From positions 1-59,486 of IMG/VR virus record IMGVR_UViG_3300044765_000192: 59,486 nucleotides of DNA. The stretch is one strand, 5' to 3'. The translations under genes were made by a program, and so were the position numbers. This DNA is from a virus. The notes under the pieces are model-generated. The model searched no databases, was not told the DNA's origin, and saw nothing but the letters and a program-made list of their open reading frames with translations. This document shows positions 1 to 59,486 of this stretch, in pieces; the stretch's first letter is position 1, and the number at the start of each line of letters is the position of its first letter.

Positions 1-598
1 TGGTCAAGTGGCTATCATGCGGTCCACCCATTTGCAATCCAATGCCGTTATTATCATGAATTTTGACATGATTAATTCTGGCCTCCATCTGATCAGACAC
101 GCCAGATATCTGTGCGGTATAGTTCCAATCGCAGAGCATTCCGCCGCTATAGCCGTTCTGGATATCTACATATTCTAAGATAAAGTCACGTCCATAAAAG
201 CGGAGAGGGTACGATGGACCTGCGGTCTGACCTGATTTGTTGCCGTCCAGTGTTAAATACATAAAGCCAAAGCGTGAAACATCCGTGGACGACCCTGAAT
301 TCATACTTGCGCTCAGATTGATCGAAGATGTATATGCGCTAAAAAGGTCGGCATTAACTCCACTCTTGAGCTTAATAGTTGTTGCGCCTCGCCCAGCTCC
401 CATGATCAAAACATTGCTAAGGATAGTCTGGTTTCCGGTAATGTAGGTGCCAGGCGGAAGAAACAAAACACCTCCGGTACTGGAGAGCGATGCGAGCGCA
501 GCCGCAATGGCTGCCGTGTCATCAGTTGAGCCATCCCCTTTGGCTCCGTATTGCTTGACGTTAGTAAACACACTCGGAACGAGACTGATAAACGTCAT
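1..598 (-). CDS. Pectate-lyase-like beta-helix tail spike, N-terminal part (cut by window edge)
   Basis: ATG at 598 preceded by AAAGAGGT. The 199 residues visible begin with the pectate lyase 3 signature (YGAKGDGSTDDTAAI at about residues 17-31), followed by GGVLFLPPGTY and a run of short beta-helix-like rungs rich in Asn, Gly and Asp. In tailed phages such proteins are tail spikes that bind or cut surface polysaccharide. The gene follows the tape measure gene by 18 bp and is last in the left block. The frame is open at base 1 and matches the frame of the open fragment at 59134-59486 if the window ends are joined, so both may be one gene. Substrate cannot be told from sequence. Confidence 0.85.
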   Translation of the reverse strand, partial: MTFISLVPSVFTNVKQYGAKGDGSTDDTAAIAAALASLSSTGGVLFLPPGTYITGNQTILSNVLIMGAGRGATTIKLKSGVNADLFSAYTSSINLSASMNSGSSTDVSRFGFMYLTLDGNKSGQTAGPSYPLRFYGRDFILEYVDIQNGYSGGMLCDWNYTAQISGVSDQMEARINHVKIHDNNGIGLQMGGPHDSHLT

Positions 599-616
599 TT
601 TTACCTCTTTGATATA

Positions 617-3600
617 TCAATATGATCTAATGCCCATACCAACACGTATGTTTTGCGCAAGCGGCATCCCCAGCGTCTGAATAAGCGTCTGACTGTCGAG
701 ATACACTGTCAAATTAATGGAGTGTGCCATATTCCCGCCACCTGCACCGCCAAGCAAAATAGGCGTAACTGTCTCGCCAGTTCCCTGTGCAAGCATGCGC
801 GGTGTAGAGTAGCCTGAGATATCTTGCATCGGATAAACGGATGCCCCCGGCGGCAGATTCACAAAGGACGGCTGGTCAAAGAGCATGTATTGGCCATTGT
901 GCTCTACAACCTCGGCTCCTGCTTCACCCACGACCGCCGCGCCGCCTGAGTAATTCGAGACGCCCTCTGCAAACGCCGGAACACCTCCTCCGCCTCCAAG
1001 TACCCAGCTCGCCTCGGCAAAGAAGGTATGCTGTAGGTTTTGCCCCTCCCATTGTGCAATACCTTCAAAAAGATGCTCGGTATTTTTCTCTGCCCACGAT
1101 GCTACTGCTGTGGCCGCATGGACCAAATTACGCTCGGCCCATTCGGCTGCCGCCGTGACCGGATGAACAAGGTTTTGCTCGGCCCATTGCGCGACCGCCG
1201 TTGCCAAGTGGACAAGATTTTGCTCAGCCCATTGTGCTACAGCGGTCGCCATGTGGATCAGGTTCTCTTCGGCCCATTGCGCCGCCGCTACGGCATTGTG
1301 AATCAGGTTGTGTTCGGCCCATTCGGCTGCCGCAACAGCTGCATGGACAAGGTTGTGTTCGGCCCACTCTGCCGCTGCTACCGCCGCATGGACCAGATTG
1401 TGTTCGGCCCATTCGGCTGCCGCAACAGCTGCATGGACAAGGTTGTGTTCGGCCCACTCTGCCGCTGCTACCGCCGCATGGACCAGATTGTGTTCGGCCC
1501 ATTGCGCGGCTGCCGTGAATGATTTCGTTAGGTTCTCTGCCTGCCAGTCCACTTTGGCAGTAAATGTGTGGGATAGTTCGACTTGCTGAGTGCCCACACC
1601 GCTGTTTGTTAGTGAGCCACCAAAACCGGCAGTTGATAGATGACTAACATCGCGACTTGCAATAGCTTCTGTTTGCGCATTGCCACCAAAAAGACCACCT
1701 AACCAGTTGCCGATACCATTAAATGTTTGCCCAATCCCCCCACCTGTTATGTCCCAGAGGAACTTTCCAGCGCTGCCAAGGCCGCCCATAGCACCACCAA
1801 GGAGCTGGCTGGCCCATCCTTCCCCCGGTCCTGTCTGTCCATAGTCTGCCGCCGGTGCGAATGGGGTCAAATAACTGAGAGCATCTCTTATCCCGCCAAA
1901 GACGCTTCCAGCAGAGACAGGCTGACCCTGATTAAATAGGCCACCTAAAATATTCCCTGCAGTAAGATTCCAGAGTCCTTGGATAGGTCCACCTTGACCA
2001 AAAAGATCACCGCCAAGATTGGCAAAAAAGCCATTTGCACCAAACCAGTTTCCTTGCTGCATGGCTTGCTGCATGGCATTGCCATAGGTGTTATGTGTTA
2101 CGGCGTATTGTTCATTTTGCAAATCATTTGCTGCATTTGCCTGTAACAATTCTTGTTGGTAGTTATAAGGGTGTGCAGCTTCGTATCGCTGCATTTGTGT
2201 TTGCGCAAATTGTTGGGCATACGCCTGTTGCGCGTTTGACACTAAATTATTTTGATTGACTGCTTCGATTAGTGTTTTTGTTGCGCTTACTTGTGCGTTT
2301 GCCGCGTCAGATATGACCTGCGTTGGTATGGAAGAAAGGCCCTTTTGCACTTCAGCCTGTATTTCCATCTGTGGCGTTGCCTGCTGGCCGGTAATAACAG
2401 GTCCTACCCCCGTCCACTCTCCGATATTGTTGGCAATTCCTGCCATTCCAGCAAACATCATTTGCAGACCGATAGGAGCGCCGATGCCAGTTAAAGTGAG
2501 AAGACCCCCGAGACCGCCTAAAAGCAAATTGCTGCCAAACGAAAGCGCCCCTCCAAGCAGGCCGCCCGTGAAACTTTCTGGTCCTGTATTGCCGAGTGCA
2601 GCGTTAATGCCATCAATGGTCGCAGTAAACTGCTGTCCAAATGCCTCAGAGAATGCTCCACCGGCTTTTTGTGCGGTCACACCTAAACTGTCAACGGATT
2701 CGGTAAATGTGCCCATGCTGTGCGCAGCAGGTCCTTCAGCAATAGCGGCGCTATTATAGATGGCCGTTCCTAGCTGTGTTGCCATCTGTGCGCCCATTTG
2801 TAGGTACATCAGCGGTCGCATAAAGCTATCGAAGCCCATTACCAGATCGCTAAAGCCGCCAAATATCCCTTTGCTTTCAATTCCGGCACTATCTACCCCA
2901 CCAAAAATCTGAGTGCCCAAGCTATTGAAAAAGCCGCCAAAGAAGCCCTCGCCGTTCTTGCTTGCCTCTTCAGATGCGATACCTATTTCATCTATGGATT
3001 TGCTTGTATCTGCTATCGATGACCCTAAATCAGTGATAGTTTCACTTGTGCTTTTTGCTTCATCTCCCATGCCCACAAAAGAGTTGCCGATGTCTTGCGA
3101 CTGCTGACTCATCTGCTCATGGATGTCTGACCAACTTTTGCCGATGGATTCCGTGAAACTATTCATGTCCTGGCCGGTTTCCCGAAAATACTCCTGGAGC
3201 ATCAGCATCGGCTGAGGGGTTGTCGCCAAATCCTGAAATACCGCCATATTCTCGGCGATTTGATCAAAGGCAGGTCCAACTGCTTGTAGACTGCCCTCAA
3301 CCACATCAGGCAGCATCAACTGTTCCGGGACCTGGGCAAGTTGAGAGGTGGCATTCATCAATTCTTGCACATGCTCGATGTAGCCCGGTGGCAGCAACGG
3401 CTGTGCAAACATATCTTGCAGCGCCGCAAAATTATCGCCGACATTGCCAACTTGCTCAGAGAGTGACTGCGCATGTTCTGTGAGCAGGGCCATCGGCGCA
3501 GGCGCACTTTGCAACATCGGAACGACCGTGCCAAGAGGCTCTTGCAGCGCTTTGTATGCATCGGCGGTATCCTCAATGGCGGCACGATGCTCTACCAGCG

Positions 3601-3865
3601 CATCGTTAAGCTCAGTAATGACCGTCTCACCAGCAGTAAATGGCTCAGCCATCTCATTTACCGCGCCAGTAAACGGGGTGAGCGCTTTTTGCCCCTCAAT
3701 CAAGTTCCCTTGCAATTCGCCCAGCGCGTCATTAAGCTCGCCAACCCCTGAACCGGCACCTTGACCTAACCCTTGCAGGGATTCCAGGTCCTTCTTTGCT
3801 TGTTCTAATCCTGACCCATCGTATTCTACCGTTACTTTGGCTTTCACCTCTCCCGCATCTGCCAT
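617..3865 (-). CDS. Tape measure protein
   Basis: 1082 residues, preceded by a near-perfect Shine-Dalgarno (AAGGAGGTGA). The protein spans the tail lumen and sets tail length. Support: it sits directly after the frameshifted chaperone pair, it is the longest gene of the head-tail block, it has coiled-coil and Gly/Ala-rich membrane-like stretches, and its C-terminus has a GGAAVVGEAGAEVV...LPPGASVYP block typical of tape measures. About residues 790-970 form 12 tandem 15-residue units of the type W-A-E-x-N-L-x-H-x-A-x-A-x-A-x, with a 45-bp DNA period and nearly identical central copies. By the usual 0.15 nm per residue rule a tail near 160 nm would be expected (inference). Several antisense open frames over the repeat are shadows. 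Confidence 0.95.
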   Translation of the reverse strand: MADAGEVKAKVTVEYDGSGLEQAKKDLESLQGLGQGAGSGVGELNDALGELQGNLIEGQKALTPFTGAVNEMAEPFTAGETVITELNDALVEHRAAIEDTADAYKALQEPLGTVVPMLQSAPAPMALLTEHAQSLSEQVGNVGDNFAALQDMFAQPLLPPGYIEHVQELMNATSQLAQVPEQLMLPDVVEGSLQAVGPAFDQIAENMAVFQDLATTPQPMLMLQEYFRETGQDMNSFTESIGKSWSDIHEQMSQQSQDIGNSFVGMGDEAKSTSETITDLGSSIADTSKSIDEIGIASEEASKNGEGFFGGFFNSLGTQIFGGVDSAGIESKGIFGGFSDLVMGFDSFMRPLMYLQMGAQMATQLGTAIYNSAAIAEGPAAHSMGTFTESVDSLGVTAQKAGGAFSEAFGQQFTATIDGINAALGNTGPESFTGGLLGGALSFGSNLLLGGLGGLLTLTGIGAPIGLQMMFAGMAGIANNIGEWTGVGPVITGQQATPQMEIQAEVQKGLSSIPTQVISDAANAQVSATKTLIEAVNQNNLVSNAQQAYAQQFAQTQMQRYEAAHPYNYQQELLQANAANDLQNEQYAVTHNTYGNAMQQAMQQGNWFGANGFFANLGGDLFGQGGPIQGLWNLTAGNILGGLFNQGQPVSAGSVFGGIRDALSYLTPFAPAADYGQTGPGEGWASQLLGGAMGGLGSAGKFLWDITGGGIGQTFNGIGNWLGGLFGGNAQTEAIASRDVSHLSTAGFGGSLTNSGVGTQQVELSHTFTAKVDWQAENLTKSFTAAAQWAEHNLVHAAVAAAEWAEHNLVHAAVAAAEWAEHNLVHAAVAAAEWAEHNLVHAAVAAAEWAEHNLIHNAVAAAQWAEENLIHMATAVAQWAEQNLVHLATAVAQWAEQNLVHPVTAAAEWAERNLVHAATAVASWAEKNTEHLFEGIAQWEGQNLQHTFFAEASWVLGGGGGVPAFAEGVSNYSGGAAVVGEAGAEVVEHNGQYMLFDQPSFVNLPPGASVYPMQDISGYSTPRMLAQGTGETVTPILLGGAGGGNMAHSINLTVYLDSQTLIQTLGMPLAQNIRVGMGIRSY
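1090..1560 (-). repeat. Tandem 45-bp coding repeats in the tape measure gene
   Basis: About 12 in-phase 45-bp units encode WAExNLxHxAxAxAx. The central four are almost identical, partly as perfect 90-bp blocks, while outer units have diverged. This suggests recent expansion by unequal recombination or slippage. The regular Trp/His spacing suggests a helical repeat. It is not a CRISPR: there are no variable spacers and the reading frame is kept. Confidence 0.9.
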
Positions 3866-3890
3866 TTTTCTTTCTCACCTCCTTTCTGTA

Positions 3891-3902
3891 CCCTTGCAAG
3901 GG
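3891..3902. repeat. Dispersed palindrome CCCTTGCAAGGG (representative copy)
   Basis: Exact 12-mer palindrome. Exact copies that I located start at 3891, 6474, 8046, 9552, 27063, 28776, 28835, 29869, 31039, 39670, 40520, 44230, 52892 and 58404. One-base variants lie near 11048, 14851, 16919, 17036, 18993, 22257, 31370, 31749, 32315, 35512, 37970, 41127, 43514, 44372, 48000, 49186, 55043 and 59143. Chance expectation for an exact 12-mer in this length is below 0.01. It occurs between genes (just after stops or just before starts) and inside genes, most often read CCC TTG CAA GGG = PLQG. Confidence 0.95.
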
Positions 3903-3907
3903 TAGTA

Positions 3908-4207
3908 TTATGGGCGTCTTCCTGGTGCTCCGGTAAATCCCTGAAAATGCTCTAGAAAACTTGGATCAGTCGTGTCAATGACCTCTCCATCATCGTCTAC
4001 TTGCTGCTTTGACTGTGCTTTATCGCCATTAAACGCCTTGACGATGGCGTAAATGAGCCGATTTGTTTGGACCTCATCATCCATGTGCAGATACTCAAAC
4101 CAGCCGGTCAGTTCGCGATTACTCTGATCTCTCAACAAATCGCTCACATGCCGGTATCCGAGCCGCTCAGCGAGCCGATACGCATCATAGAGCGCGGGAT
4201 TCTCTAG
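3908..4207 (-). CDS. Tail assembly chaperone, -1 frameshift extension (GT-like)
   Basis: There is no good independent start. The frame is open from the slippery site at 4213-4207 and continues ENPALYDAYRLAERLGYRH then VSDLLRDQ to the stop, about 99 residues. Fusion to the upstream chaperone gives a product of roughly 247 residues, as in the lambda G/GT arrangement, where the longer form recruits the tape measure protein and both are absent from the mature tail. Position between tail tube and tape measure genes is the canonical one. A GTG at 4147 is an internal codon, not a start. Confidence 0.88.
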   Translation of the reverse strand, partial: LENPALYDAYRLAERLGYRHVSDLLRDQSNRELTGWFEYLHMDDEVQTNRLIYAIVKAFNGDKAQSKQQVDDDGEVIDTTDPSFLEHFQGFTGAPGRRP

Positions 4208-4650
4208 TTTTTTCTTGCTCGCTCCGCATCCGTGCTAAGCATGCTAGAGAGCTGCAAGATGGTCACGAATAGTTTCTCCGCAGGCGCGCCATTACGCGGA
4301 TCACTCATGATTTTGGCTTTATGGCTCTCGCGAAAGACCTTGTGACCCGTCTTCGGATTGAAACAGCCTGCCATGAGTACCAGATAAAAGGCCCGGCGGT
4401 AATCGGTCGTTTTCGACTCTTTGTCATAAGCTTCTGCCTGGATACGAAGGCGATCTTCAGCAGGAAGCGCCCGGCAGAGTACCTTGACTTTCCACTCCGG
4501 CAGATCTACCAGCTTTTCAGCAGGTTCCTGGTTGAAAATGTGATTGATAAATGCCAGGTCGTCATCGAACTCTGGCCACTCTTCATGGCCATTAGCTGAT
4601 GGCACTTCTTCTTTTGTCGTATCCAGTTCTATGGTTGTTGTTTTTGTCAT
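4204..4650 (-). CDS. Tail assembly chaperone (G-like)
   Basis: 148 residues, acidic N-terminus, no membrane segment. It lies between the tail tube proteins and the tape measure, where long-tailed phages encode the chaperone that coats the tape measure before tube polymerisation. Its last codons contain the heptamer A AAA AAC directly before the TAG stop (AGA AAA AAC TAG), and the -1 frame continues into the next open frame. The assignment rests on position and frameshift architecture rather than on a sequence motif. Confidence 0.85.
   Translation of the reverse strand: MTKTTTIELDTTKEEVPSANGHEEWPEFDDDLAFINHIFNQEPAEKLVDLPEWKVKVLCRALPAEDRLRIQAEAYDKESKTTDYRRAFYLVLMAGCFNPKTGHKVFRESHKAKIMSDPRNGAPAEKLFVTILQLSSMLSTDAERARKN
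4207..4213 (-). promoter_or_regulatory. Programmed -1 ribosomal frameshift site A AAA AAC
   Basis: Slippery heptamer of the X-XXY-YYZ class, one codon before the in-frame TAG at 4206-4204. After slippage the ribosome reads CTA GAG AAT into the downstream frame without interruption. It lies in the tail chaperone gene, the place where such shifts are conserved across siphoviruses and myoviruses. Confidence 0.88.
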
Positions 4651-4662
4651 GTATTTGCCTTT

Positions 4663-5361
4663 TTACATCTGAGTAACTGTTGTTGGGCTGAACGTATTTG
4701 ATGTCACCAGGTATACCGGCCCGGTTGACTGTATTTTGACCGTCTGTTTGTCTACGTCGTTAGCAGCTACCGTCTCGTCAATGCCAGTCGGCAAGCCGTA
4801 AAACTGCCAACGTTGCCCGCCTGCTTCGTTAAACCAGAGCTGGCACAAGATGATGCCATTGGAGATGTTCGTTGAACCGGTGCCGGTGACCATCTCCTGC
4901 AGAACACGAGCATCGTAGCGGAAGCAATCCACAGAGAAGGTCATGTTCTTGATGGTTCCAAGGTATTGCGCCCAGCCACCCGACGCCTGGAATGGCGTCA
5001 CGTCCTTTGTCTGGCCTTTGAACTGCATTTTCCATGCGTGTGCGCCATCCAGCGCGGAGAGTGTAAAGTAATTCCCGGCATTGATGCGGACATAGTTGTT
5101 TGTTCCCACCACGCGAGCAGTGTTAAACACAATCTCGCCAACCGGCCAGTAAAAAACGTAGTCAGTCACGGTTGCCCAGCCTGTGCTGCCGTTGGGGGAA
5201 CACTGCACGGTGATACCCTGCACCTGGTCCCACGCCTGATGAACGGAGGCAAAGTAATGGGTATGGTCCCCCGAATCAGTGCAGGACTCTGGCGATGAAA
5301 GGGCTGTCGATGGGGATGTGGACAGCCACACATCCCCGCTTATTCCGGCAATAGCGCTCAT
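4663..5361 (-). CDS. Tail tube-like protein (larger paralog)
   Basis: 232 residues. The central part carries a KGQTKDVTPF...GGWAQYLGTIK block that matches the neighbour upstream in transcription (KGATKDVTPFGATGNWVLNLATLK), so the two are paralogs with a shared tube fold and this one has extra sequence. It lies immediately before the chaperone gene, the usual place of the major tail protein. Which of the two is the major tube subunit cannot be decided; the longer one could be a decorated or terminator-type variant. Confidence 0.75.
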   Translation of the reverse strand: MSAIAGISGDVWLSTSPSTALSSPESCTDSGDHTHYFASVHQAWDQVQGITVQCSPNGSTGWATVTDYVFYWPVGEIVFNTARVVGTNNYVRINAGNYFTLSALDGAHAWKMQFKGQTKDVTPFQASGGWAQYLGTIKNMTFSVDCFRYDARVLQEMVTGTGSTNISNGIILCQLWFNEAGGQRWQFYGLPTGIDETVAANDVDKQTVKIQSTGPVYLVTSNTFSPTTVTQM

Positions 5362-5379
5362 AATACTACCTCATGTCCA

Positions 5380-5763
5380 CTAGGAGTACGTAAGCGCTCC
5401 GGTGCCCGTAAAGCTGAAGTCCACCGTTTCAGCGTTCTGTACGTCAATATTGGGATCAATTCCGGTCAATATTGCCGAGCCAGAGAAGTTATGTGTACTG
5501 CTACCGACATTGAGCGTCAGAGTCACGGTTGAGTTGAGCAAGGCGAACAAGTTGGTTTGCGCCGTGTCACTGGTATCCAGGAATGCAGTGATTTTGCCTG
5601 ACCAGGATTTTAGTGTGGCAAGGTTAAGTACCCAGTTGCCTGTTGCGCCAAAAGGGGTTACATCTTTCGTGGCGCCTTTAAGTGAAAGAGTCCACTTAGA
5701 TGCGTTGGTGAAGGCAGTTGAGGATTCACTGACGCTTGCACCAATTCCAGCTAATGCAGCCAT
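5380..5763 (-). CDS. Major tail tube protein (small paralog)
   Basis: 127 residues, beta-rich, N-terminal MAALAGIGASVSESSTAF, with the KDVTPF motif shared with the following gene and the closing pattern DVQNAETVDFSFTGTGALTY typical of small siphovirus tube proteins that bind the next ring. Preceded by GGAGGAATATCAA. It is followed after 18 bp by the longer paralog, indicating duplication within the tail module. Confidence 0.75.
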   Translation of the reverse strand: MAALAGIGASVSESSTAFTNASKWTLSLKGATKDVTPFGATGNWVLNLATLKSWSGKITAFLDTSDTAQTNLFALLNSTVTLTLNVGSSTHNFSGSAILTGIDPNIDVQNAETVDFSFTGTGALTYS

Positions 5764-5840
5764 TTGATATTCCTCCTATCATCCCCTCCAGAACATCTGA
5801 CTGTGCCAGGTGCTCAGGACGAGATACAAGATGAACAATG

Positions 5841-6239
5841 CTAATCTAAAAATTTTGAAAGATAATTAGTAATATTTCCTTCAATAAAGTCAACGGCCTT
5901 TTGGGTCATAAATTTGCCAGCCACATGCGAACGGCGTTTAGCTGGCCTGTATCCATGCCTGGTATGCCAACCCCTTGGGGTCATGTGCCCCTCGTCAACA
6001 AATGGGTAATACCTCACCCCGTCATTGAGTGTGAATTGTAGACCAGAAGCAGGGGCCGATTCACCGCCTGCCAGCCGTCCGGTGCGCTTTGGCGTGACTT
6101 CTTTCCAGAAGCTAAGCGTGTCTTTGGCTAGCTCACCTACCTGCTCTTCCAGCTTTGAGGGCGCTTTGGCTGCGATAGCATCCAGGTTGCCGATGACGGT
6201 AGAAAGGCCATTCCATTCGATCGTTACTTTTACGCCCAT
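5841..6239 (-). CDS. HK97 gp10-like tail completion (neck) protein
   Basis: 132 residues from ATG 6239. GGAG lies just upstream and the ATG follows the previous stop by one base; an upstream in-frame start at 6284 would overlap that gene and looks artificial. Motifs: EWNGLSTVIGNLDAIAAKAPSKLEEQVGELAKDT followed by VTPKRTGRLAGG and DEGHMTPRGW, the helix plus P-x-R-T-G-x-L pattern of the gp10/neck family. Role: joins head connector and tail. It lies between the connector genes and the tail tube genes, as in HK97-type gene order. Confidence 0.8.
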   Translation of the reverse strand: MGVKVTIEWNGLSTVIGNLDAIAAKAPSKLEEQVGELAKDTLSFWKEVTPKRTGRLAGGESAPASGLQFTLNDGVRYYPFVDEGHMTPRGWHTRHGYRPAKRRSHVAGKFMTQKAVDFIEGNITNYLSKFLD

Positions 6240-6240
6240 A

Positions 6241-6453
6241 TCAGCTCTCCACTGTCTCGCTAATGAGTGCCTTAAGCTGCTCATCAGGCATGGAAAGCGC
6301 GTAGTCTACGCCGCAAATGAGCTTACCCTGTACATAGAGCATTTCAACGTTTTCCTCGCCTGGCAGCACTTCAAAGCCGACAATGTCAATGCGCGCCAGC
6401 TTTTCGGTAAGCACAGCAGCCTTCGATTGCTCCTGGTCTTGCTCTGGCGTCAT
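6241..6453 (-). CDS. Small acidic protein, unknown function
   Basis: 70 residues from ATG 6453, with GGAGG 8 bases upstream. Composition is acidic (MTPEQDQEQSKAAVLTEKLA...), with ...LPGEENVEMLYVQGKLICGVDYALSMPDEQLKALI and no membrane segment. It lies between the tail terminator-like gene and the gp10-like gene and is translationally coupled to the latter. A head-tail joining accessory is possible, but no family is recognised. Confidence 0.6.
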   Translation of the reverse strand: MTPEQDQEQSKAAVLTEKLARIDIVGFEVLPGEENVEMLYVQGKLICGVDYALSMPDEQLKALISETVES

Positions 6454-6490
6454 GATTGAACCTCCGAATCTACCCCTTGCAAGGGGGATG

Positions 6491-6931
6491 CTAACTGCTC
6501 TTGCACATAATACGGTAAATGCCGCCCATATTTGTCCATACCTCGCCGTCAATGATCACATCGGATTCAATCGGCGAGATACGGTAGCTGGCAATGATCA
6601 TGCCGCCGGTCACCGCTGTTTGCTGGTCGATCGTGAGCAGGGTATCAATCCGTGCTGCTGCGTTGGCAATCTGCTGTCCGGTCGCAGCCAGCCCTGCCGT
6701 GAAAACGTGAAATTGCAAGTCAGAGAAAGCGCGCCCACCGCCAAATACCTGCTCATCCCTGCTACTACCTGGGTCAAACATGACTACCACGTACGGTAGT
6801 GCTGTTCCCGGCGGGGCTTCAGCTCGCCACACGCCGCCAGGTGCGTACGCCGTAGGCCCGGTAAGGATGACATCGTTTTGTAGTGTTGGCACAATCCAAC
6901 TAAGTGCGAGCGCAACTTCGTGTGTACTCAT
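6491..6931 (-). CDS. Tail terminator-like protein (DUF3168-type)
   Basis: 146 residues. The pattern LPYVVVMFDPGSSRDEQVFGGG...DLQFHVFTAG...QQIANAAARIDTLL...GGMIIASYRISP resembles tail terminator or completion proteins that close the tube at the neck. The place in the operon (after the head closure gene, before gp10-like and tube genes) agrees. An exact CCCTTGCAAGGG copy lies between this gene and the next. Confidence 0.65.
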   Translation of the reverse strand: MSTHEVALALSWIVPTLQNDVILTGPTAYAPGGVWRAEAPPGTALPYVVVMFDPGSSRDEQVFGGGRAFSDLQFHVFTAGLAATGQQIANAAARIDTLLTIDQQTAVTGGMIIASYRISPIESDVIIDGEVWTNMGGIYRIMCKSS

Positions 6932-6985
6932 TTCACCCCCATTTGTAAGTAAGGTGAAATGTCCATAAAGCTAGACAGGAAGCGG

Positions 6986-7360
6986 TCATGGCTTTAACTC
7001 CGACGCAATAACACTCAATAGCGCTGCGTAGCTACGTGGTTCGAGAATTACTTGAACCACGAGCGTCTGTTGAGTAAACTGTCCAGTGATCAATAAGTGA
7101 TCTTCTGGTTGAATATCTGTTCCTACCGGAAGCCTCACATGCCACGCGGCCAGGTCCTCTATCCGATAATTGTAGTTGGCCAGCATATTTGCCGTTGGCT
7201 CAGTTAAACCCACATTGCAGGTTGCAATCGTGTTCCAGACCTCCGTAGCCTGCCCCAGGTTGTCTTTTGTGATCGTCTTGCGCTGGATGGTGCAGGGCAG
7301 ATCCAGCGCAGCATTGGCGGCGTCCATGCGTATTTTGGCAAGTTCGCTAGCTGGGATCAT
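6986..7360 (-). CDS. Head closure protein (gp16/joining-like)
   Basis: 124 residues. It begins MIPASELAKIRMDAANAALDLPCTIQR and has a beta-barrel-like pattern (DLAAWHVRLPVGTDIQPEDHLLITGQFTQQTLVVQVIL), typical of head-closure (SPP1 gp16/HK97 gp7-type) proteins that extend the connector. The gene follows the gp15/gp6-like connector gene by 4 bp. Assigned by fold-like pattern and synteny. Confidence 0.68.
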   Translation of the reverse strand: MIPASELAKIRMDAANAALDLPCTIQRKTITKDNLGQATEVWNTIATCNVGLTEPTANMLANYNYRIEDLAAWHVRLPVGTDIQPEDHLLITGQFTQQTLVVQVILEPRSYAALLSVIASELKP

Positions 7361-7364
7361 TAAC

Positions 7365-8030
7365 TTATGCTCCTTTGATCAGATCGTCTGAGTCAAGCAG
7401 CCTCATACGCCGAGTCCCGATCGGAGCCAGCACATCATGCCTTGACTGCTTTGCGATCTTTGGTTTCGCCAGCCTGCGGTAGTGTTGCGCCATCGTGAGT
7501 TTTGCTTGCATGAGTTGCGAGCGGCGCAGTGTTTGGCCGTCTACCGTCACGTCATAGGACCCGGCAAGGGTTGCAGCCCAAAATTCCAGCAGGTCCGCAG
7601 CTGCACAATTGCAGTCATAGACTTTACCCGTGATGAATACAGGTGGCAACTGACCAGGAACCGTCCCAGAAGTAAACACGCTGGTTTCAAACTGAAAATG
7701 CCCAGTGATATAGTCCGATGCCACAGGTGTCAACACAATCCAGGGTAGCCCTGTAGAGCCTTGTCCTTGCAACACCGCGTCTGCCTCCCACCATTGGTAT
7801 TTGCTGTAATAATCTGCAAAAATGGTGGAGGCGCTATTGCTGGTACTACCTAGATTCACAATACTTGGCGCAATGACCAAGCCTTCATAGCGTATATCGT
7901 CCCTGGACGCATCTAAGCGGTCCTGCACCTGCGAATCGCTAAACTGCTGGCTTGCGCCTGCGGGATCGGCGATCATGGTTCTCACTAGCGTGATCAGGTC
8001 GCTCATGGTGCTTCTGACTGGGTTCGGCAT
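7365..8030 (-). CDS. Head-tail connector protein
   Basis: 221 residues from ATG 8030, chosen because GAGGAA sits 7 bases upstream; ATG 8006 is the alternative. The N-terminal helix SDLITLVRTMIADPAGASQQFSDSQVQDRLDASRDDIRY matches connector proteins that dock under the portal. The gene starts inside the preceding small gene, an overlap of about 90 bp. Confidence 0.68.
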   Translation of the reverse strand: MPNPVRSTMSDLITLVRTMIADPAGASQQFSDSQVQDRLDASRDDIRYEGLVIAPSIVNLGSTSNSASTIFADYYSKYQWWEADAVLQGQGSTGLPWIVLTPVASDYITGHFQFETSVFTSGTVPGQLPPVFITGKVYDCNCAAADLLEFWAATLAGSYDVTVDGQTLRRSQLMQAKLTMAQHYRRLAKPKIAKQSRHDVLAPIGTRRMRLLDSDDLIKGA

Positions 8031-8157
8031 CGGTTTCCTCAACTACCCTTGCAAGGGTGGGATCAGGTATTTCTACACCGCCCTCGGCAAGCAAACGTTT
8101 GATATGGTCCGGGTTATTCACGATGGTCGGGACCCCATTGGGGCACAAGATCCACAT
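7939..8157 (-). CDS. Small head-region protein, unknown function
   Basis: 72 residues, beginning MWILCPNGVPTIVNNPDHIKRLL. Its ATG shares a base with the stop of the preceding decoration-like gene (TGATG), which argues for coupled translation. The last 30 residues are very basic (HHERPDHASENHDRRSRRRK) and overlap the connector gene in another frame, so the natural stop could be earlier if a base is wrong. No family recognised. Confidence 0.5.
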   Translation of the reverse strand: MWILCPNGVPTIVNNPDHIKRLLAEGGVEIPDPTLARVVEETDAEPSQKHHERPDHASENHDRRSRRRKPAV

Positions 8158-8567
8158 CAGAACGAACGTGGGACCAACAGCGCCCAGATAGTACCGGTCA
8201 TGCCAGAGGCAAAGTCAATATTGACTGAGCCGTCAGCTTGCGCAAATCTGGACACGTCAAATGGCCCGATAAACGCGGTCCCAGTGCTGGCTGACAGGTT
8301 GCCAGTGACCAAATCGCCAAGGCCAGAACGGAACGCAGGTCCTGGTGTTGCACCGCCACCCACGCCAGCGCGTACGGTTACGGTTTTTGCGCTGGCAGTG
8401 GTGTTCTGGACGTAGAGCACCAACCGGTCGAGGTCAGGGCCTGCCGGAATGCTGGTCGTGGTAATGGGAATGTTCATCCCGTTCGTTGCATCAATCGCAG
8501 TCCCTGCGTTATTGAGCGTTGCGCTATTAGCAGTCAAGCTAATAGGTGTTAATGATGTTCGTGCCAT
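8157..8567 (-). CDS. Capsid decoration-like protein
   Basis: 136 residues, Thr/Ala/Gly-rich, predicted all-beta (TSLTPISLTANSATLNNAGTAID...DRLVLYVQNTTASAKTVTVRAG). It lies 24 bp after the capsid gene. Beta-rich proteins with this composition beside the coat gene usually decorate the capsid surface. The assignment is from position and composition. Confidence 0.55.
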   Translation of the reverse strand: MARTSLTPISLTANSATLNNAGTAIDATNGMNIPITTTSIPAGPDLDRLVLYVQNTTASAKTVTVRAGVGGGATPGPAFRSGLGDLVTGNLSASTGTAFIGPFDVSRFAQADGSVNIDFASGMTGTIWALLVPRSF

Positions 8568-8591
8568 GTCTTTTCTTCCTCCCGATCACGA

Positions 8592-9518
8592 CTAAGGATG
8601 CTGCAAGTAGGCCGCGGCCAGCGCGTACGGACGTACCGTCTTTGCGCCGTAGAGCGCCAGGCCCTTCACGGCGTCTGCGAAGCGATACGGGGGCCTGTAT
8701 GCCTCAACTTTGTTAATGCCTTCTGCCTTCGTGACCGCCATGGTATGGCCTGCAAGAATGACATCCTGCGACCCACTCTGGCCTTTCGTGCCTCCCAGGT
8801 TTGGCGCATTCACTGACTCATAGACATCCATGCCTTCAACTTTGCCCAGATAGGCATCAGACGATGCACCAGCAGAAGCGTCCAACTTGCCAGAGAGAAT
8901 AGTCAACCTCGCATCGGGCGTGTTGAAGCTGGTAAACCGGATATCTTGGGTGAGGTAGGTTTTGCCCCAGGGCGGGATAACACACCAACGGCCCTGCTTC
9001 GGCACAAGTGACTGTGTGAGGTACTGAGCCAGGACAACCAGCAGATCGTAGAGGGTAGAGCCACCACCAACATTGGCCTGCGTGGGCGCTGAAACAGTGG
9101 TGAAGCTGCCAGAGTTGCCAATGAGGTTGGTAGAAACCGCGTCCGTGTAGAAACCAGCGTAGTACTGGTCCATGGTGTCGGCAAGCCTGTAGGCAGCCCA
9201 TGACATAGCTTCCGTCATGACCTCGGGATGAGCCTGGGCCTGATCGACATCGTCGACCTCAAAATTGTAATATTTGGCCTGGCTGATGGTGAGCATGGTC
9301 TGCGCATCAGTCAATGCCTGAGGCGCGTTGAGATCAGTGTCCTTTGTGTAGGAACTGATGGTGATATCACCTATCGCGTTGATACGCACCGTGTCACCCA
9401 TCCGTTGGATCTGACCTTCGTAGTCGTCGTTGAAGAGATTCCCGAACACCAGCTGCTTACGCATAGCCGCAAGCAAAGTGTCAGCCCATAGTTCGGGAAT
9501 AAAATTGTTTAGTGACAT
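8592..9518 (-). CDS. Major capsid protein (HK97 fold)
   Basis: 308 residues. It begins MSLNNFIPELWADTLLAAMRKQLVFGNLFNDDY...GDTVRINAIGDI, the N-terminal pattern of coat proteins that need a separate scaffold. Later come FEVDDVDQAQAHP, KQGRWCVIPPWGKTYL and a C-terminal EAYRPPYRFADAVKGLALYGAKTVRP. It follows the scaffold gene. No protease domain or long delta region is visible, so a scaffold-dependent shell without cleavage is inferred. Confidence 0.9.
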   Translation of the reverse strand: MSLNNFIPELWADTLLAAMRKQLVFGNLFNDDYEGQIQRMGDTVRINAIGDITISSYTKDTDLNAPQALTDAQTMLTISQAKYYNFEVDDVDQAQAHPEVMTEAMSWAAYRLADTMDQYYAGFYTDAVSTNLIGNSGSFTTVSAPTQANVGGGSTLYDLLVVLAQYLTQSLVPKQGRWCVIPPWGKTYLTQDIRFTSFNTPDARLTILSGKLDASAGASSDAYLGKVEGMDVYESVNAPNLGGTKGQSGSQDVILAGHTMAVTKAEGINKVEAYRPPYRFADAVKGLALYGAKTVRPYALAAAYLQHP

Positions 9519-9605
9519 GTAAGGCTCCCATCACCCCCTGCTCAACATCACCCCTTGCAAGGGTGGTACTGGGCACGAGATATGAAAGTAGCAAAACGTT
9601 AATTA

Positions 9606-10364
9606 TTAATGTCGCGAACGTGTGCCGTAGCGCATCGGGTTGTTTAACATAAACTGCTGAATTTCCGCGCGTCGTGCGGCGTATTCATCCGGTTTCATTG
9701 CGCTAATGACTTCCCAGGTTAATTCTTTCGGCGCACTGGATGTTGAGCGTGATGGATTAGTAGCACCGCCTGAGCTGGGTGCTACTTTTCCAAGCAGTTC
9801 TGGCATATCTTTCACGAGCTGACCAACGAGATCAGCAATGTTTTTTGCTGTTCCGCTGTCCTCGTCAATGTCGATGTCTTCCCAGTCCAGTAACTTGCCC
9901 ACTTTTTCAAGAAGATTGGGCTTGACGCCTGCTTTGATGGCAGCTCGCTCAATCTCACGATCAATCATCTGCTCGAATTGGGCTTCAAGAACGTCGTTAT
10001 GCTCAGCTTGCAGTTCTTCGTACTGCTTTTTGAGACGTTCTTGCTCGGACATCTGCGCTTCAGTTCGCTGCCGCTCCTCATCCTCAAACTTTTTCAATTT
10101 GGTGCGGTGGCCAGCATTCTCTTTGCGCAATTCAGCAATCATGCGCTCAAGGTCTTCAATGCTCTTGGGTGGTTTATTGTGACTCTCATCTGCCTGAGAT
10201 GGTGTCGAGGTTGTTGTATCACCTGCCTGAGATGGTGTCGAGGTTGTTGTATCACCTGCCTGAGGTGTGGGGTTCGTAGTGGAGGCGTCCGCCTGGGACG
10301 CGCCACCTGCCGGGTTGCTACCATTATCGACTTCAAGCAACCTCAGCGGCCTGTTTCTTAACAT
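9606..10364 (-). CDS. Capsid scaffolding protein
   Basis: 252 residues. A low-complexity N-terminus with two copies of an 11-residue unit (QAGDTTTSTPS, 33-bp DNA repeat at about 10196-10261) is followed by a long charged coiled coil (IEDLERMIAELRKENAGHRTKLKKFEDEERQRTEAQ), then a helical region and a C-terminal motif PDEYAARRAEIQQFML, as expected for a coat-binding end. Gene order portal, scaffold, coat is standard. Confidence 0.85.
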   Translation of the reverse strand: MLRNRPLRLLEVDNGSNPAGGASQADASTTNPTPQAGDTTTSTPSQAGDTTTSTPSQADESHNKPPKSIEDLERMIAELRKENAGHRTKLKKFEDEERQRTEAQMSEQERLKKQYEELQAEHNDVLEAQFEQMIDREIERAAIKAGVKPNLLEKVGKLLDWEDIDIDEDSGTAKNIADLVGQLVKDMPELLGKVAPSSGGATNPSRSTSSAPKELTWEVISAMKPDEYAARRAEIQQFMLNNPMRYGTRSRH

Positions 10365-10404
10365 AACTATAAATTATCCTTTTACAAAAGTCAATGAGCC
10401 TGAG

Positions 10405-10605
10405 TTATTGTTGCGCGCCATTCCCTGACTTGGGCTGAAGCAGCTTGTTTACTTCGCAGACTACCCCATCCCATGCAGCACGAGGTATGAGCGTTTGATT
10501 GCCGTTCATGTCAGTAATCATAATTAGCAATCCACTCTGAGTAAGGTTAACCTCTACCAATTCCGATAATGTGCCGTCAGGCCGTCTAGCTTCGACAATT
10601 GGCAT
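10405..10605 (-). CDS. Small hypothetical protein
   Basis: 66 residues, MPIVEARRPDGTLSELVEVNL... with alternating hydrophobic positions typical of a small beta barrel. It lies between the basic 58-residue gene and the scaffold gene on the late operon. No family recognised. Confidence 0.5.
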   Translation of the reverse strand: MPIVEARRPDGTLSELVEVNLTQSGLLIMITDMNGNQTLIPRAAWDGVVCEVNKLLQPKSGNGAQQ

Positions 10606-10616
10606 AGATTAACCCC

Positions 10617-10793
10617 CTACCCCTTTTTCTTTGCAGCAAGTACGCGCTTGAGGCGTGGATTCTTCCGCTTGGCTTTCGCTGATGCTTTGCGCGTCGAAGA
10701 TGCGAGAATAGCGCCTGCCGCTTCCATTGAGACGCCTGACCGACGAGCAATACCTGCCTGTACAGCTTTAAAACCGGGGTGTTTACCTGCCAT
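10617..10793 (-). CDS. Small basic head-region protein
   Basis: 58 residues, ATG 10793 preceded by AAAGGAGGAAGC. Sequence starts MAGKHPGFKAVQAGIARR, continues with SGVSMEAAGAILASSTRKAS and ends in a Lys/Arg-rich tail (SAKAKRKNPRLKRVLAAKKKG). Small basic proteins with this 'GKHPGF...AGAILA' layout occur near portal and coat genes of other phages; the role is unknown. The strong ribosome binding site and clean operon position support expression. Confidence 0.68.
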   Translation of the reverse strand: MAGKHPGFKAVQAGIARRSGVSMEAAGAILASSTRKASAKAKRKNPRLKRVLAAKKKG

Positions 10794-10837
10794 GAGTTGC
10801 TTCCTCCTTTGTTAACCCTTGAGAAACTAATTTCATA

Positions 10838-11038
10838 TCACACTCCGAAAAGCGTCAAAACAACAATCAGTAAACCAATCACCGCAACAATGCCATAGCA
10901 AATTGCCCGCATCACACTTCTAGCAATGGCCGCACTGATAGCCAGATCAGAAGCACGGACAAACATTGCAAATACCAGGTAGAATAACGGTTGCAATAAT
11001 ACTCTCATCATTTCCCTTCCCATCAGTGCAGCATCCAT
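10838..11038 (-). CDS. Small membrane protein, two predicted helices
   Basis: 66 residues with two hydrophobic segments (about 11-28, VLLQPLFYLVFAMFV; and 45-66, AICYGIVAVIGLLIVVLTLF). It overlaps the end of the VIT-like gene by 16 bp, so it is probably co-translated with it. The function is unknown; membrane genes are unusual between portal and scaffold. Confidence 0.55.
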   Translation of the reverse strand: MDAALMGREMMRVLLQPLFYLVFAMFVRASDLAISAAIARSVMRAICYGIVAVIGLLIVVLTLFGV

Positions 11039-11520
11039 CCAATCGCAACCCCTGCAAGGGTGCCTGCGGTTACGATCATCAGAAAGAATACCGCTGACTG
11101 CATCATCCCATCGGCTTCATCGGTATACTTGGCTTTCAGTGCACCAAACGCTAAAGCCACAAGTGCTGTACAGCCATAGGACCACATCTGCATGTATGGT
11201 AGATTTAGCACTACTGGAATAAGTGGAGCGCACCCACCCACGATGAATGCAGCGCCGGTTTCTAAGCCTTGTCGCACCGGGTAGCTATCATTGGAAAGCT
11301 TGGCAGAAGCAAAGCCACCGAGCGCCATGCTGATCGCGCTGGCCAGGACCACGCTGATCATCACCAGCAACAAGTGGGACGTGACCGCAGCGCTGGACAG
11401 AGCCATGACAGTGACTAATGTGGTCACCAGGCCATCGTCTAAACCCATCACGACACCACGTAGCCACCCCTGAGGCTTGTAACGTGAAGCACGACGTGGA
11501 ACTCTTCTGTACATACTCAC
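11023..11520 (-). CDS. VIT1/CCC1-like integral membrane protein
   Basis: 165 residues with about four to five membrane helices. The start GWLRGVVMGLDDGLVTTLVTV matches the R-x-x-V-x-G-x-x-D-G-L/I-V hallmark of the VIT1/CCC1 iron/manganese transporter family; SAISMALGGFASAKLSND corresponds to its second conserved helix and GGCAPLIPVVL to the third. The cytosolic metal-binding insert of eukaryotic VIT is absent, as in short bacterial members. It lies directly after the portal gene on the late strand. A role in metal handling of the infected cell, or use of the fold in the virion or membrane, is inference. Confidence 0.7.
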   Translation of the reverse strand: MSMYRRVPRRASRYKPQGWLRGVVMGLDDGLVTTLVTVMALSSAAVTSHLLLVMISVVLASAISMALGGFASAKLSNDSYPVRQGLETGAAFIVGGCAPLIPVVLNLPYMQMWSYGCTALVALAFGALKAKYTDEADGMMQSAVFFLMIVTAGTLAGVAIGWMLH

Positions 11521-11521
11521 C

Positions 11522-12892
11522 TCACTCCCCAGCAGGGGTAGATATTATCGGCGGCATCTTCACTTGCTCATTCGCCTGTTTGCTGGCTTCTTCATCCGGG
11601 TCATACCCAAGCTTTTGTAGCGCTGACGTTCGCGAGACGCCTGCTTGCTGCAATACGATGGCAGTTTGTGCGGCTGCCAAATCGTCCACCGGTAGAAGAG
11701 CTTGCCAGTGCAGTTCTACCGGGTAGTCTTCGTATTCGTCCAGTGAGAGCAGCCCGGCCACCACGAGCGCCGCACGTGAAATGCATCGAATCAGGCAACC
11801 GTACAATCGTCTTTTTTGGACAGTCTTCTCAAGTAGCGGCTGGAACAAGAGCTGCAGCGCCACGCCTGAGAGATTCCCTTTCGGCAGATCAACGAGCCGC
11901 CCGAGTGCAACGGCTGGCACCCGGCTCTGCTCGTCCATATCGCTGCGGATATTGGCGATGAAGTTGAGCGAACTGGCCAGGTCGCTATGCATTTCCAGGT
12001 TCTCAAGCTTGCTGTCCGGCGACGGCAGACAGATAAGATCATCCACGCCGATATTGATCTGCGATGCGGACAGGCCGACTGCAAACGTTTTGGGATGTGC
12101 GTGATATTTGATGATGCGGCTTGTGTTCGACTGGATAAAGTTCAAGACTTTGTTCTGCTCAATCAGGTCTGGTGTGAGATCCGGGGTGCCCCATGCTTCG
12201 TTTGGATTGGGCAGATTCTGGCACGTGAATATTGGCGCAAATGGCCATGGCCACACTTCACGCGGCCCGACCTGGTACCAACTCCCGGCATGGCCCCTTC
12301 TGATGTAGTTCGTGATCGTCCAGGTGTCGTCCAGATCGTACTCACCGGCGATCCCCGCAAGGCCATCGGGATCAATGCGGGCAATGATCTGGCGTTTCTG
12401 GAAATCGTTGATGGATGGGTACTCGATGACATAGGCCAGCGTGAGCGAGCAGTCATCCGGTGCGGTTACGATGCGCACAATCTGCGGGTCCATAACGACA
12501 ATACGCGGGAAACGCATTTCCCCCTGCGCGGGGATAAGCTTGCAAAAGACTTGTCCGCACATACCGCCGTTGATGGCCATCTGGGAAAGCAGCGTCATAC
12601 GCTCGTCATCATCACCCCATAGGCCGTCCAGGAAGTCTTGATGCTGCGCTTCAATCTTGAGCGTCTGGCCAAACAAGAACGAGACACCTTTGTTGACGAT
12701 CGGCTCACAGCGATTGCTCAACACATTGTCGTCTGGCTGGTCAGCGCTGACTTTGAGTGGCTTTGGCAGATCGCCTCTGTAAGCCTTCCAGGCAAGCGCC
12801 ATCTGTTGTTTACGCTCCGCGTCAGCTTGCGACATAGGCGCCTGGGCAAGGGACTGTGTGGTCGGATGTTGTTGCATGTAGGGAGCAAGCAT
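11522..12892 (-). CDS. Portal protein (SPP1 gp6-like)
   Basis: 456 residues. N-terminal AWKAYRGDLPKPLKV...DDNVLSNRCEPIVNKGVSFLFGQ is typical of gp6-type portals, as are the central ..EVWPWPFAPIFTCQNLPNPNEAWGTPDL... and SALGRL-like NIRSDMDEQSRVPAVALGRLVDLPKGNLSGVALQLLFQPL helices. Twelve subunits would form the packaging vertex. It starts 10 bp after the large terminase gene ends. Confidence 0.9.
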   Translation of the reverse strand: MLAPYMQQHPTTQSLAQAPMSQADAERKQQMALAWKAYRGDLPKPLKVSADQPDDNVLSNRCEPIVNKGVSFLFGQTLKIEAQHQDFLDGLWGDDDERMTLLSQMAINGGMCGQVFCKLIPAQGEMRFPRIVVMDPQIVRIVTAPDDCSLTLAYVIEYPSINDFQKRQIIARIDPDGLAGIAGEYDLDDTWTITNYIRRGHAGSWYQVGPREVWPWPFAPIFTCQNLPNPNEAWGTPDLTPDLIEQNKVLNFIQSNTSRIIKYHAHPKTFAVGLSASQINIGVDDLICLPSPDSKLENLEMHSDLASSLNFIANIRSDMDEQSRVPAVALGRLVDLPKGNLSGVALQLLFQPLLEKTVQKRRLYGCLIRCISRAALVVAGLLSLDEYEDYPVELHWQALLPVDDLAAAQTAIVLQQAGVSRTSALQKLGYDPDEEASKQANEQVKMPPIISTPAGE

Positions 12893-12902
12893 GGGCTACC
12901 TC

Positions 12903-14270
12903 CTATCGCCAAATGCTCGGATGATACGTAACACTGTTTGGCATCAAGTCAAAATAAGCGCAAAGATAGCGTACGCAGTCTAAAGCGTGGTCCGATTCCT
13001 TCACCGGTTCTTCTTTGATGCCATCGCTGCCTTGCTTCCAGACATAGGTATCCGGTTCTTCTTCTAAGCACGTTGGACGCTTTGCCCTAGCCAGCTCCTG
13101 GTCACGCTCAAATAAACAGTCCCGATAGACGACCAGGCGCGGCTTGCCATCGCCTGCCGGTTTGAGACGGGCTGCCACCGCTTGAATGCCATCAGACACG
13201 CTTTTCTTTGCCGGAATGGTATGCAGGCCCAGATGCTTGGTGAGCGTATGCCTGTCCTCAATATCATGGTCACAGATGATATCCCGTGGAAGTGGATCGG
13301 CCCAATCAGCCGGTTGTGGCTTGTATTTCGGGTGGTCTTTGGGCAGAAGATGAAACCAGCCGGAAGCGATTGCAATGTCTTTGGCATGGTCTTCAACTAG
13401 CTTCTTTGTGCGATATAGTTGGCGATAGATGATAATGCGGCCATCATTATCGACTGCTGCCCATAAACACACGAACGGATGAGTGAATCCGAAATCTACG
13501 GCAAGATACCGAGGTTGTGACTTGAGGACTGGATATTGCTCGGAACTCACCACGTTGCGCGATCGGTCCCAAGAGTCTTCATACACCGTATTTTCCGACG
13601 CCGCCCAGATTCCGTAGCGATAGCGAGCAAGGCGCACACCGGACAGCGACTCAAGCGTGCCAAGATAGCGCCTGCCCTCCACCGTCATCTCGCCAGTATC
13701 GCTGAACAACACCGGATTATCTTCATGCCGGGACTCCAGCATGATTGTTTTGCCAGCATTGGCCCGTTGACGCGCCCAATGGGTTGGAGCATCCGGGTTG
13801 CAATCGCCCAGAAGCTGCTGATAGGGCAGCACGCCATTGCGCAGGCGAATGGTACAGGCTTCCCAATCGGTTTCAGTGAGTTCGGTACATTCCTGGCAAT
13901 AGATCATGTCCCATTCCGAAGACATGATCTTGGAAGGTTTATCAAGGCCGCCAACAGCAAGAATAGCGCCATTGGGATATTGATACTGTTGGAGTGAAGG
14001 CTTCCACTGTACCCCGTCTAGATCTGGCCTAATCTTTTCCCAATACGTCACCATGCCTGATTCAGTGAGGGAGCGGCGTGTTTTGCGCAGCATCAAGAGA
14101 CGAGCATTGGGGTATTTGAGGGCGGCAAGATGCAGTTTTTCGAGAATGGAGCGTGATTTTCCAGTTCCGGCAGGCCCGGAAAGAATGATCTCAGGGTCAC
14201 GCATCGCAAAGATGTCACGAGCTGCCCCGCGAGGGCGGTAGTGAATAACTAGTTCCGAAGTATCAATCAT
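12903..14270 (-). CDS. terL: Terminase large subunit
   Basis: 455 residues. ATPase: Walker A SGPAGTGKS (about 31-39), Walker B-type region WDMIYCQECTEL (about 118-130). Nuclease: YLAVDFGFTHPF (about 255), a second acidic site ICDHDIEDR and a final ALDCVRY near the end, the three-acid RNase H-like centre. It packages concatemeric DNA into the prohead. It overlaps the small subunit gene by 4 bp (ATGA). Confidence 0.93.
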   Translation of the reverse strand: MIDTSELVIHYRPRGAARDIFAMRDPEIILSGPAGTGKSRSILEKLHLAALKYPNARLLMLRKTRRSLTESGMVTYWEKIRPDLDGVQWKPSLQQYQYPNGAILAVGGLDKPSKIMSSEWDMIYCQECTELTETDWEACTIRLRNGVLPYQQLLGDCNPDAPTHWARQRANAGKTIMLESRHEDNPVLFSDTGEMTVEGRRYLGTLESLSGVRLARYRYGIWAASENTVYEDSWDRSRNVVSSEQYPVLKSQPRYLAVDFGFTHPFVCLWAAVDNDGRIIIYRQLYRTKKLVEDHAKDIAIASGWFHLLPKDHPKYKPQPADWADPLPRDIICDHDIEDRHTLTKHLGLHTIPAKKSVSDGIQAVAARLKPAGDGKPRLVVYRDCLFERDQELARAKRPTCLEEEPDTYVWKQGSDGIKEEPVKESDHALDCVRYLCAYFDLMPNSVTYHPSIWR

Positions 14271-14680
14271 ACTTCACCTACATTTGCGCCATACTCTCTC
14301 ACAACTGTTCCGCGAATGACGAGATCATCAGACCGTTTGTCCAATCCCATCAGCTTTGAGCGGCGCTCTTTAATGGCTAAGATGCGGTCCACGGCGAACA
14401 TTTGCGCTTTCTCGAACCCTTCTTCTTCTAGCCGTTTCCAGCAAATAGCCTCCAATTTATCCAGGCTGTCGGCTTCTTCCCGGCGAAGCTCTTCTACGTT
14501 CTCAACTACCACACGGTTCAGTTCGCGCTGTACCGCATCGTGTGCCGCTCCACGACTGGCATATCCGCAGCGCCGGGCGATCTCGTCGTAGGAAAGACGT
14601 TGTGCACGAAGCGAGAGCGCAAGTACCGCCCGCTGCGCTGCATTCACGTCACGTGTAGTTCTACCCTTTGCGTTCGCCAT
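14267..14680 (-). CDS. terS: Terminase small subunit
   Basis: 137 residues. N-terminal helix-turn-helix (RAQRLSYDEIARRCGYASRGAAHDAVQREL) followed by a long coiled helix (VENVEELRREEADSLDKLEAICWKRLEEEGFEKAQMFAVDRILAIKERRSKLMGLD), the DNA recognition plus oligomerisation layout of terS. First gene of the late operon. Confidence 0.83.
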   Translation of the reverse strand: MANAKGRTTRDVNAAQRAVLALSLRAQRLSYDEIARRCGYASRGAAHDAVQRELNRVVVENVEELRREEADSLDKLEAICWKRLEEEGFEKAQMFAVDRILAIKERRSKLMGLDKRSDDLVIRGTVVREYGANVGEV

Positions 14681-14792
14681 AATGTCCTGACAAGTAGTTA
14701 TTTGACAACGGGCCGAGCACTTTCATCAACAGCGTGTAGCCGCCCGACCCGCTTGCTATCAAGATGGTTTCAAAATGATACCCACTTCACAA

Positions 14793-14821
14793 AGTATACT
14801 ATAGCCTTTTGCTATGTGCAA
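14793..14821 (-). promoter_or_regulatory. Probable late-operon promoter
   Basis: On the minus strand TTGCAC, 17-base spacer, TATACT. The start would lie near 14787, leaving a leader of about 105 bases before the small terminase gene. It is the only good sigma70-like match between the terminator at 14868-14896 and the operon. The 14681-14989 interval otherwise holds that terminator and a CCCCTGCAAGGG palindrome variant. Confidence 0.6.
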
Positions 14822-14867
14822 GGAGAATATATATCGCAGCGACATATTCCCCTGCAAGGGCATAAGA

Positions 14868-14896
14868 AAAGACCGGAGGATCACGTCCGTCCGGCC
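14868..14896 (-). terminator. Rho-independent terminator after the nuclease/methyltransferase pair
   Basis: On the minus strand GGCCGGA...TCCGGTC (7 pairs, one G-U) followed by TTTTCTTAT. It separates the 15-16.8 kb transcription unit from the late promoter. Confidence 0.7.
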
Positions 14897-14989
14897 TGTT
14901 GTTTGTAACTTTCAATATATCGGATAACCGATGTTTTAAGAAAGTATCGCCTGCTATTCTATCAAAATGTCCTACCCCATGTAAGGGCG

Positions 14990-15505
14990 TTATGCTAATT
15001 TCCCTGGCTTTTTCTTTCCAAACACATCTTCTAGTGGGCGGGCCAGTTCTTTAGGTACAAGCCAGTAGTCTGTACGATGGACGCTTATCTTTGGCCCGGA
15101 TATGAGTACATCGTCTGTCAAATCTTCTACATACGAGCAAGAGCACCCATCAGGCCAGATATAGACGATAGGAAGACCAAGAGCCGCGCGTTGCAGGCGG
15201 TGTGCTTCGTGAGCTTGCTTTTCAAGATCCCAATTTCGCGTATCCTGCCGCCCTGCTTTTGAGTCTACTAGCCAGATCCATTCACTTCCATGAAGTGGGT
15301 AGAGATCTGGACGAATGACCATCAGGTCTGGGAGCCACCTGATAGGCAAACGTGGTGAGTGTTTACGTAGAAAGTCTCTGGCTTGATCGGGGAGTTGTCC
15401 CTGCCCAAAGGGAAAGACCTTGCAGCGATATTTTTGTTCTAATTGAGCAGTATCAAGCTGTTCTTTTTCTGTGGCACTGGTTATGCGTTTGATATAGGTA
15501 TCCAT
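14990..15505 (-). CDS. PD-(D/E)XK nuclease-like protein
   Basis: 171 residues. The pattern LPD(60)LMVIRP...WIWLVD(81)SK(83)AG is a clear PD-(D/E)xK core: acidic residue at the end of a strand, then D-x-K about 20 residues on, followed by QAHEAHRLQRAALGLPIVYIW, which fits the QxxxY/helix-strand continuation. The gene lies 13 bp after the ParB-methyltransferase and ends at the shared terminator. It could be the restriction partner of that enzyme, a resolvase-like recombination nuclease or a host-DNA nuclease; the pairing makes a restriction-modification-like or exclusion role worth testing. Confidence 0.7.
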   Translation of the reverse strand: MDTYIKRITSATEKEQLDTAQLEQKYRCKVFPFGQGQLPDQARDFLRKHSPRLPIRWLPDLMVIRPDLYPLHGSEWIWLVDSKAGRQDTRNWDLEKQAHEAHRLQRAALGLPIVYIWPDGCSCSYVEDLTDDVLISGPKISVHRTDYWLVPKELARPLEDVFGKKKPGKLA

Positions 15506-15518
15506 GTAAGAGCCCGCC

Positions 15519-16787
15519 TTACTTCTTGACTAAGATCACCAAATCACGATACAGCTTGAGCAGCCGACGATTCTCACGAGCCCATGTGACCTGCTGGCCA
15601 GTAGCCTGCTGTGTGGAGTAGGGAACAATGATTCTCCGCTCCACCTTAAGATATGCTTTCCAGCAGGCCTCAAGCATATCTGTAGCGTGATCTACCACGC
15701 TACCGTCTTCACATTGCGTTGGACTGATGATATAAGCTATCCGCCCTTTAGGGGCAATATGTGCAGCACAGGTTTTGATAATTGTCGTCCAGGCTGCATA
15801 AAAATCGTCGAGCGACATATTCCCCAGGTTTTGCGAATGGTTCCCGTATCGCTCAAATGCCTGTTTCCAGTAAGGCGGGTCTAACAGAATAAAATCGGCC
15901 TGTTTGGGGGCGTCGGCAGGCCAGCCATCGAGGATGTTGTGCTCATGGATAGGAAGCATTGGCGTGGATGGTGCAATGTCGCTAGACCACACACGCCGAC
16001 CCATTTCTTTGGCAACTTTGATCGTTGTGCCGCCACCTGCGAATGGGTCAACTACGATCTGACCAGGCTCTGTGTAGAACCACAGCAGGTTTTCTACGAT
16101 TTGAGGAGGCATCTGGCCAAAGTACGTACTATCGCTGTCAGACTTTGTGAAGTTCCAGATATCGAAATGCTGGCGGGAGTTAGGAGCGTCCGCATTTCGG
16201 AATTCATTCCGTTTTGCGGATATCCATCTCCCAACTGTATCTTCATCAGGCCCATCTAACTCTGTGGCTATTTCACGATAATTTCGGCAATCAAGCCACA
16301 TATCCCATGCTTTGATTTTTTGTTGCTCAACTTCATTTTGACGGGCTTCAGCGCAATACTTTTTTGCAGTTCCTAGTGTAATAGAAAGTAATTGGCTGAT
16401 TTCTTCATATCGTTCATCGGGTGTACCAACCAGTGTGATGTATAGCCTGGCAGCGTCGTGCTTCTTGTCTTTTGCGCTGAGTTGTACCCCATGTTGGGCA
16501 TTCCTGATCATGGACTCTTTCAGGATCTCGATATCTGAAAGGTTACCCAGGTGGATTGCGTTAATTTCGCTCAGGCCCTCGCGTTGATGTGCCTGCCAGC
16601 GGTGAAAGCCATCTACCAATATGCCATCGCGAGCAATAACGATAGGTGGTAATAGATCAATAGATGCCCGATAGCGTTCAATGGCTGCATTGTCTTCTGA
16701 GAGCCTGGGGTATAGCTCTTTGACCAGGCGCACATCTGTGGTTTTTATTTTTATTGTTTGCATAGGTACAGGGCGTACATCCAGCAT
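15519..16787 (-). CDS. ParB/Srx-domain DNA methyltransferase fusion
   Basis: 422 residues. N-terminal ParB-like domain (about 10-115) with ILVDGFHRWQAHQREG at 56-71; a middle HTH-like part (SQLLSITLGTAKKYC; NYREIATELDGPDEDTVGRWI); C-terminal methyltransferase with motif I VDPFAGGGTT at 246-255 and motif IV DPPYW at 303-307. The DPPY motif indicates N6-adenine or N4-cytosine methylation. Such fusions are common in phages and protect DNA from restriction or mark it. Start preceded by GAGGTAAGATGA. It forms a two-gene unit with the nuclease-like gene. Confidence 0.88.
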   Translation of the reverse strand: MLDVRPVPMQTIKIKTTDVRLVKELYPRLSEDNAAIERYRASIDLLPPIVIARDGILVDGFHRWQAHQREGLSEINAIHLGNLSDIEILKESMIRNAQHGVQLSAKDKKHDAARLYITLVGTPDERYEEISQLLSITLGTAKKYCAEARQNEVEQQKIKAWDMWLDCRNYREIATELDGPDEDTVGRWISAKRNEFRNADAPNSRQHFDIWNFTKSDSDSTYFGQMPPQIVENLLWFYTEPGQIVVDPFAGGGTTIKVAKEMGRRVWSSDIAPSTPMLPIHEHNILDGWPADAPKQADFILLDPPYWKQAFERYGNHSQNLGNMSLDDFYAAWTTIIKTCAAHIAPKGRIAYIISPTQCEDGSVVDHATDMLEACWKAYLKVERRIIVPYSTQQATGQQVTWARENRRLLKLYRDLVILVKK

Positions 16788-17103
16788 TCATCTTACCTCG
16801 TTCTTTGACATAGGAAAGTATTATCGTATGCTCATTCTATCAGGAGGATGTGATCTAAACAATATGTCAACATGTATTATCGTGTCTGTTGGCTTTTCTG
16901 GCTGCTCCAGTGGTTGTCCCTGCAAGGGTGTGGGAGGGCATAAGAAAAGACCGGGTGGTTAAGCCGGTCTGGGTGGGTGTGTCCTATACGATTCAAAATA
17001 GGAAATTCGCTCTCATTTTACTGAGATTCGCCATACCCTGCAAGGGTGGATGGTTGGTTATACTTCAGGCTCGTGATCTGGTAGTGCGGCCAGATCAGGG
17101 ATA
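16788..17103. other. Intergenic region with two palindrome variants
   Basis: 316 bp without a convincing gene. It holds CCCTGCAAGGG at about 16919 and again at about 17036, and one terminator for the minus-strand gene upstream. A weak TTGTTT/TAGAAT promoter for the methyltransferase is possible near 16826-16855 (minus strand). Confidence 0.5.
16945..16970 (-). terminator. Rho-independent terminator
   Basis: Minus strand AGACCGG, 9-base loop, CCGGTCT, then TTTTCTTAT. Perfect 7-bp stem downstream of the membrane-anchored gene at 17104-17550. Its 3' tract matches that of the terminator at 14868. Confidence 0.8.
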
Positions 17104-17550
17104 TCACTGTGTCCTTCTTTCTTTTGGCTCGCGTATGGCAATGCTCCAGTAGCCAGGCGCTTGTATTTGTAGCGTTATTGTTCCGGCCTGGTGCATGAGT
17201 GCAGATCCGGCGTTGCCTGATGCAGTGCAGTCTGCCACATTCACCGCCTGTACCCTCTGTCCGCTCTTGTAGACGGCATCTACTTGCAGCGACTTGTTGC
17301 ATTGCCAATCCAGCAGCCAGGCGCTTGAAACCGTTGTGGACCGCGTGTGGATGCGGCCAGTTCCATCTGCGCGAAAAGTGGTGGGCCAGGAGGATGTATC
17401 TGGCAGTGCCGAGTGGCTGGACCAGGAGCAAAGAGTCAGGACCAGCGCCAGTCCCCCAAGAATGCCAAACGTGAGCAGATAGTCTTTCAGACCCAGGCGT
17501 TTATGCCGATACGACTGGACAATCAGCTTCCCGAATCGGTCAACGGGCAT
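17104..17550 (-). CDS. Membrane-anchored protein, unknown function
   Basis: 148 residues. Basic N-terminus (FGKLIVQSYRHKRLGLKDY), one membrane helix (about 25-43, LLTFGILGGLALVLTLCSW), then a beta-rich external domain with three Cys. The layout (N-in, C-out) suits a superinfection-exclusion or surface protein, but no motif supports a specific role. It has its own terminator and lies apart from the late operon. Confidence 0.6.
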   Translation of the reverse strand: MPVDRFGKLIVQSYRHKRLGLKDYLLTFGILGGLALVLTLCSWSSHSALPDTSSWPTTFRADGTGRIHTRSTTVSSAWLLDWQCNKSLQVDAVYKSGQRVQAVNVADCTASGNAGSALMHQAGTITLQIQAPGYWSIAIREPKERRTQ

Positions 17551-17798
17551 GTTGCACCTCTTGTTTTGAGGGATAGTGTAGCATTACCCGTCGAAGGGTG
17601 AAAGGTGGGCGGTGATGCCTGAAGTCACTTTTGGTGAGAACATCACCGCTTAGTCTATCGAGAGGTCAAAACTTTGCGGACCTGGGGAAAGTATAACACA
17701 AAAAGTGAGAGGAGATGATACAGGTTGTCCCCGAATCAATCTCCTCATGCACAAAAGGATGCTCTCAGTATACCATCCGGTCCTGCGTAGGACCAGGA
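17551..17798. other. Intergenic region with inverted repeats
   Basis: No gene seen. It contains GCGGTGATG / CATCACCGC arms (about 17611-17651) and ATCC-GGTCCT / AGGACC-GGAT arms directly after the 56-residue gene, the latter probably ending that minus-strand unit. Confidence 0.45.
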
Positions 17799-17969
17799 TT
17801 AAGACTTTACCCCGTCCAGACAAAGCACTGCGAGCATATTTTCAAGATCCAGCTTCTCTTGGATCTCAGAGAACACTAAATAACGCTCTAAATCTTCCTC
17901 GGTTAATTCTTCTGAATTGCTGCGGATGAGCAATTCAATTTCATCAATAGTTTTGGGCTGTTCACTCAT
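17799..17969 (-). CDS. Small acidic protein, unknown function
   Basis: 56 residues, ATG 17969 directly after the TAG of the previous gene. It begins MSEQPKTIDEIELLIRSNSE and is Glu/Leu-rich and helical. A stem-loop follows the stop. No family recognised. Confidence 0.55.
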   Translation of the reverse strand: MSEQPKTIDEIELLIRSNSEELTEEDLERYLVFSEIQEKLDLENMLAVLCLDGVKS

Positions 17970-18197
17970 CTACTTGCCACCTTTCTGCTTGTCGTCTGAG
18001 CCAAATAGCTGGTCCATTCCCTCCTGGGTGCGTCGCCAGGCCAGCAGATCAAGCATGTCTGGCGTCAGTTCGATGCCCAGAGCTTCCATCTGACGAAGAT
18101 ATTCGTCAGCTACTTGCATCGCATGCTGGCGAATAGTTTCATCAAGCGGTGGCAGCTCTGGCATATTATCTTCTGGTTGATGGTTCTTTTTGCTCAT
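17970..18197 (-). CDS. Small hypothetical protein
   Basis: 75 residues, charged and helical, with ...MEALGIELTPDMLDLLAWRRTQEGMDQLF... It is coupled to the 56-residue gene (TAGATG) and follows the next gene upstream by 2 bp, so three small genes form one unit with the LuxR-like regulator. Confidence 0.6.
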   Translation of the reverse strand: MSKKNHQPEDNMPELPPLDETIRQHAMQVADEYLRQMEALGIELTPDMLDLLAWRRTQEGMDQLFGSDDKQKGGK

Positions 18198-18199
18198 AG

Positions 18200-18433
18200 T
18201 TACTTTCCTTTCCGTGTAAATTTGGTGTGCAATAAGGTATAGAGCCGGTATTGCTCCAGCTCGTCCAGCCGAACGGACGCGAGAGCTTCAAAATCGCACT
18301 CCTCCATGTCGATGGTGTTCGTGCAGATGGTCATGGTGCCATCTGCCAATTCGCTGGTCTGATGGTTGCCCAGGTCGGTAGTATGCAGAACAGGCTGAGC
18401 GCTCTGCATATCGTAGACAGGTGCAAGTTTCAT
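18200..18433 (-). CDS. Small hypothetical protein
   Basis: 77 residues from ATG 18433, with AAAGGA about 10 bases upstream; the longer frame to 18514 lacks a binding site and overlaps the regulator. It starts MKLAPVYDMQSAQPVLHTTD and ends with a basic KFTRKGK. Unknown role. Confidence 0.55.
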   Translation of the reverse strand: MKLAPVYDMQSAQPVLHTTDLGNHQTSELADGTMTICTNTIDMEECDFEALASVRLDELEQYRLYTLLHTKFTRKGK

Positions 18434-18449
18434 AGTCGAACGGTCCTTT

Positions 18450-18713
18450 CTACAGCTCAATTTCATCGAGCGTGATAATCCTGGCCTTGATCGCGTAGAT
18501 GGCGAGCAGCACACGTGAGCTGAGGCCAGTCATGTGCATAAGGCGACGGATACGATTAGCAACCGTCTGCTCCTCTATACAAAGCGATCTAGCAATCTGA
18601 AAATTGGTCAGCCCTTGCGCGACCAGGCACAACACATCCCGGTCCCGGCTGGTAAGTCGCTCAACCATCATGCCGGTACCCCGTGCGCCTGTGGACTTCA
18701 GCCCGGCGCGCAT
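18450..18713 (-). CDS. Solo LuxR/GerE-type HTH regulator
   Basis: 87 residues. Almost the whole protein is a LuxR-type DNA-binding domain: LTSRDRDVLCLVAQGLTNFQIARSLCIEEQTVANRIRRLMHMTGLSSRVLLAIYA, with the usual L-T-x-R-E/D-x-x-V-L-x-L-V-x-x-G start. There is no receiver or ligand domain. Start uncertain; 18671 is possible. As first gene of the small unit it may regulate it, or a host promoter. Confidence 0.78.
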   Translation of the reverse strand: MRAGLKSTGARGTGMMVERLTSRDRDVLCLVAQGLTNFQIARSLCIEEQTVANRIRRLMHMTGLSSRVLLAIYAIKARIITLDEIEL

Positions 18714-18768
18714 CGCTTTTAAAAACCATCGGTTATGCTCCTTTCAATTTGTGGCCTTTGGCGTATGC

Positions 18769-18863
18769 TACAATAGCAGCAGTCGCCTGGCCAACTGTCT
18801 CCAACAAGCTGTGATCTAAGCTGCGCGACTAGCGGGGCCTGTGCAAAAGGCCCCAATTTTTAT
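18769..18863 (+). ncRNA. Putative small RNA with own promoter and terminator
   Basis: Extended -10 TGCTACAAT (TACAAT 18769-18774) predicts a start at about 18781. That base begins a long-range stem AGTCGC (18781-18786) / GCGACT (18825-18830). It is followed by a terminator hairpin GGGGCC (18834-18839) / GGCCCC (18849-18854) and T5. Length about 83 nt with no open frame of note. The -35 is weak. It faces away from the LuxR-like gene. Confidence 0.45.
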
Positions 18864-18879
18864 TTATGTTGCGTTTATT

Positions 18880-19056
18880 GGTAACGATGGTAACGCGGTA
18901 ACGCTGACACTGCGGAGTGGCTCTACAGGCTGGTTTAGCGCCGTTACCATGCTTTTCACTCCAAGGTAACGCTTGCACAGTGCGGTAACGAACCCCTGCA
19001 AGGGTGTTACGCTCGTTCTCACTATTACCTCCGTTACCTTACTATGCAAACGTTAC
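18880..19056 (-). repeat. GGTAACG-rich repeat, copy A
   Basis: Multiple GGTAACG / CGTTACC heptamers in both directions. 18937-18990 is a perfect 54-bp inverted match to 31558-31611 (copy B). A shares its layout with copy C inside the helicase gene. It includes an ACCCCTGCAAGGG palindrome variant. No gene. Confidence 0.85.
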
Positions 19057-19397
19057 TTTTCAGTTACTAATCTGTAGAGTGCATTTCCCTCCTTTTCTTG
19101 ACGTAAGAGCATGCCAGCAGCAAAGAGACGATAGAGCTGGCCTCCCGTTCTGGAGATGCCGATGCTTTCCAGAACCGGATCACCTGCATGGGTAATAGCA
19201 CCTGAGCTATGCCAACCCGGGCCAAGCGTACGCATCGTCACAAGAATGCGTGCACTGATCGATTCGGGCGTATAGTCGAGCGAACAGAGCGCTGTCTTTG
19301 TGCCTGGGAATTGCTGCTGCTCTGCGAGCGTTGAAAGCACTTTCGACTGGTGCTCTTCAGCAAGGATATCCAGGGCCGCATTGATGCTATTGAGCAT
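19053..19397 (-). CDS. C-terminal part of the Rha-type gene or coupled small protein
   Basis: 114 residues. Its ATG lies inside the Rha-like gene, in the -1 frame relative to it, and its sequence (AALDILAEEHQSKVLSTLAEQQQFPGTKTAL...GISRTGGQLYRLFAAGMLLRQ) looks like a normal helical and winged-helix-like domain. The overlapping C-terminus of the other frame is Ser/Arg-rich and looks like out-of-frame sequence. Either one gene was frameshifted near 19400-19440 or two products are made by coupling. Confidence 0.55.
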   Translation of the reverse strand: MLNSINAALDILAEEHQSKVLSTLAEQQQFPGTKTALCSLDYTPESISARILVTMRTLGPGWHSSGAITHAGDPVLESIGISRTGGQLYRLFAAGMLLRQEKEGNALYRLVTEK

Positions 19398-19855
19398 CGC
19401 TGGGCCAGCGATGCTGATGCTTTCATCACAGCGAGGGTATCGACATCACCCTGAAGAATTGCTTGCAGCATACCTCTCAGTTCCCCCAAAGTTGCCATGG
19501 CGTCCGCAAGTTGCTCTTTGGTTTCTGCAAGCTCTTTCTCCATCTTGTCGATCGCTTTGAAGAGGTCCACTTTAAAGCGCACCACCTGAGCTGTATTGCG
19601 ACTGAGTGAAGTGACCACACCAATTTGGTTGCGATTAAGCAGAGCATATTTGATAGGATTGCCTCCACCTTGTGGTCTGTAACCAACTTCTGTTTCAAAT
19701 TGGAGTTGGTCGAACTCTTCTAGTTCCGTTTGGTACGTGTAAATAGTTTGCATGAGATTATGATGTTGAATACCGATACCCTTCGCCACGATACGGCTGT
19801 CAACTAAAACTTTCCCATCCATTTGGAGCAATTGAATAGCGGTATTTTCTTCCAT
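19238..19855 (-). CDS. Rha-family antirepressor-like protein (C-terminus probably out of frame)
   Basis: 205 residues. Residues 1-110 match the Rha pattern: VDSRIVAKGIGIQHHNLMQTIYTY, LNRNQIGVVTSLSRNTAQVVRFKVDLFKAIDKMEKEL. Rha-type proteins interfere with repressors or host development genes. Beyond about residue 150 the sequence becomes SSSNSQAQRQRSVRSTIRPNR, typical of a wrong frame. A 22-bp perfect palindrome made of AGCATCGCTGG and its complement (about 19395-19416) lies at the transition and might promote a shift. Confidence 0.65.
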   Translation of the reverse strand: MEENTAIQLLQMDGKVLVDSRIVAKGIGIQHHNLMQTIYTYQTELEEFDQLQFETEVGYRPQGGGNPIKYALLNRNQIGVVTSLSRNTAQVVRFKVDLFKAIDKMEKELAETKEQLADAMATLGELRGMLQAILQGDVDTLAVMKASASLAQRCSIASMRPWISLLKSTSRKCFQRSQSSSNSQAQRQRSVRSTIRPNRSVHAFL

Positions 19856-19893
19856 CCTATTTCCTTTCAGAATATGAACAAATGTGCAAAACT

Positions 19894-19902
19894 TGTGGAT
19901 AA
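19894..19902 (-). other. Perfect DnaA box
   Basis: TGTGGATAA on the plus strand, i.e. TTATCCACA on the minus strand, the consensus host DnaA box. It lies about 70 bp beyond the 3' end of the replication initiator gene. Only one perfect copy was noticed. Confidence 0.55.
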
Positions 19903-19973
19903 CTCAGGCTGCTAGCTTCGCTTTTTAATTGTTAGGGACTGTCCTGGCGTAGCATGTTTTCCATAACCTCTCC

Positions 19974-21011
19974 TTATCCGGCTGCCAGAGCGATATTTCT
20001 GCTCTTGAGCCCTAATCGTTTCCGTAGGCAGGCGAAGAGATAGGCACTCCGATTTGGAAAGCCCATTTGATAGAGCTGCTCATCAGTCGCTCTGCTGGCC
20101 TCTTCCTTGGCGCTATCGAACTTTATTCTAAATGTGCCCTCGTCGAATCTGGTAGATGCCAGAGCCCAGATCTGCCCAAGCGTCTCTCTATTCGCTGCCA
20201 TATTGTCATATTCCCTGTATTCCCCAGATGTGGCATCCATATTCTTCTTCAGAGCATATGGTAACTTCTGCTCTGAAGGTCGAGTTTCCTGAGATCGAAT
20301 TTCTAAAATTTGAGAGGGCTTTTCTTCTTTGTCTTTATATTTTCTTATAGGTCTTATATAGTCTTGTGCAGAGTCTGAGCACACGGCGTCAACAGTCACG
20401 TTGTTGTGGTCAACAATAAGGTTGACGTGGTCAGCAGTAGTGTTGTTCTGGTCAACAGTCACGTTGACACCGCCAACAGTAGAAGCACCCTCTTTACTGT
20501 TGTTCTGGTCAACAGTAGCATCTACAATAACCTCTATATCGTACTGGCTTACTGGCTTTCCGGCTGGCATTCGATGGCTTTCGCTGAAAGCTAGGTTGTC
20601 CTCCCAGATCTTTCTGAGATGGATGTAGATATATGTCTGTTCTCTGCCTGGCTTGCCGGTCGCTTCGTTGATTGGTCTGGCGTCCAGGGTAGTGACATAT
20701 CCTAGCTTCTGGAGACGATCTAATACGCCCTCGCGTGCATTCTTTCCTGCTCGCTTGCGCAGCGCTGTATGGTCTACCCCGGTAATGGTCGATATCTCTC
20801 TGAGCGAGAGTTTGTACGGGCCCTCCAGCTCTTCTAGTGTCCAGTCTGGATGCATACCAGTGTGGCAATAACCGACAAGGGCAAGCAATGCCCACTTATC
20901 CTGAATTGCTACATTGGGCAGGCCATACAGAATGAGATGAGGGCAGCGTTCGTAGAATTTGACAATCTCCTGATCAGACAGAAGAACCGATTGCTTGCCT
21001 GTCTGCTGCAT
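19974..21011 (-). CDS. Replication initiator-like protein with internal iterons
   Basis: 345 residues. The N-terminal winged-helix part (LREISTITGVDHTALRKRAGKNAREGVLDRLQKLGYV) is followed by TYIYIHLRKIWEDN. The middle linker, about 165-215, repeats VDQNN/VDHNN motifs, and a C-terminal helical domain ends the protein. The repeat linker is encoded by iteron-like DNA, as in the lambda O gene, where the origin lies inside the initiator gene. Synteny with a repressor, Rha-like gene and early promoter supports a replication role. No Walker motifs, so a loader-type initiator rather than a helicase. Confidence 0.65.
   Translation of the reverse strand: MQQTGKQSVLLSDQEIVKFYERCPHLILYGLPNVAIQDKWALLALVGYCHTGMHPDWTLEELEGPYKLSLREISTITGVDHTALRKRAGKNAREGVLDRLQKLGYVTTLDARPINEATGKPGREQTYIYIHLRKIWEDNLAFSESHRMPAGKPVSQYDIEVIVDATVDQNNSKEGASTVGGVNVTVDQNNTTADHVNLIVDHNNVTVDAVCSDSAQDYIRPIRKYKDKEEKPSQILEIRSQETRPSEQKLPYALKKNMDATSGEYREYDNMAANRETLGQIWALASTRFDEGTFRIKFDSAKEEASRATDEQLYQMGFPNRSAYLFACLRKRLGLKSRNIALAAG
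20386..20516. other. Putative phage origin: iteron-like repeats in the initiator gene
   Basis: Five copies related to TTGTTCTGGTCAACAGT / GTCAACA at about 20387, 20408, 20449, 20473 (degenerate CCAACAGT) and 20507, interleaved with CACGTTGAC / AGGTTGACG sequences that are the inverse half-motif. The repeats encode VTVDQNN-type residues. Repeats of this density within an initiator gene are the hallmark of lambda-like origins; function is inferred. Confidence 0.6.
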
Positions 21012-21134
21012 AGTCGTGTTGCTCTTTCATCCACTACTCAGGCCGTATAGACAACATGCTTAATATACCTGGGCATCATCAATTTGTAATTAGGATGTCC
21101 GGTGTGTTATGATTGTGCGCAGTAGCCGCTCGTA

Positions 21135-21181
21135 CAGATCGGCGGCGGCTGGCCTGAGAAACTTGCCCTACCGCCGATCTG
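21135..21181 (-). terminator. Inverted repeat after the XRE repressor gene
   Basis: CAGATCGGCGG / CCGCCGATCTG, 11 perfect pairs with a 25-base loop. It lies 3' of the repressor gene and 5' of the initiator gene. There is no strong T tract, so it may be an attenuator or a binding site. Confidence 0.45.
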
Positions 21182-21185
21182 GGGG

Positions 21186-21401
21186 CTATGCTACTTCTTC
21201 ATCAGGGACATCTTCCAATAAGTCAGAAGCCTGTACTCCTAGAGCGTTTGCTATCTTTTCTAACGCTTCAAGTTTTACCTCAGTTGTGTTGTTATGCCAG
21301 TATCTATTAAGAAGCGGAAGCGTTACACCGCTTTTAATTTGAAGCTGCGAGCGATTCAAACCCTGCGCTTCAGCAATTTCCTTGACTTTTAGGCGAAGCA
21401 T
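21186..21401 (-). CDS. XRE-family repressor (small, single domain)
   Basis: 71 residues from ATG 21401 (GGAGG 8 bases upstream). Complete HTH: LRLKVKEIAEAQGLNRSQLQIKSGVTLPLLNRYWHN...LEALEKIANALGVQASDLL. It faces the divergent promoter region with TCAATAT operators and is the best candidate for the lysogeny repressor. Two paralogous solo XRE proteins lie at 34.1-34.7 kb. Confidence 0.82.
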   Translation of the reverse strand: MLRLKVKEIAEAQGLNRSQLQIKSGVTLPLLNRYWHNNTTEVKLEALEKIANALGVQASDLLEDVPDEEVA

Positions 21402-21441
21402 GCGAGAGACCTCCTGCAAAAGTGATTCCGTTGATACAAGA

Positions 21442-21470
21442 AGAATAACACGGCGACGTTACTTTGTCAA
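21442..21470 (-). promoter_or_regulatory. Leftward promoter for the repressor
   Basis: Minus strand TTGACA (21470-21465), 17-base spacer, TATTCT (21447-21442). It points at the XRE gene start at 21401. Confidence 0.75.
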
Positions 21471-21511
21471 TATATTTATGTCGTCAATATTGATATGAAA
21501 ACATATTGACA
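21465..21511. promoter_or_regulatory. Operator cluster between divergent promoters
   Basis: Three TCAATAT-type sites: TGTCAATAT (21465-21473), the palindrome TCAATATTGA (21484-21493) and ATATTGACA (21503-21511). The outer two overlap the -35 boxes of both promoters, so a dimeric repressor bound here would control both. Confidence 0.65.
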
Positions 21512-21534
21512 TCGACGTTAGTTTACGGTATAAT
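21506..21534 (+). promoter_or_regulatory. Rightward early promoter (perfect consensus)
   Basis: TTGACA (21506-21511), 17-base spacer, TATAAT (21529-21534). A perfect sigma70-type promoter for the early genes from 21674 on. Confidence 0.9.
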
Positions 21535-21673
21535 TATAACAACGATATGAACACAACGCCGTTACTAAGAGAAACAAAAAAAACAGCAGAGACGAAGTGC
21601 CCCTGCTGGTCGTACGACAAGGCGGTTGGTGGTTGTTGAAGAAGAACCAGCCGCCCACGAAGGAGAGTATATC

Positions 21674-22216
21674 ATGAACGCAACTGCTACAGCTACTGCA
21701 CAAACCGCTACCGAATTGAAGCCGAGCTACTTTCGCTACACGCTCAAGCAACAGGACAACCGTGTTGAGTATCGCATTCTTTCTAGCGAAGCAGACCACT
21801 ACTATGTGGTCCAAATGAACAATGGCCGGGCCATCAACTGCTATCACGAGGATGGCACAAAGTGCCAGGCGCGCCGCTTTCACCCAGGCGTCCCTTGTAA
21901 ACATATGGAACGTGCCAACAGCCTGGAGCAAGCACGTCGCACACAGGCTAAGACGGAAGCTGCGATGCAGCAAGAGTCCTTTACCAGCCTGCCTGCTGAG
22001 ACACAGACGGCCACCTGTGAAGAAGTCAAGAAGTGCCAGGAGGCTTACGAGCGCGTCATGGCTCAGCCTATCGCCGCACAAGAGGGCACGCCGGAGTACT
22101 GGAAAGCTGTTCAGAAGCGCGAGAAGCGGGCCAAGCAAGCGTATCGCAAGCAGTACACTCTGAGCCAGAAGAGGCTCCAGGCCCTTACACAAAAAGAGCC
22201 AGTTGAAGCAGCGTAA
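21674..22216 (+). CDS. SWIM-like zinc protein, first early gene
   Basis: 180 residues from ATG 21674 (AAGGAGAG upstream). The central part carries INCYHEDGTKCQARRF then HPGVPCKHM, a C...C...C-x-H spacing similar to SWIM zinc fingers. Flanks are helical and charged. First gene behind the perfect early promoter, so an early takeover or DNA-binding role is plausible. A long antisense frame (21518-22336) is a shadow. Confidence 0.65.
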   Translation: MNATATATAQTATELKPSYFRYTLKQQDNRVEYRILSSEADHYYVVQMNNGRAINCYHEDGTKCQARRFHPGVPCKHMERANSLEQARRTQAKTEAAMQQESFTSLPAETQTATCEEVKKCQEAYERVMAQPIAAQEGTPEYWKAVQKREKRAKQAYRKQYTLSQKRLQALTQKEPVEAA

Positions 22217-22274
22217 AACCGCTTGGAAAGCAGTGTGAGGGTGTCGAGACTGGCACTCTTGCAAGGGAGATGAG

Positions 22275-22460
22275 ATGAAATCAAAGAATGTGCGCCAAAT
22301 CAAGCAAGCTATCAGCCTACAAGCCATGCGCGGCACCCGGCGTGTCTCGCTGGACGAAGGCTATCGTGTGATCGATGCTCGTGCGGTCAAAGGTCATCTG
22401 CAGGTACGCCTGCTCGGGCAGGGCAAATGGCAGGCAGTGACACACGTCAACATCGATTAG
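22275..22460 (+). CDS. Small hypothetical protein
   Basis: 61 residues, basic (MKSKNVRQIKQAISLQAM...). Its ribosome binding site AAGGGAGATGAG is formed by the right half of a TTGCAAGGG palindrome variant. Alternating hydrophobic pattern near the end suggests a small beta fold. Unknown. Confidence 0.55.
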   Translation: MKSKNVRQIKQAISLQAMRGTRRVSLDEGYRVIDARAVKGHLQVRLLGQGKWQAVTHVNID

Positions 22461-22488
22461 TGCCCGAACATCGGGGAAGGAGTAAGCC

Positions 22489-22695
22489 ATGCCGTGGGAA
22501 TACTTAACAGGGTCGCTGAATAGTGGAGAGAACAATGATTTGCAAGTCTTCATCAAAGATCAAGGGTGGGTTGACGCTAATGATCTGGGACAGGACGGAT
22601 GGGAAATGCTTAGCGTCACTCGTCGTAATCCTACTGATCTAACATCCAACGATATAGGTATCTTTAAGCGTTTTGTAGAGCTGGACGAAGAGTAG
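22489..22695 (+). CDS. DUF4177-like small protein, copy 1
   Basis: 68 residues: MPWEYLTGSLNSGENNDLQV followed by ..WVDANDLGQDGWEMLSV.., the W-E-Y...L-G-x-D-G-W-E pattern of the DUF4177 type. Strong RBS (AAGGAG). A second copy at 23133 is about 90% identical in DNA. Confidence 0.68.
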   Translation: MPWEYLTGSLNSGENNDLQVFIKDQGWVDANDLGQDGWEMLSVTRRNPTDLTSNDIGIFKRFVELDEE

Positions 22696-22774
22696 CTGGA
22701 CGGACGATTTTTGTGAAACCCCGGCCTGGTAAAACTTACCAGGCTGAGGAGGAGAAGGAAGGAGACGAATAACC

Positions 22775-23026
22775 ATGAGCTTAACGTTTGAGGATGAAAT
22801 GCAAATCCACAGAAATGTAACCCTCAGACTTGCTGGGGTGACTGATGAGAGCCAATTAAGCGCCGAGCAGTTAGCCGCACTGGACAGGTACGAGGCCGCT
22901 TATCAAGCCTTTTATTTGTCGAAGTGGGGAGAGTCAGGCCCACGAGGTTCAGTTTTGAGGATGGAGACAGAGGCCGAAACAGAGGCCCGCCTCCAATGGG
23001 AAGCAGCAATTAAGCCATTGCAGTGA
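22775..23026 (+). CDS. Small hypothetical protein
   Basis: 83 residues, acidic and helical (SLTFEDEMQIHRNVTLRLAG...), RBS AAGGAGACGAA. It lies between the two duplicated genes. Unknown. Confidence 0.55.
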   Translation: MSLTFEDEMQIHRNVTLRLAGVTDESQLSAEQLAALDRYEAAYQAFYLSKWGESGPRGSVLRMETEAETEARLQWEAAIKPLQ

Positions 23027-23132
23027 GAAATAGAGCATGAGAAAAGCCGCCCGGAATAGAGCGGCGCTACCCGGCAACTGGTTAGACTTGGAACCCTGGC
23101 CAGTTGCCTACGCAAGGAAGGAGAAAGCTATC

Positions 23133-23354
23133 ATGCCGTGGGAATACTTAACAGGGACGCTAAATAGTGGAGAGAACAATGATTTGCAAGTCTTCATCAA
23201 AGATCAGGGGTGGGTTGACGCTAATGATCTGGGACAGGACGGATGGGAAATGCTTAGCGTCGTACATAAAAATCCGTCTGACCTGACATCCAATAATGTA
23301 GGCATCTTTAAGCGTTTTGTAGAGCCGGACGAAGAAGAGGAGCAAGCACAATGA
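23133..23354 (+). CDS. DUF4177-like small protein, copy 2
   Basis: 73 residues from ATG 23133 (AAGGAAGGAG upstream); the longer frame from 23037 has no binding site. Near-identical to copy 1 except around VVHKNPSD and an acidic tail EEEEQ. It overlaps the next gene by 4 bp. Confidence 0.68.
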   Translation: MPWEYLTGTLNSGENNDLQVFIKDQGWVDANDLGQDGWEMLSVVHKNPSDLTSNNVGIFKRFVEPDEEEEQAQ

Positions 23355-23626
23355 TCCCAGAATACCTACAGACTGGCTTTGAGCAGGCTAAGCGGCTCTA
23401 CCCACAAGCATGGATAAAATGTTGGGGAACAGAACTCGATCTTTTTGAAGAGGATGAAATACCAGTACCCCACACATTCCAACTAGTTGACGCCGTGAGT
23501 GCAAGCTTTCGCACACCAGACCGCGTTGGGATGTTAGTACTGCAAGAATGGCGGCCAGGCACTAAATACCCTCGCAACCATTGGGGATTTATGATTGCTA
23601 AAAGTGAGATGCAGGACGTCCAGTAG
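23351..23626 (+). CDS. Small hypothetical protein
   Basis: 91 residues, aromatic-rich (YPQAWIKCWGTELDLFEEDE...NHWGFMIAKSE). ATGA overlap with DUF4177 copy 2 implies coupling. Unknown. Confidence 0.55.
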   Translation: MIPEYLQTGFEQAKRLYPQAWIKCWGTELDLFEEDEIPVPHTFQLVDAVSASFRTPDRVGMLVLQEWRPGTKYPRNHWGFMIAKSEMQDVQ

Positions 23627-23729
23627 CGTAGTTCGTTCGCGCTGGCTGACGTAAGCCAATCAGCGCTACCACGAGCCTGGCTTGATTTGAAGACTCCGGC
23701 CAGGCTCACCACAAGCAGATTATACCATC

Positions 23730-24083
23730 ATGCAATACGAGAAGAAAATCATCTCCATTCTTGACGCCGATCGTAAGCCTCATCAGGTCACCGCCTGGCA
23801 AGGGGTCGGGACCGGTCTTGCCTACCATCATCCGATTTACCAGGATGGCATGCACGAAGACGAATACATCCTCGTGCATGTCCGCACTGGCGCTTGTTTT
23901 GGTAATCTCACACTGCCAACAGAGCCCGAAGCACAAGCATTTCTTCAGGCTGTAGCAGCATTGGACCCCGACCGGTGGAACATCTCGCTGGATGAGTACT
24001 GGCAGCGCTACTACTACACCGGTCGCGTGCTAGAGATGCGCAGCAAGGTTGAAGTGGCGTACTTCAACGCGCTTCAACCCTGA
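23730..24083 (+). CDS. Hypothetical protein, 3' end possibly frameshifted
   Basis: 117 residues ending ...SKVEVAYFNALQP. The stop region holds TTCAAC GCGC TTCAAC; removing one 10-base copy would restore a frame reading YFNPEIKRREEAEQAKWEKREQ for another 20 or so residues. The gene may thus have been shortened by a 10-bp duplication. Function unknown. Confidence 0.5.
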   Translation: MQYEKKIISILDADRKPHQVTAWQGVGTGLAYHHPIYQDGMHEDEYILVHVRTGACFGNLTLPTEPEAQAFLQAVAALDPDRWNISLDEYWQRYYYTGRVLEMRSKVEVAYFNALQP

Positions 24084-24295
24084 GATTAAGCGGCGTGAAG
24101 AGGCTGAACAGGCCAAATGGGAAAAGCGTGAGCAAGCAAAAGGGGAGCTATTTTGAGACAACCGCTTTGAATATAAGCCACATAGCTTATGGATCGGGGC
24201 CTACTGGCATACCACCAAAGGCGAATTTGCTGATCGGTTTGGCACCAACGGTTCCGTTTCACTGCGTTTTGTACTACCGATGAGAAGGCACATTC
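24084..24295 (+). pseudogene. Coding remnant with in-frame stop
   Basis: The frame reading EIKRREEAEQAKWEKREQAK meets TGA at about 24154 and then continues DNRFEYKPHSLWIGAYWHTT...GSVSLRFVLP, which looks like real protein sequence. Likely remains of one or two genes broken by mutation. Confidence 0.4.
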
Positions 24296-24502
24296 ATGAA
24301 GCAAGAAGCAGCACAAGCTACCATTGAAAAGGCTGGCCAGCACCCGGCTATCACGGCCACGCTGGACACGGCACGTGCAGGGCGCTACAAAGACGGACCG
24401 GGGTTTCGTGTGCGCCTGGAGCATCGTAGAGCCAGGCGCGTGCTGTTCATCGACAGCCTGGAACAGTGGGAGAGTGTGCTCCAGGCGTGGCAGGAGTTGT
24501 AA
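24296..24502 (+). CDS. Small hypothetical protein
   Basis: 68 residues: MKQEAAQATIEKAGQHPAIT then ..GPGFRVRLEHRRARRVLFIDSLEQWESVLQAWQEL. Compact alpha/beta appearance, last gene before the IscB locus. Unknown. Confidence 0.5.
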   Translation: MKQEAAQATIEKAGQHPAITATLDTARAGRYKDGPGFRVRLEHRRARRVLFIDSLEQWESVLQAWQEL

Positions 24503-24596
24503 TCGTACAATAGAGGGAAACAAGAGGGCTGGTGATGTACCAGCACCCGCGGCATCGGGGATTTCTGTGAAGCGCTGAAAATCCAATGAAAAAGTG

Positions 24597-24625
24597 TTGA
24601 CAGCATTGTGTTTTTGTGGTACTAT
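24597..24625 (+). promoter_or_regulatory. Consensus promoter of the IscB omega RNA
   Basis: TTGACA (24597-24602), 17-base spacer, TACTAT (24620-24625). Transcription would start near 24632-24635, a few bases before the second arm of an 18-bp inverted repeat and about 25 bases before the conserved RNA scaffold. Confidence 0.75.
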
Positions 24626-24658
24626 TCAGACATCAAGAACGTACCACAAAAACACAAT
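24605..24658. repeat. Perfect 18-bp inverted repeat over the omega RNA promoter
   Basis: Arm 1 ATTGTGTTTTTGTGGTAC (24605-24622) overlaps the spacer and -10; arm 2 GTACCACAAAAACACAAT (24641-24658) is its exact reverse complement, 18-base spacer. Arm 2 occupies the place where the omega RNA guide is expected, directly 5' of the scaffold. Confidence 0.95.
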
Positions 24659-24927
24659 GGAGGTCAGGAACCCCACGCCTGAAGGGCGGGGGCTTGTGAG
24701 GAGCCGCAAGGTCTTTTCATCAGCCCACCTGACCAGACTCAGCCTGGAAACAGGCTACGTTAGGAGCGAAATAGGTATGTTGGGGTGCGAGGCCAGCCCC
24801 AACCTCTACGGGAACAGGTTAAACAGGTCTACAAGGGTTAAGCCAGTGCTTGTGACGCCAAACCGCTCCATAACATTGTCGAGGCCAACATTACCTGGGA
24901 AACCAGAGCGTCTGAAAGGACAAACTC
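24643..24927 (+). ncRNA. IscB omega RNA (guide plus scaffold)
   Basis: Region upstream of iscB with strong stems: ACCCCACGCC-TGAA-GGGCGGGGG (about 24670-24693), AGCCTGG-AAA-CAGGCT (about 24738), GTTGGGGT...AGCCCCAAC (about 24780-24803) and further pairings up to the start codon. In IscB systems the scaffold lies immediately 5' of the gene and the about 16-nt guide forms its 5' end. Exact 5' boundary is inferred. Confidence 0.75.
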
Positions 24928-26290
24928 TTGAGTCATGTTTTTGTCGTTGATACTCACAAACAACCGCTTGGTCCGGTTCATCCAGCCCGAGCAAGAAAGT
25001 TGCTTGATCAAAGGAAAGCGGCTGTCTATCGTAGATATCCATTTACGATCATCTTGAAGGTTGCCATTGACAATCCCGTGGCAGCCGATCTCAGGCTCAA
25101 GCTTGATCCAGGCTCAAAAACCACAGGGATAGCTGTGGTTTTTGATCAATCAGGAGAAGTGGTTTTTGCCGCCGAACTTTCCCACCGTGGGCACAAGATC
25201 AAAGAAAGTTTGGATGGCAGACGGGCCATCAGGAGATCGAGAAGGAACCGTCAAACGCGCTATAGGAAGGCTCGTTGGCACAACAGAAGAAGGAAAGAGG
25301 GATGGTTGCCTCCTTCACTTGAGAGTCGCATGACCAACATCCTCACCTGGGTGAAGAGACTCTCAAAGTTCTGCACGATCACGAGCATCAGCTTAGAGCT
25401 GGTCAGGTTCGATATGCAACTGATGGAAAATCCTGAAATATCGGGAGTCGAGTATCAGCAAGGAACACTTGCAGGATACGAAACCCGTGAGTACTTGCTG
25501 CAGAAGTGGGGACGAAAATGCACCTATTGTGGCAAGGAAAATCTTCCTCTCCAGATCGAGCATATCGTCCCACGTGCCAAAGGTGGTTCAAATCGCGTCT
25601 CGAACCTGTGTCTCTCGTGTGAGAAATGCAATCTTGCCAAAGGGACCAAGAGCATAGAGGAGTTTCTCAAGAAAAAGCCCGATCTCTTGAAGCGCATTCT
25701 GGCCCAGGCAAAGGCCCCACTCAAGGATGCTGCTGCTGTCAACACCACCAGATGGGAATTGTACAGACGATTGCAAACGTTGGGATGGCCTGTTGAATGT
25801 GGCTCAGGCGGGGTCACCAAATACAACCGAAGTCTGAGGGAACTTCCCAAGACGCATTGGTTAGATGCTGCATGTGTGGGCCAATCCACTCCCGAGACAC
25901 TTCAAATCAGGGGTGTGCAACCCCTCTTGATCACAGCCAATGGTCACGGGTGTCGTCAAATGTGCCGCATGAACCAGTACGGTTTCCCGCGTACAGGACC
26001 CAAAGCAGCCAAGTTCGTCAAAGGCTTCCAGACGGGGGATATGGTTAAGGCTCTCGTCACAAACGGAAAGAAGGTGGGAACGTATGCAGGACGAGTAGCA
26101 GTTCGTGCTACTGGCTCATTCAACATCACGACGGCAAAAGAAACCGTACAGGGAATTAGTTTCAAATATTGTCAGGTCATTCATCGCATGGATGGCTATA
26201 GTTACGGGCACGGGGACCCATCCCCTGCCCCAAACAAGGAACGCCTCTTTCCTCCCCATGCGTCAACGCAGGGGTCTCCAGAGGCGGAGG
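24659..26290 (+). mobile_element. IscB element (IS200/IS605-superfamily, no transposase)
   Basis: Left part begins with the omega RNA scaffold; right end carries a subterminal hairpin 26254-26274 (CCCC-A-TGCGT-CA-ACGCA-GGGG, with one bulged A), the type recognised by TnpA transposases. No tnpA gene is present, so movement would need a transposase in trans. Boundaries approximate. Confidence 0.7.
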
Positions 26291-26505
26291 TTTTGATGGA
26301 TGCAAAAAAATCATCATGTCCTTTCTGTCCAGATGGACACGAGCACCCCTGTACACATCCATGGGCGGTTTATATTGGCCCCCAACGAGATGGTGATGGA
26401 CAACCTACCCACCTTATCGTTTGTAAAACGGGACTGCAACACATGGCTGAGAGCGATGCTGAATGGTTGAGACAATTGATACGGAATGCAAGAAAGGAGC
26501 AATAA
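24928..26505 (+). CDS. iscB: IscB RNA-guided nuclease, with C-terminal fusion
   Basis: 525 residues from TTG 24928 (GAAAGGA upstream). PLMP domain (FVVDTHKQPLGPVHPARARK, residues 5-24), RuvC-I KLDPGSKTTGIAV with D60, Arg-rich bridge helix (98-122), RuvC-II SLELVRFD with E157, HNH with CTYC (199-202), IEHI H212 and CEKC (231-234), RuvC-III HWLDAACV with D313, and the C-terminal target-interaction domain ending at HRMDGYSYG (about 427). All catalytic residues are present, so it should cut double-stranded DNA guided by the omega RNA. Residues 457-525 (MDAKKSSCPFC...) appear to be a separate phage gene joined in frame downstream of the element. Confidence 0.93.
   Translation: MSHVFVVDTHKQPLGPVHPARARKLLDQRKAAVYRRYPFTIILKVAIDNPVAADLRLKLDPGSKTTGIAVVFDQSGEVVFAAELSHRGHKIKESLDGRRAIRRSRRNRQTRYRKARWHNRRRKEGWLPPSLESRMTNILTWVKRLSKFCTITSISLELVRFDMQLMENPEISGVEYQQGTLAGYETREYLLQKWGRKCTYCGKENLPLQIEHIVPRAKGGSNRVSNLCLSCEKCNLAKGTKSIEEFLKKKPDLLKRILAQAKAPLKDAAAVNTTRWELYRRLQTLGWPVECGSGGVTKYNRSLRELPKTHWLDAACVGQSTPETLQIRGVQPLLITANGHGCRQMCRMNQYGFPRTGPKAAKFVKGFQTGDMVKALVTNGKKVGTYAGRVAVRATGSFNITTAKETVQGISFKYCQVIHRMDGYSYGHGDPSPAPNKERLFPPHASTQGSPEAEVLMDAKKSSCPFCPDGHEHPCTHPWAVYIGPQRDGDGQPTHLIVCKTGLQHMAESDAEWLRQLIRNARKEQ
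26254..26274 (+). repeat. Right-end hairpin of the IscB element
   Basis: CCCC A TGCGT CA ACGCA GGGG: nine pairs with one bulged A and a 2-base loop, inside the C-terminal coding part of iscB. Matches the imperfect subterminal hairpins of IS200/IS605 ends. Confidence 0.7.
26296..26505 (+). CDS. Small Cys/His protein, read as fusion to IscB
   Basis: 69 residues if started at ATG 26296. Motif CPFCPDGHEHPCTHPW is a possible zinc site, then VYIGPQRDGDGQPTHLIVCKTGLQHMAESDAEWLRQLI. It overlaps the next gene region by operon spacing of 3 bp and probably existed before the IscB insertion; whether it is made alone or only as fusion is open. Confidence 0.55.
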   Translation: MDAKKSSCPFCPDGHEHPCTHPWAVYIGPQRDGDGQPTHLIVCKTGLQHMAESDAEWLRQLIRNARKEQ

Positions 26506-26508
26506 CCT

Positions 26509-26697
26509 ATGTGGAACCCATTCAAACGGTCCCGTGAGGACCGAGCACTTATCAAAGCCGTGGATCTGCTCAAGGCCAACGAAGACGCCATGAGTGCTAT
26601 GTTGGAGCTAGCGTTTCTTGAGGCTGAGCAGGCCAATGAAGGTCCGCTGCCTGCCGAAGAAGAGGAACAGGTTAGAAGATGGCCGGGAAGAGCGTGA
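26509..26697 (+). CDS. Small hypothetical protein
   Basis: 62 residues, MWNPFKRSREDRALIKAVDL then helical acidic sequence. RBS AAAGGAGCAATAACCT. Overlaps the following gene by 19 bp. Unknown. Confidence 0.5.
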   Translation: MWNPFKRSREDRALIKAVDLLKANEDAMSAMLELAFLEAEQANEGPLPAEEEEQVRRWPGRA

Positions 26698-26948
26698 CTG
26701 CAAAGAAGAGTCCTGCAAAGTCCGCCGCTTTGCAGGGCAATCAACGAGCCGTCAAATCAGAGAAAGTCAAGGAGCGCGGCTATGTCAAAGTCTCTCTCAA
26801 AGAGGAGCGCCGTGAGGGTCTGCGCCGGGCAATGTTTGCCGAGAAGCCCGACCACTGGCCTAATGACGATGAGGTCAGGGAAGAAGCTCGTCGCGTAGCC
26901 TACGCGGCTATCGATGCTCGTATTGAGCAAGCGAAATGTACCAAGTGA
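26679..26948 (+). CDS. Small basic protein
   Basis: 89 residues: Lys/Ala-rich N-terminus (MAGKSVTAKKSPAKSAALQG) resembling nucleic-acid-binding tails, then a helical acidic part (EKPDHWPNDDEVREEARRVAYAAID). Unknown. Confidence 0.5.
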   Translation: MAGKSVTAKKSPAKSAALQGNQRAVKSEKVKERGYVKVSLKEERREGLRRAMFAEKPDHWPNDDEVREEARRVAYAAIDARIEQAKCTK

Positions 26949-26951
26949 GGT

Positions 26952-27086
26952 ATGACGAAAAGTGAAAGACTCTCCAATGAGAGGGAAACGAGCCCAGCCA
27001 CAACGTCCACATCGCTAATATTCCAGGATAGAAAAGGGGGCCAGCTCAGAAACGGACTGGCTCCCTTGCAAGGGAGAAAACTGTGA
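26952..27086 (+). CDS. Small ORF, coupled to the zinc-ribbon gene
   Basis: 44 residues from ATG 26952 (GAGG four bases upstream), ending ...RNGLAPLQGRKL at a GTGA overlap with the next start. LAPLQG is encoded by the exact palindrome at 27063. Ser/Thr-rich, no motif, so it may be spurious. Confidence 0.38.
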   Translation: MTKSERLSNERETSPATTSTSLIFQDRKGGQLRNGLAPLQGRKL

Positions 27087-27208
27087 GCAAACCATTTGAA
27101 AAACGCTTCGTCTGCCCTCGTTGCGGCAGACCTGTCAAAAGAAAAAAAGTACTGCAATCGCAAGGCGGGTACGCAAGCTGCTTACGAAGCGCTATCATCG
27201 ACTTGTAA
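27083..27208 (+). CDS. Tiny zinc-ribbon protein
   Basis: 41 residues from GTG 27083, with AAGGGAG (right half of the palindrome) as ribosome binding site. VSKPFEKRFVCPRCGRPVKR has a CPRCG knuckle; a second Cys follows at YASC. It ends convergent with and overlapping the minus-strand gene 27182-27802. Confidence 0.5.
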   Translation: MSKPFEKRFVCPRCGRPVKRKKVLQSQGGYASCLRSAIIDL

Positions 27209-27802
27209 CTGATCTTCGCGAAACCACCCAGGGTCCAATCGTGTTTCTTCAAAAGATACCCCAACATACGATTCCCGCTCAGTCTTACGTCCCTGATCGA
27301 ACACGCACCAGTACTTTCCCGTCTCCGGGCTGATCTCATCAATATCCTCTATCGTGGCAGGCTCATTCACAATATTTTGGCCCTCATCCGTCACTAGCAC
27401 GCAATCGCCCACTTGAAACATATTCTCCTGCTTGGCTTCTGAAGCGCGTTTGTCGGCTATCTCAAACCATTCTGCTTCCGTGACGATCCGTAGTTGTGTG
27501 ATATCCGACTCAAACCGAGGAATGGAGCCATCCTCGCAATAGATGTACAAGTCGTGCCACTCATCAGCACTGCGGATAAAGAGCTTGCGTGCCGGTGCGC
27601 CGTCATCAGAATACCAGCAGAAGCCCTGGTCATCATCGTCTGGATGATGGAGCAGGCACACACCGTAGACAACACGGTGTAAGTAGTTGTGCATCGGTAT
27701 TACTACACCATCCACCGATTCAATGGCCTGTTTTGCCTGCTCGCTGACACCGCCGACCACTAACCAGTATTCTTGCCAGCCTTCGGTTTCTTCTTCGTCC
27801 AT
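27182..27802 (-). CDS. Hypothetical protein
   Basis: 206 residues, acidic, with Trp/Tyr-rich core (EYWLVVGGVSEQAKQAI, GFCWYSDDGAPARKLFIRS) and a C-terminal part FQVGDCVLVTDEGQ...IEDIDEISPETGKYWCVFDQG that looks like a small SH3-like barrel. It starts 3 bp after the next minus-strand gene. Unknown. Confidence 0.6.
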   Translation of the reverse strand: MDEEETEGWQEYWLVVGGVSEQAKQAIESVDGVVIPMHNYLHRVVYGVCLLHHPDDDDQGFCWYSDDGAPARKLFIRSADEWHDLYIYCEDGSIPRFESDITQLRIVTEAEWFEIADKRASEAKQENMFQVGDCVLVTDEGQNIVNEPATIEDIDEISPETGKYWCVFDQGRKTERESYVGVSFEETRLDPGWFREDQLQVDDSAS

Positions 27803-27805
27803 AGT

Positions 27806-28126
27806 TCAATTCCTTCTCGCTAATTCTGGAGCGGTCTCAGATGGACAATTTAGCGCATATCCAGAAGCATCAGAAGCAAGTGCCAATACCTCTTCTTGCA
27901 GCATAGCATTGATGATATTCCAGCGATGAAATATCTGCCATTTCTGCACATCAACACCCTCAACTGCTTCAACGAACTGCTGAATCCAAGCATCAAACAC
28001 TGCTGGAGGCGCGTCTTTTACGCTGTGTTTTTGCCCGTCCTCTGATTGGAACCACGTTTGCTTTAGATCGCTTAGCTTTAGGTATGGAACTTCCGGTTCC
28101 TGTTTTGATAAGTCCTGCTTGCTCAA
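27806..28126 (-). CDS. Hypothetical protein
   Basis: 106 residues, mainly helical (PAVFDAWIQQFVEAVEGVDV QKW...). Overlaps the end of the repetitive protein gene by about 130 bp in another frame. Unknown. Confidence 0.5.
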   Translation of the reverse strand: MSKQDLSKQEPEVPYLKLSDLKQTWFQSEDGQKHSVKDAPPAVFDAWIQQFVEAVEGVDVQKWQIFHRWNIINAMLQEEVLALASDASGYALNCPSETAPELARRN

Positions 28127-28937
28127 GTAACTGTCTCCTTTCCGGTAATTTCACATGATGCCTATAAGCATATCGCTGGCGTTCCGACACATAGTCTGGA
28201 AGCTCGCCATATTGGAGATACCAGTCCAATATTTCATCGATTTGTGCTGCTGTATGCCTCCTTCCTAATCCGTTATAGACCTTTAACTTTTTGATAGCCT
28301 TACCAGAAGCTTTTTTTTCTGATTGAGAAGCTTTTTCTTCCGGCTTATGCTCAGATTGAGCCGGTTTTGTTGCTTCAGGTTGCGGCTTATTTGCTTCCGA
28401 ATTTGGCTGTTTCTGCACTTCATTGCCGGAAGCTTTTTCTTCCACTGGTGCAGGCGATTGAACTTCCGATTTTACTTCCGGTAGTGGCTCTTTTTTATTC
28501 GGCTGTGGCTCCGGTTTTATCTCCACCGGAGGCGTTGTTCGATCTGATTGCACCTCGCTTTCTGGGCGGCGCTCAGGCGGCATATAGACGTACGTTTTTT
28601 CAATAATGTGTTCCGGCGGGGGAGTGGGCTGTCTGTCCACTGGTACAATTTTCTCAACAGGCTTCTCAATGATTTTCTCAACAATCTGTACTATGGGCTT
28701 TTCAACTTCTACAATACGCTCTACAGGTTTCTCAATAACAACTGACTGCAAAGGGTCTGTGTGTCGTTCGCCCACCCCTTGCAAGGGTGGTTCAGGCTGC
28801 GTTTCCGGCTCGCGTGTCGGAATGTCGGCTATCTCCCTTGCAAGGGTGGGCGATAGCGGTCTGTTGACCCGCTCAGGCACATTGTGTAGCGGTTTGGGTA
28901 AGGCCGGATAGTCCTCATTGACTTCCGGCGACTGCAT
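27993..28937 (-). CDS. Pro/Glu/Lys-rich repetitive protein with C-terminal helical domain
   Basis: 314 residues. Residues 65-105 form a VEKPVEKIVE-type repeat, followed by a long Pro/Glu/Lys/Gln-rich stalk; the last 100 residues are compact and basic (KLKVYNGLGRRHTAAQIDEI then LDWYLQYGELPDYVSERQRY), possibly HTH-like DNA binding. Two exact CCCTTGCAAGGG copies lie inside the gene, one read PPLQG. It follows the four-helix membrane gene, suggesting a membrane-tethered complex. Confidence 0.62.
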   Translation of the reverse strand: MQSPEVNEDYPALPKPLHNVPERVNRPLSPTLAREIADIPTREPETQPEPPLQGVGERHTDPLQSVVIEKPVERIVEVEKPIVQIVEKIIEKPVEKIVPVDRQPTPPPEHIIEKTYVYMPPERRPESEVQSDRTTPPVEIKPEPQPNKKEPLPEVKSEVQSPAPVEEKASGNEVQKQPNSEANKPQPEATKPAQSEHKPEEKASQSEKKASGKAIKKLKVYNGLGRRHTAAQIDEILDWYLQYGELPDYVSERQRYAYRHHVKLPERRQLLEQAGLIKTGTGSSIPKAKRSKANVVPIRGRAKTQRKRRASSSV

Positions 28938-28945
28938 CGGTTGCG

Positions 28946-29731
28946 CTACAGGTTCTGGCTTCTCTGTTTGGCCTGTTGGTCCAGAGAAGCCGGTACTAAA
29001 GGGCGTCGGGCAGCAATGCGCTTTTGCTTGCGTTCTTGGAGCTTCTGACGTTCTGCTGATTCGATCATCTCCTGCTCTTGCTGTGCCTGCGCATAATAAT
29101 CGGTTATGGCTGTCGGGTCGTCATTTAGCAGCCTGGTTCGTAGCGCTGGATTCATTTCCTTCACAGCTACTTCCAGATCATCCGTTTCCAGGGCTTCGAC
29201 ATACTGACGCACTTTTGCCAGTCGCCGATCCCGCGGCGTATGCTCCAACACGTGCAAGAGTGGCCCGAGCACCGGCGGGAGCAGGATAAGAATAACGAAG
29301 AAGGCCAACAGCGAGGTTTCGCCACGAGCTGCAAAGTACGCCGCACGAAAACCGAGCGTGGTAAAGTCCAGCAGGATAATCCCGATGAAGAGTAACCACA
29401 CCATGACTACTGGCCAGCGGCTAGTTCCATACTCATCACAGTAAGCTTTCGCATCCTCTAGGCTATCAACGAAGCCTGAGAACGTCCACAGCCCACCCAG
29501 GACAAAACACATGCCGACGGCAACGCTGGCGAGCAGCGCAATAAACGGCGCAAGCGGAGAAAGAATGGTTCCGGCCAGCATGTTGGCCGCCACAATAACC
29601 ACGCTCTGGTCAACCAAAAAAGCTGCGTTGACGCCGAGCATAAATTCGATGGCTAGCGTAAAGAGGCCAACTACATAGTAAGCGAATCCGTGGCGTTTAC
29701 GTGCCTTTTTGGTGGCTCTTCGAGAAAACAT
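28946..29731 (-). CDS. Four-helix membrane protein with cytoplasmic tail
   Basis: 261 residues from ATG 29731 (AAAGGATCAG upstream); the frame to 29806 lacks a binding site. A basic N-terminus (MFSRRATKKARKRHG), about four to five membrane helices (16-160), then a helical cytoplasmic tail (RRLAKVRQYVEALETDDLEVAV...). It is first of a minus-strand set with the repetitive protein. Role unknown; exclusion or DNA-membrane attachment are possibilities. Confidence 0.62.
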   Translation of the reverse strand: MFSRRATKKARKRHGFAYYVVGLFTLAIEFMLGVNAAFLVDQSVVIVAANMLAGTILSPLAPFIALLASVAVGMCFVLGGLWTFSGFVDSLEDAKAYCDEYGTSRWPVVMVWLLFIGIILLDFTTLGFRAAYFAARGETSLLAFFVILILLPPVLGPLLHVLEHTPRDRRLAKVRQYVEALETDDLEVAVKEMNPALRTRLLNDDPTAITDYYAQAQQEQEMIESAERQKLQERKQKRIAARRPLVPASLDQQAKQRSQNL

Positions 29732-29904
29732 AAAACCTGATCCTTTCTGTCTCTGGACGTATACCGGACCAGGCTGTACAATAGCCGTAGCCCTGGCAAT
29801 GCCCACACATTGATTGGGGTTAGCTGGTTAGCGCGTGCCTTTAACACCGCTAGCCAGCGGACGCAACACCCTTGCAAGGGTGCGCCTGCTCATCCTCTTC
29901 TCCA

Positions 29905-31023
29905 TTACAAATCATTCAGCTCATCCAAAACAGACGGCGCGCCGTGCCTAGCCTCACTCTGCAAAATGCTTCTCAGGTACGTTTCTGTGGTGGCAACACA
30001 AGTATGCCGAAGCAGCATACTTAACGTCTTGATGTCTTTCGTCTTTCGCCAGAACCGCACGGCAAAGGTATGACGAAATGTGTGCGGGCTACACCGCACT
30101 CCTTCGATGCCTGCCCAGCGCCCCAGGCGTTTCACAATCTGGTACAAGCCAGAAGGTGTCAGTGGCTGAGCATAGCGGCTCACAAAGAGTGGCGCATTCT
30201 TTATTGCCTGCTGTTCTGCCTGCTTCTGTTGTCGCGCTGGCAACTTCTGATGTAGCTGCTTCAAGGCATATTCAACAGTTGGCTCGCGAAACTGGCGAAT
30301 ATATTTAGAGATCGCCCGCCGGGCCTGATCGCCGATGCCAACCTCACCATATTTGCCGCCCTTACCTTCAATCTTAATATATGAATCTTTCGCGTCTAGG
30401 CACACATCGCCGATGGAAGACCTAACTAGTTCCTCTTCGCGAATACCACTATCTAAGAGCAATGATAAAATAGCTCTATCGCGTATCTGAAGATGTTCAC
30501 TTTCCTCCTGTTTGCATGCCTCAAACAAGGCTTCAATCTGCTCGTCAGAGAATATTTCAATGATCTCCTGCTGAATTTTTGGCTTCTTGATACGCTGAAT
30601 CGTGATAGCCTGAACCTGCTGACAATACTCATCGTCGAGTAGGCACCAATTGAGGAAAGCTTTGATGCACTTTACATATGTGGCCAACGTCCAGCTAGCC
30701 AGTTCCTCTCGTTCTGCCCGACTCGGCTTGTGTGTCTCCTTGAGATGTTCTAGGAAGCAATACACGACCTGGTCGTTGATCTCATGTAGAGCAATGCCTG
30801 CGTCAGATTCAATTGCTTCCCAGGACCTATCTCTATTCTGGACGAGTGCATGTCTGCTACACCACTCTGCAAAGACGCCAAGAAAATGACGGTAGTTGGA
30901 CTGCGTCGCCTTACGCAGGCGCTTAAACGTGGTGGTCGCCAGATAGTCGGCAAGCGCTTCTTGCACCGGAACCGCAGGCGGCTCGTCTCGCTTCTTAACA
31001 GCGCGAATATTCTTCTTTGGCAT
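29905..31023 (-). CDS. int: Tyrosine recombinase (integrase)
   Basis: 372 residues from ATG 31023 (AAAGGGAAC upstream). N-terminal SAM-like core-binding domain (VQEALADYLATTTFKRLRKATQSNY...). Catalytic domain with Arg in LLDSGIREEELV, Lys in GKGGKYGEV, H-x-x-R in SPHTFRHTFA, His in LRHTCVATTETYL and Tyr at the end of that motif. It integrates at the tRNA-Arg-derived sequence directly upstream of the gene. Confidence 0.93.
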   Translation of the reverse strand: MPKKNIRAVKKRDEPPAVPVQEALADYLATTTFKRLRKATQSNYRHFLGVFAEWCSRHALVQNRDRSWEAIESDAGIALHEINDQVVYCFLEHLKETHKPSRAEREELASWTLATYVKCIKAFLNWCLLDDEYCQQVQAITIQRIKKPKIQQEIIEIFSDEQIEALFEACKQEESEHLQIRDRAILSLLLDSGIREEELVRSSIGDVCLDAKDSYIKIEGKGGKYGEVGIGDQARRAISKYIRQFREPTVEYALKQLHQKLPARQQKQAEQQAIKNAPLFVSRYAQPLTPSGLYQIVKRLGRWAGIEGVRCSPHTFRHTFAVRFWRKTKDIKTLSMLLRHTCVATTETYLRSILQSEARHGAPSVLDELNDL

Positions 31024-31106
31024 GTTCCCTTTCATACTCCCTTGCAAGGGAGTGTCTCTCTTTCCTGAAATGCCGATAAACCAAGGCTGCAAGCCGATTG
31101 GCTAAC

Positions 31107-31160
31107 GCGCTTCCCTGCGGAGGAAGAAGTCGGAGGTTCGAATCCTCTCAGCAACGCCCA
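31107..31160 (+). tRNA. tRNA-Arg(GCG) 3' half: attachment core
   Basis: GCGCTTCC, loop CTGCGGA (anticodon GCG), GGAAG, AAGTC, T-arm GGAGG-TTCGAAT-CCTCT, acceptor CAGCAAC, G, CCCA. The sequence 5' of it does not pair with the acceptor, so only the 3' half is present, as expected for attP or attR of a tRNA-targeting integrase. It lies just behind the int start. Confidence 0.8.
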
Positions 31161-31163
31161 TAA

Positions 31164-31206
31164 TAAAAACGACTCTGCGGTGCATATCGTGCCGTAGAGC
31201 CGTTTT
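31164..31206. terminator. Bidirectional terminator-like hairpin in the attachment region
   Basis: AAAAACG-A-CTCTGCGG, loop, CCGTAGAG-C-CGTTTTT. A-tract and T-tract on both sides. It follows the tRNA 3' half as a tRNA terminator would. Confidence 0.7.
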
Positions 31207-31265
31207 TCATTTTCAGACAGAGGAAGTGCTCCGTCTCTGAAGGGAACCGCTCTCACGTCCAAAAA

Positions 31266-31296
31266 GGAAGCGCTCTATCCACTGAGCTACAGCAAC
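31266..31296 (-). tRNA. tRNA-Arg 5' half in inverted orientation
   Basis: Minus strand GTTGCTG-TA-GCTC-AGTGGATA-GAGC-G-CTTCC: acceptor, D-arm and 5' anticodon stem. It pairs perfectly with the acceptor and anticodon stem of the 3' half at 31107-31160 (GTTGCTG/CAGCAAC; CTTCC/GGAAG). After CTTCC it continues TTTTTGGACG, which is not tRNA. Together the halves make a canonical 73-nt tRNA-Arg, but they point in opposite directions. Confidence 0.75.
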
Positions 31297-31478
31297 TTGT
31301 TGATCTCTTCGACGCCAATAGGATAGCAGATTACAGGGCGGCGGCGCCAGTGTTCAGAGGCAAAATTCTCTTGCAAGGGGTGCCTGAAGCAGAATCTTAA
31401 TAATTTTTTAACTGCCTGGCAAGGGTGAAAGGTAGTACTTTTAGGCGGTACTATTCAAATTAACATTTGCATTTTTAG

Positions 31479-31683
31479 GTAACGCTCGTAACAGGGGTAA
31501 CATCAGTAACGGGGGTAATGACGGTAACACCCTGAGTTTGCTGCGTATGGGTGTCAGCGTTACCGCACTGTGCAAGCGTTACCTTGGAGTGAAAAGCATG
31601 GTAACGGCGCTTAGTCCAGGTGCAGAGCCGATTGAGCAGGCTAGCGTTACCGCGTTACCACCGTTACCCCACTGTGCAGGTAA
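31479..31683 (+). repeat. GGTAACG-rich repeat, copy B
   Basis: At least nine GTAACG/CGTTAC motifs. 31558-31611 is identical to copy A (inverted). The order of CGTTACC boxes around AAAGCATGGTAACGG is also seen, diverged, in the helicase gene (copy C). Non-coding here. Confidence 0.85.
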
Positions 31684-31751
31684 TTTTTAGGGGCTGGTAC
31701 TTGTGGGTGGTAGTAGGACTTTTGAGCTAAAACACACGCCACTCCAGGGCC

Positions 31752-31780
31752 TTGCAAGGGGCTTCCCTGTCTGCTACCAT
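31752..31780 (+). promoter_or_regulatory. Promoter with palindrome-borne -35
   Basis: TTGCAA (31752-31757, part of a CCTTGCAAGG palindrome), 17-base spacer, TGC-TACCAT (31775-31780). The predicted start coincides with ATG 31788, so the mRNA would be leaderless. Confidence 0.6.
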
Positions 31781-31787
31781 GGCTGTC

Positions 31788-32327
31788 ATGCAACAGACAT
31801 CCCTTTTTGAAGAAGAGGAGCAGCAAGGCTCGACCTGCCCGCTCTGCCATTCCCCTATCCGGCAGCTCCCGGACAGCCAATTTGCCGATGTGGTGGCGAT
31901 CGGCCAACAGCTCATGTGGCTGCACCTGCATTATGAGCAAGCCTTGCCATTTCCCCTGCGCAAAATCACAAAGTCAGGCGTGCCTGTTTCGTATCGCGTG
32001 GAAAAGATGCGCATGTCGGACGATAAAACATCTCTGTTTGTCAATGAGACGCTCACCCTGGCCGGTATCCCGCCAGAGGTGTACGAGTATCGCCTGGGTG
32101 ACAAATCGGCCCTTGAATGGGTCATAGATCAGTACCAGGTCAGCAAGGACAAACGCAGCGGCATCGAGAGCGATCCCAACAACACGGAAGATGAAGAATA
32201 CATTGTCCGGTTGGTGTGCCAGGTCGTGGCTGTTTCGCTGGAGACGGTGCGACTGACGAAGTTGCTGGACGAGCTGGTGACGCCGGAGAACTGGCTGTCA
32301 GCAGAAGAAATACCCCTGCAAGGGTGA
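31788..32327 (+). CDS. Type ISP restriction-modification C-terminal fragment
   Basis: 179 residues. A short N-terminus with CPLCH, then LMWLHLHYEQALPFPLRKITKSGV...SYRVEKMRMSDDKTSLFVNETLTLAGIPPEVYEYRLGDKSALEWVIDQYQVSKDKRSGI, which is the end of the C-terminal specificity region of single-chain type ISP enzymes. Helicase, nuclease and methyltransferase parts are absent. Ends in the palindrome (EIPLQG stop). Either a decayed host gene captured near the attachment site or a free-standing specificity domain. Confidence 0.65.
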   Translation: MQQTSLFEEEEQQGSTCPLCHSPIRQLPDSQFADVVAIGQQLMWLHLHYEQALPFPLRKITKSGVPVSYRVEKMRMSDDKTSLFVNETLTLAGIPPEVYEYRLGDKSALEWVIDQYQVSKDKRSGIESDPNNTEDEEYIVRLVCQVVAVSLETVRLTKLLDELVTPENWLSAEEIPLQG

Positions 32328-32330
32328 TCC

Positions 32331-32411
32331 TTGCATTTTGCTACCGTCTCTGCTACGATGGGTGCGATGCATTCATCTATCCCTGTAGTCGAAGGCAGAC
32401 AAAAGATATAG
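32331..32411 (+). promoter_or_regulatory. Second promoter of the same type with a 14-codon leaderless ORF
   Basis: TTGCAT (32331-32336), 17 bases, TACGAT (32354-32359); ATG at 32367 begins a 14-codon frame ending at TAG 32411 within the hairpin that follows. It resembles the promoter at 31752 and may be a truncated duplicate. Confidence 0.45.
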
Positions 32412-32451
32412 CAAAGCCTCTCAGGTACGATACCTGAGAGGCTTTGCTATA
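32407..32451. terminator. Perfect 21-bp stem-loop
   Basis: Arms 32407-32427 and 32431-32451 are exact complements with a 3-base loop (CGA). It lies between convergent units (+ to 32411, - from 32465). No T tract, so it could stop transcription from both sides as a strong hairpin or be the remnant of a mobile end. Confidence 0.7.
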
Positions 32452-32464
32452 GTAAGTCAAATTG

Positions 32465-32650
32465 TTAATTTTCGGGCTGTTTGCGACTTGTCCGGCCACT
32501 GGGTGGCTTGCTGCGTTTGCCCAGTTCGCCAGTGTTGCAAATGGCTGTTCCCTGATAGGGCGCCGGTGGTCTGCTGTAAAGTGGCCCTCTATTGCAATAG
32601 CCAATAGTACGGTGGTATGGTCGCCATACTTCCTCTTCTTCGCGTTTCAT
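32465..32650 (-). CDS. Small basic protein
   Basis: 61 residues from ATG 32650, 3 bp beyond the stop of the TPR gene. MKREEEEVWRPYHRTIGYCN then Pro/Arg-rich sequence. Possibly coupled to the TPR gene; no motif. Confidence 0.4.
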   Translation of the reverse strand: MKREEEEVWRPYHRTIGYCNRGPLYSRPPAPYQGTAICNTGELGKRSKPPSGRTSRKQPEN

Positions 32651-32653
32651 CAC

Positions 32654-33604
32654 TTACTCCCACACAAGCATATTTCGCAGCTCGGTCAGGCGGCGATCCT
32701 TTTTGCCTGATTCGACGAGCTGATGATACATGCAACTGGCCTCTTGCAACCGTAGCTTAGATCCGGTTATTTTTGCTTTTTCGGCTAGCGCCAGCACAGC
32801 CGAGACCCCCTGATCTGGATCTTTAGCCAACCAAATCTGAGCTAGCACGCTCTGATCTTCGACGTTGCTGGCGGTCAGCCCCGAGATAATTGTATTTTCA
32901 GTATTCAGGTTTTGCAGTGCCTGTGTGTAATTGCCCACCGCCAGGTGATAGCGTGCTCGGTTGCGCGCTGTAATTTCAAAGTGGCAGTACGCGTAGGCCG
33001 GGTCGTCTTCTGGTGAGGCAGGGGATAGCTCTACTGCCCGCTCATAGAGAGCAGGCGCACCCTTGCCCAGGTCGGCATGTGCGCAGGCCAACCCCAGCAT
33101 TACACGGCTCTTGATCAGGGGGGACTGGACTTTGTCTAGCATGGCCAGCGCTTGCTGGTAGTGGTGGAAATTCATCAGCGTCTGCCCCGTGTAGTAATCC
33201 ACGAAGCAAACGCGCACGACTGCCGCCACCTGACGGTCAGTGTCACCCCAGCGTTCGGCGAGCTTCTGGCTTTCTTCCAGAGACTCTAGGCATCGGCCAT
33301 AATTGCGCTGATGCAACTCTAGCAGCGAACGAAATTGCAACACTTCCGCTAGCTGCAATTGTGCCTGGCGCTGAAGCGCTCCAGGCTGTCGAGCGATCCC
33401 ACGAAGTGTCTGAGATATCAACAAAATATCAGGTTCTAATCTCTTCACAGGAGTGCCTGCACTGAAGAGATCCCAGAGACGGCTGAGTTGCCGCTTATTT
33501 TGCAGGAGATATTCCTGCGGGCTTAAATCGATCTGCTGACCTGCCATGTTTCCTCCCAACGCCATAGATGCCGCGGCACCTTTGATAAAACCCCGTCTAT
33601 CCAT
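32654..33604 (-). CDS. TPR protein with Tat-like N-terminus
   Basis: 316 residues. MDRRGFIKGAAASMALGG resembles a twin-arginine signal; the rest is helical with tetratricopeptide-type repeats (LLELHQRNYGRCLESLEESQKLAERWGD; HYQQALAMLDKV; DLGKGAPALYERAVELSP; LAVGNYTQALQNL). Similar modules follow HTH domains in many host regulators, here without the HTH. It forms a unit with the small genes on both sides and faces two XRE genes. Possible signal sensor or moron; function unproven. Confidence 0.65.
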   Translation of the reverse strand: MDRRGFIKGAAASMALGGNMAGQQIDLSPQEYLLQNKRQLSRLWDLFSAGTPVKRLEPDILLISQTLRGIARQPGALQRQAQLQLAEVLQFRSLLELHQRNYGRCLESLEESQKLAERWGDTDRQVAAVVRVCFVDYYTGQTLMNFHHYQQALAMLDKVQSPLIKSRVMLGLACAHADLGKGAPALYERAVELSPASPEDDPAYAYCHFEITARNRARYHLAVGNYTQALQNLNTENTIISGLTASNVEDQSVLAQIWLAKDPDQGVSAVLALAEKAKITGSKLRLQEASCMYHQLVESGKKDRRLTELRNMLVWE

Positions 33605-33618
33605 GACTGCTCCTTCTA

Positions 33619-33969
33619 TTAACGCAACTGCTCTTTAGTGATTTCGGCGATCGCGTCGATCAGAGCTGCGCAAGTGACGACGCAATTGGAATCCAGCATC
33701 CCGGACTCGTACAGGGTGGCTATTCGCGGATGGCCTTCTTTTACGTGCAGGCAGTAGACCCCCTCGGCGACCTGATGCTCTGACAGGTATGCGCAGTCTG
33801 GCAGGTACGCGCAGATGGCAAAGGGATTGCCAGAAAAGAGCGAGTTTCCAGCAAGGACGGCTTCGACAAAAAAGCGCACGGCTTTTTTGTCATGCAAGGT
33901 CAACATAGGGTCGCTCGTGGCTGGCGCGGTATCTGGGTGCCAGACCTTGTACACAAATTGGTGCATCAT
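33619..33969 (-). CDS. Hypothetical protein
   Basis: 116 residues from ATG 33969 (GAAGGGAAAA upstream). MMHQFVYKVWHPDTAPATSD, then FFVEAVLAGNSLFSGNPFAI and several Cys. The longer frame to 34104 has no binding site. It lies 14 bp before the TPR gene. Unknown. Confidence 0.55.
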   Translation of the reverse strand: MMHQFVYKVWHPDTAPATSDPMLTLHDKKAVRFFVEAVLAGNSLFSGNPFAICAYLPDCAYLSEHQVAEGVYCLHVKEGHPRIATLYESGMLDSNCVVTCAALIDAIAEITKEQLR

Positions 33970-34124
33970 TTTTCCCTTCAATTTGTCGATGAACAATATA
34001 CAAAAGATAGGTACATTATAATCCCCAGGTTTTAATGTATCAAGTAATCGGCCTGCGTTTTGTTGTCTCCATTTCCACCATCTACCGTAAAATGGAGCCA
34101 ACACATACAGTAAGGAGAAAACTG

Positions 34125-34385
34125 ATGAAAAGAGGGAAGGGCATGATTCGCCTACGGGTGAAGGAGGTTGCAGAGAAGAAAGGAATGAGTCAGTCGCGGC
34201 TATCTCGTCGCGCTGACGTCGATATTAAAACAATACGAAAAATGTATCGACAGCCGGAGGAAGCAAACATCACCTTAGAAACTTTAAACAAACTGGCGTA
34301 TGCGCTCAAAGTACATCCATCTGAATTATTTGAGTATGAAGCTGATGCGGTCTTACCTGTGGCTGATGATAATGTGTCGTCTTAA
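34125..34385 (+). CDS. XRE-family regulator 1
   Basis: 86 residues from ATG 34125 (AAGGAGAAAACTG upstream); 34143 is also possible. HTH: IRLRVKEVAEKKGMSQSRLSRRADVDIKTIRKMYRQ...LETLNKLAYALKVHPSELFEYE. It is paralogous to the next gene and to the repressor at 21186. Acidic C-terminal tail. Confidence 0.8.
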   Translation: MKRGKGMIRLRVKEVAEKKGMSQSRLSRRADVDIKTIRKMYRQPEEANITLETLNKLAYALKVHPSELFEYEADAVLPVADDNVSS

Positions 34386-34394
34386 TGGCGATGG

Positions 34395-34443
34395 AATGGC
34401 ATCGTTGCTTATTGCTTACTGCTCAAAACGCGTCGATGCCATT
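34395..34443. repeat. Inverted repeat between the XRE genes
   Basis: AATGGCATCG (34395-34404) and CGATGCCATT (34434-34443), perfect 10-bp arms, immediately upstream of a TATGCT -10 for the second XRE gene. Candidate operator. Confidence 0.5.
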
Positions 34444-34457
34444 ATGCTGTTGTCGCT

Positions 34458-34670
34458 ATGACAAGGAAGATACGACTCAGAGTAAAAGAAGTGGCTCGGC
34501 AGAAGGGCATGAGCATGACCAGGTTGCACCATCGTTCTGAGGTGGCCTACACAACGATAAGAGCCATCTTCCGAGAGCCGCATACAGAAGTGACACTCAC
34601 TACATTGGCGCGCCTGGCAGAGGCTCTGGACGTGCCAACAGGGGAACTTATTGAGGACGAAGTAGAATGA
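34458..34670 (+). CDS. XRE-family regulator 2 (probably leaderless)
   Basis: 70 residues. KIRLRVKEVARQKGMSMTRLHHRSEVAYTTIRAIFREPHTEVTLTTLARLAEALDVPTGELIEDE. No Shine-Dalgarno; TATGCT at 34443-34448 places the start near the ATG. Followed by a hairpin CCTCATTGTCAGC / GCTGACAATGAGG (34672-34703). Confidence 0.8.
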   Translation: MTRKIRLRVKEVARQKGMSMTRLHHRSEVAYTTIRAIFREPHTEVTLTTLARLAEALDVPTGELIEDEVE

Positions 34671-34671
34671 G

Positions 34672-34703
34672 CCTCATTGTCAGCATAGACGCTGACAATG
34701 AGG
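34672..34703. terminator. Stem-loop after XRE regulator 2
   Basis: 13 perfect pairs with a 6-base loop. No T tract follows on the plus strand, so its role as terminator is tentative. Confidence 0.5.
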
Positions 34704-34720
34704 AGGGGAAATAGAATGGA

Positions 34721-34936
34721 TTATTGCTCTAAAATGCGAACGATCTCTGGCTTGTTTAGCCAGTTGCGCAGCTCGCGGGCCTGATTGAGATCAAATGTAA
34801 AGCGTGGAAGTGTGGAGTCATCAGTGAAATTTCTTGCTGGATCTTCAAGCTCAATATGGCCATCATTCCAGGCCAGAGCCTCGCAATGGTCAGACAGTAA
34901 CAAAGTAGAAATAGTACATAGGATGTTGTGGGGCAT
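34721..34936 (-). CDS. Small hypothetical protein
   Basis: 71 residues, MPHNILCTISTLLLSDHCEA then LAWNDGHIELEDPARNF...LPRFTFDLNQARELRNWL. AGAGG upstream. Small alpha/beta appearance; unknown. Confidence 0.5.
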   Translation of the reverse strand: MPHNILCTISTLLLSDHCEALAWNDGHIELEDPARNFTDDSTLPRFTFDLNQARELRNWLNKPEIVRILEQ

Positions 34937-35155
34937 TTTGGACCTCTTTCTGCTTTATACTCTAGTGGCATCTTTGCCACGTGTTGACATAACGCTGTTA
35001 TAGCATATCTATAAACATCACTGCTAGCTTGTTCAAGTCGAATATCAAGCAAGCAATGTATCATATTACAATACATTTTCGTGCTATTGTAGAAATTTAG
35101 TATATGACTGGAAGTCAGCACGAAAAATTTTAACGGAATTTTAATATTTTAACGT

Positions 35156-35197
35156 AAAAACACCAGAAACTCATCAATACACAATGAGCTTCTGGTG
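35156..35197 (-). terminator. Rho-independent terminator
   Basis: Minus strand CACCAGAA-G-CTCAT, loop, ATGAG-T-TTCTGGTG, then TTTTT. Downstream of the minus-strand genes 35568-36956. Confidence 0.75.
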
Positions 35198-35260
35198 CAG
35201 TGTGAAGTGGATAGTTTAAAGGGCAGATGGTGTTATCTGGAAACAGTATAGCAGAGAGCA

Positions 35261-35306
35261 AACGGCCTGTATACTGCCAGTCAGGGACTTACGTATACAG
35301 GCCGTT
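35261..35306. repeat. Perfect 14-bp inverted repeat
   Basis: AACGGCCTGTATAC (35261-35274) and GTATACAGGCCGTT (35293-35306), 18-base spacer. Lies between the terminator and the tRNA-like gene. Protein-binding site or structured leader. The rest of 34937-35567 shows no gene apart from the tRNA-like sequence and a palindrome variant at 35512. Confidence 0.65.
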
Positions 35307-35343
35307 CCCAGGCGCGACCACTGGGCTTACGCATGAGGTATAA

Positions 35344-35415
35344 ACTCGCCTAGAGGAATTGAACCTGCCCTCTCAGGGTATGCCCCTAAGTGTGCTGCCA
35401 TACACCATCGGCGAG
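35344..35415 (-). tRNA. Degenerate tRNA-like gene (anticodon position CAT)
   Basis: 72 nt folding as CTCGCCG/AGGCGAG acceptor (6 of 7 pairs), D-arm GGTG-TATGGCAG-CACA (3 pairs), anticodon stem TTAGG/CCTGA with loop GGCATAC, T-arm GCAGG-TTCAATT-CCTCT. The loop lacks U33 and two stems have mismatches, so it is a decayed or unusual tRNA, perhaps Met/Ile-like. Confidence 0.45.
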
Positions 35416-35567
35416 GTGCTCATGCTGACGGGGTATCGAGCTGCCCGCTCAATTGATCAGCATGAGTGCATAAATGTTCGTTCAGCATGAGTATAGCAGA
35501 GACGGGGCACCCCTGCAAGGGCTCATCATAGCATGAGAAAACACTCATTTAATCCCCCTATTTTTAA

Positions 35568-36053
35568 CTACTGTTCTTCATTTGACCGGTTAGCTAATGC
35601 TGCGTTCAAAGCCGGTTCCTCCCCGAAAACGCACAGGGAAATTTTGCTGAAGAACAGAAATGGCGGAATGATTTGTTGCCCCTGACTAGTCAGCGGATCG
35701 AGAAAAAACAGCCCTGCTCTGGCCAGCTTTGCACCCAGGCGGTGAAATTTTTCATTCGCGGCGTCATTGGCCAGCTCCTGGCTGACATCTACCGCCTGAA
35801 TGACCAGGCGTTTGTAAGTAATGTCACCGGCACCCAGCGGCATCACCGGTATGCAGACTGTGGCGAGTGTCGGTACTGGTGGTGCGTTTTCGGTAGTCTC
35901 ACCAGCCGATTGTGACAGCTCGGCGACGAGAAAATAATCCTGCGTCATTGCGGCTCGGTATCCGGCTGTTGCCTCTATTTGAACTGGAGGCTTGCCGTAT
36001 TTCTCCTGATGCCGTCGAATGGCACGCAGTGCCTGCAAATCGTAGATATTCAT
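35568..36053 (-). CDS. Hypothetical protein
   Basis: 161 residues from ATG 36053; the frame extending to 36224 has no binding site. MNIYDLQALRAIRRHQEKYG, then a beta-rich core and a C-terminus GLFFLDPLTSQGQQIIPPFLFFSK. Unknown. Confidence 0.55.
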   Translation of the reverse strand: MNIYDLQALRAIRRHQEKYGKPPVQIEATAGYRAAMTQDYFLVAELSQSAGETTENAPPVPTLATVCIPVMPLGAGDITYKRLVIQAVDVSQELANDAANEKFHRLGAKLARAGLFFLDPLTSQGQQIIPPFLFFSKISLCVFGEEPALNAALANRSNEEQ

Positions 36054-36242
36054 TGGCTCTTTCCCCACCTGGCATTTCAAAGAGTATAGCAGCTTGAATA
36101 AAACAAGAGAAGCGTCTGCTCTATATCCCGCGCGCAGACGCTTCTCCCAGCTGCTTTTGCAAAAGCGTGTATTCAATTGTGGAAGCCTCTGGTTTGTGCC
36201 ACCTCTCTTTCTTTCCCGCCTCACCCGCCTTCATTATGATAG

Positions 36243-36956
36243 CTAGTCGTTTTGCTTGATCAACTGCTCGGCCTGCCACTTTTCATATTTGGCGCGAGCA
36301 CATTTGACGCCCGCAAGCAACTGTTCCGCAGTGTATGCAGAACAGTTGTACTCAGGTTCAGGGATGATGAGCACATGCCAATCGCCCATATAATTGGGAT
36401 CTTTCGATCCAATAATCTGGATAGCAGGGCAATCCGCTGCAAGAGCATACGCCTCCTCTATCAATCCTTTGCGGGAGACATGGCAGCTATATACCCCCTT
36501 AGCATGGCACGCTTGCACCATCAGCATGTCTGCGTCCGTGACACGGTAGCAGAAGCCCTCTACTTCCGAGCAAAGTAGCTCCCAATAGCGTGTGCCGGTT
36601 TCCGATGCCGGATGCTCTTCGAGGATGATTGATGTATCAGCAATCGTTGCATGTACCTGTGCAACAATGCCTGCAATACGCTCTTCCTCTTTGTGTCGCT
36701 TGAGCTCCTGCTCAGCCCTTCTCGTCTCCCAGGCTGAGAACAGGGCAAACGTCTCTTCGTCACTCATTGTGAATTGGATGACTTGTTTGTCGCCTCCTTC
36801 GTTTTTGAAGCGGAATAATTCAATATTCCCAGACTGATGAAAAACAACCTTAAATTCTTCAATGCTGGTTCCCCAGTCTGTGCTATACTGCCCGGCAAGC
36901 TGGACGATTTTTGCATAGTCGTCTTCGTGCAAGGTAATGGGTGTCATGATTTTCAT
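36243..36956 (-). CDS. Hypothetical protein
   Basis: 237 residues, acidic, with a charged helix (RRAEQELKRHKEEERIAGIV) and a C-terminal Cys/Tyr-rich part (CHAKGVYSCHVSRKG...EPEYNCSAYTAEQLL). Driven by a consensus divergent promoter. Unknown. Confidence 0.6.
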   Translation of the reverse strand: MKIMTPITLHEDDYAKIVQLAGQYSTDWGTSIEEFKVVFHQSGNIELFRFKNEGGDKQVIQFTMSDEETFALFSAWETRRAEQELKRHKEEERIAGIVAQVHATIADTSIILEEHPASETGTRYWELLCSEVEGFCYRVTDADMLMVQACHAKGVYSCHVSRKGLIEEAYALAADCPAIQIIGSKDPNYMGDWHVLIIPEPEYNCSAYTAEQLLAGVKCARAKYEKWQAEQLIKQND

Positions 36957-36985
36957 CCTTATCTCAATGTGTTTTACTGCTCTTT

Positions 36986-37014
36986 ATGATACACTACTTA
37001 GCTATATCTGTCAA
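36986..37014 (-). promoter_or_regulatory. Leftward promoter of the divergent pair at 37.0 kb
   Basis: Minus strand TTGACA (37014-37009), 17 bases, TATCAT (36991-36986), for the gene 36243-36956. Confidence 0.7.
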
Positions 37015-37019
37015 TACTA

Positions 37020-37048
37020 TTGTGAAGTAAGCGATACTTTGCTATACT
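37020..37048 (+). promoter_or_regulatory. Rightward promoter sharing a block with the one at 42.36 kb
   Basis: TTGTGA (37020-37025), 17 bases, TATACT (37043-37048). The sequence AAGCGATACTTTGCTATACT, preceded by T, is identical at 42348-42368, so both units are probably controlled by the same factor. Confidence 0.7.
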
Positions 37049-37253
37049 AAATCCGTGAAGCAAGCGGTTAAGAAATCTCCATAGGAAATGTGGGGGAGTG
37101 AGCGTATTTATTGGTTAAGGGAAAGTGGAATACGGTTGCGTAAGAACTACTGTTCAAAGCCGTTTGCTTGCCTGTACAATTTTTGGTATCACTGCCGTTT
37201 CTTTATGGAAAGCGAGCGCTTTTATGCTATCATCTGCTATCTCATCTCAAATT

Positions 37254-37718
37254 ATGCTCCCATCTTCTTACCCCTATTCAAAGCCGTTTTTCTCTGGGCG
37301 AATGCCACTGCCGCCAGGCATCAATCAAAGTTATCGAAACGTGTCTGTGCGCCGCAGAAACGGACGCACCTATAACCGCATTGCAGGCACTGGCGTGCTC
37401 AATCAATTCAAGGAAAATGCAGAAAAGGAACTGCTTGCAGCTCACTGCGACGTGGAAGTGATCAAGGCTATCTGGGCCGCATACCTGCGGAAAGAATACA
37501 CGCCATTGGTTGTTTCCATTCGCTTCTATTTTGCAGAAATGTGGCAACGTGATGTCGATGGCGGCATCAAGCATGTCATCGATGCTGCCTTTGATACGAT
37601 GGGTCTTAATGATAGGCTGATCGTATGGATACACGATGTGACGAAAGCGGTAAATCCTGCTGATCCACACGCAGAAATTGATGTGTGTTGTCTATTGTCC
37701 CCTGACGATGAAGAATAG
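37254..37718 (+). CDS. RusA-family Holliday junction resolvase
   Basis: 154 residues if started at ATG 37254; start uncertain because upstream frame is open to 37125. MPLPPGINQSYRNV at about 17-30 is the RusA N-terminal signature; RDVDGGIKHVIDAAFDTMGLNDRLIVWIHDVTK carries the catalytic Asp residues and Lys. It resolves recombination or replication junctions before packaging. First of the plus-strand replication genes. Confidence 0.85.
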   Translation: MLPSSYPYSKPFFSGRMPLPPGINQSYRNVSVRRRNGRTYNRIAGTGVLNQFKENAEKELLAAHCDVEVIKAIWAAYLRKEYTPLVVSIRFYFAEMWQRDVDGGIKHVIDAAFDTMGLNDRLIVWIHDVTKAVNPADPHAEIDVCCLLSPDDEE

Positions 37719-37728
37719 GCAGGATACC

Positions 37729-39684
37729 ATGCTAAATGGTCATTATAATGGCGAAGTCCGCAACTATTTATTGCAACTTCAAACCGGACGTAAACCGGAC
37801 GTCTGCCCGGACATTCCCGAGTACTGGCGAAGTCCAGTGGAGCAGGCTGAGTCCGTCTATTTGCGCTCAGGCGGCGACGGCGAGGCAGTGAAACGGCTGC
37901 TGAGCACGCTTTGCAAAATCAACACCGATCTCACCGAACTGCTGGCAACAGAGCGCCCGTCTACCCCTGCAAGGGTGGATGAGGCACCAGATGCAGCAGG
38001 CACAGAATTACAGGAAGCTCTGTCCCAGAAGGACAGGGGCAAGGTCTTCGAGCGCATTTCCGAAATCGCCATGTTCGACGACATCACGCTAGCGCGGTTT
38101 AAAGTGGCGCTGCGTAATATCTTTGGCTCCACCTTCCCCATGCGCGAGTTCCTTGATCTGCTTCGAGCGGAAAAGCGACGGATAGCGGAACAAAACAGAG
38201 CACGTCCTGTTATCAAATCCGCCTATGATCTCATGCAAAAGCAGTTCCCTGAGAAGGAATGGATTGTCCCCGGTATCCTGCCTCCGGGCCTGATTGCATT
38301 GGCTGGAAAGCAAAAGATCGGCAAGAGTTGGCTGGACTATAATCTCTGTCTCGCCATTGGCGGAGGCGGAATGGCCTTTGGCTCTATCCCTGTTCAAGCT
38401 GGCGATGTCCTCTATATGGCCCTGGAAGACAACGAGCAGCGACTACAGGACCGCTTCAAGCAACTCTTAGAGCCTGGGCAAGTTATGCCCAGTTGCATTG
38501 ATTATGTGACCGAGTGGCCCCGCATGGACGCCACCGGAGTAGCAGTTCTCGAAGAATGGATACAATCTAAGCCCAATCCCAGACTCATCATTATAGACCC
38601 GTGGGTGAAGGTAAAACCCAGAGTCAAGGCCCGGCAAGGGGAAACCGGCTATGATGCCGATTATGAAGCCTTGGAAGGCATCAAACGGCTGGCTGACACC
38701 TACAAGGTCTGCATTCTCGTCCAGTTCCATTTGAGAAAGGCAGGTGGTGAGGACCCGTTTGACGAGCTGAACGGCACAAGCGGGATAACCGCCTGCGCTG
38801 ATGGGTTTCTGAGTCTGAAGCGGTCGCGTGGTGAATCTGACGCGACACTCTGGGGGACAGGCCGGGATTATCGGGAAGACGTAGACCTGGCGTTAAAATT
38901 TGACAATGGGTATTGGAATGTGTTGGGTGACGCGAAGGAGTACGCCCTCTCCAAAGCCAGCAAGGAGATTATCGACATTCTTAACCAGGCAAGCAGTCCT
39001 GTATTACCGAAAGAGCTGGCCGCTCTTTTAGAGAAGCCGGAAGGGACAGTGCGGAAGCGGTTGTTTGACATGAAGAATCGAGGGGATGTCAAAGACACTG
39101 GCAAAGGGTATATTTCTTTGTTGCCACAAGGCAAAAGTACTATCGAAAAAGAGACAACACTTGCACAGTGCGGTAACGGCGGTAACGGGGTAACGCGGGG
39201 CTCTATCAAGCAAGGCGTAGAGCCAGCCGAACCGCGTTACCCCAATGATGAACAAGGCGTAACGCTTGCATGGCGGGGTAACGCTGTGAGCGCGAGCGTT
39301 ACCCCGCCATGCAAGCGTTACCCTGACAGCGAAAGTATGGTAACGGCCATCAGGCCAGGTGTGGAGCCGCACGAACAGCCTGCCGTTACCCCGTTACCTC
39401 CGTTACCGCAGTATGCAAATGATAATTTAGTGCACCAGGAAGCACTAGTACTTTTGTCAGAGGTGCAAGAATTGTTCAAAGCGCGTAACGGGATTCGCCA
39501 GATGTGGCGCGATGACCTTAATCCGATACGCCAGTTTTTACCAGGGGACTACATTAAGAAGGTGCAAGCGGCTATTGAGTCTGGAGACACTCAAAGCATC
39601 CAGGCAGCCATCACTGCGATGAAGTGGACGACCGGAAAACTTAGACCTGGTAGAGACAAAGAAGCATCACCCTTGCAAGGGTGA
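37729..39684 (+). CDS. RepA-like AAA (RecA-fold) helicase
   Basis: 651 residues from ATG 37729 (AGGA upstream). RecA-like core with Walker A LAGKQKIGKSW (about 190-200), ALEDNEQRLQDRFKQLL, Walker B-type RLIIIDPWVKV and the VQFHLRKAGGEDPFDELNGTSGITACADGFLSLKR block typical of RepA/AAA_25 proteins. A winged-helix-like segment follows (LLEKPEGTVRKRLFDMKNRGDV). Residues about 480-565 are a GNGGNGVTR...VTPLPPLPQ linker encoded by repeat copy C. C-terminal helical domain, stop within the palindrome (PLQG). Confidence 0.82.
   Translation: MLNGHYNGEVRNYLLQLQTGRKPDVCPDIPEYWRSPVEQAESVYLRSGGDGEAVKRLLSTLCKINTDLTELLATERPSTPARVDEAPDAAGTELQEALSQKDRGKVFERISEIAMFDDITLARFKVALRNIFGSTFPMREFLDLLRAEKRRIAEQNRARPVIKSAYDLMQKQFPEKEWIVPGILPPGLIALAGKQKIGKSWLDYNLCLAIGGGGMAFGSIPVQAGDVLYMALEDNEQRLQDRFKQLLEPGQVMPSCIDYVTEWPRMDATGVAVLEEWIQSKPNPRLIIIDPWVKVKPRVKARQGETGYDADYEALEGIKRLADTYKVCILVQFHLRKAGGEDPFDELNGTSGITACADGFLSLKRSRGESDATLWGTGRDYREDVDLALKFDNGYWNVLGDAKEYALSKASKEIIDILNQASSPVLPKELAALLEKPEGTVRKRLFDMKNRGDVKDTGKGYISLLPQGKSTIEKETTLAQCGNGGNGVTRGSIKQGVEPAEPRYPNDEQGVTLAWRGNAVSASVTPPCKRYPDSESMVTAIRPGVEPHEQPAVTPLPPLPQYANDNLVHQEALVLLSEVQELFKARNGIRQMWRDDLNPIRQFLPGDYIKKVQAAIESGDTQSIQAAITAMKWTTGKLRPGRDKEASPLQG
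39164..39417 (+). repeat. GGTAACG-rich repeat, copy C, translated in the helicase gene
   Basis: Same box order as copies A and B (GTAACG boxes, ATGCAAGCGTTACC, ATGGTAACGG, then three CGTTACC boxes), kept open in the helicase frame as a low-complexity linker. Confidence 0.85.
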
Positions 39685-39699
39685 GCTAAGGAGGAACTT

Positions 39700-40020
39700 A
39701 TGAACGAACACAATAATACGACATGGCAGTTATTGCCGGTCGCGGAACTGTCGCCAGCAGCGGCCCGACTCTTACTTGCACTTGAAATGTTGCAACCAGG
39801 AGAGTCAGTGCATGACGCTGTCGGGCGCTCCGGCATTATCGAGATGGAGACATATCTAAAGGCGTACAAGGCCCTGGTAAAGCGTGGCTTTATCTATATG
39901 CATGAGGGGCGCGAATACGTGACACGGTACGCACCGCAATCGGAACTTGCACGATTGACAGAGCCTGTTGCCACGACGTGGCCGGGAACGATCACCAAAG
40001 TGTCGAATGCAAAGCAGTAA
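39700..40020 (+). CDS. Winged-helix-like small protein
   Basis: 106 residues. LSPAAARLLLALEMLQPGESVHDAVGRSGIIEMETYLKAYKALVKRGFIYMHEGREYV resembles a winged helix with a terminal beta wing. RBS AAGGAGGAACTT. Between helicase and primase, perhaps an accessory DNA-binding factor. Confidence 0.6.
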   Translation: MNEHNNTTWQLLPVAELSPAAARLLLALEMLQPGESVHDAVGRSGIIEMETYLKAYKALVKRGFIYMHEGREYVTRYAPQSELARLTEPVATTWPGTITKVSNAKQ

Positions 40021-40026
40021 ATAGTC

Positions 40027-41142
40027 ATGCCAACAATCAGTTCTAAGTGGGACATTGTGTCCCTGATTCAGTATCACGCAAATGTTACTGTCGCCGGGAC
40101 AGCCACCGTACGTGGGGTACGCGAGATCCATTCAGATTGTCCGTGGTGTCCGGGCAGCAAGGACAGTTTCATCATGCGACCGGAGACAGGCCAGTATTCT
40201 CATGCTATCCGCTCTGGCGGCTGCGGGCGTGTCGGCGACGGCGTGGACTTTCTCGTCGAATACTGTGGCATGACAAAGCGGCAGGCCATCGAAGAATTAG
40301 GCTTGGAAGATGTGCTATTTGCCGAAAGCCAACCGGAGCGCACACGCGGGAAATATGACCCGCCACCCAAGCAGTGGCAAGAGATGGGCAAGAATTTTGT
40401 AGAGCGGGCTGCGCGCTACCTGTGGAGCAGTTCGCCCGAAGCAGCCGAGGCCCTGGCCTATTTACGCAGTCGGGGCCTGACTGACGAGACGATCAAGAGG
40501 AAAAAGTTCGGGTGCTGTCCCCTTGCAAGGGATGGCAGATGGTATGGGACTGATCCGAAGGAAGGCGGCCTGGAATATTGGGGACTCAGGCCGGAAGATG
40601 TTAATGAGAAAATACGCCAGCGCGGAACCGTTCTCATCCCGCCTGGCATTATCATTCCCTGGTTCGAGAATGAGATATTATGGAAAATTGCCATAAAACG
40701 GCTTGATGAGCCCGACCCAGATCGACGCTATGGGCAGGTGGTGGGCAGCGTAGACGCTTTATATAACTTGGACGCTATCCAAGTTGGCAAGCCTGCTATG
40801 ATCGTGGAAGCCGAATTTTGCGCTGCAACTGTTGAGCAGGAAGCAGGCGACCTAATAAGCGTGGTCGCCACCGGTTCGGCAGATAAAGGACGCAATCCAT
40901 ATTTTGTGCCTGCTCTGTCTCTGCCGTCCTGTCTCGCCCAGTCGTTTGACGACGATGAGGCTGGGCGTAAGGGGGCCCGGTACTGGCTGCTTCTGTATGA
41001 CCACTGCTTCCGATTCACCCCCGCCGGAGCGAAAGATCCCAACGATATGTTGCTGGTCTATAATGGTAAATTTGTACGCAATTGGGTAGAAGTGGCACTT
41101 GCTACCTGGGAGTCGTTCAAGCGCCCCTTGCAAGTAAGCTGA
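40027..41142 (+). CDS. DnaG-like primase
   Basis: 371 residues. Zinc-binding start: SDC(38)PWC(41)...H(59)...C(66). TOPRIM: IVEAEFCAATVEQEAG, ATGSADKG, AQSFDDDEAGRKGA and AKDPNDML. Together the layout of a small DnaG-type phage primase that works with the helicase just upstream. The usual VEGE-x-D is EAEFCA here, so the first acidic site differs slightly. A palindrome copy at 40520 is read PLARD. Confidence 0.85.
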   Translation: MPTISSKWDIVSLIQYHANVTVAGTATVRGVREIHSDCPWCPGSKDSFIMRPETGQYSHAIRSGGCGRVGDGVDFLVEYCGMTKRQAIEELGLEDVLFAESQPERTRGKYDPPPKQWQEMGKNFVERAARYLWSSSPEAAEALAYLRSRGLTDETIKRKKFGCCPLARDGRWYGTDPKEGGLEYWGLRPEDVNEKIRQRGTVLIPPGIIIPWFENEILWKIAIKRLDEPDPDRRYGQVVGSVDALYNLDAIQVGKPAMIVEAEFCAATVEQEAGDLISVVATGSADKGRNPYFVPALSLPSCLAQSFDDDEAGRKGARYWLLLYDHCFRFTPAGAKDPNDMLLVYNGKFVRNWVEVALATWESFKRPLQVS

Positions 41143-41177
41143 GCCTCCAACTGCTTCGGTCTCCAATTGTTTTCTTC

Positions 41178-41240
41178 TTGACATTGCAAATAAAGTAATG
41201 GTAAGTATAGTTATGTAGTGCTGACTTGCAGTCAGTTTAG
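41178..41240 (+). promoter_or_regulatory. Possible promoter and operator
   Basis: TTGACA (41178-41183) followed by a weak TAAGTA, and about 20 bases on a palindrome CTGACTTGCAGTCAG just before the small HTH gene. Confidence 0.4.
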
Positions 41241-41260
41241 TAGAGGGAGGAAATAGTTTT

Positions 41261-41506
41261 ATGACCGAAAAGAAGAAGACCATTGCGGATATTGCATGGG
41301 AGCAAATGGAGATAGACGGTAAAATGGAGTCCGTCTGTTCTGTTGCAGACGCACGTGTCTATCTAAACGTGTCAGAGCCTGGCCTGATGAAGATCCTAAA
41401 TCGAAATAATGTTACGCGATACGAGCGGAGCTTTGGCTTAAAAAAATTCGTGAAGAAGAGCGACTTGGACGAGTTGCTCAAAGGCAGGCCAGCGACCAAC
41501 AAATAG
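41261..41506 (+). CDS. Excisionase-like small HTH protein
   Basis: 81 residues. SVADARVYLNVSEPGLMKILNRNNVTRYERSFGLKKFVKKSDLDELL resembles HTH_17/Xis-like proteins. Own terminator follows. Might direct excision or regulate replication genes. Confidence 0.58.
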   Translation: MTEKKKTIADIAWEQMEIDGKMESVCSVADARVYLNVSEPGLMKILNRNNVTRYERSFGLKKFVKKSDLDELLKGRPATNK

Positions 41507-41525
41507 TAGGACAGATAAAGTGGAC

Positions 41526-41549
41526 AAGCCCGCAGCGTTGCGGGCTTTT
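41526..41549 (+). terminator. Rho-independent terminator of the replication unit
   Basis: AAGCCCGCA, GCGT loop, TGCGGGCTT, then TTGTTGTTT. Strong GC-rich stem. Confidence 0.85.
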
Positions 41550-41564
41550 GTTGTTTAATGGCAA

Positions 41565-41740
41565 TCCTGCCAGAAATCATGGCAGGACTGGCATACCAGC
41601 ACGTAGTAGGCGAGTGACTACTCCCCCGACTGAAGATCGGGGGCTTTCCCGCGCCGGTTTCGTAAACCAGCTCGATATATCGGAACAAGGTGCACCTCTT
41701 CTTCGCATAGGAGCTGATTGCACCAGGCGCAACATTCTTC
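41565..41740. mobile_element. Orphan IS605/omega RNA-like end
   Basis: Hairpin CCCCCGA (41623-41629) CTGAAGA TCGGGGG (41637-41643) followed by CTTTC, very similar in layout to the omega RNA stem at 24670 (CCCC...CTGAAG...GGGGGCTT) and to ends of IS200/IS605 elements. No nuclease or transposase gene adjoins it. A second stem TCCTGCCA/TGGCAGGA lies at 41565-41587. Probably a remnant or a MITE-like piece. Confidence 0.45.
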
Positions 41741-41748
41741 ATGCATAT

Positions 41749-42078
41749 CTACTCCTCCACAAAAAGCGGCACTTCTGGTCTGAATAGCGGCGCCCCTGCA
41801 TGCTCCTGATTGAGCAAGCGCAACCGATTGAGAGCAAGCAACCGGTGGCTAAACTCACAATAATCGTCCTGCCAGAAAGATTGCTCATATCGGTTGAGTG
41901 CGTGCTTCCTTCTGTTGTACATTCGATATAATGTCTCATAGACAAATATATCGAATTCTTCTGCTGTCGCCTCTCGAACAGACATCGTTTTACTGTCAAC
42001 ATGAATTTTGCGGTCCAGGTCGCTTGTGTCAAGTGACATATCAATCGCTTTCTCATCGATGGTTATATATCGGCTCAT
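41749..42078 (-). CDS. Hypothetical protein
   Basis: 109 residues, acidic N-terminus, aromatic helix (FDIFVYETLYRMYNRRKHAL). ATGA overlap with the HTH gene upstream. The other frame 41739-42056 is a shadow. Unknown. Confidence 0.55.
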   Translation of the reverse strand: MSRYITIDEKAIDMSLDTSDLDRKIHVDSKTMSVREATAEEFDIFVYETLYRMYNRRKHALNRYEQSFWQDDYCEFSHRLLALNRLRLLNQEHAGAPLFRPEVPLFVEE

Positions 42079-42263
42079 TTGCCTATCCTTCCTACCTGAA
42101 CTTTTTGTCTGTCGAGAAAGGCATCAATCCATTCCTGTTTGAATTGATATTTGTTGCCAACACGGCAAGCCTGCAACCGGCCTGACTTGATATATTTCCA
42201 CACCGTTTGTGGCGTGACATGAAGCTGCCTAGCCACTTGCTCAACGGTAATTAATTCACTCAT
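42075..42263 (-). CDS. HTH_17 (excisionase-type) DNA-binding protein
   Basis: 62 residues: ITVEQVARQLHVTPQTVWKYIKSGRLQACRVGNKYQFKQEWIDAFLD, a full MerR/Xis-like winged HTH. It is divergent from the annealing-protein unit and could bind that region. Candidate excisionase or regulator. Confidence 0.8.
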   Translation of the reverse strand: MSELITVEQVARQLHVTPQTVWKYIKSGRLQACRVGNKYQFKQEWIDAFLDRQKVQVGRIGK

Positions 42264-42339
42264 AAATTTCTCCTTTCAAGGAATAAGGGTGTTTCAACTT
42301 GCCTTATTTTACTATATTCAGCAATACTTGTCTATATCC

Positions 42340-42368
42340 TTGACAATTAAGCGATACTTTGCTATACT
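42340..42368 (+). promoter_or_regulatory. Consensus promoter of the recombination unit
   Basis: TTGACA (42340-42345), 17 bases, TATACT (42363-42368). The start would fall on ATG 42375. Shares a 21-bp block with the promoter at 37020-37048. Confidence 0.8.
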
Positions 42369-42374
42369 TTGCCT

Positions 42375-43484
42375 ATGAGAGAGATGCCTGAGTACACTGT
42401 CCCTTACCGATCTCCAGATCAGGCGTCTCGCAAGTTTGAAGATGTGTCTGAAATAGGAGGCTTTATCATGCCAGCGGAGGCGAAAGTTGTTAAAGGCGTA
42501 AAGACGATCAATTATAAAGGGAAACCATACGTAGAGGTTTCCGAGCGTGTACGCCAGATCCACGACAAGGATCTCCCCTTTGAAGTGCAGGATTCTGTGT
42601 TTTATGAAGTTGCAGGTCGTGTTGTCTGCAAAGTAAGGATCAAAGTAGGGGAATACATTTATCATGGCCAGGCAGAGGCTAAGCTGTTTAATGCTGTTCC
42701 GAAAAGCGCAGACGAAACAAACCCGTTTGAATGCGCAGAGACCAGTGCTGTTGGGCGTGCTTTAGCGTTCGCCGGTTTAGGAACCGTAGACGGTATTGCC
42801 TCCTTCGATGAAATCGCCCGATCCGTACCTGCTGACGAGCTACACGCTGCACTACACACTGAAGCGAAAGGAAGCGTGCAACCATCTCGTCAATCCTCGC
42901 CCCCCACTTCACAGTCCAGATCTGATGAGAACACCGCAGCCATCGCCACCGAGCAGCAGGTGGCCAGCATTCGCAAGCTGTGCCAGCATCTCGGCAAGAA
43001 CGAGCCTGAGAATGTGACATCTATCTCTTTTCTAGCCGCCAAGAGACTTATTCAGCAATTAACTGCCGAATACAAGGAGACTGCACGAAAGAAGCCAGAG
43101 CCCGCATCTGCCGAACTGCTTGCCTCGGCACGGCAAATGTATGCCAAGCTTGGCAGAGAAGCTCCGAAAGACTTGGACCAGAAGAGCGCACATGTCGTCA
43201 AGATGCTCATTGAGCAAATGACCGGCGCCTACCGGGACCTGCTCAACGCGAAAAACGGGCATGTCCCCGCATCCGTAGAACATGCGCCTGATGTGAAAGC
43301 TTTGCGCAAGCGTTGCCAGCAACTAGGAATTAATTTTGATCAGCTTGTTACTAAGGTTCTTGGTGTAAATAAGCCGGATGATAACATCATCTCGGAAGAG
43401 CAAGCCAAGCTTAAAAAGGCCCTGGACAACATTGAAGAAGTTCGTGCAAAACGGGGCCAACAGCCTGAACAGAAAGCGTCGTAA
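42375..43484 (+). CDS. Erf/Rad52-like single-strand annealing protein
   Basis: 369 residues from ATG 42375 (leaderless) or 338 from ATG 42468 (AGGAGG upstream); both may be used. The core KPYVEVSERVRQIHDKDLPF, YEVAGRVVCKVRIKVGEYIYHGQAEAK and NPFECAETSAVGRALAFAGLGTVDG matches phage annealing proteins (the ETSAVGRAL motif). C-terminal half is helical with two related segments (IRKLCQHLGK / ARQMYAKLGR / LRKRCQQLG). Followed by SSB, its usual partner. Confidence 0.72.
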   Translation: MREMPEYTVPYRSPDQASRKFEDVSEIGGFIMPAEAKVVKGVKTINYKGKPYVEVSERVRQIHDKDLPFEVQDSVFYEVAGRVVCKVRIKVGEYIYHGQAEAKLFNAVPKSADETNPFECAETSAVGRALAFAGLGTVDGIASFDEIARSVPADELHAALHTEAKGSVQPSRQSSPPTSQSRSDENTAAIATEQQVASIRKLCQHLGKNEPENVTSISFLAAKRLIQQLTAEYKETARKKPEPASAELLASARQMYAKLGREAPKDLDQKSAHVVKMLIEQMTGAYRDLLNAKNGHVPASVEHAPDVKALRKRCQQLGINFDQLVTKVLGVNKPDDNIISEEQAKLKKALDNIEEVRAKRGQQPEQKAS

Positions 43485-43491
43485 GGTAGTG

Positions 43492-43530
43492 CCTGGCACC
43501 CCTGATTATCCCCTTGCAGGGGTGCCTAGT
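43492..43530 (+). repeat. Stem-loop between annealing protein and SSB genes
   Basis: GGCACCCCTG, 12-base loop, CAGGGGTGCC. The right arm is part of a palindrome variant. It might modulate SSB expression. Confidence 0.55.
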
Positions 43531-43548
43531 TTATAGAAAGAGAGATAG

Positions 43549-43866
43549 ATGACACAGACGGGAGCTAAACCATCCACAGAACAGTATAATTTCGTCCGGC
43601 TGCGCGGGCGACTTGGCAAAAGCCCGCAGCGGGCCAGCGACAGCGCACCTGTGGTTTTCGACCTGGCCGTCTGGCAGGGGAAAGACCGCGAAAAGATGTG
43701 GCTCACGGTCAACTGCTGGGATGAACTGGGAACAGCCGTCCTAGCAAACGACAATATTTATAAGGGCGTCAAGGTTGACGTCTGCGGCAGGCTGACCTGT
43801 GAGCTCTATCACGGTAAGCGCATTTATGCCATTGCTGCTTCTTCTGTGGAAGTCGTCAAATTGTAA
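43549..43866 (+). CDS. ssb: Single-strand DNA-binding protein
   Basis: 105 residues. OB fold: YNFVRLRGRLGKSPQ, VVFDLAVWQGKDREKMWLTVNCWDELGTAV, NDNIYKGVKVDVCGRLTCELYHGKRIYAIAASSVEVV. The acidic C-terminal tail of host SSB is missing. RBS AAAGAGAGATAG. Confidence 0.8.
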   Translation: MTQTGAKPSTEQYNFVRLRGRLGKSPQRASDSAPVVFDLAVWQGKDREKMWLTVNCWDELGTAVLANDNIYKGVKVDVCGRLTCELYHGKRIYAIAASSVEVVKL

Positions 43867-43888
43867 TTTAAAGAAGAGGAAAACCAAA

Positions 43889-44071
43889 ATGAGTGAATTA
43901 TTGACAGTATCTGAAGTTGCCCGTATTCTTCGTGTCGATGACACCACCGTACGGCGTTGGGTGAAACAGGGCGCACTTGACGCAGTAACACTTCCACATC
44001 AAGGCAGGCGACGGACGTATCGTGTCCCTCGCGAGGTGCTCGATAAGATGCTCGGCACTGAGGCGAAATGA
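43889..44071 (+). CDS. HTH_17 DNA-binding protein
   Basis: 60 residues from ATG 43889 (AAGAGGAAAACC upstream). LLTVSEVARILRVDDTTVRRWVKQGALDAVTLPHQGRRRTYRVPREVLDKML, a second excisionase-type winged HTH. Overlaps the next gene by 4 bp. Confidence 0.8.
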   Translation: MSELLTVSEVARILRVDDTTVRRWVKQGALDAVTLPHQGRRRTYRVPREVLDKMLGTEAK

Positions 44072-44523
44072 TGCCAGAATTGCTTACTGGTGAAGACATC
44101 TATCAAATTTATAGTGAGGTTCAGGCGCAGTTCATCAATTACAAACTGCGCTCATGGGCTGAAATCACCCCTAGCGTCCGTATGCTCTATAACCTTGTGG
44201 CTGATACTCTCAACGCCCGCTATCTTGCACCCTTGCAAGGGAAGCTTGAGGAGTTGCAGGCGGCGTTTCGGCGTCTCAAGATAATAGATTTGGATATCCA
44301 GAAAGAGCAGGATGCAGAGCTAGCTCAGATGGATGTAGAACTTGCAGCGATTCAGCGCAAGAATGATGCCCTGCAAGGGTTAGTGCAGGGCTGGCAGTCA
44401 CTTCTGCAAGAGCGTGACGAGGTTGACGTTCTGTCTCTTGCTGAAGTTGACGATTGGTATGAGCGCTGGAGTAATCTCAAACAGCGTACCGCGCAATTGC
44501 TCAACGTTGAGCAGGAAGGATAA
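44068..44523 (+). CDS. Coiled-coil protein
   Basis: 151 residues; from about 55 a long coiled coil (LEELQAAFRRLKIIDLDIQK...AELAQMDVELAAIQRKND). Two palindromes inside, read LAPLQGK and ALQGL. ATGA overlap with the HTH gene. Unknown. Confidence 0.6.
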   Translation: MMPELLTGEDIYQIYSEVQAQFINYKLRSWAEITPSVRMLYNLVADTLNARYLAPLQGKLEELQAAFRRLKIIDLDIQKEQDAELAQMDVELAAIQRKNDALQGLVQGWQSLLQERDEVDVLSLAEVDDWYERWSNLKQRTAQLLNVEQEG

Positions 44524-44528
44524 CAACA

Positions 44529-44933
44529 ATGCGCCCACACATTGCATTTTATGAAGAAAAGACGGAAGTGGTGCCAGCTATCCAGCAGTTGCGCACCTCC
44601 AGGATCATTTTAACCTCTCCACATAACACGGAACCTATGCTGCCATTAGACAGGCTCGGTCGTGCCTGTCTCGTATATTCAGGTAATTGGGACAACCGCG
44701 GTTCGCTCTGGGATGACACGCTCTATCATGTAGAGCGCCTGGTAAGCCAGTACCGTGAGCGGACTGGCGAATATCCCGCTGAGATCTGCCTGTCACTTGC
44801 GCGAGAACTGGCCCGCGCACGCCACCTGATACGCAAGTATTGGCCCCGCGATCATCGCGCCAAAGCTATCCCTTTCGTCTGGGAATGGCACAATGTTGGT
44901 CGGTATGAAGTGTTGGTGAGGGGGCGTCAATGA
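44529..44933 (+). CDS. Hypothetical protein
   Basis: 134 residues, alpha/beta (EVVPAIQQLRTSRIILTSPH..., LYHVERLVSQYRERTGEYPA...LARELARARHLIRKYW). Unknown. Confidence 0.58.
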   Translation: MRPHIAFYEEKTEVVPAIQQLRTSRIILTSPHNTEPMLPLDRLGRACLVYSGNWDNRGSLWDDTLYHVERLVSQYRERTGEYPAEICLSLARELARARHLIRKYWPRDHRAKAIPFVWEWHNVGRYEVLVRGRQ

Positions 44934-45091
44934 TAACCTGGCTCTGGTTCGCTTCGATTATTTTAGGAGGTGTTTTTATGCTCTTAGGCTGGAGGAAGAG
45001 CTGCCTGAAGGCCGTGGACCCATACGAGCGGGCGCGTGACCTGCTCGTTGATTACGCCGAGCAGTGTGCAAAGGAGCTAATCAGAAAATAA
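44930..45091 (+). CDS. Tiny membrane protein
   Basis: 53 residues from ATG 44930 (ATGA overlap). One membrane helix at the start (MITWLWFASIILGGVFMLLG) and a charged helical tail. A hairpin with ATACAGCCCATC / GATGGGCTGTAT (45105-45152) follows, probably a terminator. Confidence 0.55.
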   Translation: MITWLWFASIILGGVFMLLGWRKSCLKAVDPYERARDLLVDYAEQCAKELIRK

Positions 45092-45104
45092 TTGCACCAT
45101 CCCC

Positions 45105-45152
45105 ATACAGCCCATCTTCTGCTTCGCCACGCTGGCAAGAGATGGGCTGTAT
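45105..45152 (+). terminator. Stem-loop ending the recombination unit
   Basis: 12 perfect pairs, 24-base loop, then TCATTCTTT on the plus strand. Confidence 0.55.
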
Positions 45153-45282
45153 TCATTCTTTCGAGACATCCCGGCTGATCTCGGAAGACACACATCTCTA
45201 CGGGCATTCTACAGTGAAATTGATCAGACGGGACCAATTTTCGTCAATTTTGATAAATTAAAAAAATTGCCCCGAAAACCCC

Positions 45283-45345
45283 TTGACTTTGGTATCATTG
45301 ATACCGTATACTTAAAACATCGAAGTGATACCAATGATACCAAAA
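45283..45345 (+). promoter_or_regulatory. Promoter flanked by TGATACC operator half-sites
   Basis: TTGACT (45283-45288) and TATACT (about 45307-45312, 18-base spacing). The palindrome GGTATC-ATT-GATACC (45291-45305) sits in the spacer; two direct TGATACC sites follow at 45326-45332 and 45335-45341. A ribbon-helix-helix protein encoded second in the operon is a likely ligand. Confidence 0.68.
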
Positions 45346-45360
45346 AGGAGATATGCAGAG

Positions 45361-45636
45361 ATGACAAACAGACTAGACCGTGTTACATTCTATGACTTCC
45401 CATGGGGTGCCCCAACAATCGCAGTAGTGGAGCATGCTGGCGCATTTTATGATATTCGAGAAGGTTGGGGCTACCGTGAGGGTGGGACAAACAACTATGT
45501 TGCTCTGCCTATTTCTGAAGAAGAAGTTGAGCAGTACGGCGACAATATGATCGAGATCAGTGATAGAGAGGTTCAGGAGTCCTGGGAGGGCGAGACGCTT
45601 GAGGGCATTCTTGATGCAGTACTAGGAGAGGAGTAA
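45361..45636 (+). CDS. Hypothetical protein, operon with RHH protein
   Basis: 91 residues from ATG 45361 (AAGGAGATATGCAG upstream). Acidic: VTFYDFPWGAPTIAVVEHAG...PISEEEVEQYGDNMIEISD. TAATG overlap with the next gene. The pairing with an RHH protein resembles toxin-antitoxin layout, but no toxin motif is seen. Confidence 0.6.
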   Translation: MTNRLDRVTFYDFPWGAPTIAVVEHAGAFYDIREGWGYREGGTNNYVALPISEEEVEQYGDNMIEISDREVQESWEGETLEGILDAVLGEE

Positions 45637-45995
45637 TGGCGCAGTTTCACATCCGCGATTTCCCTGATGAGCTAGTTGAGAAAGTTGACGCGCTGGCTGC
45701 CGCTGCTGGCCAGCGTCGCGAAACGTGGCTCAGGGAACTGGTCATCAATGCCACAAAACAGCCCGTAGTGAAAAAAGAATACTCTATTCGTGTCTACGGT
45801 GCTGAAGGTAAGGGAATCATCAGACGTTATGGTGATGGTCCTAATAATGTTGGAGGTGGCGGCTCCAACTTCTCACAGGATGAAACTCTTGCTTACAACA
45901 AGGCGAAAGACTATGTAAGCCGCAACGGACTTGGCGATAGGGAAAAAGCCATTGCTATTCTGCAAGAAGTTTTTGAGGAAGTATTTGAGCAATAG
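45636..45995 (+). CDS. Ribbon-helix-helix protein with C-terminal extension
   Basis: 119 residues. Residues 1-45 QFHIRDFPDELVEKVDALAAAAGQRRETWLRELVINA form an Arc/CopG-like RHH domain (strand FHIRDF, then two helices). C-terminal part has a Gly-rich loop and a helix. Probable autorepressor binding the TGATACC sites. Confidence 0.75.
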   Translation: MAQFHIRDFPDELVEKVDALAAAAGQRRETWLRELVINATKQPVVKKEYSIRVYGAEGKGIIRRYGDGPNNVGGGGSNFSQDETLAYNKAKDYVSRNGLGDREKAIAILQEVFEEVFEQ

Positions 45996-46040
45996 TTCCA
46001 CCCTTGCTGGGGTGATAATGAAAGGAAAGACGAGAAAGAA

Positions 46041-46460
46041 ATGAAAAATAGAGTAAGTGTACGGCCCACTCGACACGAAATGATCGAGATAGAGGCGCCG
46101 GAGCGAAAGAGGTCTCCAAGACGGTCTCCTGAAGTTCCAAAGGGGCACTGCTATGGGTGCCTCAAGAGGCTTCCAAAGGGTGCAAAGTATGATTTTTGCG
46201 CCCAATGTACAAGGCAGCATGAAAGGCATGAAAGAGAGTTGGAAAGAAGCTATCAAGAGGCCCGCGAGCTGTGCGCTGCTGCCTATGAAGCTGAGATGGA
46301 GGAGTGGCGCGAGCAACGTCGCGAGCAACGCCGTCAGGAGCAGGAAGCCTATGAAATCTTAAAGGAAGAGCGCAGGTCGGCCCGTTTAAATGAAGAACGT
46401 GCTGAATGGGATGGCTTCTTAAGGAAGCTTATAGCAATGCAGGAGGGAATACATGAGTAA
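46041..46460 (+). CDS. Zinc-ribbon coiled-coil protein
   Basis: 139 residues. CYGCLKRLPKGAKYDFCAQC gives a C-x2-C-x14-C-x2-C zinc knuckle (about 37-57), followed by a highly charged helix rich in Arg/Glu. Overlaps the next gene by 8 bp. Unknown. Confidence 0.62.
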   Translation: MKNRVSVRPTRHEMIEIEAPERKRSPRRSPEVPKGHCYGCLKRLPKGAKYDFCAQCTRQHERHERELERSYQEARELCAAAYEAEMEEWREQRREQRRQEQEAYEILKEERRSARLNEERAEWDGFLRKLIAMQEGIHE

Positions 46461-46854
46461 GCAGGCATCGATTCGAGGCAGGGAAGTGGATTTTGTTGAG
46501 GAATTTCAAATGCAAGCTGAGCAGATGGCTCGTCAGTGCATGGATGCGAAATTATCTATGAGCCAATTGCAGGAATTTATGCAGTTTGCAAGAGGGGCAT
46601 TTCGCGTCCCTCACCAAAACCTTGATTTCGTCAAGCGCAAGGCTTCCCATTCTTCCAGCCGGGATGCAGAGAGATGGCGGGCTGTGGCTCCTGATATGCT
46701 GCGTGCCTTGGAAGACATCAAGGTCTGGGGAGCAGCAAAAGGGGAGGACATTTTTGCTCAGGCAAAATGTCAGGCCGCGTTTGTGGCCATGGTCCGCCAT
46801 TACATCAACTTTGTTTCGATGGGTGATTTCCCGATGTGCTATCGCTACGAATAG
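46453..46854 (+). CDS. Hypothetical protein
   Basis: 133 residues, helical (EEFQMQAEQMARQCMDAKLS...). Last gene of the plus-strand region before the bidirectional terminator. Unknown. Confidence 0.58.
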   Translation: MSKQASIRGREVDFVEEFQMQAEQMARQCMDAKLSMSQLQEFMQFARGAFRVPHQNLDFVKRKASHSSSRDAERWRAVAPDMLRALEDIKVWGAAKGEDIFAQAKCQAAFVAMVRHYINFVSMGDFPMCYRYE

Positions 46855-46867
46855 CCCTAATCCCCCA

Positions 46868-46912
46868 AGACAAAGCGGCCCTGGTACCTCGGATGCCAGG
46901 GCCGCTTTGTCT
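46868..46912. terminator. Bidirectional terminator between early and late regions
   Basis: AGACAAAGCGGCCCTGG / CCAGGGCCGCTTTGTCT, 17 perfect pairs with an 11-base loop, between convergent transcription units. Confidence 0.9.
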
Positions 46913-46919
46913 CATTTCT

Positions 46920-47972
46920 TTACTTCACCATCCCCGCAAACTTTGCCAGCGTCGCCGCATTAGCGCTATCCTGCAAGTCCGATGTAAAGATGAGCGCGGC
47001 CACCGCACCCAGGTCCAGCGCCGTCTGCAAATCCCCCGCAAGTGGGCGCTTATTTGCACCTGCTACGTTTAGTTGTTCGCAGATCACCGGCACCTTGAGT
47101 CCGGCAAAGCTTCCCGGCAGTTTTGCGCCCGCTACCAGCCCGTTCCATTGCAGCCACACACCATATTTTGCCGCGTAGTTGACCACCAGTGCCTCGTCAT
47201 AGCCCTTCGTCCCGCCCAGGAAACTGGCATCTGGCATCAGGACAAGCGGTGTCTTTACGAAGGCGTGGACATAGATTTGGATGATTTCTTGTATAGCGTT
47301 CCACCAGACGGCATCTGTGTAGCCGATAGCTTGCCACGCTGAAAGGCTGGTTTGCTTATTCGTGCTCGGCTTGGTTTCCCCACCGTCGCCGACTGCAATT
47401 TCTATAGCCAGGATATTTGGATGGCCATCGTAGCGCTCAGCGAATGCCTGGGCAAAGGCGGCAAGACTATTCAGGAAATTTATGTTCCAGTACTGTGGCT
47501 TAATGGCTTTGTCAGGATCGGTAACGTATTTGACCCCCTGGTCTAGCACCCATTGCGGCGTTCCCTTTTGCGAGTACGGCGGCTGCCAGGCGGTCCATCC
47601 TGCCGGTTTGACCCGGAGCGTCACTTTTTTGTTGTTGGCTATCCAGGGCTGCATATCGTTGTCAATCAGGCTCCAGTTGTACTGACCTTGCACGGGCTCA
47701 AGCTGGGACCAGTAATAGGCCAGCTCAGTGCCTGCGATGCTGGGATTCGTGGCCAGGGCAGAGGAATTGCCAGTGTTAAACGCGTAGATGCCCTGAAAGC
47801 CTGATATGGCTGGTGAAGGCGTGGGCGTCGTGACTGGCGGCGGTGGTGTGGGAGGCGACTGGTCAGCGTCTTTGGCGAGCTGCGCCATGTCAAGCTTACT
47901 GACTGTCTGGTAGAGCTGAGATGCGCTGATATTAAGCGCGTACGAGCCGTCGTTGTTGCGAATAATGTTCAT
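46920..47972 (-). CDS. TIM-barrel glycosidase-like protein of the lysis cassette
   Basis: 350 residues from ATG 47972 (ATGA overlap with the holin gene; GCAGGAGAAAGC upstream). Pro-rich linker at about 40-60, then a barrel: GIYAFNTGNSSALATNPSIA, ELAYYWSQLEPVQGQYNWSLID (the YYWSxLEPxxGxY motif of GH42/GH5-like enzymes), ILAIEIAVGDGGE as acid/base region and VPVICEQLNV as nucleophile region. It may cut cell-surface or wall glycans during lysis or entry; substrate unknown. Confidence 0.72.
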   Translation of the reverse strand: MNIIRNNDGSYALNISASQLYQTVSKLDMAQLAKDADQSPPTPPPPVTTPTPSPAISGFQGIYAFNTGNSSALATNPSIAGTELAYYWSQLEPVQGQYNWSLIDNDMQPWIANNKKVTLRVKPAGWTAWQPPYSQKGTPQWVLDQGVKYVTDPDKAIKPQYWNINFLNSLAAFAQAFAERYDGHPNILAIEIAVGDGGETKPSTNKQTSLSAWQAIGYTDAVWWNAIQEIIQIYVHAFVKTPLVLMPDASFLGGTKGYDEALVVNYAAKYGVWLQWNGLVAGAKLPGSFAGLKVPVICEQLNVAGANKRPLAGDLQTALDLGAVAALIFTSDLQDSANAATLAKFAGMVK

Positions 47973-48187
47973 GATGCTTTCTCCTGCTGTGCAGTGCCCC
48001 CTTGCAGGGGAGATGCAGTGGGTTGCCATTTAAATGCGCCGCCGATGAACCAGAAGGCTATGACCGGCGAAACAATGGTGGTGGCATCCCCGACGCTGAT
48101 GTGCCCGAGCAAAAGTAAGATGGTCGCCATAGCGAGGACGGCCAGCGTGATAATGAGTGCTGGCAGCTCTTCTAAAAATTTCTGCAT
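47969..48187 (-). CDS. Holin-like protein
   Basis: 72 residues with two hydrophobic helices (LPALIITLAVLAMATILLLL and TIVSPVIAFWFIGGAF) and a short polar tail (GTAQQEKAS), between amidase and glycosidase genes. ASPLQGG is encoded by a palindrome variant. Confidence 0.75.
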   Translation of the reverse strand: MQKFLEELPALIITLAVLAMATILLLLGHISVGDATTIVSPVIAFWFIGGAFKWQPTASPLQGGTAQQEKAS

Positions 48188-48191
48188 GAAG

Positions 48192-49169
48192 CTATCCTTT
48201 CAACGTCGTAATGACGTTTCCAAGAGCCGCTTGAATGGTTTGCAAGTCACTGATGGCCTGAGGAACATTGATGCTTGCCGTGGGCGTCTGTGGCTGTTCC
48301 TGGGCTAAAAGCGCACGCATTTTGAGCAACTCTTGACCTACCCAGGAGACAAACACGCCCTGCGATGGCGTCCACTCCAGAACCGACCACCTAAAGACTT
48401 GTTGCGTGCCTCCGCCAAGCGACGGGTTCGAGAGTTCGAGCGGTGTTTGGCCATGCGCTTCTTCGAGTGGCCAGTTGCCAGATGGCCAGTTGTTGTTAAG
48501 GATATAGTCTCTAAAGCCTAATGTTACCGTATGCCCGTTTGGGGCCTTGAGTACAGTACCATTATCAGTCCAATCTTGTGGAACCATAGGGCCTCCGTTT
48601 GATTCTAAAAATGTCCATAGCTCGTCCCATGGGTAAGAGCCGGGACAATTGGCACGATTTACGGGGTCGATGGCGTAGTGACCAGTAACCCCACCTTGCG
48701 CATCAGCCTTGCGCATCGGGATATTGTGGCGCTGACAGATGTCTCGAATAAGCTTGAAACTGGCCTGTTTCTGCGCGTCGGTCAACTGGCTGGAATTGTC
48801 AACAGCAGATTTGACATGCTCGATGCTAATGCTGATGAGGTTTGGATTGACGCCGCTATCCCACCAGCTATCGTGAAAGCCATTGCCCTCCCCGTCGCCG
48901 GATGTGCCGCTCTGCCCAGAGACAAAACCATTTGCCCAGGCTCCATCTCGCTCGTTCACGCACTGTACCACCGCGCCATCTATTCCCACCACATAATGCG
49001 CTGAGACCGGGTTAGCGGTGCCCTGCGTTGATGCGAAGTATTCGGCGATGGCTTGCGCGGACGAGCCTCCTGCGGTGCTGTGGAGCACGATATAGCGTGG
49101 GCTATAGCCGTTTCTGTTCGGAAACGCGTTATTGTTTGGGACCCATAGAGCCCCTGCGTAGTCTGTCAT
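48192..49169 (-). CDS. N-acetylmuramoyl-L-alanine amidase (endolysin)
   Basis: 325 residues from ATG 49169 (AAAGAGG upstream); the frame to 49277 lacks a binding site. Amidase_2 domain: YIVLHSTAGG (zinc His about 30), SAHYVVGIDG, ISIEHV and GHYAIDPVNRANCPG (zinc His and Cys). C-terminal part WTDNGTVLKAPNGHTVTLGFRDYIL... may bind the wall. Adjacent to a holin gene. Confidence 0.88.
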   Translation of the reverse strand: MTDYAGALWVPNNNAFPNRNGYSPRYIVLHSTAGGSSAQAIAEYFASTQGTANPVSAHYVVGIDGAVVQCVNERDGAWANGFVSGQSGTSGDGEGNGFHDSWWDSGVNPNLISISIEHVKSAVDNSSQLTDAQKQASFKLIRDICQRHNIPMRKADAQGGVTGHYAIDPVNRANCPGSYPWDELWTFLESNGGPMVPQDWTDNGTVLKAPNGHTVTLGFRDYILNNNWPSGNWPLEEAHGQTPLELSNPSLGGGTQQVFRWSVLEWTPSQGVFVSWVGQELLKMRALLAQEQPQTPTASINVPQAISDLQTIQAALGNVITTLKG

Positions 49170-49195
49170 TATGCCTCTTTCTACCCTCGCAAGGG

Positions 49196-51124
49196 TTAGT
49201 ACGTAGCCCCTGAGTACAGATTTTTCCATCCGTTTCCTGTTCCTCCAGTATGATAGAGGCAAATGCCTGTACCACAAGAAAGCGAACCGTTGTTGTTGCT
49301 CACCATATCCTGATCTGTTGGCGTGAGTGTGGAAAGGTCGGCCAACATTTCTGGATGGTTTATGCGCACGGTCTGCGTTCCATCGCGTGTAAATGCTGTT
49401 TTATTGCCTGGATTAATAAAGCCTTTACCGCGCACTGTTAAATTTGAGCCTGCTGTTGTACAGGCAATCAATACGCTCTGATTTGAACTGATCACATTGA
49501 GATTTGAAATGCTTATATCGGCTGCACAAGCGATAAGTTGTGCAAGTTGATACGCGCTATCAAGCGTGACGTTATTCATGAGCGCCTGAATGCTTGACGG
49601 CGAATTTTTGTGGAGAAGGACAATACCGCCATTGTTCAGATAGATATTATTGAATGACACGACCTTCAGAGATCCCTTATTGCTCAGAACAGGATTTTGC
49701 GCTGTTGTTGTGAAATATGCAATAACGTTTGATATTGCAATAGATTTTATAGAAGCAGATGTGTCACAGGAAACAACGGCATTTGTTAGTACGGATGTAT
49801 TCGGACAAGAAACGTTCTGTACTATCAAGTTGTTAAGCGTTCCGTTTACGTATACGGCATTTATTCCCGTGCCTGCCTCTATTTGTATGCCGTCTACTAT
49901 CAATGTGCCGAGCGTCGAACCAGAGGCAAAATAGATTGCCTGTGTTGGAGAACCTGTACCACGCCAAACAATATTTCTACAGGTAATGGTACCAGTGCTG
50001 TTGTTACAGTAAATGTAAACCAGGGGAATGCTATTTCCAGCGATTGTGCAATCAATATCATCAATCAGGACATTGGACATGTTGCTGTCGCTATTCGGAG
50101 TCACATAGTCCTGAATATGCACTCCACCGCTAACAACCGTACCGTGCACACCGCGCACCGTCAGCGAGCGTACTGCTGTTCCTGAATCTGCATGTGACTT
50201 GTAAGCGGCCTGGCCAACCTGATTTGGAAAAAGATTTGTGACCGTAATATCGCTCTGATTGCCAGCTACACTATCAATTGAAATCGTGTGAAACGAGCAA
50301 AAATCGTCTCCTGTGGTGCCATACACCCCGTCAACATTTATCCACTGTGCCGGTCCATCAATGCAAACGCCATCAGTGTTTAAAACGGTGTTTGGACCAC
50401 TGAAAGTAATATTTTTAACCGAGACATTCGTTACATCAACTAATGCAAGATTGTACGATTTAAGTGTACCGTACACAAAAGTAGCATCATGCACATACAG
50501 ATTATCAATGTGTCGTAAATTTGTAGTGTTTGTGGTGACAGTCGCACTCGTAGCATTGCCATTATTTCCCCTATTCCACGTTCCACCGGCTATCTCGATA
50601 TTTGTATCCCTTGTAAAAATTGAGCAGGCAGCTCCGCTCACTGTAGCAGTTGCTGCTGTGTTTAGAACTACAGTGGTGCTATTGGTCACGCTAGCAATAG
50701 TTGTGCAGAGATTGTTGCTGCTTTGCCACGCACCGGTAATGACGACCGTGCGCCCTACATCAGTGCTCGTAAAATTGGCGGTGTTTGATGTCAGAGTGGT
50801 CGAGGCATTTGTGATCGCGGCATCAGACACGCTGCGCTGTGGCGTTACTGCCGTATTTTGCAGCATATTGCAATTGGCATTAGCAGCCAGCGTTATGGTG
50901 GCATTTCTGCTCAAAATTAAGGATGTATAGCTCGATATGATCAGAGGTGCGCTGATGAGATAAGTTCCAGCAGGCACAAAGACATTGCCGCCTCCTGCAT
51001 TTTTTGCCGCTGTGAGAGGCGCCTGGAGCGCAGTGGTATCGTCTGTTGTACCATTGCCTGTTGCGCCATAATCTTTGGCATTATAAGAAGTGAGATTTCT
51101 CTGTACAGTCAGTTGATATGGCAT
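49196..51124 (-). CDS. Pectate-lyase/GH28-like tail spike
   Basis: 642 residues. Starts with YNAKDYGATGNGTTDDTTAL (pectate lyase 3 motif) and GGGNVFVPAGTYLI. The central helix contains VLNTDGVCIDGPAQWINVDG and YGTTGDDFCSFHT, the NTDG and GDD blocks of GH28 polygalacturonases with candidate catalytic Asp. Long beta-helix of Asn/Thr/Val-rich rungs. A second spike besides that at the left edge. Confidence 0.83.
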   Translation of the reverse strand: MPYQLTVQRNLTSYNAKDYGATGNGTTDDTTALQAPLTAAKNAGGGNVFVPAGTYLISAPLIISSYTSLILSRNATITLAANANCNMLQNTAVTPQRSVSDAAITNASTTLTSNTANFTSTDVGRTVVITGAWQSSNNLCTTIASVTNSTTVVLNTAATATVSGAACSIFTRDTNIEIAGGTWNRGNNGNATSATVTTNTTNLRHIDNLYVHDATFVYGTLKSYNLALVDVTNVSVKNITFSGPNTVLNTDGVCIDGPAQWINVDGVYGTTGDDFCSFHTISIDSVAGNQSDITVTNLFPNQVGQAAYKSHADSGTAVRSLTVRGVHGTVVSGGVHIQDYVTPNSDSNMSNVLIDDIDCTIAGNSIPLVYIYCNNSTGTITCRNIVWRGTGSPTQAIYFASGSTLGTLIVDGIQIEAGTGINAVYVNGTLNNLIVQNVSCPNTSVLTNAVVSCDTSASIKSIAISNVIAYFTTTAQNPVLSNKGSLKVVSFNNIYLNNGGIVLLHKNSPSSIQALMNNVTLDSAYQLAQLIACAADISISNLNVISSNQSVLIACTTAGSNLTVRGKGFINPGNKTAFTRDGTQTVRINHPEMLADLSTLTPTDQDMVSNNNGSLSCGTGICLYHTGGTGNGWKNLYSGATY

Positions 51125-52875
51125 TATAATGCTCCAAGAACTACGATATTTCCGCTTGAAGTCCCGTTAATGCTTTGTGCTGTACTTGTGTACAGATGCA
51201 ACACTGTGCATTTCTTCGGGTAAACTAATGTTGCACCTGGCACAAGTAAAAATGAGCCAGCAGAGGCGGCGGTATCGAAGGCATAGTTTAGATTCACGCT
51301 GGTGTTGTTCTGAATGATCACTCGGTTGACCTGGTTGCTGAAGGTGTAGGACGTATCACTGCCCGCGTTGGTCTGAGCTGGCGGGGAGGATGCGGTAACA
51401 TACCCCGATTGTTCAATGTCCTGGGATGGTACCGGGTTGGTGTTTGAGAGCGCCGTGCCATTTATCTGCGTTAGATTTTGCGTCCAAGGTCCGCTAGCCT
51501 GTGTCACGGCTCCGATAGTGTTAGTTCCCGCCGGTACAGGAGACATCAGCCCGATTTCTGCAACTCCTGCTCCGCCGCGCAAGGTCACCGCGATTGTTTC
51601 CGTTGAGTTCAAAATAGAACAGCGAATGCGGACGTGGGAAACACCTGCTGCATTGCCTGTCAGTTCAAGAGGCCCCGGACCAACCACGGATGAAACAGAC
51701 GTATTTGGATTTGCGCCACTGACCTTAAAGCTTGCGCTATACCAGGTTGTCCCACCATCGGGGGACTTGTCGGCAACAATTGTGGTGGCGCTGGTAAATC
51801 CTCCGCCACCAGCCAATAACTGAGCTTTCCATGTTGACTGACCTTGGCCGACCGCCAGTGTCACCGTGGCGTTGGATACAGGCGTATTAATTGACGGCTG
51901 CGCGGCGCTAATGGTTCCTGTGGCTGTCAGGTCTGCCTGTTGGATACCTCCAATCAAGTTGGTGCCAGCATTCAGGTTTACGCTGCCGATGGTATTTGAA
52001 CCTGTGGGAATGCTAGGTAGGCTAGTAACGCTCACAGAGCCAGCGCTATCTACCACAACATGACCTATGACGTTTGTTCCGGCTGGCAGTGCACTGACAA
52101 CACTCACGTTGAGCGTGGCCGCGAGCTCGGCCACCAGCTTCTTCAAGATGGCAATCTCAGTTCCGTTGCCAGTCCCAGACCACGCCGCGTCCCCAACGGT
52201 CCCAACAGCCGTACTGGCCGCATTGGTCGCCGTCACCACGCTATTCATATCAGCAAGAATGCTTGCGCTATTGGTTTCAGTCATCGTTCCCGATGTGGTC
52301 AGCGTACCTGCCAGATACGCTTTAATGGCCTTCAGCAAGCCAATGGTGGTTGATGCGCTACTGCTATCGGTCGTTGTGCCAAGCGCTACGATGCCGCCGT
52401 CAGCAGCGGTTATAGGGCCGCTCACGGGGACCGGATTACTTGAGGAAATCTGTGTTCCACCAAGCTGTTCTAAATCGACTTGTTGTATGGTCACAATCGG
52501 TAATCCTCCTGGGAAGGCTACAATAGAAAGAAAATCAGGGTCAAATGCTCTGGGCGACGGCTCGCCGGGCAACTGTACCGTCCAGAATGCATACCAGTTC
52601 CCTGCGTCTGCCAGGTCCTCCTCTGCATATTGATATGAAACCAGCCCTTGTGTGGCAGGGCTCACAATGGTAAAGGTGCCACCACCTGTCTTGACCAGCA
52701 ACGGATTCGACTGGTTGACAAACGTGATGCTAAATGCTCCTGGTGCTACGCCTGTCAGATTAATAGCGTTTCCTGCGTCATCTTTCAAGTACCGCTTGTA
52801 CGGTGGACTGATATAGCCGGTATAGCGTGGCGAATTGCCAATCAGCCCATCACGCGTCGTCAACACATCGGTCAT
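51124..52875 (-). CDS. Tail fibre/baseplate protein with repeats
   Basis: 583 residues. N-terminal BppU-like domain (KRYLKDDAGNAINLTGVAPGAFSITFVNQ...). The middle repeats A-G-T-N-x-I-G-x-V units (LPAGTNVIGHVVVD, PTGSNTIGSVNLN, NAGTNLIGGI, PAGTNTIGAV). C-terminus is beta-rich (NQVNRVIIQNNTSVNLNYAFD). TAATG overlap with the spike gene. Confidence 0.75.
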   Translation of the reverse strand: MTDVLTTRDGLIGNSPRYTGYISPPYKRYLKDDAGNAINLTGVAPGAFSITFVNQSNPLLVKTGGGTFTIVSPATQGLVSYQYAEEDLADAGNWYAFWTVQLPGEPSPRAFDPDFLSIVAFPGGLPIVTIQQVDLEQLGGTQISSSNPVPVSGPITAADGGIVALGTTTDSSSASTTIGLLKAIKAYLAGTLTTSGTMTETNSASILADMNSVVTATNAASTAVGTVGDAAWSGTGNGTEIAILKKLVAELAATLNVSVVSALPAGTNVIGHVVVDSAGSVSVTSLPSIPTGSNTIGSVNLNAGTNLIGGIQQADLTATGTISAAQPSINTPVSNATVTLAVGQGQSTWKAQLLAGGGGFTSATTIVADKSPDGGTTWYSASFKVSGANPNTSVSSVVGPGPLELTGNAAGVSHVRIRCSILNSTETIAVTLRGGAGVAEIGLMSPVPAGTNTIGAVTQASGPWTQNLTQINGTALSNTNPVPSQDIEQSGYVTASSPPAQTNAGSDTSYTFSNQVNRVIIQNNTSVNLNYAFDTAASAGSFLLVPGATLVYPKKCTVLHLYTSTAQSINGTSSGNIVVLGAL

Positions 52876-52888
52876 TTACCCTCCTTTC

Positions 52889-53035
52889 TCACCCTTGCAA
52901 GGGTGGATAGACGCGTGTCACTCGTTTGCCGCATCTTCGGCAGATTTGCGTAAGTGCGTTGGCGTTGTGCTCTACCACATACCAGTCATGTGAGAGAGCG
53001 AACCAGCAGCGCCAGCATTTCAGCCATCCAAACAT
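52889..53035 (-). CDS. Small zinc-ribbon-like protein
   Basis: 48 residues from ATG 53035. MFGWLKCWRCWFALSHDWYV then ICRRCGKRVTRVYPPLQG: two C-x2-C knuckles 27 residues apart, ending in the palindrome (PPLQG stop). Lies between two late tail genes. Confidence 0.55.
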   Translation of the reverse strand: MFGWLKCWRCWFALSHDWYVVEHNANALTQICRRCGKRVTRVYPPLQG

Positions 53036-53047
53036 GACATACTCTTT

Positions 53048-53554
53048 TCACTGAAGCTTGATGTGCTGCAAAATTTGCAGCGCCAAATCAACGAGTGCGA
53101 TGATAATCGCAGCGATACCGCCAATCTGGGATATGCGTACCCAATGGCGATCTTTTGCTGACAATTGAGCTTCTTGTTGCTGCTTGATATCCTGCTCAAT
53201 CTGTTCTTGTTGCAGCGACAATCGATCCTCAATCTGCTGTTTCCCGCTTTCTAGCCGGTCGTGAATGCGCTGCTGATCCTTTTGTACGCTGTCTCGTAAT
53301 TCTTTCAGGTCTGTTTCGCAATCTTTGCGCAGTTCCCGGATCTGGCTTTCTAATTGCAGATCGCGCTCAACGAGAGCTGCATGTCTTGGTTCGTAAGCAT
53401 CACGCGGAACGTAGGAGCCTGAAATTTCTTTGCGCAAGTTCTCGAAATCTGTTCGAGTCACGCGGTCCTGATTGAGCGCGTCAACCTTGTTTTCCAGCAC
53501 TTGCAGCTTGGAAATCAGCAATGTTGAAAGGTCTCCATAGTCATTCCTTGTCAT
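53048..53554 (-). CDS. Coiled-coil protein with C-terminal membrane helix
   Basis: 168 residues. Long coiled coil (about 15-130, many Gln/Glu/Arg) and a terminal hydrophobic helix (ISQIGGIAAIIIALVDLALQIL). Such proteins occur near lysis and tail-tip genes; may be spanin- or holin-like. Unknown. Confidence 0.62.
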   Translation of the reverse strand: MTRNDYGDLSTLLISKLQVLENKVDALNQDRVTRTDFENLRKEISGSYVPRDAYEPRHAALVERDLQLESQIRELRKDCETDLKELRDSVQKDQQRIHDRLESGKQQIEDRLSLQQEQIEQDIKQQQEAQLSAKDRHWVRISQIGGIAAIIIALVDLALQILQHIKLQ

Positions 53555-53564
53555 GCGTTTCCCT

Positions 53565-56500
53565 TTAAAACCATACCCTAGCCCAGCTCGTTAGATTTGC
53601 CCCGTTCGTAGCGTCGATGGAATACAAATAGACCATCCCGTTTGTTCCCTGGTACGCAGTCGTTGTGAGCTTGACGATCGGGAGCTGTGCATTCCACTGC
53701 CCCATCTCAGGCAAAAAGAGCGGAATCACCGTTCCTGGTACCAGCCCCGGATACATCGTGGTCCCAGTCAGCTCTACCGGGTCATTGTTGCCGTATCGCG
53801 CAAGCAGTCCATTGGCAAACGCGGTTGCCTGGGCTTGTGTCATGCCAAAGGTGGCCGCCGTGGTCGTGTTTAGGCTGTTGGCATCCTCTATCTCGGCTAT
53901 GATGCCGCTGTTTCCTTCGATGGCCGCCTGAGCTGCAATGGCTGTATTGTTAGGTACGATCACGTTGATGGTGCTTTCGCCAACATACGTAATGTCGATC
54001 ACGGTCCCGGCTGGTAGCTTTGGCAGGCTGCTATCGTAGCTGATAGACGGACTGCCCGGTTGCCAGTAGAACTGCTTATTGTCGTCTATGCCCTGAATTC
54101 CCACTGTCGCCGGTTGGCCGCTCACGAGAATAGTCGGCGCGCTATGAACCGGATAGCCAAGTGCCCAGCTTGTGGTTGAACCGTCGGCAACTTTGACTTC
54201 GGTTGGTGGTGTGACCAGGCCGATCACGTTAGTCACGACTTGCTGATTCCTGAGCGGATCAGCAGAATTCGTTACGGTCACTGTTGGCTGATAGAGCAGG
54301 AAGCCACTGCTATTTGCAGAATCCGCCATAGACTGCACAGGAAACGCGCCAGGTCGGGCCAGACGCGGCCTAAAATGGAGCTGCCGCCATTTGTCCACGT
54401 ACCAGTAGTAATCCCCGCTGACCTGTACCAGCGTGTCCATTTCCGCGCTATAGTAGGCAGCAAATGGCAGAGTGGGCGGGTGCAACTGGTAAATGGTCGC
54501 ACCGGTTGCAATCGACGGCCCGCGTACGCAGCAGACAAGTGTGAAGAGTTGCGGCATGTACTGCGGGTCGCTCGTGCTCATCGTCACTTTCGTGTACAGG
54601 ACCTGGCCTGACAAATTCGTGCCAAGTGGCTGACACCAGAGCTGATAATACCGGCTCGCCCCGCCATCATTGCGCAACCCGACCTGCCCGGCTCCTAGCG
54701 GCGACGTATCCAGGTATGACTGCACGCATTGCCCATCCCAATACACATTGATCAAGCCGGATTTCATCTTGACCCGGACACGGTGGAATGTTCCACGCGT
54801 AAACGTAATGCTAGAAGCGCTTCCAAGTAGCGTTCTGCTCCCGCCGCTGACCTTGTAGAGCCTGAGTTGATTGGTAAACCCGCCCGATGATGACGCATCG
54901 TAGACACCCAGCTCGTAATAGTCCGATGTGTCCACCACGTGCCAGCACAGGCCGCCAGCGTCAGATTCGTCCATGTCGCAAAGCAAGTCCACATCTGCGC
55001 AATTGATGGAGTTGTTGAGGTAGAGCCCACCAGAACCCCCTGCAAGGGTGATTCGGCTATTCGTGGTATCGTATGTCACGCTTGCCGAACTGCCACCGCT
55101 CTTGCTGGTATTGGTGTAGTTGGCTGTTGTGTTTGCGCTGAACAGGTCCTGCGTCGCCGACGGCTGATTGTTCCAATAGGGCAGCGCAGCACCCGCGCCA
55201 TTGTTGCCTACGTTCGTCCAGGTTGCGCTGTCCTGGGAGCTTGCAACCACTACACTCGTGCCGGTCGGCGTGTTAGCGTTCCACATGCAGTTGCTTGAGG
55301 TGATATACCCAACTGGCGTCAGGCTAAGTGCAGGCGAAATACGCGTGCCAGTAACCGTGCCATAATTGCCGCACACGCGAGCGTATAAACCGGTTATGGT
55401 GGGTGCAGTAATACCGGGATTGCTATAAAGGATCACCTGTATTTGCAAACTGGATACAGATGTTCCAGGTATGAGCAACGGGATCTCTGCGCCATTTGCA
55501 CATTGTTGCCAGAGTACATTCCCATTCACTCTGGTCAAGACGACCGCTGTTGATTGCTGTGCTCCATTGGTGGCCAACTCAGACCAGGAGATCTGCGTGT
55601 ATCCGCATGTACCCGACAGGGCAATAGAGGGGCTGATCCACGTTCCTGTTGCAAGCGGGGTGCAGGTGTAGTTGCTCCATATTGAGGTCTGGTGAGACGT
55701 TGAACTGCTCCCCTGCGTTCCCATAGAGTACAGTCCGACCCGTCCAGCGCCTGTGTAGACAGTATCGACCATATCGATGATGGGATTGGCGCCATGATTG
55801 AAGTAGACAGTATGCCTGTTTCCATTAAAGACAACCTTTAAGTGATAGGTTGTTCCTTGACTGATGGTTGTCGTATAGTTCCCGATATTGGAGGCAGTCC
55901 CAGTCATAGACAGGGAAATAAGCGCAACAAGCATGGTAGAATTTGCCGTGTCCGCCTGAATATACACTAAATATCCCTGCATAAGGGGAGCATATTGAAT
56001 AGAGTTGCCTGTTGCGCTATTCCATCCAGCCTGCCAGTTTCCTCCACGATAGATAATTCCAGTGCGCGACCATTGATTGCTTCCTGCTGAAGACGTAGAA
56101 ACGTCACATTCGATAGTACCATTGGTAAGCGGCAACACATCGTCTAAAGAAAGAACCAGATTGTTTGAGTTGCCGCTGGCACTATTCGAGATAGTAAGAG
56201 TGCTGCTCGTTGTGGATATTGAAGGGGTTCCACTTCCTGCACTGGCCCAATACGTATAGTCAAAGGTTGTCCAATTTGGCCTGTACGTCCCGCCGTTAAC
56301 CAAATCTCCGTTGCTATTTACTGCAGTGCCGTTGTATGTGCCTGTATTCCATTGGCTTGTTGAACCGTAGGCTGCGACAACATCAGATGTTGTTGTCGCA
56401 GCCGCGCTATTGATTGTAATTTGAACTTGAAGTAACGACGGAAGGGCTGTCGGATCGCTGCCTGCTTGAAACTGTTCTTTCAAGTACAATGAAGTTCCCG

Positions 56501-59123
56501 CGATGTTCGCACCAGGGGGCAGGCCAGGAAGCGCGCTTTGATTTGTGCATAAGAGCCATGTACTAGCGTCATAACTGACGTAGATATTCATTGCTCCTTG
56601 TGTGCCATTTGTTGATGTAGGTGCACTTGTACCGGGTGGATAAACAATATCGGTAAACGTTCCGCTTGCAGGTAACGAAGCAGTCCATGAAATTGTACTG
56701 TTTTGTACTAAACCAACAGTGCTAATAGAATGCGCGGGGCTGATTCGTGTAGAGAGTGCAGGCTGATAAACCTGTACTACATCGTTAATAACGATTGGAA
56801 TATAGCCGCCTCGTGTGCCTACTACGGGCGGGTAAATTTGCGTCGTTGTCGCTGTGGTAGAGAGAAATGGGCTACCTGATTGCGATCCGAGATAAATATT
56901 TTTAACATAAACCGTGTATATCCCTGTAGCGGAACCGGTAATTTTTGCCATGACAGCCGTAATTGTTTTTCCAGAAAGTCCTGTCAGTGGGATTTGGCGC
57001 GTGTACCAGGCATCTTTCGCATAAGTTGACAAATCCGTTAAGAAATCAGCCGAGACGCCATTTTGGTCAGAGATTCCCGCATACCCTGTTGTACCTGTTT
57101 GATCGTCGGGTGTGCCATAGGTGTACGATGAGAGCAGTGATCCATCGCTAAACAAGAGATCGATGCCAGCCATGAAAGCTGGTGATGTGCTAGCTATCCA
57201 GAGATCGTAATTGATCGTATCATTGCTTGCAACGGTCATCGAGCCGGACCAGATCTCTGCGTAAGCATAGTTGCTCAAAGATTCGGCGATATTTGATGTG
57301 TTGTTGAGCGGAGCTGATGCTGTATTTGACGATGACACATTCAAGGGAAATTGCACAACCGTACGCAGAGCGCTTTGTGTGGTTGGTGTCAGCGCATTTC
57401 CGCTGGCCACCATATTCGTCAGCGTGCCAGATGCAAAGTCCGATGTGACTGATTCCGTCAGCGTAAATTGTGTTCCTGCTCTGGTCAGCTCCAAATCCCC
57501 GGTATTGCTTGTCACCGGCGGTGTCGCCGTGTTTGGAGCGTATGTGAACGGCGTTGTGGTGGTCGTGGCAATCGTCCCGTTTAACGTGCCCTGGCTGAAT
57601 GTGGAAGGGGTATAATCGCTTTCTAGCGCGAATTCGCCAGTAACGCCCTCCTGATTCAACGTTTGCTGGATAAAATCACAAACGATGTCCCCGGCTTGCC
57701 AGTTCAGATAGTTTGTGGTGTTGGCGCGCTTGTCCACGTCGCGGTGGTGGTCCGCGCAAGTCAACTGATGCTCAAGCTGCGGCGAGCCAGGGCCTGCCAC
57801 CACTCTGCTCATCTTGTCACTGGCAAGATAGCCGTCATAGAGTTTGCCCTGATCATGATCGCTCAGCACAACCGGCATGTTTGGCGTATATGATAGATTA
57901 CCGTTTGTGTCTTCGCCGGTCAGCGTCAACACACTGCGTTGATCCAGCGCGTCCGCCAGTACAAAACTCTCATTTTTGACAGGCAATGTTGCGCCGCTTT
58001 GCAAGCTCGGCATGCCAACATAGCAGGAAAGCCCTGGCGGCGTCGTGATCATCTGCGGAGAAAAGATAGTCCCGTCGTTAAACACACCAGCACCGGCACT
58101 GTTCGAGACATAAACTGTGAACACGTCGCTGGCCCAGGCCGTGTTTCCGTTGAATGCAAACGCATCTACGTAGAGCGTGTCGTTTGCAATAAATTGCCAG
58201 AGCGTTGCTGATGCCGACGGCAAGAAATACGTGGTTTTCGTGGTTGAGAGTGTCTGACTGTTCAGCACGCTGCTACCAATGGCATAGTAGGTGCCGTCCA
58301 TGGTACGCCGGTAAAAACGTACGTAAAGTGATGCTCCACTCATCGCTGCCCCAGATTTTGCCAATGTAAAAGCCGCCTGCCAATTGCCTGCGGTGATGGT
58401 ATACCCTTGCAAGGGTATGGACCAACCTTTGCCTGTCGGCGCTGGCAATGCAGGGGTGCCGCTGGACGTGCCGCCTTGGCTGAGCAGTTCAATATAGAGA
58501 TTGTTGCCTGAGCTAGGGGCGGTGATGCTGACACTCGTTTCTGCGCCGCCTGTTGTCTGAGACATCTGGTCAGAGAGTATCAGGCTGCTGATAGTCGATG
58601 CAACATTTGAGACATAGAATGCAGAGGCCGCCAGCCCTGCTAGGTAGTGATTAATGATTTGAGCAGGCGTGAGCACATAGTTGTACAGTGCTACTTCATC
58701 CAGATCGCCGCTTTGTGGTGAGCCTGCATAATAGATGTCCGTGTCAATCCCGATAAAATCGCCGGTGCCGCTGGTATAGACACTCCCATTTAAATAAATC
58801 GTGGTTATGCCGGTGGTGTTGGAGGTTGTGATTACAACATACTGCCAGCCGCTTGACAGTTTAATCCAGTATTCCAGGCTGAGTGCCGTCCAAGTGGAAG
58901 GATTGAGCGTATAAGGCAAAGCGAGCTGTGCAGTTGATGAGAACAACATGCAGGTATCGGTATCGCCTACAATGGCCCCTGCTTGGCTGTAGGTGACGCC
59001 CGAGCTGGACACGGTGCCATTGTAGCCATTGCCGCTACTGTCTATGGCTGTGGAGCCAGACAACTCGTCCAGGCGGTAATACGCTGTAGGCGAATCTGCC
59101 AGAATCGTTGACCTGTAACTCAT
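53565..59123 (-). CDS. Giant tail protein with lectin-like domains
   Basis: 1852 residues. N-terminal LamG/concanavalin-like domain (AYYRLDELSGSTAIDSSGNG at about 14-33, GDLDEVALYNYVLTPAQI at about 140), several further beta-sandwich parts with LamG-like signatures (YYELGVYDASSSGGF...HRVRVKMKSGLINVYWDGQ near 1470), and a C-terminal tail-hub-like region (GLLARYGNNDPVELTGTTMYPGLVPGTVIPLFL). Likely the tail-tip/receptor-binding hub. It follows the fragment at the right edge by 10 bp. Confidence 0.8.
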   Translation of the reverse strand: MSYRSTILADSPTAYYRLDELSGSTAIDSSGNGYNGTVSSSGVTYSQAGAIVGDTDTCMLFSSTAQLALPYTLNPSTWTALSLEYWIKLSSGWQYVVITTSNTTGITTIYLNGSVYTSGTGDFIGIDTDIYYAGSPQSGDLDEVALYNYVLTPAQIINHYLAGLAASAFYVSNVASTISSLILSDQMSQTTGGAETSVSITAPSSGNNLYIELLSQGGTSSGTPALPAPTGKGWSIPLQGYTITAGNWQAAFTLAKSGAAMSGASLYVRFYRRTMDGTYYAIGSSVLNSQTLSTTKTTYFLPSASATLWQFIANDTLYVDAFAFNGNTAWASDVFTVYVSNSAGAGVFNDGTIFSPQMITTPPGLSCYVGMPSLQSGATLPVKNESFVLADALDQRSVLTLTGEDTNGNLSYTPNMPVVLSDHDQGKLYDGYLASDKMSRVVAGPGSPQLEHQLTCADHHRDVDKRANTTNYLNWQAGDIVCDFIQQTLNQEGVTGEFALESDYTPSTFSQGTLNGTIATTTTTPFTYAPNTATPPVTSNTGDLELTRAGTQFTLTESVTSDFASGTLTNMVASGNALTPTTQSALRTVVQFPLNVSSSNTASAPLNNTSNIAESLSNYAYAEIWSGSMTVASNDTINYDLWIASTSPAFMAGIDLLFSDGSLLSSYTYGTPDDQTGTTGYAGISDQNGVSADFLTDLSTYAKDAWYTRQIPLTGLSGKTITAVMAKITGSATGIYTVYVKNIYLGSQSGSPFLSTTATTTQIYPPVVGTRGGYIPIVINDVVQVYQPALSTRISPAHSISTVGLVQNSTISWTASLPASGTFTDIVYPPGTSAPTSTNGTQGAMNIYVSYDASTWLLCTNQSALPGLPPGANIAGTSLYLKEQFQAGSDPTALPSLLQVQITINSAAATTTSDVVAAYGSTSQWNTGTYNGTAVNSNGDLVNGGTYRPNWTTFDYTYWASAGSGTPSISTTSSTLTISNSASGNSNNLVLSLDDVLPLTNGTIECDVSTSSAGSNQWSRTGIIYRGGNWQAGWNSATGNSIQYAPLMQGYLVYIQADTANSTMLVALISLSMTGTASNIGNYTTTISQGTTYHLKVVFNGNRHTVYFNHGANPIIDMVDTVYTGAGRVGLYSMGTQGSSSTSHQTSIWSNYTCTPLATGTWISPSIALSGTCGYTQISWSELATNGAQQSTAVVLTRVNGNVLWQQCANGAEIPLLIPGTSVSSLQIQVILYSNPGITAPTITGLYARVCGNYGTVTGTRISPALSLTPVGYITSSNCMWNANTPTGTSVVVASSQDSATWTNVGNNGAGAALPYWNNQPSATQDLFSANTTANYTNTSKSGGSSASVTYDTTNSRITLAGGSGGLYLNNSINCADVDLLCDMDESDAGGLCWHVVDTSDYYELGVYDASSSGGFTNQLRLYKVSGGSRTLLGSASSITFTRGTFHRVRVKMKSGLINVYWDGQCVQSYLDTSPLGAGQVGLRNDGGASRYYQLWCQPLGTNLSGQVLYTKVTMSTSDPQYMPQLFTLVCCVRGPSIATGATIYQLHPPTLPFAAYYSAEMDTLVQVSGDYYWYVDKWRQLHFRPRLARPGAFPVQSMADSANSSGFLLYQPTVTVTNSADPLRNQQVVTNVIGLVTPPTEVKVADGSTTSWALGYPVHSAPTILVSGQPATVGIQGIDDNKQFYWQPGSPSISYDSSLPKLPAGTVIDITYVGESTINVIVPNNTAIAAQAAIEGNSGIIAEIEDANSLNTTTAATFGMTQAQATAFANGLLARYGNNDPVELTGTTMYPGLVPGTVIPLFLPEMGQWNAQLPIVKLTTTAYQGTNGMVYLYSIDATNGANLTSWARVWF

Positions 59124-59133
59124 ACATCACCAC

Positions 59134-59486
59134 CTAGCAAGGGTACCAGAGACTGGTCGTTGAATTATAGAAAAAGGTTTGTGCGTTATTCGCCGCAATA
59201 ACACAGCTCGTGCCGTTAGCTACGTGAGAAGTCGCACTTGTGGCCATAGTTATACTAAAGCTGCTAGCATTCACGACTACGCAAAACTGCCCCCCATAGC
59301 CAGGTTGCATGATAATGCCGGTCACGTTCGCCGTTGGGGCAACCACAATATCTGACAGTCCCTGAGCGTTAATGGTGCCGTTGGACGCCAGAGAATTGGC
59401 TGTTGTTGAAGCCGTAAAGTAAAAGCCTGCTGCGGTATTTATTCCTCCAGTCATGAAGAGATTGCCATGATTGTCCACCTGAAAAA
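59134..59486 (-). CDS. C-terminal part of a tail protein (open at right edge)
   Basis: About 117 residues visible, starting FQVDNHGNLFMTGGINTAAG, then a small beta domain (DIVVAPTANVTGIIMQPGYGGQFCVVVNASSF...) ending TTSLWYPC. FQVDNxGN repeats are common after the beta-helix of spike proteins. Its frame matches the spike gene at 1-598 if base 59486 is followed by base 1. Confidence 0.7.
   Translation of the reverse strand, partial: FQVDNHGNLFMTGGINTAAGFYFTASTTANSLASNGTINAQGLSDIVVAPTANVTGIIMQPGYGGQFCVVVNASSFSITMATSATSHVANGTSCVIAANNAQTFFYNSTTSLWYPC

What the first reader, a model, noticed from the sequence alone, without database searches (positions are those of the whole stretch)
31107..31296. 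tRNA-Arg halves in opposite orientation at the attachment site
The 3' half (plus strand, 31107-31160) and 5' half (minus strand, 31266-31296) reconstitute a canonical tRNA-Arg(GCG) with perfect acceptor and anticodon stems, yet they point toward each other across about 105 bp holding a bidirectional terminator hairpin. A normal attP has only the 3' half. Explanations: an inversion by the integrase at GCGCTTCC, two integration histories, a split tRNA, or an inverted chimera from genome amplification.
Basis: seen in the sequence. Interest (0 to 1): 0.75.

Follow-up and report, generated by a model that had tools for sequence, protein, structure and literature searches.

The report
Attachment site carrying both tRNA halves
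This phage's integration site carries not only the usual 3' half of the host tRNA gene but also, facing it, an inverted promoter-bearing copy of the 5' half; all ten mobile elements found with this kind of integrase share the layout, so it is a real, apparently undescribed attachment-site design and not a sequencing artefact.

Summary
The 3' half of a tRNA-Arg(GCG) gene (31115-31156, +) and its 5' half (31296-31266, -) face each other across about 110 bp; joined, they form a perfect tRNA of Ktedonobacteria (Chloroflexota) type. It is not a chimera: ten independent elements encoding a window-type integrase all carry a 3' half beside int and an inverted 5' half of the SAME tRNA 79-146 nt beyond it, over five tRNAs (Arg-GCG, Arg-CCG, Arg-TCT, Thr-TGT, Gly-TCC); nine keep perfect acceptor pairing. 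One was found by DNA pattern alone and proved to carry the same integrase. Three more distant integrases at tRNA sites lack it; the trait is one clade (100/99). In 9/10 an extended -10 promoter element precedes the inverted 5' half and points across attP toward int. In four integrated elements the 3' half restores the host tRNA normally, so the inverted half is an added, conserved unit. Best guess: a tRNA-derived promoter reading into int only while the element is unintegrated, its tRNA part refreshed from the host gene in lysogens. That function is inferred, not shown. Split tRNA is unsupported and a chimera refuted; an integrase-made inversion is the likeliest origin.

The parts
29905..31023 (-). 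tyrosine integrase gene (372 aa), Pfam Phage_integrase; R195, H314, R317, H340, Y349 conserved; start codon beside the attachment site
31024..31106 (.). P-side segment between integrase start and core; holds a CCCTTGCAAGGG palindrome (31039-31050), as in most relatives
31107..31126 (+). attP core: anticodon stem GCGCTTCC - loop CTGCGGA - GGAAG of tRNA-Arg(GCG)
   Evidence: cores of 41-46 bp shared between both ends of related integrated elements
31115..31156 (+). 3' half of tRNA-Arg(GCG) (anticodon loop to discriminator), expected to restore the host gene on integration
31165..31204 (.). terminator hairpin after the tRNA 3' end, T-runs on both strands
   Evidence: plus strand; reverse T-run read directly
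31205..31265 (.). P'-side segment with imperfect ~22-bp repeats (GGAAGTGCTCCGTCTC, GGAACCGCTCTCAC), candidate integrase arm-type sites
   Evidence: sequence read directly; similar repeats in relatives; inference
31266..31296 (-). inverted 5' half of tRNA-Arg(GCG), nt 1-31, exact; copy stops at the anticodon-stem/loop border
31320..31328 (-). extended -10 promoter element TGCTATCCT 23 nt before the inverted 5' half, pointing across attP to the integrase gene
31394..31422 (-). second sigma70-like site (TTGCCA-17-TAAGAT), same direction

Best explanation
It is a composite attP typical of one clade of tyrosine integrases in Ktedonobacteria phages and integrative islands. Shown: relatives recombine at the anticodon loop of a host tRNA gene and the element's 3' half restores the gene (four integrated elements); an inverted copy of the 5' half of the same tRNA, with a promoter-like element, sits just beyond the P' side. 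Inferred: the unit arose when the integrase recombined attP with an inverted copy of the tRNA gene on the same molecule (a self-inversion), leaving promoter-5'half opposite 3'half. It is kept because its tRNA-type promoter reads across the unintegrated attP into int and is cut away from int by integration, a self-limiting int switch. Its tRNA part stays identical to the host gene because in the lysogen the host and element copies form an inverted repeat about 100-145 bp apart, which templated repair can homogenise.
For: Ten of ten window-type integrase elements carry it; single clade 100/99, three outgroup integrases without it. The layout follows the integrase, not the cargo: G083 carries FtsK/SpoIIIE, transposases and a sensor kinase, G075 a type I restriction-modification set, the window capsid/portal/terminase. 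Extended -10 in 9/10 leaders (expected 0.56, p = 5e-11) but in only 1/10 of the segments between core and int; direction always toward int. The copy breaks off at nt 30-32 in most and within the anticodon loop in the rest, as recombinase crossover predicts. Templated refreshing: all four integrated copies match their host gene exactly, the G076 match also covers 23 nt of leader and stops upstream of the -10, while two of six unintegrated phages have decayed copies (L261 acceptor, L258 U8 to G8).
Against: No transcript data. The window's own hairpin has a T-run in the promoter-to-int direction and could block read-through. An int promoter does not need 31 exact tRNA nucleotides; templated repair over a 100-145 nt loop is inferred. 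A promoter without extended -10 between core and int is not excluded. L261 has lost both the extended -10 and acceptor pairing, which also fits a tRNA-linked function.
Confidence: 0.37

Rival explanations
1. Relic: an ancestral integrase self-inversion left the inverted promoter-5' half beside attP; it has no present function and is kept matching by copying from the host 5' half during each lysogeny.
For: Breakpoint in the recombinase crossover region; exact in 4/4 integrated copies, decayed in 2/6 free phages; G076 shares 23 nt of leader with its host.
Against: Kept in 10/10 elements across five tRNA specificities with integrases down to about 50% identity, including after a specificity change within the close L259/L260/L261 group; promoter element kept although the leader differs from the host in three of four integrated elements.
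Confidence: 0.25
2. Invertible tRNA switch: the integrase flips the 3'half-terminator-spacer segment between the core and the inverted 5' half, assembling a complete element-borne tRNA gene with its own promoter when needed.
For: Geometry is exactly right: inverting the segment gives an intact, promoter-driven tRNA; acceptor arms co-vary in five tRNA types; tyrosine integrases can invert DNA between inverted tRNA att sites (PMC5495485); phage tRNAs can be needed for lysogeny (PMC10865867).
Against: None of ten is in the flipped state; the overlap at the inverted half equals the core overlap only in L259 and is replaced or deleted in window, G083, G075, G076, L266; L258 and L261 carry changes that should spoil the tRNA; a pattern scan of viral contigs for an intact Arg-CCG tRNA core found none.
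Confidence: 0.17
3. Second integrase-binding region or back-up attachment site: the inverted half serves as an extra core/arm-type site that shapes the recombination complex or lets the element insert in the other orientation while still leaving an intact tRNA.
For: The inverted half is a core half-site next to repeats that resemble it; several copies keep both stem arms around a changed loop (G075, L258, L266).
Against: Does not explain the exact acceptor stem and promoter; the right arm is lost in window, G083 and G076; all four integrated elements used the normal core.
Confidence: 0.13
4. Split tRNA: the two halves are transcribed separately and joined as RNA.
For: Only that the halves are separate and can pair.
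Against: No promoter was identified for the 3' half in attP; after integration the gene is contiguous in all four cases; two 5' halves are mutated; bacteria lack the archaeal bulge-helix-bulge splicing route (established knowledge).
Confidence: 0.03
5. Artefact: inverted chimera from genome amplification or assembly.
For: Facing halves resemble a typical amplification inversion.
Against: Ten independent instances, four in bacterial genome assemblies of different species, each with its own tRNA copy and different flanks.
Confidence: 0.01

Closest known systems
Canonical tyrosine-integrase attP in a tRNA gene, anticodon-loop class (reviewed in PMC8371274; mycobacteriophage examples in PMC10865867)
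   Same: crossover at the anticodon loop, 41-46 bp common core running to the tRNA 3' end, host gene restored with its own promoter
   Different: carries in addition an inverted promoter plus 5' half of the same tRNA beyond the P' side
tRNA-dependent lysogeny (Guerrero-Bustamante and Hatfull 2024, PMC10865867)
   Same: a phage with its own promoter-linked sequence of the tRNA it integrates into
   Different: there the core is about 10 bp, the host tRNA is destroyed and a complete phage tRNA replaces it; here the tRNA is restored and the extra piece is only a 5' half
KplE1/HK620-type int modules (PMC2951348)
   Same: int gene starts right beside the att site so that its control region overlaps the att region
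   Different: there the int promoter lies on the int side of the core; here the only clade-wide promoter-like element lies on the far side, behind a tRNA 5' half
pTN3 integrase inversions between tRNA genes (PMC5495485)
   Same: tyrosine integrase acting on tRNA att sites in inverted orientation, the kind of reaction proposed as origin
   Different: archaeal, between separate chromosomal tRNA genes, not inside an attP
Caldiarchaeum tRNA-Thr 5' fragment next to a recombinase element (PMC3293823)
   Same: a displaced tRNA 5' half beside a mobile element
   Different: archaeal, 1.8 kb upstream of an intron-bearing tRNA, no inverted orientation mentioned, one locus

Membership tests
Tyrosine-integrase attP at a tRNA anticodon loop | integrase of the Phage_integrase family with catalytic R..H-x-x-R..H..Y | tested here: met
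Tyrosine-integrase attP at a tRNA anticodon loop | common core covering the tRNA 3' half that is repeated at both ends of integrated copies and restores the gene | tested here: met
   relatives G083, G075, G076, G094; for the window itself only inferred because no lysogen of it is known
Tyrosine-integrase attP at a tRNA anticodon loop | only the 3' half is carried by the element (usual, not strictly defining) | tested here: not met
   inverted 5' half in 10/10; this is the new feature
tRNA-dependent lysogeny | short core so that the host tRNA is not rebuilt | tested here: not met
   host tRNA intact in all four integrated relatives
tRNA-dependent lysogeny | element encodes a complete tRNA of the same isotype | tested here: not met
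   only tRNA-Met called in the window
Split (trans-spliced) tRNA | both halves transcribed and joined as RNA | not testable with these tools
   no RNA data; contiguous gene after integration argues against
Invertible DNA switch | matching recombination sites in inverted orientation | tested here: not met
   overlap at the two sites identical only in L259, different in the window (TTTTTGG vs CTGCGGA) and the others
Invertible DNA switch | both orientations observed | tested here: not met
   10/10 in the same orientation
Int promoter separated from int by integration | promoter across attP directed at int | tested here: inconclusive
   extended -10 in 9/10; activity not tested, hairpin in between in the window

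The most novel reading that the evidence does not exclude
A tRNA gene kept deliberately in two facing pieces on mobile DNA: the integrase can assemble it by inversion (or by alternative integration), giving the element a switchable, promoter-driven copy of the very tRNA it targets, so that tRNA function, element orientation and int expression are coupled through one recombinase.
Probability: 0.17. Interest if true: 0.87.

Novelty: new variant of a known kind. Interest (0 to 1): 0.68.

Why it matters
Integration into tRNA genes is usually described with one rule: the element brings the 3' half, the host keeps its 5' half and promoter. Here a whole clade of integrases, carried by phages and by non-phage islands and spread over five tRNA targets, also brings a promoter and the matching 5' half, backwards. 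That makes two open questions directly testable: how integrases acquire a new tRNA target (both halves change together, which fits capture of a whole gene followed by self-inversion), and how int is switched off after integration. It also offers a recognisable signature for finding attP and the target tRNA in uncultured phages: the two halves name the target outright.

Tried and rejected
Chimera/assembly error: rejected by ten independent cases. The window integrase alone found no relative in viral contigs; only an alignment seeded with four genome homologs found four more. DNA search in named phages: no match. The three closest relatives of the window (G001, G002, G004) do not cover the attachment region, so strain-level comparison was impossible; G004 has a 19-nt exact match to 31259-31277 in unrelated context, left unexplained. 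Exact scans of viral contigs for the core of Arg-GCG and the intact Arg-CCG core: no hits. Literature searches for inverted 5' halves or both tRNA halves at attP gave no precedent, but the library holds open-access papers only. My first orientation scan of integrase loci missed minus-strand cases and was repeated. I first took all relatives for prophages; gene content shows that some look like islands.

Full report
WHAT IS THERE. The window is one IMG/VR virus record of 59,486 bases with capsid, portal, terminase and tail genes. A tyrosine integrase gene (29905-31023, minus) starts 83 bp from the site in question. To its right lie, in order: anticodon stem and loop of a tRNA-Arg(GCG) (31107-31126), the rest of its 3' half to 31156, a hairpin with T-runs on both sides (31165-31204), about 60 bp with imperfect repeats, and, on the other strand, nt 1-31 of the same tRNA (31296-31266). 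The halves joined give a perfect tRNA-Arg(gcg). Matching tRNAs are typical of Chloroflexota, closest in Ktedonobacteria, which is the probable host.

IT IS NOT A ONE-OFF. In 47 Ktedonobacteria genomes, four carry integrases 51-57% identical to the window's. In each the int-proximal end holds a displaced tRNA 3' half and the far end an intact tRNA sharing a 41-46 bp core: Arg-CCG in G083, G075 and G076, Thr-TGT in G094. This is the ordinary outcome of integration. In all four, the element-side flank of the intact tRNA holds an inverted exact copy of its first 30-35 nt, 103-145 bp beyond the gene. An alignment search of viral contigs gave four more phages, all with a 3' half beside int and a facing 5' half: Gly-TCC (L258), Arg-CCG (L259, L261), Arg-TCT (L260). 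A pattern scan that did not use the integrase (T-arm, 90-120 nt, reversed D-arm) over 2.9 million viral contigs gave two hits: L259's contig again and a new phage, L266 (Arg-CCG), which proved to encode the same kind of integrase, 50% identical. A scan of 2.58 Mb of fetched DNA for facing halves with a shared acceptor recovered these elements and one 1-mismatch background hit.

CONTROLS. More distant integrases that use the same tRNA region, G076b and G082 (both Arg-CCT) and the viral G037 (tRNA-Phe), have no inverted 5' half. In a maximum-likelihood tree the ten elements with the feature are one side of a 100/99-supported branch. Of 400 Chloroflexota genomes sampled, only the same four hold this integrase type at E below 1e-60. 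Cargo varies: FtsK/SpoIIIE and transposases in G083, a type I restriction-modification set in G075, virion genes in the window and L258. The layout therefore goes with the integrase.

ANATOMY ACROSS TEN. Acceptor arms of the separated halves pair perfectly in 9 of 10 and differ between tRNA types (GTTGCTG/CAGCAAC, GTTCCCG/CGGGAAC, GCCGGTG/CACCGGC, GCGGGAG/CTCCCGC, GCGCCCA/TGGGCGC); L261 is the exception. The joined L258 tRNA equals a real Ktedonobacteria tRNA-Gly in 71 of 72 positions, the one difference being U8 to G8 in the phage copy. The inverted copy loses similarity to the tRNA at nt 30-32 in most elements and inside or just past the anticodon loop in the others; the loop, which is the recombinase overlap, is identical to the core's only in L259. 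An extended -10 element TGNTANNNT lies within 40 nt before the inverted 5' half in 9 of 10 (expected 0.56, p = 5e-11), always pointing across attP toward int; between core and int such an element occurs once (for L261 and L266 only part of that segment was covered). Generic sigma70 scoring of the leaders is weaker but in the same direction (combined p = 1.3e-4). The leader is host-identical over 23 nt in G076 but only 1-3 nt in the other three integrated elements, so the promoter-like element is kept without being a plain copy.

HOW IT MOST LIKELY WORKS. Shown: integration of relatives at the anticodon loop, restoration of the tRNA by the 3' half, and a conserved, promoter-bearing, inverted 5' half beyond it. 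Inferred: (1) origin by an integrase-mediated inversion between attP and an inverted whole tRNA gene, which would deliver both halves at once and put the break at the crossover point; an archaeal integrase does invert DNA between tRNA att sites (PMC5495485). (2) The unit now supplies a tRNA-type promoter that reads into int while attP is whole and is severed from int by integration. (3) Sequence identity is renewed in lysogens, where host and element copies form an inverted repeat; the short G076 leader tract and the decay in two of six free phages fit this. I put this composite at about 0.37. A functionless relic, an invertible tRNA switch and an extra integrase-binding or back-up site are live rivals.

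COMPARISON. It belongs to the known kind 'tyrosine-integrase attP in a tRNA gene' in every tested respect except that it carries the 5' half as well. It is not tRNA-dependent lysogeny (PMC10865867): in the relatives the host gene is rebuilt, and the window has no complete same-isotype tRNA. A review states that restored bacterial tRNA genes nearly always use the original promoter (PMC8371274), and that holds in the four integrated elements; the extra promoter is additional. I found no description of inverted 5' halves in the open-access library, which does not prove absence elsewhere.

LIMITS. No expression, binding or recombination data; host of the window inferred from tRNA and integrase kin; no strain-level relative covers the site; ten elements, six of them Arg-CCG and four with other tRNAs.

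Noticed in passing
window, 15 sites from 3892 to 58405 (e.g. 31040-31049): Palindrome CCTTGCAAGG occurs 15 times against 0.07 expected, several just before minus-strand genes, and recurs in the related phages and islands, usually between attP core and int: a candidate repressor operator or stoperator.
   Followed up: partly
24663-24894 and 24928-26505: HEARO RNA followed by an RRXRR/HNH protein, an IscB-type RNA-guided nuclease unit inside the phage.
   Followed up: no
18880-18990, 31558-31668, 39158-39421: GGTAACG-rich repeats in both orientations, up to 89% alike, also in relatives; function unknown.
   Followed up: no
window ends versus G004 (L156:3690-4300): Relative G004 joins window positions 59486 and 1 through about 610 extra bases, so the window is close to a complete circularly permuted genome with a short gap.
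   Followed up: partly
L155:633-651: 19-nt exact match to window 31259-31277 (edge of the inverted 5' half) in an unrelated regulatory region of G004.
   Followed up: no
L223:4311-5957 (G083:C9:1392000-1411999): Island with the same attachment-site layout carries an FtsK/SpoIIIE protein near int, suggesting a conjugative element of the actinomycete-ICE style in Ktedonobacteria.
   Followed up: no
L148:1200-1500 (G037): A distant integrase whose int-side flank looks like a whole tRNA-Phe with a mismatched acceptor, i.e. a pseudo-5' half in direct orientation.
   Followed up: no
1044-1561: Tandem 45-bp repeats inside the ORF at 617-3865.
   Followed up: no
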